IMG/VR virus record: IMGVR_UViG_3300006919_000199
Span: 1 to 34,080 of that record
DNA length: 34,080 nucleotides
Source: a virus
Direction: 5' to 3' (one strand)
How positions within the stretch are numbered: the first letter of the stretch is position 1; each line of letters opens with the position of its first letter. Shown here one piece after another: positions 1 to 34,080 of the stretch. The position numbers were made by a program, and so were the translations under genes. Under the pieces are notes generated by a model. The model ran no database searches, was not told where the DNA came from, and saw only the letters and a program-made list of their open reading frames with translations.

Positions 1-66
1 GACCGTTGCCGGTGACTGGCCGGATTCGACATCAACGACGACCAAACCTACGAGGTACTTAGACAT
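1..66 (-). CDS. partial hypothetical protein (N-terminus only)
   Basis: Minus-strand start codon at 66 with an AGGGAG Shine-Dalgarno at 75-80, open to the window edge. The 22 visible residues begin MSKYLVGLVVVDVESGQ, a hydrophobic strand-like start with no signal-peptide charge pattern. Function unknown. It follows the gene at 70-495 with a short gap and so belongs to the same leftward operon. Confidence 0.6.
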   Translation of the reverse strand, partial: MSKYLVGLVVVDVESGQSPATV

Positions 67-69
67 TGT

Positions 70-495
70 TCAGACTCCCTTGACTCGCACAGGGCGCGCA
101 CCACGGCGCACGACGCGAGTCACTTTTGCCAGCTCGTTCTTGCTGAGTCCAGCAACAACCGCCGACGGAATTTCGGTGCCCTTGAGCAGTTCGAGAACAC
201 GCTCGGGGCCGACGAGATCAATCCAGTTCTTTTTTGCTGCCTTGACGCTAGGCACCGCGCCTACCGTCACTTCCCAGAGATCGCCGTACAGAGTCTCGGC
301 GGTGTCAATGTCGTCAGACACTACCTCACGGGCGGTAGACTTGAGTCCGTCCAACTCGCGCTTCACGTCGGCGTGCAGGCGGTGAGACTCACCGAGTGCG
401 TCCGCAAGACGCGCCTTGTCGGACTTGTTGAGCGGATTCGTTACCGCCTTCGGGATCTTGACTGACTTGGAAACTTTCTTAGCTGTCCTGTTCAT
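70..495 (-). CDS. hypothetical phage protein, helical and basic N-terminus
   Basis: 141 residues from the ATG at 495, chosen over an in-frame ATG at 546 because GGAGAGA lies just upstream (503-509). The N-terminus is Lys-rich (MNRTAKKVSKSVKIPK), followed by helical segments with acidic DDIDTAETLYGDLWE. No family recognised. The C-terminus is basic (RVVRRGARPVRVKGV). Nucleic-acid contact is possible, but nothing shows it. It is separated from the next genes by a terminator at 584-600, so it is probably transcribed from a promoter in 501-583. Confidence 0.6.
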   Translation of the reverse strand: MNRTAKKVSKSVKIPKAVTNPLNKSDKARLADALGESHRLHADVKRELDGLKSTAREVVSDDIDTAETLYGDLWEVTVGAVPSVKAAKKNWIDLVGPERVLELLKGTEIPSAVVAGLSKNELAKVTRVVRRGARPVRVKGV

Positions 496-583
496 GATTT
501 TCTCTCCGTTCTCCGTCACAACAAGAAAGTAACACAACGCTCTCATCTGTCAACGAATACGCACGAATTCGGGCGAAAAAAAA

Positions 584-600
584 CCCGCCGAGGGGGCGGG
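584..600 (-). terminator. rho-independent terminator
   Basis: Six-base-pair stem CCCGCC/GGCGGG with a 5-base loop. Read on the minus strand it is followed immediately by eight T residues. It closes the leftward operon ending with the gene at 667-900. On the plus strand a run of five T also follows, so it could act in both directions. Confidence 0.75.
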
Positions 601-666
601 CTTTTTACAGTTGTATTAGGAGCCAGAGCATCTTGGCGTAATCCGCCAGTTTTTTTACCAGGATTT

Positions 667-900
667 TCACCGCAATGCGTCACCAAGTCGGGCTTTGAAC
701 TCATCTGCTGTCATGAACTCCACGGTTTCCTGTAGATCGCCCTTAGCGGCTAATTCGCGGTATAGATCGTCATAGCTACCCCCGTGAAACTCAGGGCGGC
801 AAGGCGCGGTAGCGGCCACTAGCTGACCGCTACCTTTCGAGTCAAAACACAGTACGTGCTGCGTCTGGTCATTCACTTTCAGGGTTATCCGGTAGAACAT
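667..900 (-). CDS. hypothetical protein
   Basis: Small protein of 77 residues from ATG 900; an in-frame ATG lies at 909, but AGGA sits at a better distance from 900. It begins as a beta-strand (MFYRITLKVNDQTQHVLCF) and ends in an acidic helix (FMTADEFKARLGDALR). The start overlaps the end of the upstream gene (869-1147) by 32 bases, which suggests coupled translation. No family recognised. Confidence 0.55.
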   Translation of the reverse strand: MFYRITLKVNDQTQHVLCFDSKGSGQLVAATAPCRPEFHGGSYDDLYRELAAKGDLQETVEFMTADEFKARLGDALR

Positions 901-1147
901 CGTTCTCATCCTGTTCCCGTACCTGCTTGATGATTTCCTCGACCATCTGAAACAGATACTCTCGCCCGCTATCTTGACAGCCGTTGCCGACGCCGTTGAG
1001 CCCCACTTGCGCGACTAATGCGCCGTAGAGATCAAGTGCAACCTCGTTAGCCATTGCGCCTTGCTTGTACCCACTGATGACGTGGAACCCGCGTTCGTCC
1101 ATAATAAACGTGATGGCACAGCTTGCGTTAATGGATTCGTCCTTCAT
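869..1147 (-). CDS. hypothetical protein
   Basis: 92 residues with AAGGAGAG directly upstream of the ATG. The N-terminal half resembles an alternating strand region (ITFIMDERGFHVISGYKQG), then a helix. The C-terminus is acidic. Overlaps the upstream membrane protein gene by 4 bases (ATGA), so the two are translationally coupled. No recognisable domain. Confidence 0.6.
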   Translation of the reverse strand: MKDESINASCAITFIMDERGFHVISGYKQGAMANEVALDLYGALVAQVGLNGVGNGCQDSGREYLFQMVEEIIKQVREQDENDVLPDNPESE

Positions 1148-1299
1148 CGTCGTCTCTCCTTCGCCCGGTGTTTGTACTTGAGCCGCTTGTCGATTCGTCG
1201 CCCTATAATCACCGCCACGGGTCCGCTAGTTATGATTGCCAAGCAAATAACCAAATAGTCGGTGAGCCGGGTGGTGAGTAGTAATGCTAGCGCGTCCAA
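1144..1299 (-). CDS. small single-pass membrane protein
   Basis: 51 residues if started at the TTG at 1299, which has AGAGGA four bases upstream. A longer frame starts at TTG 1338, but that codon lies inside a terminator hairpin. One hydrophobic segment (about residues 13-31, core YLVICLAIITSGPVAVIIG) is followed by a very basic tail (RRIDKRLKYKHRAKERRR), which predicts an N-out, C-in anchor. Its size and topology fit a small holin-like or spanin-like protein, but no lysis partner is nearby, so the function stays open. Confidence 0.55.
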   Translation of the reverse strand: MDALALLLTTRLTDYLVICLAIITSGPVAVIIGRRIDKRLKYKHRAKERRR

Positions 1300-1326
1300 T
1301 TCATCCTCTGTTTTCCGTGGAATAAA

Positions 1327-1360
1327 CGGGGGCGGCAAGCCGGATTACTTGCCGCCCCCG
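1327..1360 (-). terminator. GC-rich hairpin, probable terminator
   Basis: Perfect 13-base-pair inverted repeat (1327-1339 and 1348-1360) with an 8-base loop. On the minus strand it is followed by TTTATT. It lies just after the DUF2958 gene and would end or attenuate that transcript ahead of 1144-1299. Confidence 0.65.
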
Positions 1361-1381
1361 TTGTCACGGCAGCGGGGGGCG

Positions 1382-1708
1382 CTAACCGTGACAGACTTTG
1401 CTCATGACCTCGGCCAGACTGGTGTCCGAGTTCCAATGAGCGTCAACCTCAAGCCCGAGTTCAGGCATGGCGGGGACTGGGCTGACAGACTGCAACTCCT
1501 TGATATTGACGTAGCCCAACTCAGGGAAGCCCAGATCGCAAAGGCCGAAGGCTGTACCCGTCTCGGCGTCGTACTCGGTGATGTACCAAGTGCCGATTCC
1601 GTAGGGGTTGAATACCTTCAGCGGAACTTTCACATCTTTCGCCTCGATTTCCTCGTTGGCGTACAGATGGGGGAGTTGTTCGAGTGTTTCTTTGGGTATG
1701 TTGAACAT
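1382..1708 (-). CDS. DUF2958 family protein
   Basis: 108 residues from ATG 1708, which has GGAG upstream; a TTG at 1753 is in frame but has no support. The order of features matches DUF2958: an LPHLYANE start, then a V-P-L-K-V-F strand, a G-T-W-Y-I-T-E-Y-D core, then FGLCDLGFPELGYVNIKEL, and an acidic end. The family is common on plasmids and phages and often sits near conjugation or anti-restriction genes, but its biochemical role is unknown to me. Downstream is a strong hairpin at 1327-1360. Confidence 0.75.
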   Translation of the reverse strand: MFNIPKETLEQLPHLYANEEIEAKDVKVPLKVFNPYGIGTWYITEYDAETGTAFGLCDLGFPELGYVNIKELQSVSPVPAMPELGLEVDAHWNSDTSLAEVMSKVCHG

Positions 1709-1754
1709 CTTTTGTTGCTCCGTTGTTTCGCTCACAGAACAAACATAAAGCAAC

Positions 1755-2702
1755 TCAAGGGCGATTCAAGCAAAAACTTTCATTTTTTTTCATGCCTAAT
1801 ATCGAGTACATAGCGAACGCGGAGTCTCGTAACTCAACAATCAAATTGCCATCGCTGTCACCGCAAGGCCATTGGCTCGGTGTGCAAGGATCAGTCGAAA
1901 GCCCAACAGCAGCTCGCAAGGCGACAATCGGGTCGGCTGCGGTTAGCTCACCGTCATTGTCTGCATCCCCGCATAGCGGCAACTGAATGTCCCTACAGCT
2001 AGACTGTTGAGCATCAATCGGCGTCTCTGGCGTTGCTATGGGGTCCGCGTTTGGGTCTGCAATATCAGTCAAGGTCACAGACACGCTAGGTATCACAGTG
2101 CCAGACGACAGGTAGTTGCAGCGCACGATTTCCGTACCCACATCAATATTGACACCCGTTGCCGAAATAGCCCCCATGTTAATGTTGTTCCCGTCTTCGG
2201 ATGTCGCGTTCAGCCCGAAGCCCGAGTTGTAGACACAAGACCCCCCGACCCAGCCCTGCGGCGGCCCTGCGTCTGGATACGAGAGGTTGCTGGTCAGCGA
2301 AATAGCGGCCACAAGGCCGGGCGCAAAAGTAGACGAGAACGCGACGGTACATTCACGCGAACTAACGAATCCGTCGGTCGTTGTAGTGACGTTCCGTGCG
2401 GTAGTGCTCGTTGTCTGCGTAGTGGTCGTGCTGCTCACTACAGGCCGAGTAGGCACGGTCGTCGTGGGCGTCGTTGGAGGCGCGCCGCCGTTTGAGTCGC
2501 TATCCGAATCACTGTCTGAATCTGAGTCCGAATCGCCGTCTGAATCTGAGCCCGAATCACTGTCTGAATCTGAGTCCGAATCGCCGTTGTGACTAGCCGC
2601 TGGAATGGAATTGTCGTCCCGTGGATCAGGCGCAGACGCCACGCCTTGCCCCGTAGTTGCGGCGATAAACACCAATAAAAACAGTACCTTAATGAGTTTC
2701 AT
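1755..2702 (-). CDS. secreted Ser-Asp-repeat protein with dockerin-like C-terminus
   Basis: 315 residues. Residues 1-23 form a signal peptide (MKLIKVLFLLVFIAATTG). Residues about 40-70 are a Ser-Asp repeat encoded by tandem 24-base units, and about 75-110 are a Thr/Pro-rich linker. The middle domain has paired Cys and beta-rich sequence (VAFSSTFAPGL...). The C-terminus (about 245-305) has two calcium-loop-like segments, DADNDGELTAAD and DSDGNLIVEL, each followed by a short helix, in the pattern of type I dockerin or paired EF-hand repeats. It has a Shine-Dalgarno GGAG, and its promoter region is shared with the divergent GNAT gene. A secreted or surface-exposed protein is unusual in a phage early arm. 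It could be a host-acquired moron that alters the cell surface. The signal peptide, repeats and loops are seen; the role is inferred. Confidence 0.75.
   Translation of the reverse strand: MKLIKVLFLLVFIAATTGQGVASAPDPRDDNSIPAASHNGDSDSDSDSDSGSDSDGDSDSDSDSDSDSDSNGGAPPTTPTTTVPTRPVVSSTTTTQTTSTTARNVTTTTDGFVSSRECTVAFSSTFAPGLVAAISLTSNLSYPDAGPPQGWVGGSCVYNSGFGLNATSEDGNNINMGAISATGVNIDVGTEIVRCNYLSSGTVIPSVSVTLTDIADPNADPIATPETPIDAQQSSCRDIQLPLCGDADNDGELTAADPIVALRAAVGLSTDPCTPSQWPCGDSDGNLIVELRDSAFAMYSILGMKKNESFCLNRP
2504..2587. repeat. 24-base tandem repeat, 3.5 copies, inside the Ser-Asp region
   Basis: Units begin at 2504, 2528, 2552 and 2576 (last one partial). Units 1 and 3 are nearly identical, and unit 2 differs at a few positions. 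They encode the Ser-Asp dipeptide repeat of the secreted protein at 1755-2702. Copy number is likely to vary by slippage. Confidence 0.85.
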
Positions 2703-2746
2703 CTCTTAGCTCCGTTTGACTTACCGTGATTTACGCAATTTCCGCG

Positions 2747-2763
2747 TGTTATAATCAAGAATG
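2747..2763 (+). promoter_or_regulatory. extended -10 promoter for a leaderless GNAT gene
   Basis: TGT followed by a perfect TATAAT (2750-2755) ends exactly 7 bases before the GTG start at 2763. Transcription would start at or next to the start codon, so the mRNA would have no leader. No Shine-Dalgarno is present. The same bases read on the minus strand (TATAAC) could serve the divergent secreted-protein gene. Confidence 0.65.
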
Positions 2764-3164
2764 TGAAGAAAGTTGACCCCATTATAGACTACGAGATACT
2801 ACGTGCCTATGACGCGATCTGCTTCCCTGACGACTACCGCATCAAGCCAACCGCACATGAGACTTGGTGGATTGACAGCAACAAGGGATATTGCGGGTTA
2901 TCCCCTTCATCTCAATACCGAGACTCTGTTTATCTTTGCCGCGCCGGTGTCCTGCCGACTGAGCGCGGTAAAGGACTACAGCGTCACTATATTCACGTCC
3001 GTTGTTCTCATGCCCGTGTACGTGGATATAAATACGTACTGACTGATTGCACGCCAGATAACATTGCCTCGTGCAACAATCTTATTCGCTCCGGCTTCTT
3101 ACTGTACAACCCCAGCCGTCCGTGGGCCTTGTCGCGTAGTCTTTACTGGTACAAATCACTTTAG
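2763..3164 (+). CDS. GNAT family N-acetyltransferase
   Basis: 133 residues, GTG start. The acetyl-CoA-binding part is clear: strand VYLCRAGVLP (57-65), then the pyrophosphate loop ERGKGLQ (67-73), helix, strand YKYVLTDC, and Asn-rich motif B region PDNIASCNNLIRSGF, as in GNAT enzymes. The substrate cannot be told. It is the first of only two plus-strand genes in an otherwise leftward arm and has its own promoter, which suggests an independently expressed accessory (moron) gene. Its 3' end overlaps the convergent nuclease gene by 4 bases. Confidence 0.8.
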   Translation: MKKVDPIIDYEILRAYDAICFPDDYRIKPTAHETWWIDSNKGYCGLSPSSQYRDSVYLCRAGVLPTERGKGLQRHYIHVRCSHARVRGYKYVLTDCTPDNIASCNNLIRSGFLLYNPSRPWALSRSLYWYKSL

Positions 3165-3538
3165 ACAAGACTCGACTTGATGTGTATGCCGCCGTCGAGT
3201 TCGCGCAGGTGCCTCACTAAAGACGAGCCGTCTTCTCTGCGTAGGTCAGCAATCAGGCGTCCGTACTTGCCTCGTGCAAGCTCACGTTCGCCGTCCGTGG
3301 CTAGCCATAGCGGAAAGCCATCGCCTATCCATTCCTCTACGGCGATCTTGGCTTTAAGCCCCTTCTCTTTTTCCTCGCCCCGGACTTCCCAGATATTGAG
3401 GTCCGCAAGACGTATTCTGTCCGTTACTGTGGGTAGTCCAAACGCCTTTCCGGCCAGTATGATTTGACAGTCAAAAGTATCGCCGTCAATCACGCGCATG
3501 ACTCGGCATGGTAAATACCACGGTGCTGTATGTAGCAT
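3161..3538 (-). CDS. staphylococcal-nuclease-like (thermonuclease) protein
   Basis: 125 residues with GGAG before the ATG. The SNase fold signature is present: VIDGDTFDC (16-24) for metal binding, DRIRLADLN (40-48) holding the first catalytic Arg (R41) and Asp46, Glu51 in the general-base position with a two-residue insertion, and GRLIADL with Arg94 as the second catalytic Arg. It lacks a signal peptide, so it should act in the cytoplasm on DNA or RNA. Activity is likely given the kept residues but is not proven. Possible roles are host DNA breakdown or nucleotide recycling. Confidence 0.8.
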   Translation of the reverse strand: MLHTAPWYLPCRVMRVIDGDTFDCQIILAGKAFGLPTVTDRIRLADLNIWEVRGEEKEKGLKAKIAVEEWIGDGFPLWLATDGERELARGKYGRLIADLRREDGSSLVRHLRELDGGIHIKSSLV

Positions 3539-3548
3539 TGTGATCTCC

Positions 3549-3944
3549 TCAAGAGTTTAATTTTCTTTTTACGGGTTCCTTGCTGCCCAAGACGAGCGAC
3601 AAGCACTCGTCTTTTTCAGACCAGCACAGAATCGCGCCCTTTTGTCCATCGGACTCATCCAGTGCCGCTTGTTCGGACTCGTCGTTGATGATCGAGACGT
3701 GAACCAACATCATGCTTAGCAGGGAATAGACAATGCCGTACAGCCCAGACCGGATTTCTGGCGTAGCGTCGCTGAAGAACGCCACGCAACGCCCACATAC
3801 CGTTGTGCCGATGAGCCAGCCGTCACGCTCCCCCATATCGGTGTATCCACTGGCGCAGCGTTCATCCCTATCATGACAAATCGCGCAACAGGCATCGTCG
3901 GGTTTGACACTGGACGCTAGCTTAAAGTTTCTTGCGTTTAGCAT
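3549..3944 (-). CDS. hypothetical protein with Cys-rich N-terminal half
   Basis: 131 residues. Cys residues in CCAICHDRDERC and CGRC (within the first 55 residues) could bind one zinc. Then comes a hydrophobic helix (GIVYSLLSMMLVHVSII), which may be buried or membrane-associated, and a C-terminal acidic/basic tail. It overlaps the upstream zinc-ribbon gene by 23 bases. No family recognised. Confidence 0.55.
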   Translation of the reverse strand: MLNARNFKLASSVKPDDACCAICHDRDERCASGYTDMGERDGWLIGTTVCGRCVAFFSDATPEIRSGLYGIVYSLLSMMLVHVSIINDESEQAALDESDGQKGAILCWSEKDECLSLVLGSKEPVKRKLNS

Positions 3945-4044
3945 GGTATTTCACGTCACCTTGGCAAACATAGAACTGGGCGTAATACGGCCCCTCAAGT
4001 TTATGAATAGCCCCGCAATCATCACACTTGATGGTTTCGGCCAT
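3922..4044 (-). CDS. 40-residue zinc-ribbon-like protein
   Basis: Starts at ATG 4044 (MAETIKCDDCGAIHKLEG) 5 bases after the stop of the upstream gene. A longer frame exists upstream but reads through the neighbouring gene in another frame. One CxxC knuckle and a single further Cys (YVCQGD) suggest a half zinc ribbon or a dimeric zinc site. The C-terminus is basic (KYHAKRKKL). Confidence 0.5.
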   Translation of the reverse strand: MAETIKCDDCGAIHKLEGPYYAQFYVCQGDVKYHAKRKKL

Positions 4045-4049
4045 CGTCG

Positions 4050-4391
4050 TCAGTTCACGCCGCCATGATCTTTTTCGACGCAGGAAATCATGAGGGAGGC
4101 AACTGCCGCTTTCATGAACGCGCACGTCATGCGCGAGTCGGTCGTATTGTCCGGTTCTTGGGTCCGTTCGAGCAGGTCCGCGATGCTCGGGCATACCCTT
4201 ATCAGTAAGCTAAGCGTCTCGGTGGAATTGAATTCGAGACAGTCGCCAATCTGGCCCAAGTATTCGTGGAACTGCACGACCAGCAAGCGCATACTTTCTT
4301 CGACGCGAGGCGTTACCTTCATGCCATCTAAGATAGTTGGGTTTTCTTCTAAGAGCGCTCTGAGCTGTATCGCTTCTTTGCTATTTTTCAT
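4050..4391 (-). CDS. hypothetical helical protein
   Basis: 113 residues, mainly amphipathic helices (EAIQLRALLEENPTILDGM, VEESMRLLVVQFHEYLG). No motif recognised. The start overlaps the end of the DUF6197-like gene by 11 bases, so it is part of the same leftward operon. Confidence 0.55.
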   Translation of the reverse strand: MKNSKEAIQLRALLEENPTILDGMKVTPRVEESMRLLVVQFHEYLGQIGDCLEFNSTETLSLLIRVCPSIADLLERTQEPDNTTDSRMTCAFMKAAVASLMISCVEKDHGGVN

Positions 4392-4716
4392 GTTCCGCTA
4401 GCCTCACTATTTTAGCTACGTCTGAGCCTGTTATTTCAGGGCGGTCTGAGTATCGGCTGATGCTGCACGATCCTTCATGCCGCTTGACGCTTTTACGTAT
4501 TCGTCGCAAGCACTCATGCCTCATATGTCCGGGCACGAGACGTTCTACCGCGCCGTGTACATCTAAGCCAGATACATTTGGATGATTAGCTGACACCGGG
4601 CGTCCTTTTTCATCTCTCGCATATGCACCCTTGACCAAGTGGCCGTCTATGTAGTCGGCTACGTCAGTTAATGCACGGCGAATGTCCGCCGAGGTGTACA
4701 AGTAGCATACAGGCAT
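4381..4716 (-). CDS. DUF6197-like protein (first copy)
   Basis: 111 residues. The order ADIRRALTDVADYIDG, KGAYARDEKGRPV, LDVHGAVERL and ISRYSDRPEITGSDVAKIVRLAEH matches the small actinobacterial and phage family DUF6197 (helix; hydrophobic-Ala-x-Asp-xx-Gly-Arg; Gly-Ala helix; N/S-D-x-P then a terminal helix). Function unknown. A second member lies at 7200-7652. The ATG has no clear Shine-Dalgarno and faces the divergent metallophosphoesterase promoter. Confidence 0.55.
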   Translation of the reverse strand: MPVCYLYTSADIRRALTDVADYIDGHLVKGAYARDEKGRPVSANHPNVSGLDVHGAVERLVPGHMRHECLRRIRKSVKRHEGSCSISRYSDRPEITGSDVAKIVRLAEHEK

Positions 4717-4778
4717 CTTGGGTCAAGATTTTCCGACGTGATTGTGCGTAACGCGAAATGAAAAAACTAACTCATATA

Positions 4779-4795
4779 TGTTAATATCCGTCATA
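4779..4795 (+). promoter_or_regulatory. extended -10 promoter for a leaderless metallophosphoesterase gene
   Basis: TGT-TAATAT with the hexamer at 4782-4787, ending 7 bases before the ATG at 4795. This is the same geometry as the promoter at 2747-2763. No Shine-Dalgarno precedes the ATG, so a leaderless transcript is likely. Confidence 0.55.
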
Positions 4796-5865
4796 TGGCA
4801 GACCGTCCTGACAAATGGTGCAAGCAGTCGTTGATTGATTGGGGCGTTGATACAACGCACGAGATCGGGAGGTTCCCGCAAAGCCGCGAGGTTCCGGCAA
4901 CCACGGCGCGGAAATTATTTGGCACGTTTTCACGATACATAGATCAGGTCAAAGTTGCCTACGCGATCAAATACGGCGCACTGCCTGAGATTGAACTTGT
5001 TGGCGGTAGCGCGGTAATCGAAGAACCCGAAGCACCTAGCCTACAAGTTGACGAGAAGCCGCCAACGGATCTGCGTGACGACGTTGTTGTGGTCTTGCCT
5101 GACACGCACTTCCCTTTCCATGACCCCGAGGCCGTAGAAGTTGCCATGAGAATCGTCGAGCACTACCGGCCCGGACGAGTTGTTCACTTAGGCGACCTCC
5201 TGGATTGTGGGCCGTTTTCATCTCACGGCGGAAACACTATCGACGAGGTACGTAGCTACGATTTCGTCGAAATGGAAATCAAGCCAGCCCGCGAAATGAT
5301 TAAACGCGGCTTGAAGGCGTGTGGGCACTGGGTGCAATCCGACGGCAATCACGAATACCGCGTGCAACGCTCGTGCATCAAGCACGGCATACCCGGCGTA
5401 GAGCTGTACAATGCCACTCAACCAGAAAAACTGCTGTTTGACGGTATACCGGACGCGAGATTCACACACATTCCGTACATTAAGTCCGTCAAGGATTCGT
5501 CGCATGGTTACTGGATAACTCCTAACTTGCTAGCGGTGCATGGGTGGAGTTTTTCCCAGAACGCTGCCGCAACGCACCTGCGATACGCCAAATCGGTATC
5601 GGTAGTTTACGGTCATTGTCATCGGGTTGACCTTGCAATGGAGCGCTGTCCAATGACCGGGCGCATTATACAGGCTTTCTGCCCCGGTACGTTGTCGCTA
5701 TTACAACCAATCTACTTCACTGACGGTAGACCTACATCGTGGGTGCAGGGCGTATCGGTAATTTTCATCTCTGAGAACAACCCGGAGGATTGGACGCAGT
5801 ATCAAATACAGATACATGATGGACGTGCGATCTTACCTGACGGCACGGCAATCACAGCGTCCTGA
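4795..5865 (+). CDS. calcineurin-like metallophosphoesterase
   Basis: 356 residues. Residues 1-60 form an N-terminal helical part resembling a small DNA-binding or homeodomain-like segment, then an acidic linker. The catalytic domain has every metallophosphoesterase block: LPDTHFPFHD (D103, H105), HLGDLLD (131-137), DGNHEYR (183-189), VHGWS (248-252) and GHCHR (273-277). These bind two metal ions and hydrolyse phosphoesters. The substrate (nucleic acid, nucleotide or protein phosphate) is unknown. It is one of two plus-strand genes in the left arm, with its own promoter, and overlaps the convergent gene 5852-6292 by 14 bases. Confidence 0.88.
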   Translation: MADRPDKWCKQSLIDWGVDTTHEIGRFPQSREVPATTARKLFGTFSRYIDQVKVAYAIKYGALPEIELVGGSAVIEEPEAPSLQVDEKPPTDLRDDVVVVLPDTHFPFHDPEAVEVAMRIVEHYRPGRVVHLGDLLDCGPFSSHGGNTIDEVRSYDFVEMEIKPAREMIKRGLKACGHWVQSDGNHEYRVQRSCIKHGIPGVELYNATQPEKLLFDGIPDARFTHIPYIKSVKDSSHGYWITPNLLAVHGWSFSQNAAATHLRYAKSVSVVYGHCHRVDLAMERCPMTGRIIQAFCPGTLSLLQPIYFTDGRPTSWVQGVSVIFISENNPEDWTQYQIQIHDGRAILPDGTAITAS

Positions 5866-6292
5866 TAATGTCGGTAGCGTCCTCTAGGGACTCCGCAATG
5901 AATGTTGAGGGTACACGTACCCAAGCAGAGTGTGCCCACGGACCTTCATTGTCGATGACCGTTACGATTGGGATATTGCGGCACTTGGCATAGCCCAACT
6001 CGACAAGGCTACCCAAAGAGGCCGAGTTAGCCCAACGGGTGTTGAGAAGGAGCACGTCGGCACGGTCAATATCGTAGAGATCGCGTGCGATTACCGACTT
6101 GTCATCGCTGAAAAGATTGTCGTATCCGTCCATGAGGCGGTCGCCGTCAGCGTGCATTGAAATCTTCCCTCTCAATGGATCTATGCACTCGAAGTCGGTG
6201 TATTCCAGTAGTAGTGCCGCGTGATTACGCCAAGCTGTTGCTTGCGAGACAGTCAGCCCGTTTATCGGACCAGCAAGATAAACCCTACGCAT
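5852..6292 (-). CDS. nucleoside 2-deoxyribosyltransferase-like protein
   Basis: 146 residues, ATG with AGGGG upstream. It begins VYLAGPING (4-12), the nucleotide-binding start of the deoxyribosyltransferase/DUF4406 fold. It continues with DPLRGK and a strand ADVLLLNTRW, and has SLGSLVELGYA (93-103), where Glu is expected to be the catalytic nucleophile in this family. Likely reaction: transfer or hydrolysis of the glycosidic bond of (deoxy)nucleosides or nucleotides, i.e. pool editing or salvage. A role in supplying or removing modified nucleotides is inference only. Confidence 0.7.
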   Translation of the reverse strand: MRRVYLAGPINGLTVSQATAWRNHAALLLEYTDFECIDPLRGKISMHADGDRLMDGYDNLFSDDKSVIARDLYDIDRADVLLLNTRWANSASLGSLVELGYAKCRNIPIVTVIDNEGPWAHSAWVRVPSTFIAESLEDATDIIRTL

Positions 6293-6300
6293 ATTTTCCC

Positions 6301-6531
6301 CTATATCTTTTTAACAGTCTGCATCCATCGGTCATCTGGGCACGGTGCAACGCGGTAGGCGTAGTGAAAATTACGACTCTTGTCGTAGTCACAACGCCAC
6401 GTTTCTACATCTTCGTCCATGACAGGCTCGTGCTCGAAGAAGAATACGCGCCCGTGCTTGTCAATCGCTAGGAACTTGGCCCATGCCGGTTTCCACACTT
6501 TCACCGTCATGTATTCGCGTGAATCGCCCAT
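6301..6531 (-). CDS. hypothetical protein
   Basis: 76 residues, rich in aromatic residues (KVWKPAWAKFLAIDKHGRVFFFEHEP), compatible with a small beta-sheet protein. An alternative ATG lies at 6510 (MTVKVW); neither has a clear Shine-Dalgarno. It starts just after the stop of a putative membrane peptide (6539-6622). Confidence 0.5.
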   Translation of the reverse strand: MGDSREYMTVKVWKPAWAKFLAIDKHGRVFFFEHEPVMDEDVETWRCDYDKSRNFHYAYRVAPCPDDRWMQTVKKI

Positions 6532-6538
6532 TGCGAAA

Positions 6539-6622
6539 TCAACCGGCTAGGTAATATGCGATTGCAAGACCCGCAACCATCGACAACGTAAACAGGTTCA
6601 GGAGAAACCCGCTACGTTGCAA
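6539..6622 (-). CDS. putative 27-residue membrane peptide
   Basis: Starts at TTG 6622, shortly after the stop of 6635-6862 and in the same frame. It encodes LQRSGFLLNLFTLSMVAG then LAIAYYLAG: one hydrophobic helix with a positive N-terminus. It fills an otherwise empty gap between two operon genes. There is no clear Shine-Dalgarno, so this is tentative. Confidence 0.3.
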   Translation of the reverse strand: MQRSGFLLNLFTLSMVAGLAIAYYLAG

Positions 6623-6634
6623 CGACAGAGACTT

Positions 6635-6862
6635 TCAAGCGATAGATTCGATTTTCTCGATAAGCGCGTAGATCAAGTTGAGACGCTGGTTCATGTGATC
6701 GCGTAACTGGTCAATCATGCCGACAATCTCGTTCGCATTGGCCTCGGTTGATTGTGCGACTCGTGCCGACAACGCCTCTAGGCGCTGCTGCACCCCATCG
6801 AGATTAGTCAGCTCTGCCGACAGATTGTTCATGGCATTTTGTACCTGTGGTGATACGGACAT
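6635..6862 (-). CDS. coiled-coil protein
   Basis: 75 residues, ATG preceded by AGAGG at a good distance. Almost the whole sequence is a heptad-patterned helix (MNNLSAELTNLDGVQQRLEAL, then IVGMIDQLRDHMNQRLNLIYALIEKI). Probably a small trimeric or dimeric coiled coil. Function unknown. Confidence 0.6.
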   Translation of the reverse strand: MSVSPQVQNAMNNLSAELTNLDGVQQRLEALSARVAQSTEANANEIVGMIDQLRDHMNQRLNLIYALIEKIESIA

Positions 6863-7246
6863 TTACTTTACCTCTTTAGTCATTCGGTTAAGAACAGAAT
6901 CTACGTTCCCGTGTACCGGACGGTCGTCAATCAGTACACCTTTTTCCGCACAGTCGATAAGAATAGCGCAACAGGACATTGCATGAGCTAGGTGCAGGCA
7001 CCCGGACTCGTCAACGTCTTGTCCGTCCCAATACCGCAACAAGTGTCTTATCATGGCGTTGTAGTACACGGATGCCGTCACGCCCGCCTCGCGGTAGTTC
7101 ATTATGCCATACTTATCGCCGCCAGTTTTACAGGCGGCCCCCATATGGACTAGCGCGCTGGGCGGAATGTGGTGAAACGACGGCTTGCGCTGCCCAATGT
7201 CATGCTTCGGGTTCTTGACCGTTTTCGAGTCTTGTTTGTTCGGCAA
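6863..7246 (-). CDS. DUF5664 / dATP-dGTP diphosphohydrolase (MazZ-like)
   Basis: 127 residues from a TTG at 7246; the start is uncertain, since the first 25 residues are poorly conserved and overlap the upstream gene. The core matches the DUF5664 domain: KPSFHHIPPSALVHMGAAC, GGDKYGIMNYREAG, YNAMIRHLLRYWDGQDVDESG, LHLAHAMSCCAILIDC. These correspond to the MazG-like helices in which Glu, Asp and His hold magnesium. Members hydrolyse (d)NTPs to monophosphates; the cyanophage S-2L member MazZ is part of the diaminopurine DNA pathway. No PurZ is seen here, so a Z-genome is not supported. Pool control beside the deoxyribosyltransferase-like gene is likely. Confidence 0.75.
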   Translation of the reverse strand: MPNKQDSKTVKNPKHDIGQRKPSFHHIPPSALVHMGAACKTGGDKYGIMNYREAGVTASVYYNAMIRHLLRYWDGQDVDESGCLHLAHAMSCCAILIDCAEKGVLIDDRPVHGNVDSVLNRMTKEVK

Positions 7247-7652
7247 GGATCTCAGCCCCGATCAACTCGATTGCTGCATCGAGCAGTTTTAGAATTTCGG
7301 ACTTTTTGCGGCGCTTGGCGTCGTTGTACTTTTCGAGAACGTAACTTGACCCGATCTCGTCTATCTCGCCGGGTTTACAGACAAGTGACGCCAGTAAATC
7401 CACTAGCTGCCGTTCTAGCCGCCACGCCACCTCTGGTCTATGAGGCGGACGCGCCAACCAGTGAGCGGAATGAACTATAGCACCCTCAATGTCGAAATAC
7501 GCGGCGGCTTTCTTGACGGGATCTACGCGACGCCCCTCGTCGTCACGGGCGAAATCCTTGCGGCACCAACCCGCGTCAAGTTTATCTCTGGCTGAAGTTA
7601 GGACATCAATCGGACTTACTATCTTTTTTCGGGGGTCGCCCACGCTTGACAT
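7200..7652 (-). CDS. DUF6197-like protein (second copy)
   Basis: 150 residues. The pattern SPIDVLTSARDKLDAGWCRK, FARDDEGRRVDP, YFDIEGAIVHSA and EKYNDAKRRKKSEILKLLDAAI matches DUF6197, including the Asn-Asp dipeptide before the last helix. It is longer than the copy at 4381-4716 by an inserted helical stretch (EVAWRLERQLVDLLASLV). It overlaps both neighbours by 47 bases, so the exact start is uncertain. Confidence 0.6.
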   Translation of the reverse strand: MSSVGDPRKKIVSPIDVLTSARDKLDAGWCRKDFARDDEGRRVDPVKKAAAYFDIEGAIVHSAHWLARPPHRPEVAWRLERQLVDLLASLVCKPGEIDEIGSSYVLEKYNDAKRRKKSEILKLLDAAIELIGAEILAEQTRLENGQEPEA

Positions 7653-7851
7653 TCTCTTGGTTCAGTAATTCCTCAAACTCACTGACTGTCATGTTGACCT
7701 TATGATGCTCGCCGGTACGGTCACGGTACCAAGTGTACTCCTTGCTGCCACCCGGCAATGTCTCGTGCCAGTATTCGCAGATGTCGTCAGCCGCGATGCA
7801 GTGGTGGGGGCTGCCCTTTCTACCCGCCATGCCTAACTTAATGAATCTCAA
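7606..7851 (-). CDS. small protein with AT-hook-like tail
   Basis: 81 residues from TTG 7851, chosen because GGGAGGA lies 5-6 bases upstream; an ATG at 7830 lacks one. The order (RFIKL strand, ADDICEYWH, YTWYRDRTGEHHKVNMT, SEFEELLNQ helix) recalls small FlbD-like or phage ribbon proteins. The C-terminal KRGRPPKK holds the Gly-Arg-Pro core of an AT-hook, so binding to the DNA minor groove is possible. Confidence 0.55.
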   Translation of the reverse strand: MRFIKLGMAGRKGSPHHCIAADDICEYWHETLPGGSKEYTWYRDRTGEHHKVNMTVSEFEELLNQENVKRGRPPKKDSKSD

Positions 7852-7896
7852 GAAATCCTCCCGACCGCCGGATGAGCGGCCCGCTGTTGTTGTATG

Positions 7897-8262
7897 TCAG
7901 TGGTACTGAGGAATAGTCACAGTTGGAATATTCATCTCTCGTGCTTGTGCGATCATGTCGTCAACAGCTCTGTCGCCAGGAAATGCGACCACGGCTGAAA
8001 GCCCCTCGTCTAGCGCGGCCTTGATAATGCGTGAGTTTTTAACTGTGTAGGCGGCGGCGAATACGGCTAGGTCTGTAGACTGGACCTGATGGATTTCGAC
8101 TGAGTTTTTTTTACACCACATCCGAGCAATGCGATCAACGCCGAAATCATCGCCACAGAAAATCTTACTGATAGGGTCATCCTCGTGAATCCTATCTAAA
8201 ACGCGATAAAGCGTTTTGCGATCTCTATAATTAGAACCGCCGCACACGATAATGTTTCGCAC
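7897..8262 (-). CDS. DUF2493 / SLOG-family protein (YspA-like)
   Basis: 121 residues, GTG start. A Rossmann-like start IIVCGGSNYRDRKTLYRVLD is followed by IFCGDDFGVDRIARMWC and ends VVAFPGDRAVDDMIAQAR, the layout of DUF2493, a member of the SLOG nucleotide-sensing superfamily. Such proteins are proposed to bind or process nucleotide derivatives such as ADP-ribose. No effector domain is attached. Upstream, TTGTCG-17-TAGACT ends 6 bases before the GTG, so it may be leaderless. Confidence 0.75.
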   Translation of the reverse strand: MRNIIVCGGSNYRDRKTLYRVLDRIHEDDPISKIFCGDDFGVDRIARMWCKKNSVEIHQVQSTDLAVFAAAYTVKNSRIIKAALDEGLSAVVAFPGDRAVDDMIAQAREMNIPTVTIPQYH

Positions 8263-8268
8263 ACCTAC

Positions 8269-8297
8269 AGTCTAGTGACTACTTATGCGTTCGACAA
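8269..8297 (-). promoter_or_regulatory. candidate promoter for the DUF2493 gene
   Basis: Minus strand -35-like TTGTCG (8292-8297), 17-base spacer, -10-like TAGACT (8269-8274), then 6 bases to the GTG start at 8262. No Shine-Dalgarno. It lies at the end of the upstream 41-residue membrane gene. Confidence 0.4.
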
Positions 8298-8397
8298 TGT
8301 ATGCGAGCGTCGCAAAAAACATGACCAAGGACACAGCAAGGACAAGCATATCGCGCCTGTAGTTAGTCTTCTTCGACAGGGTACTCTTGTGTGTCAC
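8272..8397 (-). CDS. 41-residue single-pass membrane protein
   Basis: Read by hand: GTG start at 8397 with GAGGTGG seven bases upstream. A basic N-terminus (VTHKSTLSKKTNYRRD) precedes one hydrophobic helix (MLVLAVSLVMFFATLAYIV) and a short polar tail. The start lies inside the end of the preceding gene (8363-8524), as is usual in this arm. Function unknown. Confidence 0.55.
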   Translation of the reverse strand: MTHKSTLSKKTNYRRDMLVLAVSLVMFFATLAYIVERISSH

Positions 8398-8524
8398 CTA
8401 AAACCCACCTCAGCGCCGCGACCACGCCGTCCTCGTAAGTAAGACCTGTGTAGCTTGACGCCAACGTGCCGCCTTGCAATTCGGCCTTGCCAGCACATTC
8501 TCTGATCTCTGTTTCGTCTTGCAC
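8363..8524 (-). CDS. 53-residue hypothetical protein
   Basis: Read by hand: GTG start at 8524, one base after the stop of a 23-codon frame. The sequence VQDETEIRECAGKAELQGG ... TYEDGVVAALRWVLGDT has the look of a soluble helical phage protein with an acidic C-terminus. Overlaps the next membrane gene by 35 bases. Confidence 0.5.
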   Translation of the reverse strand: MQDETEIRECAGKAELQGGTLASSYTGLTYEDGVVAALRWVLGDTQEYPVEED

Positions 8525-8525
8525 T

Positions 8526-8597
8526 TTAATTATGTGGGCCTCTCACCCACTCGGGGATATTGTGCTCTGGAGGAGACTGTACGACGTTGCAACGCAT
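8526..8597 (-). CDS. putative 23-residue peptide
   Basis: ATG at 8597 with TAAGGA four bases upstream. It encodes MRCNVVQSPPEHNIPEWVRG plus three residues and stops one base before the next GTG (8524). It may be a leader or coupling peptide. It overlaps the tentative frame 8543-8719, and only one of the two may be translated. Confidence 0.35.
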   Translation of the reverse strand: MRCNVVQSPPEHNIPEWVRGPHN

Positions 8598-8719
8598 GGT
8601 GTCCTTACCCGACTGCCGTGAGCAAGAACAACAACGCCGTACACGAGTACGTGAACCCAAATCCCTAAACAATTCACGTACCCGGAAAGCACGATATGCT
8701 TATCATGCGTGGAACGCAC
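8543..8719 (-). CDS. putative small membrane protein
   Basis: GTG start at 8719 overlaps the stop of the upstream gene (TAGTG), a coupling arrangement. 58 residues with one hydrophobic segment (CLGIWVHVLVYGVVVLA). The second half is low in features. Tentative. Confidence 0.35.
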   Translation of the reverse strand: MRSTHDKHIVLSGYVNCLGIWVHVLVYGVVVLAHGSRVRTPCVATSYSLLQSTISPSG

Positions 8720-8976
8720 TAGTCAATTTTTTCTGAGATCCATGTGCGTAAGTTTTCCGGCAGGCGTATTTTCATTTCTTTAGCGATTTGATTGATCCGC
8801 AAGGCGCACGCTTGGTCGTTACTCAACTCGTAGCCGTCAAGTGCGGCGGCAATATCGAGCATAGATTGCTGCATCAGTGACCGTACCCAGAACAGGTTTT
8901 GTATCTCGGCCTGTGAGAATGTGGCGTGAGCACCCTCGGCAGTCTTACTGATTACTTTTTCATATGCTCGTTTCAT
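8719..8976 (-). CDS. hypothetical helical protein
   Basis: 85 residues, helical throughout (AEIQNLFWVRSLMQQSMLDI, ACALRINQIAKEMKIRLPEN). Its ATG overlaps the stop of the membrane gene 8973-9140 (ATGA), so it is translated by coupling rather than its own Shine-Dalgarno. No family recognised. Confidence 0.55.
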   Translation of the reverse strand: MKRAYEKVISKTAEGAHATFSQAEIQNLFWVRSLMQQSMLDIAAALDGYELSNDQACALRINQIAKEMKIRLPENLRTWISEKID

Positions 8977-9140
8977 GAGGTGAAAAGAGCATTATCAGTA
9001 TACGAGAGCAAGAACGCCCACAGGAACCACAAAAAGATTATGAGATAGATGAAGGCCGTACAAAAGGCCGCGAACAGCTCAATCGTAGATTCTACGAAAT
9101 GCCTGAACAGGCTAGTCCGATGTTTTTCGTTCTCCGGCAT
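8973..9140 (-). CDS. 55-residue membrane protein
   Basis: Read by hand: ATG 9140 with GAGGA eight bases upstream; the stop overlaps the next start by 4 bases. A polar start MPENEKHRTSLFRHF leads into a long hydrophobic stretch (ELFAAFCTAFIYLIIFLWFL and WAFLL), enough for one long or two short helices. Good signals on both sides make this a real gene. The function could be holin-like but is unproven. Confidence 0.65.
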   Translation of the reverse strand: MPENEKHRTSLFRHFVESTIELFAAFCTAFIYLIIFLWFLWAFLLSYTDNALFTS

Positions 9141-9387
9141 CGAACTGTTCCTCGTGTATGTATCTGGTTGGCGTCTGGCAACTGAAACAGCGGAATTGCC
9201 AATCGTATCCCAGTGCGCCGCAGGACTGACAGGAGATCATCGTGCGGTAGCGTGAAGCTATAGCCGTAATCGTCGCATCTTGCCTGCGGCGCACTGTCTG
9301 AGCCCTCTTAAGGAAATACTGGACGATCTCGGACATGGGCAAACGCTCGTGCTGCCAATTCCGTATCTCGTCCAGCGTATCAGGCAT
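9112..9387 (-). CDS. zinc-ribbon hypothetical protein
   Basis: 91 residues. An N-terminal helix region (PDTLDEIRNWQHERLPMSEI) is followed by a four-Cys ribbon, CQSC ... CFSC, near residues 53-70. The TAATG overlap with the preceding gene indicates coupling. A nucleic-acid or protein-binding zinc module is likely; the specific role is unknown. Confidence 0.6.
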   Translation of the reverse strand: MPDTLDEIRNWQHERLPMSEIVQYFLKRAQTVRRRQDATITAIASRYRTMISCQSCGALGYDWQFRCFSCQTPTRYIHEEQFDAGERKTSD

Positions 9388-9551
9388 TACTCTTTTTCGG
9401 GTTCTGTATCGGACTGAGGAATAGCGAAACGCGGGGCGGGAGCTTGAGCCGGATAGTGAATCTCTAGCAACTGCCGTAACAGTTTACGCAACGAGCCCTC
9501 ATTGCCGTAAGCAAGGCAGTGCTCAATCCCCTCTCTAGTGATGTTGGACAT
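9387..9551 (-). CDS. 54-residue hypothetical protein
   Basis: Read by hand: ATG 9551 with a strong AGGAGG at the ideal distance and a TATAAT at 9579-9584 further upstream. MSNITREGIEHCLAYGNEGS and a leucine-rich helix (LRKLLRQLLEIH) are followed by a Pro/Ala linker and an acidic tail. It is probably the first gene of a sub-operon running to 8272. Confidence 0.65.
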   Translation of the reverse strand: MSNITREGIEHCLAYGNEGSLRKLLRQLLEIHYPAQAPAPRFAIPQSDTEPEKE

Positions 9552-9578
9552 TTGTGTAACCTCCTACAAAGCCTACTA

Positions 9579-9584
9579 ATTATA
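9579..9584 (-). promoter_or_regulatory. -10 hexamer TATAAT
   Basis: Perfect TATAAT on the minus strand inside a short AT palindrome, 27 bases before the ATG at 9551. No good -35; the upstream position is an A-tract, which may act as an UP-like element. Confidence 0.4.
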
Positions 9585-9592
9585 TTAGCACG

Positions 9593-9712
9593 TCAGACGC
9601 CTTTTTTTTTCTTGGGCATCTCGGCTGAGCATTTCCTGCACGTCGCGCAAAAGCCCTTATTTCTGTCAATGCCGCAGACATTGCAGAACTTTACGGGCTC
9701 CGGCTTTTTCAT
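9593..9712 (-). CDS. 39-residue zinc-ribbon protein
   Basis: Read by hand: the ATG at 9712 overlaps the stop of 9709-10065 (ATGA). Three Cys pairs (FCNVCG, FCATCRKCS) form a compact treble- or double-knuckle. It ends in a Lys run encoded by nine consecutive A residues, followed by Gly-Val-stop. A +1 or -1 slip on the A run would change the tail. Confidence 0.6.
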   Translation of the reverse strand: MKKPEPVKFCNVCGIDRNKGFCATCRKCSAEMPKKKKGV

Positions 9713-10065
9713 TTCTTCTGTCCAGTAGGCTTCGACTTCAGCACTCGGTTGATGACCGAGATTTCATCTTTCAGCTCCACTACAGCGGCCCTAAGCGCAT
9801 CAACGACGCCGTTGATCTCGACGAGGTTGTTAGGGAAGTTAGAAACAGCGTCCTGTAGGTCACGTACAGTTCTCAGTAACTCGTTATTCCCCTGTTCACC
9901 GAGAGCGAATAACGGCCACATCCGAGTTCTGACTTCCTTGATCTGGTCCTCGTTCGACTGCGACTGAGCCATATTCCGCGCATCGAACATTTCGTTCTGC
10001 GAGACGCGCCCGCGCAACGTGTTCAGTTGTTCTTCAAGATCCGCGACCCGTGCCTTTAGTCTCAC
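9709..10065 (-). CDS. coiled-coil protein
   Basis: 118 residues from the GTG at 10065, preferred because AGGTGA lies 5 bases upstream; a longer frame from 10104 overlaps the HTH gene more. Two coiled-coil segments, RLKARVADLEEQLNTLRG near the N-terminus and LRTVRDLQDAV ... AVVELKDEISVINRVL at the end. Could be structural or a regulator partner. No family. Confidence 0.55.
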   Translation of the reverse strand: MRLKARVADLEEQLNTLRGRVSQNEMFDARNMAQSQSNEDQIKEVRTRMWPLFALGEQGNNELLRTVRDLQDAVSNFPNNLVEINGVVDALRAAVVELKDEISVINRVLKSKPTGQKK

Positions 10066-10066
10066 T

Positions 10067-10324
10067 CTACTCACCTCGTTCGTCTTCGAGGTCAAGGATA
10101 CCATCGGGGTTGAAGAAAGTTTCCTCGATGGACTTCCCGATAGCGTTGGCGATTGTCATGGCGTCCTGCACGTTCGGCATCCACTTGCCATCACGAATAC
10201 GGACCACGGACGAATGATGAATCTTTCCCTCACTGCGTCGGGCGATCTCGCTACAGGTGATTTCAGTTTCTTCCATCGTGTACGCGAGTGAGTTGTTCCA
10301 CTTACCCCTATATCGTTTCCCCAT
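10067..10324 (-). CDS. XRE/Cro-like helix-turn-helix regulator
   Basis: 85 residues from ATG 10324, with AGGAGG seven bases upstream. Helix-turn-helix: ITCSEIARRSEGKIHHSSVVRIRDGKWMPN followed by VQDAMTIANAIG, the Cro/CI-type layout in which the second helix reads DNA. Small size suggests a dimeric Cro-like repressor. Overlaps the upstream zinc-ribbon gene by 17 bases. Confidence 0.75.
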   Translation of the reverse strand: MGKRYRGKWNNSLAYTMEETEITCSEIARRSEGKIHHSSVVRIRDGKWMPNVQDAMTIANAIGKSIEETFFNPDGILDLEDERGE

Positions 10325-10586
10325 CACTAAACCTCCTACACCTCGGACATAAGGTGGTCCTATTCTTTATTTCTTGCAGATACCGGAAAACAAACACCGG
10401 CCAAAACGTGTCGCAATTTGTACAGCGTGCATGAACCGGCGGGCAGTTGGGACATTGGGTGTTCCATACGTGGTCACATACCAGCGTATCGAGTTCGGTT
10501 CGCCCCTCAGCCAGTTGGTCTTGTAACAGACCCAGAATATTTTGCACAGACAAAAGCACTTTGACGACGAGGAAACGCACAGTCAT
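10308..10586 (-). CDS. zinc-finger-like protein
   Basis: 92 residues. Cys pairs CPNC, CTNC and CPRC occupy the C-terminal two thirds, after a hydrophobic N-terminal helix (VRFLVVKVLLSVQNILGLL). At least one zinc ribbon is expected. TGATG overlap with the upstream stop. Role unknown. Confidence 0.6.
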   Translation of the reverse strand: MTVRFLVVKVLLSVQNILGLLQDQLAEGRTELDTLVCDHVWNTQCPNCPPVHARCTNCDTFWPVFVFRYLQEIKNRTTLCPRCRRFSDGETI

Positions 10587-10948
10587 CAGTCTTGATCTTT
10601 ATTTTTTCCAGGACGTGAGTTTTGGTTGATCGTACCGTAGGTGTCGTTGAGGTACTTGACTACTCGCTCGCCGTTGTGTGACAGGTCAGGGTAGCGTTGC
10701 CTGAGTTCCGCTAGAAAGCTACGCCAACGACGCAACTGCCAGTTTGTATCGAAAAGTAAGTAGTCTCGAATTGGTATCCGCCGCACGTCCTCATCATCCT
10801 CATCAACGATCAACTCAAGGTCTAGCTCGTCATCCTCGACGGCATCGAGGAAAATATCTATGTCTGCGTCAAGGCTATCGACAACTGGTCCCTCGTGATC
10901 GTCAGGAACGGGCGTCTCGATGAGATCAATGCGTTTCTTGCCAGCCAT
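10586..10948 (-). CDS. acidic hypothetical protein
   Basis: 120 residues from ATG 10948. The middle is strongly acidic (DADIDIFLDAVEDDELDLEL), then a helical part NWQLRRWRSFLAELRQRYPDL, then a Lys/Asn tail. The acidic stretch could mimic DNA or bind basic partners, but nothing confirms this. No clear Shine-Dalgarno. Its start lies inside the upstream gene (overlap about 90 bases). Confidence 0.55.
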   Translation of the reverse strand: MAGKKRIDLIETPVPDDHEGPVVDSLDADIDIFLDAVEDDELDLELIVDEDDEDVRRIPIRDYLLFDTNWQLRRWRSFLAELRQRYPDLSHNGERVVKYLNDTYGTINQNSRPGKNKDQD

Positions 10949-11220
10949 AAGCAACTGAGTTCTGTCAGGGCATTGTCTGTAAAGTCTGACAGGACCGAAT
11001 ATGCTAGATTTAACGAGTCAGACGGCAAAAACCAATCGCAGACTCCGATACGTTCGACAGGCAGCGAGGATAGGTAGCGCGGGTGGCGGGTGATTGTCAC
11101 TTGTCCCCGTTCGGGGCCGTAGCGAGTGACTACGTAGTGGGTGACTGCCCCTCGGCTCATGCGCTTCGCGGGTGCTGAGCCGAGGGGCCTCGGCGTGAGA
11201 GACGACGGCAGTGGGTGCAT
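10858..11220 (-). CDS. DUF6166-like hypothetical protein
   Basis: 120 residues from ATG 11220 (GAGAGG six bases upstream); ATG 11160 is an alternative. The C-terminal half (SDSLNLAYSVLSDFTDNALTEL, then a helix and ITRDQLSIAL) follows the DUF6166 arrangement seen in many phages. Between the two possible starts lies a 13-bp hairpin (11147-11188) that would hold the second ATG in its stem. Function unknown. Confidence 0.5.
   Translation of the reverse strand: MHPLPSSLTPRPLGSAPAKRMSRGAVTHYVVTRYGPERGQVTITRHPRYLSSLPVERIGVCDWFLPSDSLNLAYSVLSDFTDNALTELSCLWLARNALISSRRPFLTITRDQLSIALTQT
11147..11188. other. strong inverted repeat / RNA hairpin
   Basis: Perfect 13-base-pair stem (11147-11159 with 11176-11188), 16-base loop containing a smaller GCG/CGC stem. 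No T-run on either side, so not a standard terminator. On the minus strand it contains the ATG at 11160. Confidence 0.6.
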
Positions 11221-11323
11221 AAGCCGCCTCTCACGGAGTTGGAACGGGAGGTGGCGGTGAGGACCGACTGGAAGGACCGTGGCGAACCCCCTCTTGGATA
11301 ACCCGCCCTCACCACCACCAAGC
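11190..11323. other. GC-rich structured intergenic segment
   Basis: Contains an 8-bp inverted repeat CGTGAGAG/CTCTCACG and a 7-bp repeat GGTGAGG/CCTCACC enclosing about 45 bases. Base composition differs from the flanking genes. It may be the leader of the gene at 10858-11220, a small RNA, or a transcription-attenuation site. Nothing further can be said. Confidence 0.4.
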
Positions 11324-11806
11324 CTAGACGCACTGACTCAGTAATTCCTGCATCAGTGCCATCGCCTGAGCCTTGTTCAAGGTAAGCGTGCCCTCGAACC
11401 CATCCTTGCCGCCGAAGGTGCCCTGTAGCGTGCCGACAGAGGACGATTTCGCACCCCCAATCTTGAGCCGAATCGTCTTGGCGGACTGTCGGGGCTGGTC
11501 CTCGGACTTGCGCTTAGCCTTCTTCGGCTTACGTGCCGACGAAGCGGCGAGCTTACGATGCTCAGTCGGCAGCTCGATCTGATGCTGGACGAAAAGACTT
11601 TCGGACTTTTTCCGAAACTCGTTGTCTTCGCCACTAGGGCACGTTCGTCCGTAGCGCCAGTTGTCCAGCGTGCCGTGCGACACGCCGATCAGCGAGCACA
11701 CGTCTTTGCGGGACAGGTTGTGGTTTTTCGTGAGTGAATCGTAGAGGTCAGCAAACCTCTGGCAAAAGAACTCATCGGGCGTAATCATTGTCTCTGAATC
11801 TGACAT
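11324..11806 (-). CDS. helix-turn-helix regulator with basic linker
   Basis: 160 residues, GAGG seven bases before the ATG. Residues 10-75 form an XRE-type fold (FADLYDSLTKNHNLSRKDVC, SLIGVSHGTLDNWRYG). Then comes a Lys/Arg-rich linker (SARKPKKAKRKSEDQPRQ) and a small C-terminal domain (IRLKIGGAKSSS ... FEGTLTLNKAQAMALMQELL), maybe for oligomerisation. A near-perfect 18-base palindrome over its own promoter (11846-11863) suggests autoregulation. Candidate phage repressor. Confidence 0.7.
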   Translation of the reverse strand: MSDSETMITPDEFFCQRFADLYDSLTKNHNLSRKDVCSLIGVSHGTLDNWRYGRTCPSGEDNEFRKKSESLFVQHQIELPTEHRKLAASSARKPKKAKRKSEDQPRQSAKTIRLKIGGAKSSSVGTLQGTFGGKDGFEGTLTLNKAQAMALMQELLSQCV

Positions 11807-11845
11807 ACAGAACCTCGGCAGTAATTCGATTTGCTCGTAGCGACA

Positions 11846-11863
11846 AACAAACTATAGATTGTT
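11846..11863. promoter_or_regulatory. 18-base palindromic operator candidate
   Basis: AACAAaCTATAGaTTGTT: 16 of 18 positions are symmetric. It covers the TATAGT -10-like element of the minus-strand promoter (TTGACT upstream with a short 14-base spacer) for the HTH gene at 11324-11806. Confidence 0.55.
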
Positions 11864-11893
11864 ACGCACAAGTCAAGGTCTAGTTGTTATTTT

Positions 11894-12226
11894 TCATGCT
11901 GTGAGCATCGCACTAACCAGACGTGACAGGAACGCCGTTCTCGGCCTGTCGTCATCGGCGGCAAGCTCGTTGACGCGGCTGACCGTCTCGGGGTCTAGCC
12001 GAGTCCACACGCCTAGCACTTTTTCCCCGCCATCTCTTTTCGGGATGTTCAGCTCGGAGCCTGATTCATACTGCCTCACGCCTGTTCGGACCAGAGCCTC
12101 AAGCATCTTCGTTCGTGATCGCACATCCTCACGGCATTTCTCATCGAGACGGTTGAACATACATTCCGTCAACGGAATCTGTACGAGCATCTTTTCGTCC
12201 GCACCCGGTTTCTTGACTCTTGGCAT
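11894..12226 (-). CDS. tandem ribbon-helix-helix regulator
   Basis: 110 residues from ATG 12226 with AGGAGG upstream; longer frames are not supported. Two Arc/CopG-like units: MLVQIPLTECMFNRLDEKCR then a helix RSRTKMLEALVRTGVRQYE, and VLGVWTRLDPETVSRVNELA then PRTAFLSRLVSAML. In ribbon-helix-helix proteins the strand enters the major groove; two units in one chain give an intramolecular pair. It is the first gene of the leftward arm, beside the divergent region, so probably a switch protein. Confidence 0.7.
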   Translation of the reverse strand: MPRVKKPGADEKMLVQIPLTECMFNRLDEKCREDVRSRTKMLEALVRTGVRQYESGSELNIPKRDGGEKVLGVWTRLDPETVSRVNELAADDDRPRTAFLSRLVSAMLTA

Positions 12227-12588
12227 CTGACTTACCTCCTGAGTTTTCATGTGTGCATAAAGTAGTAACCGGCACCATAATGTCAAGACTTTCACAGCCA
12301 AAAGACAGCAAAAACGTGCGGATTCCGCCCTTTTTGACAACGCCAAGTCAAAATCAAAAAAACGTAATGAAATCAAGCACTGTGCGTAGAGGTCTTGACA
12401 GATAGCTTTTATTCATGCACTTATTTCTTTAGTTTAATTTATATAAATTATATATAGGCGCGTAGCGCCGTTTATCTGAGAAACAAAATTTATTTTCAAG
12501 ACCTACTACAGACAGTCTTTAATTTAATTTAATTATTTATATTAAAGGCTGTTAGGCTGAAGGTCTGTCCGAAATCCACGGAGCAATC
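12227..12588. other. divergent intergenic control region, possible origin
   Basis: 362 bases without a gene between the leftward and rightward arms. Holds a minus promoter (12259-12286); a 9-base inverted pair TGTCAAGAC (12281-12289) and GTCTTGACA (12392-12400); TTTGAC/GTCAAA repeats near 12332-12352; a 14-base perfect AT palindrome (12436-12449); a GGCGC-GTA-GCGCC hairpin (12457-12469); and AT-rich TTTAA repeats to 12546. AGGTCT/AAGACCT words recur at 12390, 12498 and about 12562. Fits a regulatory and replication-origin region. Confidence 0.55.
12259..12286 (-). promoter_or_regulatory. sigma70-like promoter for the leftward arm
   Basis: Minus strand TTGACA (12281-12286), 16-base spacer, TACTTT (12259-12264). 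It precedes the ribbon-helix-helix gene. The -35 sits within the inverted word TGTCAAGAC, a likely operator half. Confidence 0.55.
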
Positions 12589-13233
12589 ATGGACTGGGAT
12601 GGCTTTGACGAAGAACCCGAATCTATCGACACGGACAGTGGCAATAAATCACCGGGCTGGTTCTACAACGCAGTGCGCGACTGGGCTTTCGGAAGAAACG
12701 ACTGCTCAGAAGCCCATTTTGTTTTCTGGAGAGTCTGTCAGAAGCACGCACGGGAAGGCGGGAAAGATCAAGCTGTTGTTTTAGCGGCAATAGAAAAGCT
12801 ATCCGAGCTGCCTAGCAACTGGCGAGTTGGGAAGCGTGAATTTGAGGAAGCGCTTGTTGACGAGATAGCTCGCCATAAAAAGCCCAAAACTCTGTGCTCA
12901 GTCTGCAAGAATGTCGGAATGGTTACGGCCTTGAAGAATCCAGTCGAACCCAGAGACGATCAGCTTTATTCCCAGGCTGTATTCTGTGCCGAATGGCCGA
13001 CTGTCAACCCGAATGTCTGGAGAGTTCCAGTTGTATGCACTTGTGAATGGTCACAAGCACTTCGTGATGCCGAGGTAGAGATCCCTTACGACCTCATGCT
13101 TCAAGACATCCGAGACAACTTAGATAACATACCGGAGACGAACAAGTGGAATGAGCGCGGAATTTTACCGCTACCCGACGCTAATCAAGGATTCATCGAC
13201 TACGTATGTAAAGTAGGCGTGCGTTCAGAGTGA
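12589..13233 (+). CDS. hypothetical protein with two Cys pairs
   Basis: 214 residues, ATG with GGAG at the right distance. Acidic start, then SPGWFYNAVRDWAFGRNDCS, helices, and a possible zinc site formed by CSVCKNVG (near 101) and CTCEW (near 152). It is the first rightward gene after the control region, a position often used for replication initiators or loaders, but I recognise no such domain. Confidence 0.6.
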   Translation: MDWDGFDEEPESIDTDSGNKSPGWFYNAVRDWAFGRNDCSEAHFVFWRVCQKHAREGGKDQAVVLAAIEKLSELPSNWRVGKREFEEALVDEIARHKKPKTLCSVCKNVGMVTALKNPVEPRDDQLYSQAVFCAEWPTVNPNVWRVPVVCTCEWSQALRDAEVEIPYDLMLQDIRDNLDNIPETNKWNERGILPLPDANQGFIDYVCKVGVRSE

Positions 13234-13479
13234 ACGGAGCGATTCGCAATAAACGGCGTGCGTATCCCGAACGGCCTTCGACAGCTTGTCGGATAGGTTC
13301 CGTTCCTCTACGATTTGCGTGACTTGAGAAACGACCTGTCTTTGCAGTAATCCGGTGTTCAGCTTCGCGTGCTTACGTATCAGCCCATGCACGACCGCGA
13401 ATTTTCGACACGCCTCGAAAAGTTCTTTATAAGCCTGATGAGCCCTAGCCGTTCGGCTAGGGCTAAGCTCCTGGTCCAT
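13225..13479 (-). CDS. hypothetical helical protein
   Basis: 84 residues with AGGAGGAG before the ATG. Basic helical sequence (AHQAYKELFEACRKFAVVHG, RQVVSQVTQIVEERNLSDKL). The first codons lie in a perfect 10-bp hairpin (13441-13464) that could affect translation. Its 3' end overlaps the convergent gene by 9 bases. Confidence 0.55.
   Translation of the reverse strand: MDQELSPSRTARAHQAYKELFEACRKFAVVHGLIRKHAKLNTGLLQRQVVSQVTQIVEERNLSDKLSKAVRDTHAVYCESLRSL
13441..13464. other. perfect 10-bp hairpin with tetraloop
   Basis: AGCCCTAGCC / GGCTAGGGCT with a 4-base loop. No T-run follows on either strand. It lies inside the 5' coding part of 13225-13479, so a role in translation or mRNA processing is more likely than termination. 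Confidence 0.55.
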
Positions 13480-13495
13480 GATCTCCTCCTTGTGG

Positions 13496-13768
13496 CTAAA
13501 CGGTTACTGCGGCGTAATAGCCATTCGCCTTTGCGTATGACAATGACTGGCGCAAATTCCACGTTTCCGCGTTGTAACAGAAGACCCAAGTCTTCTCATC
13601 CTCGCAGTAACGATACCAGCGAAGTTTGCCGACCTGAGCGTACTTAGTGGTTGACATATCAGTGCCTACAACCGAGTACACCTTCTTGAACTGTTCGTGG
13701 CCGTGGTTTTTGTACTCCACCCACGAATCATACTTGTCTTCATCGAAAGACTTTTCTTCGTAATTCAT
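13496..13768 (-). CDS. hypothetical protein
   Basis: 90 residues from ATG 13768 (GGAGG and AAGGA upstream); an upstream in-frame ATG (13816) overlaps the promoter region. Aromatic and charged (WVEYKNHGHEQFKKVYSVV, LRWYRYCEDEKTWVFCYNAE). No family. Confidence 0.55.
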   Translation of the reverse strand: MNYEEKSFDEDKYDSWVEYKNHGHEQFKKVYSVVGTDMSTTKYAQVGKLRWYRYCEDEKTWVFCYNAETWNLRQSLSYAKANGYYAAVTV

Positions 13769-13787
13769 TTCCTTGCCTCCATGCTCA

Positions 13788-13816
13788 AATAATAAGCACG
13801 ACGTTGGGATTGACAA
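13788..13816 (-). promoter_or_regulatory. candidate promoter
   Basis: Minus strand TTGTCA (13811-13816), 17-base spacer, ATTATT (13788-13793), upstream of the gene at 13496-13768. Confidence 0.4.
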
Positions 13817-13835
13817 GTATGTACAGCAAAAAAAA

Positions 13836-13909
13836 TAGCCCCAGCAGGACTCGAACCTGCGACCTACGGATTATGAGTCCGCAGCTCTAACCGACTGAGC
13901 TATGGGGCT
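13836..13909 (-). tRNA. tRNA with CAT anticodon (Met or Ile2)
   Basis: Full cloverleaf on the minus strand: acceptor AGCCCCA/TGGGGCT with discriminator A, D-stem GCTC/GAGC, anticodon stem GCGGA/TCCGT with loop CTCATAA (anticodon CAT), T-arm GCAGG-TTCGAGT-CCTGC. The 1-72 pair is formed, so not an initiator tRNA. Whether it is elongator Met or lysidine-modified Ile2 cannot be told. CCA is not encoded; a T-run follows directly. Confidence 0.92.
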
Positions 13910-14117
13910 ATTTGTCATCAAGCGCGACGCCGAACAGATCATCAGCGTTCATCATTCGTTGCACGATGAAGCGTCGGCCATCGGATTCTACGTGAGGCAT
14001 CATCTCGTACAGGCCAGTCAAAGCCATAGACGAGGCCCCTTGGTAGTCGCCTATAGCGGCTAGCTTCTTAGCTGAAGAAAGGTAGTATTCGATAGTGCTT
14101 GAGTCTGGTTTTTTCAT
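13908..14117 (-). CDS. hypothetical protein
   Basis: 69 residues from ATG 14117 with GGTGA upstream. Helical (TIEYYLSSAKKLAAIGDYQG, ASSMALTGLYEMM), in a TPR-like pattern of a single repeat. Its last two bases overlap the tRNA gene, so the tRNA is cut from the same transcript. Confidence 0.55.
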   Translation of the reverse strand: MKKPDSSTIEYYLSSAKKLAAIGDYQGASSMALTGLYEMMPHVESDGRRFIVQRMMNADDLFGVALDDK

Positions 14118-14118
14118 A

Positions 14119-14451
14119 CTATTCACCGCAAACAGGGCAAATGCGGTCTTGCGCTTGAGTTAGATCGTCCATCAGGCCGTCCGCGCCGAGACGCCTCACG
14201 ATCTCCCTACCAGTGATTGACCACAGCCTTTCGTAATTGGAAATTCTTGCGATGGCGTGCGGGATCTCATCGCGGTCGCGGTGAAACCTGCGATGTGCCA
14301 TGTTTCGCTCTATCTTGTTTGAGGTAGTTTTGCCTTCTTGGATGATTCGTAAGTACACCGATGACCCATCAAGTGAACGCAATGCGTCAAGCGCGTGGCT
14401 ACGGACCTCTCGGATCAACGTATCCCACTTATCGAAGTGTTCGTCTTTCAC
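14119..14451 (-). CDS. hypothetical protein ending in a zinc-knuckle half
   Basis: 110 residues, GTG start with GAGGG upstream. Arg/Asp-rich helices (KWDTLIREVRSHALDALRSL, NMAHRRFHRDRDEIPHAIAR); the C-terminus ends CPVCGE, one CxxC pair, so zinc binding would need a partner or dimer. No family recognised. Confidence 0.55.
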   Translation of the reverse strand: MKDEHFDKWDTLIREVRSHALDALRSLDGSSVYLRIIQEGKTTSNKIERNMAHRRFHRDRDEIPHAIARISNYERLWSITGREIVRRLGADGLMDDLTQAQDRICPVCGE

Positions 14452-14464
14452 GACGTACCCTCAT

Positions 14465-14549
14465 TGGTGCCAGAGGCGGGACTCGAACCCGCAAGGCCGA
14501 AGCCGGGGGATTTTAAGTCCCCTGCGTATGCCAGTTCCGCCACTCTGGC
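14465..14549 (-). tRNA. tRNA-Leu (TAA anticodon)
   Basis: Minus strand, 85 bases with encoded CCA. Acceptor GCCAGAG/CTCTGGC, discriminator A; anticodon stem GGGGA/TCCCC with loop CTTAAAA (anticodon TAA); long variable arm CGGCTTCGGCC typical of Leu; T-arm GCGGG-TTCGAGT-CCCGC. It reads UUA and UUG codons. Confidence 0.93.
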
Positions 14550-14551
14550 TT

Positions 14552-14731
14552 TCAGTCCTCATCTATCGGCTCATCGTGCCAATACTGAGGATCAGTCAGT
14601 ACGTCCGATCTATAGCTGCTCAGCTTGACCTTCTCGCACTTTTCACAGACTCGACAGAGGTAGAGTCCACGCGCATCGTATTCATCCCAAGCCTCAGCCG
14701 GGGTACAAACATGATCTTCGATATTCTCCAT
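14552..14731 (-). CDS. 59-residue phage zinc-binding protein
   Basis: Read by hand: ATG 14731 with GGAGG upstream and a good promoter at 14755-14782. The sequence contains AWDEYDARGLYLCRVCEKCE then KVKLSSYR, DVLTDPQYWHDEPIDED. I recognise this as a widespread small phage protein with a Cys triad (C-x2-C-x2-C). Function unknown. It heads the short operon that carries both tRNAs. Confidence 0.75.
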   Translation of the reverse strand: MENIEDHVCTPAEAWDEYDARGLYLCRVCEKCEKVKLSSYRSDVLTDPQYWHDEPIDED

Positions 14732-14754
14732 TGGGAACCTCCAGTGCCACTAAC

Positions 14755-14782
14755 AAGATACAGCAAGCCGGAAATCTGTCAA
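14755..14782 (-). promoter_or_regulatory. sigma70-like promoter of the tRNA operon
   Basis: Minus strand TTGACA (14777-14782), 16-base spacer, TATCTT (14755-14760), 24 bases before the ATG at 14731. One of the best consensus matches in the window. Confidence 0.65.
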
Positions 14783-14785
14783 TGC

Positions 14786-15367
14786 TTAAATTGTGCTTTT
14801 AGGCAGTGTTGTACGCCACCGCGATGCTTCTTGCCAACATCGCAAAGTGACCTGTTCTCTAAACGTGACATTGGTGATGCCGCCAACGCTATCGAGATAT
14901 AGAGCGAATCTAGCTGCGGTACGTCTACGTATGGCTGCTGGTGGCATTGGGCAAGACATCGCTCGTGCGATGACTAAGCCGTACTGACGAGCAGATAACA
15001 CAGCCCGTTTAATCGGCCACTGGTCGTATGTGCTGAGGTTGGTCAAGAGCAAACGCCTGAAGGTCGGTCCATGCCACGGCTCCACGTCTCTATGTGCATA
15101 ACAGTAATATGGGGCTATCACATGACAGCACTCATGTATTAAGGTGTGGACTCCTGCCGAGGGGGACAGCTTTATTTGCGCTGGTCCGCCGAAACTCCTG
15201 ACGGAATCGGGTCGTGAAATAAATTTCACTTCAGGTATCGGCACGCAGTAATCAGCGCACATCTTATAAACTAGCCTGTGGACAAAATCCCTACTCGGAA
15301 TGGCTGTGTCGGAAAAGTTTTCATGTTCCCATTCGTAGACTGACGCACGCTCGTAATCACGCGGCAT
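14786..15367 (-). CDS. zinc metallopeptidase (HExxH, SprT-like or related)
   Basis: 193 residues from ATG 15367 (MPRDYERASVYEWEHENF); a longer frame runs to 15508 but would overlap the divergent exonuclease start. The HExxH motif is HECCH within VHTLIHECCHVIAP (near residue 80 of this start), followed about 15 residues on by an HGPTF segment that likely gives the third zinc ligand. It lacks a signal peptide, so it acts in the cytoplasm. SprT-like enzymes cut DNA-protein cross-links, but the rest of that family's zinc ribbon is not seen. The 3' half is basic. Confidence 0.72.
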   Translation of the reverse strand: MPRDYERASVYEWEHENFSDTAIPSRDFVHRLVYKMCADYCVPIPEVKFISRPDSVRSFGGPAQIKLSPSAGVHTLIHECCHVIAPYYCYAHRDVEPWHGPTFRRLLLTNLSTYDQWPIKRAVLSARQYGLVIARAMSCPMPPAAIRRRTAARFALYLDSVGGITNVTFREQVTLRCWQEASRWRTTLPKSTI

Positions 15368-15498
15368 TTTCTTGGGAAGTGGTGAGATAGGTGGAGATAA
15401 TTGCACGCGAACATATTGATAATCTGTGCGCCTGTGGGCAAACAGGTTGTACCCAGTGACGAATCGAGTAAAGCAACCCGGTCGCTCCTGGAGATCGC

Positions 15499-16404
15499 AT
15501 GAAAACAAAACCGAAAGTCGGCGGTGAGTTGATACCTTGCGACAGCGAAGAAGCGTGGCTTCTCGCTAGAGAAGACGGCATCACGGGCACGGGCGCGTCG
15601 AAGGCGATAGGCGTGAACCCGTACACGTCGCGGTATTATTTCTGGTGCATCCTGACCGGAGAAATTTATGATGAACCGATACCGCACGATGATTATGGGC
15701 CTGCATATTGGGGTCGTACCTTAGAACCGCACGTCATAGATGTCTTCAGGGCCAACACCGGCTTCGAGGTATGGCAAGATCCACAATGGTCGTTACGGCG
15801 CGATGAACACATGAGGTTCATGCTGGGCACGCCTGACGGATACGTTCTCAATGACAGGGGAGAGCTGGGAATACTTGAGGTCAAAACCGGGGGCGCTTAC
15901 ACGTCTCACTGGTGGGACGACGGCGCGATACCTCAGCACTACCTCGTGCAAGTGTATCACTACATGGCGATCACAGGCGCTAGCTATGCGTATTTTGCAG
16001 TATTGCTAGGCGGGCAAAACTACCGACAAATCTATGTCCCCAGAAATGAAGATTTCATAACTCAGCTACGAGCAGCAGAGGAAAAATTCTGGAAACACGT
16101 AACAGAAAAAATACCTGTCGCGGTAGACGGGCATGAGACAACGAAGGAGGCGATAAAAGCACGATATAAGCAGAGGGATGACGAACAGACCGTTGAATTA
16201 CCCGATGAAGCCGTTAAGCATGATGAGCTATTAGCCGAGGCGAAAAATCAACTAGCGCACTGGCAAGAGGTCAAGCAGACGGCTGAGAATTTCTTCAAAG
16301 ATGCGATAGGCGATAACTCGTTCGGTATCGTGCCCGGCACGAACGTCAAGTATTCGTATCGCGGCAGAAAGACGCGACGGTTGAACCGTCGAGTGGAGAG
16401 GTAG
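15499..16404 (+). CDS. YqaJ-family viral exonuclease
   Basis: 301 residues, ATG with GGAG upstream. PD-(D/E)XK core: GTGASKAIGVNPYTS (30-44), YWGRTLEPHV (70-79) with Glu76, GTPDGYV (110-116) with Asp113, ILEVKTGG (125-132) with Glu127 and Lys129, and HYLVQVYHYMAITG (147-160) with Gln151. This is the lambda exonuclease-like fold of YqaJ recombinases, which resect one strand to give 3' overhangs for annealing. It heads the recombination operon, followed by a presumed DNA-binding partner and SSB. Confidence 0.9.
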   Translation: MKTKPKVGGELIPCDSEEAWLLAREDGITGTGASKAIGVNPYTSRYYFWCILTGEIYDEPIPHDDYGPAYWGRTLEPHVIDVFRANTGFEVWQDPQWSLRRDEHMRFMLGTPDGYVLNDRGELGILEVKTGGAYTSHWWDDGAIPQHYLVQVYHYMAITGASYAYFAVLLGGQNYRQIYVPRNEDFITQLRAAEEKFWKHVTEKIPVAVDGHETTKEAIKARYKQRDDEQTVELPDEAVKHDELLAEAKNQLAHWQEVKQTAENFFKDAIGDNSFGIVPGTNVKYSYRGRKTRRLNRRVER

Positions 16405-16409
16405 AGGTA

Positions 16410-17000
16410 GTGGCTGACAACATAGGCAAAGTAACTGCTATGTCGAGCGCGAATGAATTTCAGACCAAGACTGGCAAATCCGGGCTGAACTTTAAGGCGC
16501 AAACAGAGGATGGCGAGGCCATCATGTGTACTATCTGGGGAGGATCTTACGGCCCCACAGATGGGAACATCAACGCCGGAGACGTTATCACGGCCAAGAT
16601 GATGCAAAAGGGTGATTACAACGGGACTCGCCAGTTTTGGATCAACCCTACGTCGGTGGAGCGCAATGGATCGCAGGCAGGGTCCGCGACGGATTCAGCA
16701 GTCGGTGGCTCACAACAGCAGCCAGTAGCCGTCGGCAAAGCGAACCGCGTTTGTTTCGCGGAGGCAATGTCGATCTTCACAATCTGCATGGCGCACGCGA
16801 AATCAGTGTGTGACGCGACCTATCCAGAGGCAAGCACGGACGCCTTACTCGAAGCAGCGGAAAAGATTGCTCTTTCCTTTTTCATTGCTTGGCAACAGGG
16901 AAAGCTACCCAAGCCGAGCATAGATGAATCAAGCACTGACGACATGAGCGATCTGATCTCCGGCATCGTAGATAACATGAAATCCAAAGGAGCAATGTAG
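16410..17000 (+). CDS. probable DNA-binding partner of the exonuclease
   Basis: 196 residues, GTG start with GAGGTAGAGGTA upstream. The N-terminal 90 residues look like an OB-fold (strands IGKVTAMSSANEFQTKTGKS, GEAIMCTIWGG, GDVITAKMM, QFWINPTSVE). Then a low-complexity Ser/Gln linker and a helical C-terminal domain. Its place between YqaJ exonuclease and SSB is that of an annealing or ssDNA-binding protein. Family not certain. Confidence 0.55.
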   Translation: MADNIGKVTAMSSANEFQTKTGKSGLNFKAQTEDGEAIMCTIWGGSYGPTDGNINAGDVITAKMMQKGDYNGTRQFWINPTSVERNGSQAGSATDSAVGGSQQQPVAVGKANRVCFAEAMSIFTICMAHAKSVCDATYPEASTDALLEAAEKIALSFFIAWQQGKLPKPSIDESSTDDMSDLISGIVDNMKSKGAM

Positions 17001-17001
17001 T

Positions 17002-17373
17002 ATGCACGCTAGAGTACAAATCTTAGGCAGACTGGCCTTCATGCCGGAAATGCGCTCGACCGATGATGGTCGGCAGTATTTGAAATTGCGTTTAGCCGCG
17101 CATCATCGTCGGCAGAATAAAGAGACGGAGGAGTGGGAAGAAGAAACCTCTTGGTTCAGCATCTTTCTGCACGGGGATCGAGCAGAGCGTGCATTACGCA
17201 GGTTCCGAAAAGGGGACTGGATTTTCGTCGATGGGAGACTGAGCGTAGACGATCAAGGCCGCTGCGACATTTGGCCGCACGAGGTGAAATTAGTGCCCAC
17301 GGGCAAAATGGACGATGCCTACGTGCCCAGCAGCGCCACGATGCCCGCCGAGGAGTCGGATATACCGTTTTAG
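17002..17373 (+). CDS. ssb: single-stranded DNA-binding protein
   Basis: 123 residues, ATG one base after the previous stop. OB-fold of the bacterial SSB type: ARVQILGRLAFMPEMRST, YLKLRLAAHH, ETSWFSIFLHGDRAERALRRF, GDWIFVDGRLS, WPHEVKLV. The C-terminus EESDIPF is the acidic tip that recruits repair and replication proteins. It should coat the ssDNA made by the exonuclease. Compact at 123 residues, with a short linker. Confidence 0.92.
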   Translation: MHARVQILGRLAFMPEMRSTDDGRQYLKLRLAAHHRRQNKETEEWEEETSWFSIFLHGDRAERALRRFRKGDWIFVDGRLSVDDQGRCDIWPHEVKLVPTGKMDDAYVPSSATMPAEESDIPF

Positions 17374-17379
17374 TATTCG

Positions 17380-17835
17380 ATGGCAAACAGGATGCTGAAG
17401 GGGTACGAAATAGACCCCAAGCACGCCCTCACGAAGCAGCAAAAGACAACACTTCATCTAGTTATTCACGCCTGCCTCGATGGCGAGGAGCTTTTCTATC
17501 ACCAGAATCGCTCAGTGCTGGCGACAGATGAAACAAAGCTGCTCTGGGCAATACTTGGTGACGCGCTTCGTACTTTTCTACGCGGGCTTCCGATAAGCCA
17601 GCACGGGAATAGCAAGCACTCGTACTTACGCAGGAGAGATGACGATTGGCTGGATTCAGGGCAATGGCTATTCAACGATAGGTCAAATACAGCGTATCCG
17701 TATTTTTCTTTCGAGTTCGTGATAGAAAACCTGCAAACTCTTTGCGACTTTGGGCTATCATCCGATTCGATAAGAAAAGGAATCTACGAGCTAGTCGATA
17801 TTGAGACGAGAAATCAGTATAACTGGTTGCCGTGA
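17380..17835 (+). CDS. hypothetical protein
   Basis: 151 residues in the recombination operon, ATG six bases after the SSB stop with no strong Shine-Dalgarno. Soluble, aromatic-rich (DDDWLDSGQWLFNDRSNTAY, PYFSFEFVIENLQTLCDFG). No recognised motif. The stop overlaps the RuvC-like start by 4 bases. A role in recombination is suggested only by position. Confidence 0.6.
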   Translation: MANRMLKGYEIDPKHALTKQQKTTLHLVIHACLDGEELFYHQNRSVLATDETKLLWAILGDALRTFLRGLPISQHGNSKHSYLRRRDDDWLDSGQWLFNDRSNTAYPYFSFEFVIENLQTLCDFGLSSDSIRKGIYELVDIETRNQYNWLP

Positions 17836-18314
17836 ATGTACTCGGCATCGACCCCGGCAGTCATATAACCGGCTGGTGCTTGATAAAAAACGAACAGGTA
17901 GCCAGCCACGGGGTCATACGCCTGAGCAGGAAGGATAGTTTCCAAGAACGTCGCCACTCGCTGCGATCACAGATAGTGGACCTATTCGGTTCGCTACTTG
18001 ATGCTGGGGATCTAGTGGTGGCAATCGAAGATCCTATGTCCCGAGCTATCGGCGTAGCAAAAAAACTAGCCTTGATAAAAGGCACAATCGAGGAGAAGGC
18101 AATAGACTTTGGGCACACCTGCATAGACGTTTTGCCGTCGGAATGGCAAGCACTTGCCCGCGATTATGGCGGCAAGATAGAAGGCGAAACAGTAAAGGAA
18201 ACAAGCCTACGAGTCGCTAAGCAGGAGTTCGGCATCGAGGAACAGGACGCCGCCGATGCGGCATGGATAGCGATGTATGCCGCAAAAATGGTGGTACGTG
18301 TCACGGGACGATGA
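17832..18314 (+). CDS. RuvC-like Holliday junction resolvase
   Basis: 160 residues, GTG start. The RNase H-like fold carries the acidic residues of RuvC: Asp7 in GIDPGS, Glu66 in VVAIEDP, and Asp139/Asp142 in QDAADAAWIAMYAA. It should cut four-way junctions made during recombination or before packaging. Close to the usual RuvC length (about 160-170). Confidence 0.87.
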   Translation: MNVLGIDPGSHITGWCLIKNEQVASHGVIRLSRKDSFQERRHSLRSQIVDLFGSLLDAGDLVVAIEDPMSRAIGVAKKLALIKGTIEEKAIDFGHTCIDVLPSEWQALARDYGGKIEGETVKETSLRVAKQEFGIEEQDAADAAWIAMYAAKMVVRVTGR

Positions 18315-18567
18315 GGCATATCTCGATTTCATCAGGTCGCAACCGTGCAGTGTTTGCAGGTCGTTACCTAGCGACCCCGACCATCATCCGACACGAGGAT
18401 CTGGGAGGTCCGACGATAAAAAGACTTGGCCCCTGTGCCGTAGGCATCACACTGAGCGCCACGCGATAGGTATACTCAAGTTCCAGCGACGCTATAAAGT
18501 CAGAGTTGAAGCGTGCATAGAACGACTACAAGAAAAATGGAGAACTAGAAATGAGACTCAATGTTGA
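18277..18567 (+). CDS. HNH nuclease-like protein (DUF968/YbcO-type)
   Basis: 96 residues; the start is ATG 18277 or GTG 18298 (less overlap with ruvC). Cys pair CSVC (24-27), DPDHH (33-37), then WPLCRRHHTERH (51-62) with the zinc and catalytic residues of small HNH proteins, and the following GILKFQRRY. Such proteins often sit in phage recombination blocks and cut DNA flaps or single strands. Overlaps both neighbours. Confidence 0.72.
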   Translation: MPQKWWYVSRDDEAYLDFIRSQPCSVCRSLPSDPDHHPTRGSGRSDDKKTWPLCRRHHTERHAIGILKFQRRYKVRVEACIERLQEKWRTRNETQC

Positions 18568-19204
18568 TGATGTGATTGATTCAGCGAATACATGGGATGA
18601 TGTCATCAATACAGGTATCGAGATCGTCGCACTCGGGACTGAGAGTTACTGGATGCTCGGACGGCTAGCTAACCGTGTAGCGGATATGAGATTTGACAGC
18701 CCCGACCTGGAAAGCCACAAGAAGTCCTTCAAATCGTTTTGTGCCGAGCTGGGGCAAGGCTATCAGACGGTGAAAGACGCTGCTCGCGTAGATCGACTCG
18801 TCAAGCCGTCTATGCGTGCAGAGTTCCCGTTCATGTCCTATGGGCACTGGCGGGAGTTGACTAAGCGCGGCAAGCATAGCCCAGAGGAATTGCGCGAATG
18901 GGCCGCCAAGGCATCAGACAACAACTGGAGCGTCACTAAATTACGCGAGGCCGTTTCGGGTCGTAACGTGTACGATCAGCCGATGCACCCTACCAAACTG
19001 ATGCGTAGGATGGTCGGAAACTGCAAAGACGCCGTAGAAATGGACTGGGTTCGAGTATGGAAAGACGAACCGGACGACATCACTGATTGCGTCAGCGGGC
19101 TGGAAAAAGCACTAGGCGCAATTCGCAATGCCGAGACTCGCGCCCGAGAACAAGTGGACGCTCAATTCGACGAACTAGAAATGATTACTACTGAAGGCGA
19201 TTGA
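18551..19204 (+). CDS. putative DNA-binding protein
   Basis: 217 residues. The segment YQTVKDAARVDRLVKPSMRA, FPFMSYGHWRELTKRGKHSP, WSVTKLREAVSG resembles the helix-turn-helix region of KorB/ParB-like or plasmid replication proteins (where a similar shape checks a site and turns on loading). A helical, acidic C-terminus follows. Function cannot be stated more exactly. Confidence 0.6.
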   Translation: MRLNVDDVIDSANTWDDVINTGIEIVALGTESYWMLGRLANRVADMRFDSPDLESHKKSFKSFCAELGQGYQTVKDAARVDRLVKPSMRAEFPFMSYGHWRELTKRGKHSPEELREWAAKASDNNWSVTKLREAVSGRNVYDQPMHPTKLMRRMVGNCKDAVEMDWVRVWKDEPDDITDCVSGLEKALGAIRNAETRAREQVDAQFDELEMITTEGD

Positions 19205-19606
19205 TTGTACCAATACAATAGTGTCGGCTCGGCGCTGACTAGGCATTTTTACTTACGAAGCACACTAGGCGTGCCGTCTTCTTGCCGCATGAACGAACAG
19301 GTACTTGTGTCATCGACAGGCGAAAATGAGTCTGTGCTTGAAATGGCTGACGTAGGCAAAGTCATAGAGGCGACACTGACTTCTGTGCAGGCGGCGTGCG
19401 TGCAGGCAGAGTTTTCGTTGAGCAATATGCCAACAGCAGGTGCAGTTTACGGTGTCAACAAAGTCGAGGTAGTACGTCAATTATGCGGGAAAAGACTGAC
19501 CCTAGAATCATACACTTCACAGATAGTGACGGCTATGAAGGCGTTGAGGGTGCAATTCGAGTCTCGGGGGTGGCTTCGACCCGATTCCAGCAAGGCGTCT
19601 ACGTGA
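19205..19606 (+). CDS. hypothetical protein
   Basis: 133 residues from the TTG directly after the previous stop, with GAAGG seven bases upstream; an ATG at 19289 would give 105 residues but lacks a Shine-Dalgarno. The C-terminal part (VYGVNKVEVVRQLCGKRLTL, QIVTAMKALRVQFESRGWLR) looks like a winged helix. The stop overlaps the next start by GTGA. Confidence 0.5.
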   Translation: MYQYNSVGSALTRHFYLRSTLGVPSSCRMNEQVLVSSTGENESVLEMADVGKVIEATLTSVQAACVQAEFSLSNMPTAGAVYGVNKVEVVRQLCGKRLTLESYTSQIVTAMKALRVQFESRGWLRPDSSKAST

Positions 19607-19809
19607 CTTATCAATCCCCCGAGGTGCTAAAGGGCATAGAGGAGATCACGTTTTATGCGCGTTGCTCACGCGATGAGTTCACTGAGTGGATCGTTGATCG
19701 GGATTTCCCGGTGTTCTTCTCTAAGGGGAAATGGCGTTCTACGCGCAGTGAAATAGACACATGGTACAAACAGCAACGTGGTGGAGCTGAAAAAACGCAG
19801 TCAACATAG
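19603..19809 (+). CDS. helix-turn-helix protein (excisionase/MerR-like)
   Basis: 68 residues from the GTG at 19603, which overlaps the previous stop (GTGA) and has AAGG eight bases upstream; a longer frame runs upstream but would overlap the neighbour by over 100 bases. LKGIEEITFYARCSRDEFTE, WIVDRDFPVFFSKGKW and RSTRSEIDTWYKQQ match the HTH_17 shape of excisionase and small terminase-like DNA-binding modules. Likely a DNA-bending or regulatory protein. Confidence 0.6.
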   Translation: MTYQSPEVLKGIEEITFYARCSRDEFTEWIVDRDFPVFFSKGKWRSTRSEIDTWYKQQRGGAEKTQST

Positions 19810-19876
19810 ACTCGTGGCTATATCGGGTGTGTTGGCAGTTGAAATAGAGGCTGAAGTTTTTCATAATCTATGGTGG

Positions 19877-19988
19877 GTCATAAGGCTTGGGCGGCCTTGT
19901 GACGGCAACAGGTTCCTACGCATCGGCTACCCCCTGCCGATCACGGGGTGGGGGGCTTGTGCATCTCACAGCGCTAGTCCCCCCACCC
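19877..19988 (+). ncRNA. putative structured RNA with three strong hairpins
   Basis: In a 191-base gap: hairpin 1, 10 bp with one G-U pair (19877-19886 with 19894-19903, 7-base loop); hairpin 2, 6 bp (19922-19927 with 19936-19941, 8-base loop of mostly C); hairpin 3, 10 bp (19946-19955 with 19979-19988). The C-rich loop of hairpin 2 could pair with the G-run of hairpin 3. It ends 12 bases before the ParB-like gene, so it may be a leader that controls the modification cassette, or a separate RNA. Confidence 0.5.
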
Positions 19989-20000
19989 TTCGCAGATGAC

Positions 20001-20552
20001 ATGATACAAGACAAGCAAATCGTCAGTAAGATCAGCGGGTTCGACATGATGACGTGGGGCGAATTACGTACCTACGAACGCAACGACCTGAAAGAAGAAA
20101 ACAACCGCGACGTGACCAAGCTCAAGAACGCGATTGTGAATGACGGGTTCACAACGCCATTCTTCATCTGGTCGAACCATCGCTACGTGCTCGACGGAAC
20201 TGGACGTTGCCTAGCCCTAGAGGAACTAGAAAGCGAGGGCTTTGTCGTGCCCGAATTACCCGTCATACACATTGACGCGGACAACAAAGAGGCCGCAAAG
20301 CGCATCGTGCTCATGATTTCGTCTCAGCACGGGGTCATTACGCAAGAGAGCTTGGACAGGTTTATTGAGGACATCGACGCAATAGGCATCGACGATTTCA
20401 TTAACCTACCGGGGCTAGATTACGGGATGCCGGAACTTCCCGACGACGACGACGACGATCTCCTTGACGACTTCGAGAGTGCCGAGGAGGACGAGGACGC
20501 GATAATCACCTGCCCGCATTGCGGTAAAGATTTTGAGTACAATCCCCGATGA
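20001..20552 (+). CDS. ParB-like domain protein with C-terminal zinc pair
   Basis: 183 residues. ParB/sulfiredoxin-fold core: MMTWGELRTYERNDL (16-30), KLKNAIVNDGFTTPFFIW, YVLDGTGRCLALEEL (62-76; the G-x-x-R motif) and a helical part to about 140. A run of acidic residues follows, then CPHCGKDFEY (171-180). Stand-alone ParB-like proteins of this shape often neighbour DNA methyltransferases and may guide modification or bind nucleotides. No clear Shine-Dalgarno; the ATG follows the structured segment. Confidence 0.72.
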   Translation: MIQDKQIVSKISGFDMMTWGELRTYERNDLKEENNRDVTKLKNAIVNDGFTTPFFIWSNHRYVLDGTGRCLALEELESEGFVVPELPVIHIDADNKEAAKRIVLMISSQHGVITQESLDRFIEDIDAIGIDDFINLPGLDYGMPELPDDDDDDLLDDFESAEEDEDAIITCPHCGKDFEYNPR

Positions 20553-21489
20553 TGTTGCACGGCGCGGACGCGATATGTTCGTGCAAAGGTGGGCGGACAT
20601 AGCAACCACCGATACGGCCCTGCTACTAAGCGGCGGCGTAGATTCAATGACCGCGTTATTCGCGGCGTTGGAGTGCGGCCATAAGCCTCGCTGCTATACA
20701 TTCTACCTGAGCGGATACAAGAGCACTGATCTAGCAGCCGCCCGCAAAGTCACCGATTACTTTGGCTTAGAGCTAATCGAAGTAGGAATACCATCGACAC
20801 TCGGCGACCTAATACGCGACACATTCGCGGTGATCGACGAGATAAACTGGGAATACTATCTAGGAGTCAGGAAAGTCACGATTCAGACGATGCACCCATT
20901 GCTTTACACAACTAAAGCGATAGAGGAGCGCAAGGTCGTAGCTGGGCTAGGCGGCGGCAAGTTAAGTCTTGACTCACGCAAAGCATCAATTGAAATTTAC
21001 CACGGGGGCGAAGAAGCGGCTGACGACTTACGATGTGACAGGTATGCCGTAGATGACGACTCGTTGCAGTATCAGCGGACCTATCAACGAGCAGGCATAG
21101 AATATTTGGACTTTTATGCGTTCACGGACGCATACAGGTGGGTGCGGGAAATTCCGGTAATTGCCTTCAACCAACGCAAAGCGAAGTGGGGATTGGTTAA
21201 ACCCTTTCTCGACTATTGGAAAAAGAGGCCGATGTATCGAGCGCCAGCACCATACCAAATAGCATCAGGCTTGAGGAGGTTCCACGACCGCTTACTTAAA
21301 ACGAGATGGAACACGAAAGGCTGGGTGCAAGTTCAAAAAGTCTATCAGCAAATGGCGAAAGAGCGCGGCGTCAGATTCGGTGCTAAATACTACTTCCCTG
21401 TACAGATAGGACCGTACAGGCATGAAGTTCATGTAGCGTCGCCCAGAATCAGGGTTTTCTACGACGCCAGCACTCTTGCGGAGTTTTGA
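20533..21489 (+). CDS. asparagine-synthetase-like PP-loop ATPase
   Basis: 318 residues from a TTG at 20533 (or ATG 20575). The PP-loop LLLSGGVDSMTALFAAL (31-47) activates a substrate by adenylation. The next strand CYTFYLSG, then AARKVTDYFGLELIEVGIP and a later AGLGGGKL stretch, follow the synthetase domain of asparagine synthetase B. The N-terminal glutaminase domain is absent, so ammonia or an amine must come from elsewhere. QueC's four Cys are absent. It sits between a ParB-like gene and a DNA methyltransferase, which suggests a base-modification step; an amide-forming role on a carboxylate is inferred. Confidence 0.68.
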   Translation: MSTIPDDVARRGRDMFVQRWADIATTDTALLLSGGVDSMTALFAALECGHKPRCYTFYLSGYKSTDLAAARKVTDYFGLELIEVGIPSTLGDLIRDTFAVIDEINWEYYLGVRKVTIQTMHPLLYTTKAIEERKVVAGLGGGKLSLDSRKASIEIYHGGEEAADDLRCDRYAVDDDSLQYQRTYQRAGIEYLDFYAFTDAYRWVREIPVIAFNQRKAKWGLVKPFLDYWKKRPMYRAPAPYQIASGLRRFHDRLLKTRWNTKGWVQVQKVYQQMAKERGVRFGAKYYFPVQIGPYRHEVHVASPRIRVFYDASTLAEF

Positions 21490-21950
21490 TGAACGACGTT
21501 AGCGTGCCCCTAGAGCTGAATCACGGCGTACTCGGCGTGTACAAGCCTTGGTATATGCGCCTAATGACTAATGGCGTGATCGGCTATGAAGCTACATTCC
21601 GTCTGAGGCTCTGTGGCAGGCGATTCCGCTCATACGAAGACTCAGCAACGCTGGAAGACATACCCTGCTTAGATCAACTAGCACACCCTGATCTAGAATT
21701 TCCTGTACATGGGGGCATTGACGACCGAGGCAGAGTTGCAGTTCTAGCCAACGATCAAGAATTTGAAATACCGACTACAGTCAAGAATATTGAGTTTCTT
21801 TTAATCACCGAAGTCTCTGACGTAGAAAGTCCAGCACTCTTGATGCAACTCTACTTGCGCGCCGTCAAAAACAAACTACCCCTATGGTTCCAGGGCTCGC
21901 TAGGGGGCAAAGACGGTCGTCTACTTACTTTCGGTTTCATCCCTGAATGA
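21489..21950 (+). CDS. unknown protein in the modification cassette
   Basis: 153 residues; start ATG overlaps the PP-loop stop (TGATG) and its stop overlaps the methyltransferase start (ATGA), so it is tightly coupled to both. Strand-rich (VLGVYKPWYMRLMTNGVIGY, ATFRLRLCGRRFRSYEDS, FLLITEVSDVESPALL). No motif recognised. Its place between the two enzymes suggests a part in the same pathway. Confidence 0.6.
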   Translation: MNDVSVPLELNHGVLGVYKPWYMRLMTNGVIGYEATFRLRLCGRRFRSYEDSATLEDIPCLDQLAHPDLEFPVHGGIDDRGRVAVLANDQEFEIPTTVKNIEFLLITEVSDVESPALLMQLYLRAVKNKLPLWFQGSLGGKDGRLLTFGFIPE

Positions 21951-22948
21951 AGCCCCCGTATGCAATCAAGTCGATGGCGGACTTACCTGAGCCGACTGGA
22001 CCAAAGGTCGTCTCGTTGTTTTCGGGTATGGGCGGCATGGACCTCGGGTTTCGATTTTGCGGCTACGACATTCTTTGGGCGAATGAGTTCGTGCGCCTAG
22101 CCGCTGAAACATACGCCTGCAATGACCGCAGAGCGATACTCGACACTCGGGACATACGGAAGATTGACGGACAAACCGACATCCTCAGCAAGATACCGAC
22201 GACTGAGGTAGATGTTCTGACCGGATCTCCGCCGTGTAAGAGCTATTCGGTTGCCGGATTATGCGAGGATGGCTGGGGCGTAAAGTCTCACTATTCTGGC
22301 GCGAAGAAGCAGCGGACAGACGATTTATTTCCTGAGTACGCACGGATCGTCAAAGAAGTTCGCCCTAAAGTCTTCGTAGCGGAGAATGTACCCGGACTCG
22401 CGGAACGAAAGTCCAGAGTTTTCTTCTCAGCTTACATGAGGCTTTTCCGCGAACTTGGCTACCGAGTCGAAGCAAAAATACTCGACGCACAATACCTCGG
22501 CGTTCCGCAAAAGCGACGCCGACTGTTTTTCATTGGCGTCCGCGACGACCTCGGCAAAAACCCAGTATGGCCCAAGCCGTTGCCTTACATTTATACGGTT
22601 CGAGATGCCATACCCTACGCAAAAAGAGTCCACGTACACGGCAAGGATAGGGCGAGCCGTATCTCGTGGCTACCGGCGGACAAGACGCCGATTCCAACAA
22701 TTACCGTAGCGCAGATACGCGCTGGTAAGAACGCAAAGAGTTTTTTCGGCAGCAACTTGAACATCCTCACCGACGACAACATTCGTAGGAAAATAACACC
22801 AGATGAGGCGAAGGCCCTTTCTACGATACCGGCGGATTTTAGGTTGACTGGCGGAACACAGGCACAGCTCGAAAGAGTAGCGAGGTGCGTTCCGCCAATG
22901 GTGGCGGAATCTATTGCGCGGAGGTTGTTGGAATATGTCTTTGGATAG
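21947..22948 (+). CDS. DNA C5-cytosine methyltransferase with Arg in motif X; candidate carboxymethyltransferase
   Basis: 333 residues. Motif I FSGMGGMDLGF (25-35); motif IV GSPPCKSYS (93-101) with catalytic Cys97; motif VI AENV (145-148); motif VIII QKRRRLFFIGVR (188-199); target-recognition region about 204-285; motif X RVARCVPPMVAESIARRLL (310-328). In normal enzymes motif X reads G-N-A/S-V-x-P; here Ala312-Arg313-Cys314 replaces it, so the conserved Asn that lines the SAM methyl pocket is Arg. In M.MpeI the engineered Asn-to-Lys change at this Asn lets the enzyme use carboxy-SAM. With a CmoA homologue directly downstream, carboxymethylation of cytosine is likely. Target sequence not predictable. 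Confidence 0.88.
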   Translation: MKPPYAIKSMADLPEPTGPKVVSLFSGMGGMDLGFRFCGYDILWANEFVRLAAETYACNDRRAILDTRDIRKIDGQTDILSKIPTTEVDVLTGSPPCKSYSVAGLCEDGWGVKSHYSGAKKQRTDDLFPEYARIVKEVRPKVFVAENVPGLAERKSRVFFSAYMRLFRELGYRVEAKILDAQYLGVPQKRRRLFFIGVRDDLGKNPVWPKPLPYIYTVRDAIPYAKRVHVHGKDRASRISWLPADKTPIPTITVAQIRAGKNAKSFFGSNLNILTDDNIRRKITPDEAKALSTIPADFRLTGGTQAQLERVARCVPPMVAESIARRLLEYVFG

Positions 22949-23642
22949 TCGCTATCATGTACCGGGTCGTGCGTGGAAGTTCGATCAATCGGTCACTGAT
23001 TGTTTCGATGATATGCTCGCACGCAGCATACCGGGCTTATCTGGGTTGCGCGAAATGGTTTCACTACTGACCCGTGTATACGCGCAAAAGTATTCGCTGT
23101 GCGTAGACCTTGGGTGTAGCACCGGAACGCAATGGGCGCACTATCACGATTCGTGGTCGCGGCCAGCCGGTTTTACATACGCAGGATACGACGAGTCGGG
23201 CAGTATGGTCACTGCGGCTAAGACGAAACTAAAAGGAAAGTGCGTTGAGTCGATTGAACGCCACGACCTGCGCTCTGGATTCCCCAGCGATTTGTATAGC
23301 GTCAGTGTGATTTGGGCGATCTTGACACTACAATTTATACCAGTCGAGCGCCGTAGGGGCATTATAGAAAACGCCTATGAATCACTAAACGATGGTGGGG
23401 CGTTCATTGTCGTTGAAAAATGCTTCGAGCATACCGACAACCCGTGGAAGTTTATCTACGAGATATACAAAAAGTCCAAAGGGTACACTGACGATCAGAT
23501 AAACAAGAAAGCGGCGGCACTGGAGAACGTGCTAGTACCGCTTCCGGCGAACGCAACGGTCGAAATGCTTGAAACGGCTGGATTCTACACGGAGTCTTTT
23601 TTTCAGGCATTAGGATTTAAGGGCTGGCTAGCCGTAAAATAG
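22935..23642 (+). CDS. CmoA-like enzyme (putative carboxy-SAM synthase)
   Basis: 235 residues from ATG 22935. Matches CmoA along its length: KFDQSVTDCFDDMLARSIPG (15-34), VDLGCSTGT (57-65; SAM site), ILTLQFIPVERR (129-140), LNDGGAFIVVEKCF (151-164), SKGYTDDQINKKAAALENVL (181-200), and the C-terminal SFFQALGFKGWLAVK. CmoA makes carboxy-SAM from SAM and prephenate for tRNA wobble U. By eye, the Arg199 that holds the carboxylate in E. coli CmoA is Ala193 here, with Lys191-Lys192 just before it. The product is therefore not certain. No CmoB gene is seen, so a tRNA role is less likely than supply to the adjacent DNA enzyme. Confidence 0.8.
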   Translation: MSLDSRYHVPGRAWKFDQSVTDCFDDMLARSIPGLSGLREMVSLLTRVYAQKYSLCVDLGCSTGTQWAHYHDSWSRPAGFTYAGYDESGSMVTAAKTKLKGKCVESIERHDLRSGFPSDLYSVSVIWAILTLQFIPVERRRGIIENAYESLNDGGAFIVVEKCFEHTDNPWKFIYEIYKKSKGYTDDQINKKAAALENVLVPLPANATVEMLETAGFYTESFFQALGFKGWLAVK

Positions 23643-23651
23643 GAGGAGAGC

Positions 23652-23774
23652 ATGGACAGACGAGGACTCAAGAACCAAGTCCCGAGAGGCGAAGGCACCG
23701 GCATGGTCAAGGGGAGCGCATATTGCGTGACGGCACCGCGCCCTATGCCGAAAACAAAGAAGGCAGGCAACTGA
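23652..23774 (+). CDS. 40-residue basic protein
   Basis: Read by hand: ATG 23652 preceded by AGGAGGAG, one of the strongest Shine-Dalgarno sites in the window. MDRRGLKNQVPRGEGTGMVK then GSAYCVTAPRPMPKTKKAGN. No hydrophobic helix. Strong expression of a small basic peptide is expected; function unknown. Confidence 0.6.
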   Translation: MDRRGLKNQVPRGEGTGMVKGSAYCVTAPRPMPKTKKAGN

Positions 23775-23775
23775 T

Positions 23776-23871
23776 ATGTACATGAACAAAGGCGGCAAGA
23801 AGTCCGTAACGAAGAAAGGCGCGAACAAGAAGATCGGCGGCGGCAAGCGCGGCGGCAAGGTCAGCAAGTAA
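23776..23871 (+). CDS. 31-residue Lys/Gly-rich protein
   Basis: Read by hand: ATG 23776, one base after the previous stop, AGG upstream. The sequence is almost only Lys, Gly, Asn, Ser and Arg (MYMNKGGKKSVTKKG then KKIGGGKRGGKVSK). Similar in composition to the protein at 30427-30588. May neutralise DNA or RNA charge. Confidence 0.5.
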   Translation: MYMNKGGKKSVTKKGANKKIGGGKRGGKVSK

Positions 23872-23887
23872 CAGATAGCTTTTCTGG

Positions 23888-24030
23888 AGTCTCGTTCAGC
23901 GGTTCCCGTAGGCGAGACTTTAGCCTTGCGGTCCTCATGCCCTCAGATGTCGCAGTCTGAACGCCGCGAGGATTTGAACCCCACGTCTGGGCATGACTGA
24001 GGACGGCTCTAAAGGCTATCCGCTGCGACA
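23888..24030. ncRNA. putative structured RNA with crossing helices
   Basis: Within a gap of about 190 bases: a 7-bp hairpin AGTCTCG/CGAGACT (23888-23894 with 23913-23919); nested helices TAGCCTT/AAGGCTA (23921-23927 with 24012-24018), GTCCTC/GAGGAC (23931-23936 with 23999-24004), TGCCC/GGGCA (23938-23942 with 23989-23993); and TGTCGCAG/CTGCGACA (23948-23955 with 24023-24030), which crosses the outer helix like a pseudoknot. On the minus strand, 23967-23983 reads as a tRNA T-arm (TTCAAAT loop). Strand and function unknown. Confidence 0.5.
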
Positions 24031-24063
24031 GTGGTGTGGGGTGTATTTTGCGAGGAGGCAATG

Positions 24064-24555
24064 ATGCCAATATTTGACAACAAGCCTGAAGTACGGCGTG
24101 GCCGTCCGCGAACCGAAAAGGTGCGCGAGGAGGCGAGGCTGATCGGCAATTACCTCGCGGCGGGGTATCAACCCGCTGAAATCCGCAAAGAACTGAAACT
24201 GACAGTTCGGCAGTATAAATACAGGATGTCGATGCTGCGGAAACGGGCATGGGACGCTAAAGAGGTCTGGCCTAAGTTCTTTGCAAAATTAGAGGCGCGT
24301 TACCGTCAATTTGAAAGCATCAGGCAGAGGGCGATCAAAGAGGGTAAGCTCGACACGGCTATGCGTGCCGTTGAGAACATGAAGGCTTTAGACCAATCCG
24401 TCATCAATGTCGGGCAGGATCTAGGCGTCTACGAGACGAAGGACAAGATCGTCAAGCACAAGGTCGAGGGTCCGACTCTCAGTGTTTTTCATGAGCCGCC
24501 GGAAAAGCAAGATGGTGACGGATTTCCAGTCGCCAGTAAGCCTACCGTACATTAG
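24064..24555 (+). CDS. terminase small subunit-like protein
   Basis: 163 residues from ATG 24064, five bases after AGGAGG. An N-terminal basic helix-turn-helix (RRGRPRTEKVREEARLIGNY, LAAGYQPAEIRKELKLTVRQ) fits the DNA-recognition domain of small terminase subunits; a coiled, basic middle (FAKLEARYRQFESIRQRAIK) fits ring assembly. Its stop overlaps the large subunit start. Called mainly from position and HTH. Confidence 0.68.
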   Translation: MPIFDNKPEVRRGRPRTEKVREEARLIGNYLAAGYQPAEIRKELKLTVRQYKYRMSMLRKRAWDAKEVWPKFFAKLEARYRQFESIRQRAIKEGKLDTAMRAVENMKALDQSVINVGQDLGVYETKDKIVKHKVEGPTLSVFHEPPEKQDGDGFPVASKPTVH

Positions 24556-26000
24556 TGGCAAAGCCGTTACACGAGGAGTGGACTTACGACGACATTACCG
24601 AGGTTCGTCGCAGGATAGTCCGATGGCGCGAGGACAAGAACGGCCCGATCAAGTTCGTTCGAGAGGCTATCGGACTACACCCCAATAAGCACCAGCAAGA
24701 GTTACTACAGGCTCTCTGGTCATTCACTCCGGGGCAAGGGAAGTTCGGCGTTTCGGTAGCTAGTGGACAAGGTTGCGGCAAAACCACTGGTGCCGCTATG
24801 GGCATACTTTGGTTCCTCACGGTTTTCGAGAACGCCTTCGTGTATTGCACGGCACCGACCGAGAAACAGTTACATTCAGTTCTCTGGGGCGAACTCGACA
24901 AGCAGATCCGAGGTAGCGCGTTCTTAAATCAATTCCTAGAGTGGCGGGCGACTCGCGTACAGGTGAGAGGGGGGCCGCTTAAATGGGCGGCTGTTGCGAA
25001 AACAGCCCGTGATGTTGAGGGCCTGCAAGGGGAGCACGCCGAGCATATGCTGGTCGTGATCGACGAGGCGTCGGGCGTCGAGGATCGGTTCTTGGAGGCG
25101 CTACTCGGCGGCCTGTCAGAACCCCACAACCTCGCGCTGATGATAAGCAACCCGACGTTGCCATACGGCACTTTTTACGAATCTCATCATTCTGATCGAG
25201 GAGTTTGGCACACGCTGCAATTTAGCGCACGCGATTCAAACTTAGTGAGCAAGGCTCATATCGAAAGGATGGAAACGAAATACGGCAAAGACTCGGCCAT
25301 TGTACAAGTCAGAATAGATGGCGAGTTCCCTGATATTTCGGAGAACACTCTCGTCAATCGAGCTGATATAATTTATTGCAGAGAGCGCGAGCAGTTCGAC
25401 GTAAAGACGAATCATCCGTGGCATCTAGGTTGTGACGTAGCTCGCTACGGCAGCGACATGACAGCCATATGTATACGGCAAGCGCAGAATATCAAGTATC
25501 TCGAACGATGGCACGGCAACTCCGTAGCCGAAACGTGTGGCATTATAGTGGATCTACTACGCGAAAACCCGATGATACAGTTCGTGAATATAGATTCGAT
25601 TGGTGTGGGCGGCGGCTTGGTTGATATGCTGCACGATCAACAGAGCCAAGGAATCGTCTCGCCTTACGTTGAGGTCATTGCCGTCGATGTCGCGGAATCG
25701 GCCTCACGCGCAGAAGAATTCGTGAGATTACGTGACGAATTATGGTTCACGTTTGCGGAACGGATCACTGATCGTCAACTTGCGTTCAGCGACGACGTAG
25801 ACGACGAGCTTGCAGATCAACTCATAAAGGAATGTTTACCCATAGAGTATTCATTCACTGCTGATGGTAGACGGCGCGTCGATACGAAGGACGAAATGAG
25901 AAAAAAGATCGACCACTCACCAGATATAACCGACGCGGCATTACTGGCTTTTCATGAATATTCAGCGGGTTTTATAGGGTTCGTGGATATGAGTGTGTGA
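24555..26000 (+). CDS. terminase large subunit
   Basis: 481 residues, GTG start. ATPase: Walker A SGQGCGKTT (70-78), Walker B MLVVIDEAS (165-173) with the catalytic Glu171; coupling SNP motif at 198-200. Nuclease: GCDVARYGSD with Asp294, FVNIDSIGVGGG with Asp347, and SPDITDAALLAF with Asp457/Asp460, the acidic RNase H-like site. It pumps DNA into the prohead and cuts the concatemer. Full length for the family. Confidence 0.93.
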   Translation: MAKPLHEEWTYDDITEVRRRIVRWREDKNGPIKFVREAIGLHPNKHQQELLQALWSFTPGQGKFGVSVASGQGCGKTTGAAMGILWFLTVFENAFVYCTAPTEKQLHSVLWGELDKQIRGSAFLNQFLEWRATRVQVRGGPLKWAAVAKTARDVEGLQGEHAEHMLVVIDEASGVEDRFLEALLGGLSEPHNLALMISNPTLPYGTFYESHHSDRGVWHTLQFSARDSNLVSKAHIERMETKYGKDSAIVQVRIDGEFPDISENTLVNRADIIYCREREQFDVKTNHPWHLGCDVARYGSDMTAICIRQAQNIKYLERWHGNSVAETCGIIVDLLRENPMIQFVNIDSIGVGGGLVDMLHDQQSQGIVSPYVEVIAVDVAESASRAEEFVRLRDELWFTFAERITDRQLAFSDDVDDELADQLIKECLPIEYSFTADGRRRVDTKDEMRKKIDHSPDITDAALLAFHEYSAGFIGFVDMSV

Positions 26001-26164
26001 TGAAGTCTGAACAGCAAACGGAGCCGATTATTCTGACCGGGCATCAGCGGCACATGATCGACGCGGCCATACAAAAGTGCCGCGAATGGACCAACGAGGA
26101 TCTGGACGAGGGACGCGCACTCGAAATCATCGCGTTCGATTTCTTGGAAAGTTTCTCGGAGTAG
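26000..26164 (+). CDS. 54-residue acidic hypothetical protein
   Basis: Read by hand: ATG overlaps the terminase stop (TGATG). MKSEQQTEPIILTGHQRHMI, then helices DAAIQKCREWTNEDLDEGRA and LEIIAFDFLESFSE. Soluble and acidic. Position between terminase and portal suggests a packaging or connector accessory role, not proven. Confidence 0.55.
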   Translation: MKSEQQTEPIILTGHQRHMIDAAIQKCREWTNEDLDEGRALEIIAFDFLESFSE

Positions 26165-26173
26165 GGCAAGACG

Positions 26174-26449
26174 ATGGCAATAGATTATCACGGCGAAAAG
26201 TTTCAAGGCTACAACAAGCCCAAGCGAACGCCGAAGCACCCGGAAAAGAGCCACGCTGTGCTGGCGAAAGAGGGCGAAAAGGTAAAGCTAATCCGCTTCG
26301 GGCAGCAAGGTGTTAGTGGTTCACCGAAAAAGGCGAACGAATCTGATGCGGCGCGGCGTAGGCGTGAATCGTTCAAGGCTAGGCATAAAAAGAACATCGC
26401 AAAAGGCAAAATGTCAGCCGCCTACTGGGCCGACAAGGTAAAGTGGTAG
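26174..26449 (+). CDS. basic hypothetical phage protein
   Basis: 91 residues. Opens AIDYHGEKFQGYNKPKRTPK and ends KNIAKGKMSAAYWADKVKW, with a long Arg/Lys-rich middle (SDAARRRRESFKARHKKN). I recognise this as a recurring phage family with unknown function found near terminase and portal genes. The DNA-binding charge is clear; a role in packaging is inferred. Confidence 0.65.
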   Translation: MAIDYHGEKFQGYNKPKRTPKHPEKSHAVLAKEGEKVKLIRFGQQGVSGSPKKANESDAARRRRESFKARHKKNIAKGKMSAAYWADKVKW

Positions 26450-26988
26450 CGGCACCTGGCAATAATAAAGTCTGGTCGAACATACGCTTGCTCTTATTAC
26501 TCGGATTCAAGCCAGTACGCATAGCCAGTCGATACAGTTATCGCGGGATCACTTCGCAGAAGATCAATACGCGAAATCATGAGCGGTGGCACATTGACGC
26601 AAAGAGCGGTTCGATGCGCGGTTCACGCTGCCCGTCGTGCCGGAAGCGTCGGCCTACTGAGAAAAAGAACCTTTGCCGTAAGTGTTTCCTAGCGCAAAAA
26701 CGCACCGGGCGACGGCGGGGAGATAGAGCGCCAGCATGGAAAGGCGGCGTGGCGGAATCGAATATTTCGCGTTCCCCGCGTTATAAGAGATTCAAGCGAT
26801 ACGTTTTAGAGCGCGACAATCACCAATGCGTCATGTGTGGCTCGACCGAAAAGGTAGAGGTTGACCATATCAAGCCACAAAAAACGCACCCTGAGTTACG
26901 ATTCGATGTGAGAAACGGCAGGACGCTGTGTTTCTCATGCCATAAGAAAACCCCGACGTGGGGAAACAATGTTCATCGGAGTACATGA
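26443..26988 (+). CDS. HNH endonuclease (homing-type)
   Basis: 181 residues, GTG start overlapping the previous gene. A zinc ribbon CPSC ... CRKC (63-81), then the APAWKGG patch (97-102) found in mobile HNH enzymes, then the HNH domain: YVLERDNHQCVMCG with Cys129/Cys132, VDHIKP with Asp141/His142, Asn158, and CFSCHKK with Cys163/Cys166/His167. Likely a free-standing homing endonuclease, although HNH proteins next to terminase can also assist packaging cleavage. Confidence 0.8.
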   Translation: MVAAPGNNKVWSNIRLLLLLGFKPVRIASRYSYRGITSQKINTRNHERWHIDAKSGSMRGSRCPSCRKRRPTEKKNLCRKCFLAQKRTGRRRGDRAPAWKGGVAESNISRSPRYKRFKRYVLERDNHQCVMCGSTEKVEVDHIKPQKTHPELRFDVRNGRTLCFSCHKKTPTWGNNVHRST

Positions 26989-27209
26989 TGCAGAAATCCA
27001 ACGTGATCCCCATAGACAAACATCGCACCGAGGATATGGAGGCGTTACGGGACAAGGTTGCTGCGGGCGTGAACTGGAAACGGGCTCTCGTGATGTACGA
27101 GGATGAGGAAGGCAACGTGAACATCTCAATTCATGGCGTCCCGGCGACGGACTGCATTGCATGGTTCGAGGTCGCAAAGACGCAGATGATGGTAGAGTTT
27201 TTCAGTTGA
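26988..27209 (+). CDS. hypothetical protein
   Basis: 73 residues from ATG 26988 (GGAG six bases upstream; ATG 26985 gives a 4-base overlap with the HNH stop). VIPIDKHRTEDMEALRDKVA, then ALVMYEDEEGNVNISIHGVP and a final helix. A small alpha/beta protein common in phage packaging regions. Function unknown. Confidence 0.6.
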   Translation: MQKSNVIPIDKHRTEDMEALRDKVAAGVNWKRALVMYEDEEGNVNISIHGVPATDCIAWFEVAKTQMMVEFFS

Positions 27210-27221
27210 TGGGTGACATAG

Positions 27222-29213
27222 ATGTTACGCGACGCTTACGACAGACCGATCAAGGGGCTAGAGCTTGAGGAACGAACGACACTAGACCAAGTTACCGAGG
27301 CGTTCCTACGCGGCCTGCCTTACGACGCAGTTCGTGGTGCTGCGACTGTCACGGAGGAAACCGCGTATATGCGGCAGTCGTGGGTTTACGCTTGCGTAAC
27401 CGCGATTGCACGGCTCGTTGCTTCGATTCCAGTAACAGTGCAAAGCCGAGTCACGGGCAAGCCGGTGCCGGATTCGCACCCGATTGCCGAACTTTTCCGT
27501 CGGCCAGCGCCACGGAAATCCGCTTACGATTTCAAGTTTTCCCTGATTGCTCACTACGAACTCGCGGGCAATAGCTTATGGGCAACAGGTGGCGGAAAGA
27601 AAAATGCTACATCGCCATTTCCCTTAGTGCCACTCAACCCGCGCCGAGTCGAACCAATCATCAGCGACCGCACCGGGGAATTATTGAGCTACAAGTATCA
27701 GCCAACAGATTCGGCAAGGCATATCTTTTTTCGACCGGACGAACTGATTCATTTCAAGAACTTCAACCCGGAGAGTGAACACTGGGGAATGAGTCCGCTG
27801 ACGCCAGCGATGCACGCAATCCGCACGGACGTAAACGCGGCTATTTATAACGAAAAGTTCTTTGAGAACAATGCTCAGCCGGGCGGCATCTTGCTCCACA
27901 AGAAACCCCTATCCCGCATACAGCGCGATCAGGTTCAGTCGCAGTTCGAGGAAGAATACGGAGGAGTCAATCAATCACACCGCACTGCCGTCTTAGCGGG
28001 TGATTGGTCCTATCAGCAGGTCGGTTTAGGTCAGGCTGACATGGAATACCTAGAGCAGCGCAGATTTAGCCGTGAGCAGATAGCGGCTGTCTATGGTGTT
28101 CCGGGTCTTCTGATAAACGACCCCAATAACAGCAACTACTCTACGGCGTCAGTCGAAATGCGCCTGTTCGCTGACGCGAACTGGTTGCCAAAGGTCAGGT
28201 ACATCGAAGATACGCTAGACGCGCAGTTCTTCGCTAAGTACGCACCTGAGCTGACGATTGTGTTCGAGACGCGGGAGGCACCTGGATTGCGAGAGGCGAT
28301 CTCAGAGCAAATCACTCAGGCCATTGAACTCAACAAAGCAGGCGTTCCGCTGGCTGAATTGATTTCAGCGTTCCGCCTGCCCTTCGACGAGCACGAGTGG
28401 CAGAAAAAGTGGTGGATACCGATTTCAATGGTTCCCGCCGACGTTGCCGCCGCCTCTGGCCTACAGCAAATCAAAGACGACAGCTCAATCCTGAAAGAGA
28501 AAGAGCAGGCCGAGAAAAAAAACGCGAAAGAGGACGACACGGAATCGACCGACAAGGACCGTGCGATTTCACACGACGCGGCAGATTCGTCTACCTACGA
28601 GGATAGAGAAATCTACATCGACAGTTACCGCGAAATCCTGAAACGCATGACATCTCAAATGGAACGCAAGATGTCGCGGTATATGTTCGAGTTACGTGGG
28701 CGCGTCGTTCGTGGCGATGAACTCGACGAGACTTACGAGGTCAACGAGTTCAAGAAGTTGGTAGCGGCTCAGGTAGGCGACATACTGGAAAAAGGCGGCC
28801 AGAGCGTCTTCGATGAACTCAGCCGAGCCGATGCTTTCTACTTAGAAGATCAAGTGGACGGCCTAGCCTACAACCGTCTAGTAGAGCGATTATGTAAAAC
28901 GCCCGTAGTGGTCTTACGTAAGATTCAAGATACAAACTCCGATGCCAAGGAAATCATCCGTGGCGTCACTAATAAACTGAAACAACTGGCGCACATGGAA
29001 GTAGCCCATGTGTTCAATGCGGGTCGCCTCATGGGAATGGCCTCATGCGGCATAAAGAAACACCAGTGGATCGCTTCGAGATCGAAGGGTTCATGTAACC
29101 ATGTCAATGACGGTGAAGTACGCGACATTGGCGCAGATTTTAGCAATGGCATTGCGTATCCCGCGCAAGATTATCGCGCTAGGTGTGCGTGTTTAACGCT
29201 GCCTGTTGCCTAA
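27222..29213 (+). CDS. HK97-type portal protein fused to a MuF-like domain
   Basis: 663 residues. Residues 1-400 follow the HK97 portal family (SWVYACVTAIARLVASIPV near 52, AHYELAGNSLWA, PDELIHFKNFNPES, GMSPLTPAMHAI, EQIAAVYGVPGLLI, EMRLFADANWLPKVRYIEDT). It forms the dodecameric ring through which DNA passes. After a charged linker (about 430-465), residues about 480-663 match the minor head protein MuF: helices, then GIKKHQWIASRSKGSCNHVN and a terminal CAC motif (RARCACLTLP). The two are usually separate genes; here they are one frame. Confidence 0.87.
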   Translation: MLRDAYDRPIKGLELEERTTLDQVTEAFLRGLPYDAVRGAATVTEETAYMRQSWVYACVTAIARLVASIPVTVQSRVTGKPVPDSHPIAELFRRPAPRKSAYDFKFSLIAHYELAGNSLWATGGGKKNATSPFPLVPLNPRRVEPIISDRTGELLSYKYQPTDSARHIFFRPDELIHFKNFNPESEHWGMSPLTPAMHAIRTDVNAAIYNEKFFENNAQPGGILLHKKPLSRIQRDQVQSQFEEEYGGVNQSHRTAVLAGDWSYQQVGLGQADMEYLEQRRFSREQIAAVYGVPGLLINDPNNSNYSTASVEMRLFADANWLPKVRYIEDTLDAQFFAKYAPELTIVFETREAPGLREAISEQITQAIELNKAGVPLAELISAFRLPFDEHEWQKKWWIPISMVPADVAAASGLQQIKDDSSILKEKEQAEKKNAKEDDTESTDKDRAISHDAADSSTYEDREIYIDSYREILKRMTSQMERKMSRYMFELRGRVVRGDELDETYEVNEFKKLVAAQVGDILEKGGQSVFDELSRADAFYLEDQVDGLAYNRLVERLCKTPVVVLRKIQDTNSDAKEIIRGVTNKLKQLAHMEVAHVFNAGRLMGMASCGIKKHQWIASRSKGSCNHVNDGEVRDIGADFSNGIAYPAQDYRARCACLTLPVA

Positions 29214-29227
29214 AGGGAGAAGAAAAG

Positions 29228-30379
29228 ATGGAACAGCATAAAAGCGAGATCGAAAAGCGCTCGCTCGACGTAGAGATCCGCACTCTTTCCGAGGAAGATC
29301 GTGTCGTTGAGTACGTTGCGTCCACACGCGGGGTTGATCGTTACCGAACACGAGTGCTTGGCTGGAATCTTGATAACTACACGAAGAATCCCGTGGTTCT
29401 CTGGGCGCACAACAAACAGATGCCCCCTATCGGGCGAGCTATCAATGTCCGCGAGGATGACGAGGTTCTGCGCGCAAACATTCAGTTTGCCAAGAAAGAA
29501 ACTTACGAGTTCGCGGATACTGTCTATCGCCTGACCCGTGACGGCTTCCTCAAGGGGATCAGTGCTGGATTTATTCCGGCTGAGCGCAAGTTCAACAAAG
29601 AGATGAAAGCGGTTGACTTACTGAGCAATGAGCTTGTTGAGCTATCGCCGGTCCCGGTTCCGGGCAATGCTGATGCTCTTACCCTAGCTTTACGTGACGG
29701 CATTGTCCCCGCAAACCACGTCGAGTTGATGACGTACAATCACGCTATGAACGCACATCAGATTCGTGGCGTAGAGGACATTGATAAATTGCGTGGTGAG
29801 GTCATGAACTGGATCGAGAACGCCGATCCTGTGCAGGTGCAAGTGCCTTCGTCCTATGAGTTAAGCGCGCCATCTACTGAGCAACCGCAAACGATGGCCG
29901 AAGAATCGGACGAAACCGAGGCATTGCGTGCCGCGTTAGCAGAACAGCGTGGGGTTATTCAAACCATCGCGGCCATGACGGAGTTCGACATTCGGAATCT
30001 GTCGGAAGGCGACTACAACGACTTCCTTTCTCATGTACAGGCTGCGACGGAGCGAGCTGGTGCAGTGCTGAATCGCGCTAATCGCGGAAAACTACAGCAA
30101 GCCACTGACCTCATCAACAGCGTCGTCAACTCAGCCGAAAAAGTCGCTGAGGACGTGGCACCGGAGCCGGAGCAAGAGGTTGCCGCACCAGATGACGAGA
30201 AAAGGTCAGACGACTTATCGAGTATCATGGACCGATTCGACGAGGTGTTGAATAAAGTGACTGAGATGGCACATCGCAGCGCCGGTCGTAATTTAGTTGA
30301 TAAAAACACGCCTAGTGCGCTTAGCGGCGATCAGACGGCGTGGATTGATTCGGTTCTTGCGCGTTTGCCCAAGGACTAA
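29228..30379 (+). CDS. HK97-family prohead protease with long C-terminal extension
   Basis: 383 residues from ATG 29228 (GGGAG upstream). S78 protease core: VASTRGVDRYRTRVLGWNLD, VVLWAHNKQMPPIGRA with His61, LKGISAGFIPAER with Ser112. It matures the capsid by cutting the delta domain. Residues after about 200 form a long helical and acidic extension (ALRAALAEQRGVIQTIAAM, AAPDDEKRSDDL) that may act as a built-in scaffold. About twice the usual length of the protease alone. Confidence 0.87.
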   Translation: MEQHKSEIEKRSLDVEIRTLSEEDRVVEYVASTRGVDRYRTRVLGWNLDNYTKNPVVLWAHNKQMPPIGRAINVREDDEVLRANIQFAKKETYEFADTVYRLTRDGFLKGISAGFIPAERKFNKEMKAVDLLSNELVELSPVPVPGNADALTLALRDGIVPANHVELMTYNHAMNAHQIRGVEDIDKLRGEVMNWIENADPVQVQVPSSYELSAPSTEQPQTMAEESDETEALRAALAEQRGVIQTIAAMTEFDIRNLSEGDYNDFLSHVQAATERAGAVLNRANRGKLQQATDLINSVVNSAEKVAEDVAPEPEQEVAAPDDEKRSDDLSSIMDRFDEVLNKVTEMAHRSAGRNLVDKNTPSALSGDQTAWIDSVLARLPKD

Positions 30380-30426
30380 TGGTCTGGAGCGCGTAGCGCA
30401 CCTCATGACCGAGACGAGAGGACAGT

Positions 30427-30588
30427 ATGAATTATTTCGATTGGGACTCTTGGAAATTAACCGGGTTCGGCCCCGGCGGGAAAGGCGGAAAAGGCAGAAA
30501 GTCTGCCAAATCCGGCTCGAAGAAAGGTAAAAGCAGAAAGGGTGGAACTAGGAAAACTGGCAGCGGCAAGAGAAAGTCGTTGCGCTAA
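30427..30588 (+). CDS. 53-residue Lys/Gly-rich basic protein
   Basis: Read by hand: ATG 30427 with AGAGG upstream. Starts with an aromatic patch (MNYFDWDSWKLTGFGPGG), then a run of Gly/Lys/Ser/Arg (KGGKGRKSAKSGSKKGKSRK and GGTRKTGSGKRKSLR). It sits between the protease and the capsid gene, a place that fits an internal virion DNA-condensing or anchoring protein. Such a role is inferred from charge and position. Confidence 0.65.
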   Translation: MNYFDWDSWKLTGFGPGGKGGKGRKSAKSGSKKGKSRKGGTRKTGSGKRKSLR

Positions 30589-30631
30589 CGATTTCCAGAG
30601 CAATTTAGCTACGCGCTAAGGAGGATTAGTT

Positions 30632-31837
30632 ATGAGCGAAGAAACTAAGGTAACGCCTGAGACAAAGGCGGCACCGGAAACTTTTGAACAGAAAGCGGAC
30701 GCGCTGCTTGAGGGCATCGCCCAGATCGAGCAGCGGTACGGATCGCAGCTTGAAGACGCCAAGAAGGAGTTCAGCCAGCTTGGCGAGGTCATCGAGGAGC
30801 AGAAGCGACGCCTTGAGGCCATTGAGAACGCGGGACCGGCGGCAGAGGGCCTTGAGGTTCTGAACGAGTATTACCCGGACAACGACGAGGGCCATGAGCG
30901 TGCGTTCTCGGATTGGATGACGGATCTCTACAATCGCAGCCTCGGCTTCGAGTCGCGTGCGGGTCAGGACACAACTACCGCTAAAGGCGGTGCTACTGTA
31001 CCGACCCCGCTCGATAACCAGATCGTTCACATCATCGAGCAGCATGGCGTTGCGCGGCGGGTGTTCGACCGTATTCCGATGACTTCCTTGACGCTGAAGA
31101 TTCCGGTCGATACGGCTGGGCCTTCGGTTACGTTCGAGGACGAGGACGCGACTATTACGGCGTCGAGCGCGACGTTCCGCCAAGTCACCTTAGAGGCCAA
31201 AAAGCTCGCGGCGGTTGACGAGCTGACAATGGAGATCCAGCAGGATGCCATTCGTCCGCTCGTGCCATACCTGACGCAGCTTTTCGGTGAGGCAATCTCC
31301 AAGAAAGAGGATGATGCGTGTTTCGTTGATACGAGCCCGTTCACTGGTATCTTCACGGAAACGGCTGCGGCTTCTCCGGCTGAGACGGAAATCGGGCTTG
31401 TCCAGACCTCCGGCACGAACGCCTCGACTCTTGCGTACAACGATCTCGTTGACACGATGCACGCCATTGACGAGAACCTGGTGTTCGACGGAACGTGGCT
31501 GATGAATCACAACGTGCTTGCACGGATTCGCAAACTGCTCGATCAGGACGATAACCCGATCTGGTCGCCGCTCGCCGGTGGGGAGCCCGCTACGATTCTC
31601 GGACGCCCCTATGTCATTGCGAATCGAGCACCCGCTGGGGTGGACGGCTCTGAGAACGCATTGCTCATGTACGGCCAGTGGAGCTACGGCGTCATTGGCG
31701 AACGCATGGGCGTGGAAGTGGCGTTCTCTGAGCACGCCGGTTTCACCAAGGCCAACACGTTCATGCGCGTAATCGAGAGGTTTGCGTATGCGACGCTCAA
31801 GCCGAACGCTTTCGCGGTCCTGAAAACTGCCACCTAA
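30632..31837 (+). CDS. HK97-type major capsid protein
   Basis: 401 residues, AAGGAGG upstream. Residues 1-70 are a coiled, acidic delta domain (EQKADALLEGIAQIEQRYGS, LEDAKKEFSQLGEVIEEQKR) expected to be removed by the protease. The rest follows the HK97 fold: ATVPTPLDNQIVHIIEQHGV, PMTSLTLKIPVDTAGP, VTLEAKKLAAVDELTMEIQQ, LNHxV-like WLMNHNVLARIRKLLDQD, ILGRPYVIANRAP and SYGVIGERMGVEVAF. It is the main shell protein. Confidence 0.93.
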   Translation: MSEETKVTPETKAAPETFEQKADALLEGIAQIEQRYGSQLEDAKKEFSQLGEVIEEQKRRLEAIENAGPAAEGLEVLNEYYPDNDEGHERAFSDWMTDLYNRSLGFESRAGQDTTTAKGGATVPTPLDNQIVHIIEQHGVARRVFDRIPMTSLTLKIPVDTAGPSVTFEDEDATITASSATFRQVTLEAKKLAAVDELTMEIQQDAIRPLVPYLTQLFGEAISKKEDDACFVDTSPFTGIFTETAAASPAETEIGLVQTSGTNASTLAYNDLVDTMHAIDENLVFDGTWLMNHNVLARIRKLLDQDDNPIWSPLAGGEPATILGRPYVIANRAPAGVDGSENALLMYGQWSYGVIGERMGVEVAFSEHAGFTKANTFMRVIERFAYATLKPNAFAVLKTAT

Positions 31838-31850
31838 GTTGACACTTAGG
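31833..31850 (+). repeat. inverted repeat at the capsid gene stop
   Basis: CCTAAG-TTGACA-CTTAGG covers the capsid stop codon (TAA 31835-31837). Short hairpin with a six-base loop that reads TTGACA. It precedes the stronger hairpin at 31865-31891. Confidence 0.45.
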
Positions 31851-31864
31851 CGGTGAAACAAATC

Positions 31865-31891
31865 GGCGCGGGGGCTAATCACCCCCGCGCC
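31865..31891 (+). terminator. terminator-like hairpin after the capsid gene
   Basis: Perfect 10-bp stem GGCGCGGGGG/CCCCCGCGCC with a 7-base loop. Followed by GTGATTTCA rather than a T-run, so probably a partial terminator or an RNA-stabilising hairpin that protects the capsid mRNA end. Confidence 0.55.
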
Positions 31892-31900
31892 GTGATTTCA

Positions 31901-32926
31901 ATGCAAACTGAATCAACACAGCAAAGCAATTTACCGTTAGCTAGGGCATATTGGCCCCTGCAAGGCACTAAGAACTACGGCGGCTTCATCGGTTACGGCA
32001 ACCTGCTCAAGTCACTTCAAAAGTGCATCGTGCCCGACCCAGACAGTGACATATATTTCACGTTGTGCGATCCGGCGAAGTATCGAGCCAGGTCAGACAA
32101 GCGCGTCAATATGTGCTTCACGATGTGGGAGCACGAGGAAGTACCGGAAAAGTACGTAGCCAATCTACGGCAAGCGGACGCTGTTGTAACTTGCTCCCAG
32201 TTCTGCAAACGGGTTTTCGAGGATATACTGGATTGCCCCGTATATTTTGTACCGCTTGCGATAGACGACCAGTTATTCAGTTATAAAAAACGGTCTAGGC
32301 CGCGAGGCAATAAACCGTTTAGGTGGCTATGGCTAAATGCGGCGGACCCGCGCAAAGGTTACGATCACCTAGCTAGGCTTTGGGAGAAGTTTTACTTCAA
32401 CGACCCAAGAGTCGAGCTGTACATGAAGACGACATCAAACGTCAAGGAACAGATCGTTACGCACGGCAACGTGACGTTCGACTCGCGTATTTTACCGCCC
32501 GACGAAATAGCCGCTCTCTATCATTCGGCTCACGGGTTTATTTATCTTTCTTGGGGTGAGGGCTTTGGCTACACGCTAGCCGAGGCCATGTCTACGGGAT
32601 TACCTTGCGTTGCTACCGAGCGCTCCGGCTACGTTGATTTCTTCAACTCAAGCAACGGCTATCCGGTGTCATATAAACTACACCGCGTAGCACGAGAGCT
32701 GTTCGGTTCCGATGGCGAAGATTACAGCAGGTCAAACGCACCGGACGGTAAATACTCGATTGCGATTGGCGATTCGCGCCAGTGCGTGAACTCGATGAAC
32801 ACGATTATGAGCAAGTACGGTCGTGCAATGAAAAAGGGTCTACACGCATCGCAAGGACTTAGAAAGCACTACAATATGCAAACGATGGCGCGTGCTATCA
32901 GCGACATATTCCAACTTTATAATTAG
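31901..32926 (+). CDS. GT4-type glycosyltransferase
   Basis: 341 residues from ATG 31901; a GTG at 31892 is possible. The GT-B fold is seen in WLWLNAADPRKGYDHLARLW (nucleotide-binding start of the second domain), HGFIYLSWGEGFGYTLAEAM (E-x7-E type donor site; Glu in EGFG and AEAM) and STGLPCVATERSG. The acceptor is unknown; coming right after the capsid it may glycosylate a virion protein or the host surface. It is also possible that it works on modified DNA bases, but it is far from that cassette. Confidence 0.8.
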   Translation: MQTESTQQSNLPLARAYWPLQGTKNYGGFIGYGNLLKSLQKCIVPDPDSDIYFTLCDPAKYRARSDKRVNMCFTMWEHEEVPEKYVANLRQADAVVTCSQFCKRVFEDILDCPVYFVPLAIDDQLFSYKKRSRPRGNKPFRWLWLNAADPRKGYDHLARLWEKFYFNDPRVELYMKTTSNVKEQIVTHGNVTFDSRILPPDEIAALYHSAHGFIYLSWGEGFGYTLAEAMSTGLPCVATERSGYVDFFNSSNGYPVSYKLHRVARELFGSDGEDYSRSNAPDGKYSIAIGDSRQCVNSMNTIMSKYGRAMKKGLHASQGLRKHYNMQTMARAISDIFQLYN

Positions 32927-32935
32927 GATAAGGCT

Positions 32936-33337
32936 ATGGCACGATCAGGTGTACCTCGGCAAGACCCGTCAACGACAGATGACATCATCGAGTGTATTGA
33001 ACAGGATCGCGGCGATGGTCAGGGGACTCAGTTAGTACAGACGAGTAATCCGATGTGCCTCGCGGACCTGACCACGGTGTCTGGGCGTGCGACGGCAACA
33101 ACATCAGACTCAGAATTGATTTCAGAGAAAAAATTACGTGTTCGCCTAGTGATTAGAAATCTTTCAACCTCGGAGACAATGTACATGACAATCGACGGGG
33201 ATGCGGCGACCACAGCGAATGGATTTCCACTTTATCCGGGTGAAACATTCACAGAGGTTACGTCATGCGGGGCCATACGCGGGATCACGCAGACGGGCAC
33301 GGTTGATATTGCTTACATTGAGTACAAACTGGCATGA
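32936..33337 (+). CDS. hypothetical virion-region protein
   Basis: 133 residues, AGGATAAGG upstream. Beta-rich (LRVRLVIRNLSTSETMYMTI, GFPLYPGETFTEVTSCG) with Asp/Thr turns, typical of a head-decoration or head-tail joining protein, although no family is recognised. Its stop overlaps the next start by ATGA. Confidence 0.6.
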   Translation: MARSGVPRQDPSTTDDIIECIEQDRGDGQGTQLVQTSNPMCLADLTTVSGRATATTSDSELISEKKLRVRLVIRNLSTSETMYMTIDGDAATTANGFPLYPGETFTEVTSCGAIRGITQTGTVDIAYIEYKLA

Positions 33338-34080
33338 ATCTTTTAACGAAAGTAATCGCCACTAGCGTCCTGCTTGTCGTATTATCCCTAGTGACTCTTA
33401 GGACAGAGATTGGCGCGCAGTTTATTTCTCACTTGCGCCCGATCTTCAACGCGCTTGAGTTCACCGAGACGAATAATGTCGTGAGCCATGACAGTCAAAT
33501 TGGCGGTGACAATCTCAACTTCACCAGCAATAAGATGAACTGGGAAGGGGTTCGCGTAGTTCTCGATACGTTCAACAGGGATACCTACAATTCCCTTGAG
33601 TTCTCGGACGACTTTAGTATCACCAATGACACAGCGTGTGTTGGCGGAACGTCTGTAGGCGGAAATTGTAGATCGAGGTGCGCTACCGGGGACTCAAACG
33701 CGGGGGATGTTTGTTCCGTTGACGCGGACTGCAATGGGGGCAGTGGCGGTACTTGCGACGCCAATTATGACTGTTCAGGCGGGGGAACCTGCACCCCAGA
33801 TAAACAGGCGGTAATGACACTAGGCGCGACCGTCTATCGTGAAGGACGAGAGATACTGGTTTCGGACCTACCGGATCGGGTATTGCGTATAGATGCGTCA
33901 CGCACCATGAGTCCTAGTGGTGGTGTGGATTTTAGTGCGGCAACGCTGAATATACCTAATAACACCAACGCCGTAAGCACTACAGCGGGCAGAATACATT
34001 TTGACACAAACGCTACGCCGCAGCCAATGATTTCAGTTGGTGACAGCAGTAAAGCATTGCCGATTAGAGCGTGCTCAATC
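33334..34080 (+). CDS. secreted/anchored Cys-rich protein, C-terminus beyond the window
   Basis: Open from ATG 33334 to the window end (249 codons, no stop). Residues 1-29 form a signal peptide or anchor (LTKVIATSVLLVVLSLVTL). After beta-rich sequence, residues about 95-150 are rich in Cys (CRSRCATGDSNAGDVCSVDA, CNGGSGGTCDANYDCSGGGT, CTP). From about 160 the sequence looks like a virion fibre or passenger shaft (VLRIDASRTMSPSGGVDFSA). A Cys-rich, signal-bearing protein in a phage head/tail region is unusual. Confidence 0.65.
   Translation, partial: MNLLTKVIATSVLLVVLSLVTLRTEIGAQFISHLRPIFNALEFTETNNVVSHDSQIGGDNLNFTSNKMNWEGVRVVLDTFNRDTYNSLEFSDDFSITNDTACVGGTSVGGNCRSRCATGDSNAGDVCSVDADCNGGSGGTCDANYDCSGGGTCTPDKQAVMTLGATVYREGREILVSDLPDRVLRIDASRTMSPSGGVDFSAATLNIPNNTNAVSTTAGRIHFDTNATPQPMISVGDSSKALPIRACSI

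Follow-up and report, generated by a model that had tools for sequence, protein, structure and literature searches.

We identified in the window (the whole 34,080-base stretch of a virus record analyzed here) an operon that probably modifies the phage's own DNA by adding a carboxymethyl group to C5 of cytosine and then capping this group as an amide. The operon is composed of genes for a ParB-like protein, CmoY, ORF154, CmoX and CmoA, in this order and all in the same direction. Strong homology points to the first two steps, namely the predicted synthesis of carboxy-SAM (Cx-SAM) by CmoA and of 5-carboxymethylcytosine (5cxmC) by CmoX, and weaker homology suggests the third, the formation of an amide by CmoY. 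A sequence-only reading of this DNA had proposed, from Arg313 of CmoX and the neighboring CmoA, that the phage carboxymethylates cytosine at C5. This proposal holds in kind, based on homology to the characterized system of Synechococcus phage S-B43, but not as a first natural example, since that system was published in December 2025. The same reading took 5cxmC as the final mark and missed the ParB-like gene, the CmoY-type ligase and ORF154, which lie immediately upstream of CmoX. With a CmoY-type ligase encoded two genes upstream and virion DNA of S-B43 in which the glycine amide was detected and free 5cxmC was not (PMC12783734), 5cxmC is probably not the final mark. Because the ligase belongs to the same overlapping operon, the pathway probably passes through free 5cxmC and ends with an amide of it.

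The first gene of the operon (20001..20552, plus strand) encodes a ParB-like DNA-binding protein with the C-terminal zinc-knuckle CPHCGKDF; its first domain matched phrog_498 of PHROGs, annotated 'DNA methyltransferase' (1.2e-12), and the protein also matched the ParB-like phrog_620 (1.7e-9). It overlaps by 20 bases the gene of the CmoY-type ATP-dependent amide ligase (20533..21489, plus strand), which contains the synthetase domain of Asn synthetases. The ligase gene shares one base with ORF154 (21489..21950, plus strand), a small conserved ORF of 153 aa from the ATG at 21489 or 154 aa from the TTG at 21486, and ORF154 shares the four bases ATGA with the CmoX gene. CmoX (21947..22948, plus strand) is a predicted DNA cytosine C5-carboxymethyltransferase of 333 aa and is followed by a CmoA-type carboxy-SAM synthase of 235 aa (22935..23642, plus strand). 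The overlap between these last two genes is exactly 14 bases when CmoA starts at the ATG at 22935, as had been noticed from the sequence. The genes of CmoA, CmoX and CmoY are therefore found together in one neighborhood (20533-23642). Elsewhere in the window, a glycosyltransferase family 4-like gene (31853-32926; PF13692, PF20706 'GT4-conflict') directly follows the major capsid gene, and two minus-strand tRNA genes, Met(CAT) and Leu(TAA), are located at 13835-13910 and 14465-14549.

CmoX is a complete C5-cytosine methyltransferase, as first described (PF00145, 4.8e-57), and its best match in the PDB was 8YF3, the CmoX of S-B43 (SpCmoX; 8.2e-47). Its motif IV, SPPC, corresponds to residues 94-97 (22226..22237, plus strand), which aligned to S95-C98 of SpCmoX, and the codon of the catalytic Cys97 is found at 22235-22237. 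Motif X reads E309-R-V-A-R313-C-V-P-P, in agreement with the Ala312-Arg313-Cys314-Val-Pro-Pro reported earlier. The claim that Arg313 occupies the position of the family's motif X Asn was also confirmed: using both HMMER and MAFFT, this residue (codon AGG, 22883..22885, plus strand), the predicted carboxylate binder, aligned to Arg350 of SpCmoX; it also aligned to the motif X Asn of E. coli Dcm. The same position is Asn304 in M.HhaI (PMC12783734). All the Cx-SAM contacts named in that study are conserved in the alignment of the window CmoX (F25, E47, F48, D69, Cys97 and Arg313), and the first four of these, as well as the catalytic Cys, are invariant across the CmoX alignment. In the phylogeny, the window CmoX was nested inside the CmoX clade among Arg-type enzymes. 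Relative to the close relative IMGVR_UViG_3300017951_000052, its omega was 0.069 (Nei-Gojobori), and CmoX, CmoA and CmoY all evolve under purifying selection. PADLOC matches for the window corresponded to generic C5-methyltransferase models. The GC motif of SpCmoX is not transferable to the window CmoX, because the two enzymes are 33% identical and differ in their target-recognition region, and neither dinucleotide nor palindrome frequencies of the window hinted at the target motif (observed/expected of 1.11 for GC and 0.86 for GCGC).

The pathway that we propose relies on the enzymes of S-B43 described by Yang et al. (Nat Commun, December 2025), in which CmoA makes carboxy-SAM, SpCmoX carboxymethylates cytosine at C5 and CmoY ligates glycine to 5cxmC (PMC12783734). 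In the crystal structure 8YF3, Arg350 is positioned on the carboxylate; wild-type SpCmoX accepts Cx-SAM only and the R350N variant accepts neither donor (PMC12783734). We infer that the window enzymes act as their S-B43 homologues do. CmoA would convert SAM into carboxy-SAM, and CmoX would flip out a cytosine, with Cys97 attacking C6 and Arg313 holding the carboxylate of carboxy-SAM, and would move the carboxymethyl group to C5 to yield 5cxmC. The CmoY-type ligase would then adenylate the carboxylate of 5cxmC with ATP and couple an amine, and the resulting 5cxmC amide would hide the DNA from host nucleases. SpCmoX-treated DNA resisted HhaI (PMC12783734), and an anti-restriction role may by analogy be suggested for the window operon.

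The last step depends on a divergent ligase. The window CmoY matched the CmoY genes of phages PaBG, S-B43 and Y3 and the Asn_synthase domain of Pfam (6.7e-6), with no glutaminase domain, and the profile of the CmoY family matched AsnB (1CT9, 9e-14). Its AF2 model (pLDDT 86.5) found beta-lactam synthetase 1MC1 and AsnB as top Foldseek matches. The SGGVDS loop, D66, K114, R167, K218 and Q242 are retained. The enzyme presents Gln118 where the family has Glu in 81/85 sequences and Gly142 where the family has Asp in 82/85, and further changes were observed at positions 119, 143, 154, 215, 217 and 238. The Asp of position 142 aligns to the Asp of GEGSDE in AsnB; we looked in the literature for a catalytic function assigned to this Asp in the Asn synthetase loop and found nothing usable. 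Gln118 is common to the window CmoY and the ligases of the related loci L013 and L168. In the latter (L168:5190-8251), a ParB-like gene, the gene of the CmoY-like ligase and one for a radical SAM protein are found consecutively, and CmoX and CmoA are absent from the fetched stretch.

The loss of the nearly invariant Glu118 and Asp142 raises the possibility that CmoX and CmoA work, that the ligase is inactive or otherwise employed, and that 5cxmC is the final base after all, and many CmoX loci indeed lack a recognized ligase in the fetched stretch. We consider this unlikely: the ligase ORF is intact, overlaps its neighbors and evolves under purifying selection (omega 0.069, Nei-Gojobori, against the same relative), the model predicts an Asn-synthetase-type fold, and the virion DNA of S-B43 showed the amide only (PMC12783734). 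The ligase clade may thus use another amine or be inactive, and purifying selection disfavors inactivity. Since Gln118 and Gly142 are divergent and the gene is nevertheless under purifying selection, the amine joined by the window CmoY may not be glycine. More tentatively, it is possible that neither glycine nor ammonia but another amine is coupled to the carboxymethyl group by the ligase clade of the window, L006, L013 and perhaps L168, and that ORF154 assists the ligase in this clade specifically; if true, the product would be a cytosine hypermodification not yet described. ORF154 has an 83% identical homologue in L008 and a distant homologue at the equivalent site of L013 (E 0.003), and searches against Pfam, NCBIfam, PHROGs and phages yielded no match. 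Its AF2 model was unusable (pLDDT 32) and its synonymous sites were saturated relative to IMGVR_UViG_3300017951_000052 (Nei-Gojobori). The divergent ligase and ORF154 are concrete candidates for producing a new final base.

The gene following CmoX had been called a clear CmoA homologue, and our searches agree (TIGR00740, 9.6e-32; E. coli CmoA 4GEK, 1.8e-21). The window CmoA scored below the TIGR00740 equivalog cut-off (110.6 vs. 193.3 bits) and is, judging from its sequence, a divergent member of the family. It keeps Asp62, Gly64, Ser66, Asp89 and Glu164, which comprise SAM-site residues and the proposed base, and relative to E. coli CmoA it presents the substitutions Tyr39 to Leu, Asn90 to Glu, Asn132 to Ile and Arg199 to Ala. 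In an alignment of 172 sequences, position 199 of E. coli CmoA was Glu in 74/116 CmoX-linked CmoA, including the experimentally active SpCmoA, and Arg199 was kept in 53/56 CmoA without a nearby CmoX. Arg199, which contacts the carboxylate, is therefore not diagnostic for phage CmoA. We considered the loss of Arg199 as evidence against CmoA function and set it aside, as SpCmoA and most CmoX-linked CmoA also lack this residue. Leu at the position of Tyr39 is rare among the aligned CmoA. In the E. coli enzyme, both Tyr39 and Arg199 touch the cofactor (PMC3663124), and E. coli CmoA was enough for SpCmoX in vivo (PMC12783734); it could then be argued that the phage CmoA has lost the ability to make Cx-SAM and that CmoX draws on the host CmoA. 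This appears improbable, as CmoA has the lowest omega of the operon (0.053, Nei-Gojobori, against IMGVR_UViG_3300017951_000052) and most CmoX-linked CmoA, the proven SpCmoA included, lack Arg199.

The pairing of Arg313 with CmoA is not due to chance: among related C5-methyltransferases of GTDB, those with Arg have CmoA and those with Asn do not. Scanning GTDB with the CmoX profile, we found CmoA within 6 kb in 27/29 Arg loci and 0/27 Asn loci after leaving out 24 loci that could not be scored (Fisher p = 5.5e-14, a value that overstates independence, as Arg-type sequences served to build the query profile and the loci share ancestry). Both Arg loci without a nearby CmoA carry one elsewhere in the genome. 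Two members nested in the CmoX clade carry another residue, Asn in L258 and Leu in L019, and CmoA was not found in the genome or record of either, L019 being a 20-kb fragment. Scans of IMG/VR with single proteins returned one close relative only and alignment queries were needed to recover more; across these relatives, Arg was kept in 78/79 and CmoA was present in 70/79 within the fetched stretch.

A second, unrelated lineage presents the same pattern. In these GTPC-type C5-methyltransferases, the motif X GNSM is changed to GRAM or GRSM, and CmoA was found nearby in 6/7 scored Arg loci and in 0/71 Asn relatives (2.7e-8). For the seventh Arg locus, L335, a weak CmoA-like match (8.8e-12) was located in another part of the contig, inside a 1230-aa ORF, and no CmoA was found in the 32 kb of L336, a close Asn relative. 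This lineage, found in the present analysis, is a convergent repeat of the association, and the published search for CmoX, as described, would have missed it since SPPC was required there (PMC12783734). Together, the two independent lineages provide a simple predictive rule: a C5-methyltransferase whose motif X Asn is replaced by Arg goes with CmoA. The GTPC-type Arg enzymes (L188, L191, L193, L220, L224, L225, L229, L230, L242, L333-L335, L337-L339 and L370), presumed DNA carboxymethyltransferases, are often located near a CmoY-type ligase. CmoA classically acts in tRNA cmo5U, and the window CmoX has the C5-methyltransferase fold with all other motifs present, such that it might be an ordinary 5-methylcytosine methyltransferase tolerating Arg at motif X while CmoA serves tRNA. 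This is very improbable given that wild-type SpCmoX, with the same Arg, takes only Cx-SAM (PMC12783734) and that the association of Arg with CmoA occurs in two separate methyltransferase lineages.

We also observed CmoA in phage loci that lack CmoX. In 51/63 of these loci, CmoA adjoins a ParB-fused Rossmann-like protein (PHROG 5475); this group includes L099:3913-5502, within a cassette spanning about 3233-6693, together with some 50 other loci from the range L099-L167. No match to the CmoX profile was found in the 12 contigs of this group that were searched, which reach up to 104 kb. These loci are a candidate for a different carboxy-SAM-dependent modification.

Several known systems resemble parts of the window operon. 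The window ligase shares its fold and ATP-pyrophosphatase motif with asparagine synthetase B and beta-lactam synthetase but is 16-18% identical to them, lacks the glutaminase domain and has a DNA-borne carboxylate as its predicted substrate. The C5-methyltransferase M.MpeI N374K can use Cx-SAM because a basic residue occupies its motif X position (PMC12783734); in contrast to the window CmoX, this enzyme is engineered, carries Lys rather than Arg, is CG-specific and has no partner genes. Locus L013 presents the same order of ParB, ligase, small ORF, CmoX and CmoA, followed by the terminase, but an HNH gene separates CmoX from CmoA. Erwinia phage Y3 possesses the same enzymes with CmoX apart from the others; its CmoX (L004:22410-24539) is split precisely at the catalytic cysteine of PPC by an intein-like insert of 357 residues. 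Pseudomonas phage PaBG (KF147891, PaBG_00176-00180) encodes a ParB-like protein, a CmoX (39% identical), CmoA and the ligase in one stretch, but its order is ParB-X-A-ORF-Y, its ligase keeps the Asp and the Glu, and its small ORF (PaBG_00179) bears by eye no resemblance to ORF154.

The closest parallel to the overall pathway is S-B43, where, as in the window, a single cluster encodes a CmoX with SPPC and the motif X Arg, a CmoA and a ligase resembling Asn synthetase. In the published set, ParB-domain genes often lie close by (PMC12783734); this set comprises 5,615 CmoX candidates, collected from IMG/VR, UniProt and MGnify, that possess SPPC and the Arg (PMC12783734). The window CmoX possesses both features and may thus already be part of this set. 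In contrast to S-B43, where the order is A-Y-X, the window presents the order ParB-Y-ORF154-X-A, the additional ORF154, a CmoX of the 33% identity mentioned above and a ligase that is extended at its C-terminus and deviates at near-invariant residues. These comparisons suggest that the window cluster is very probably a further member of the system published in 2025, with an unusual capping enzyme, which would extend this system to a small HK97-type phage carrying a complete and compact operon.
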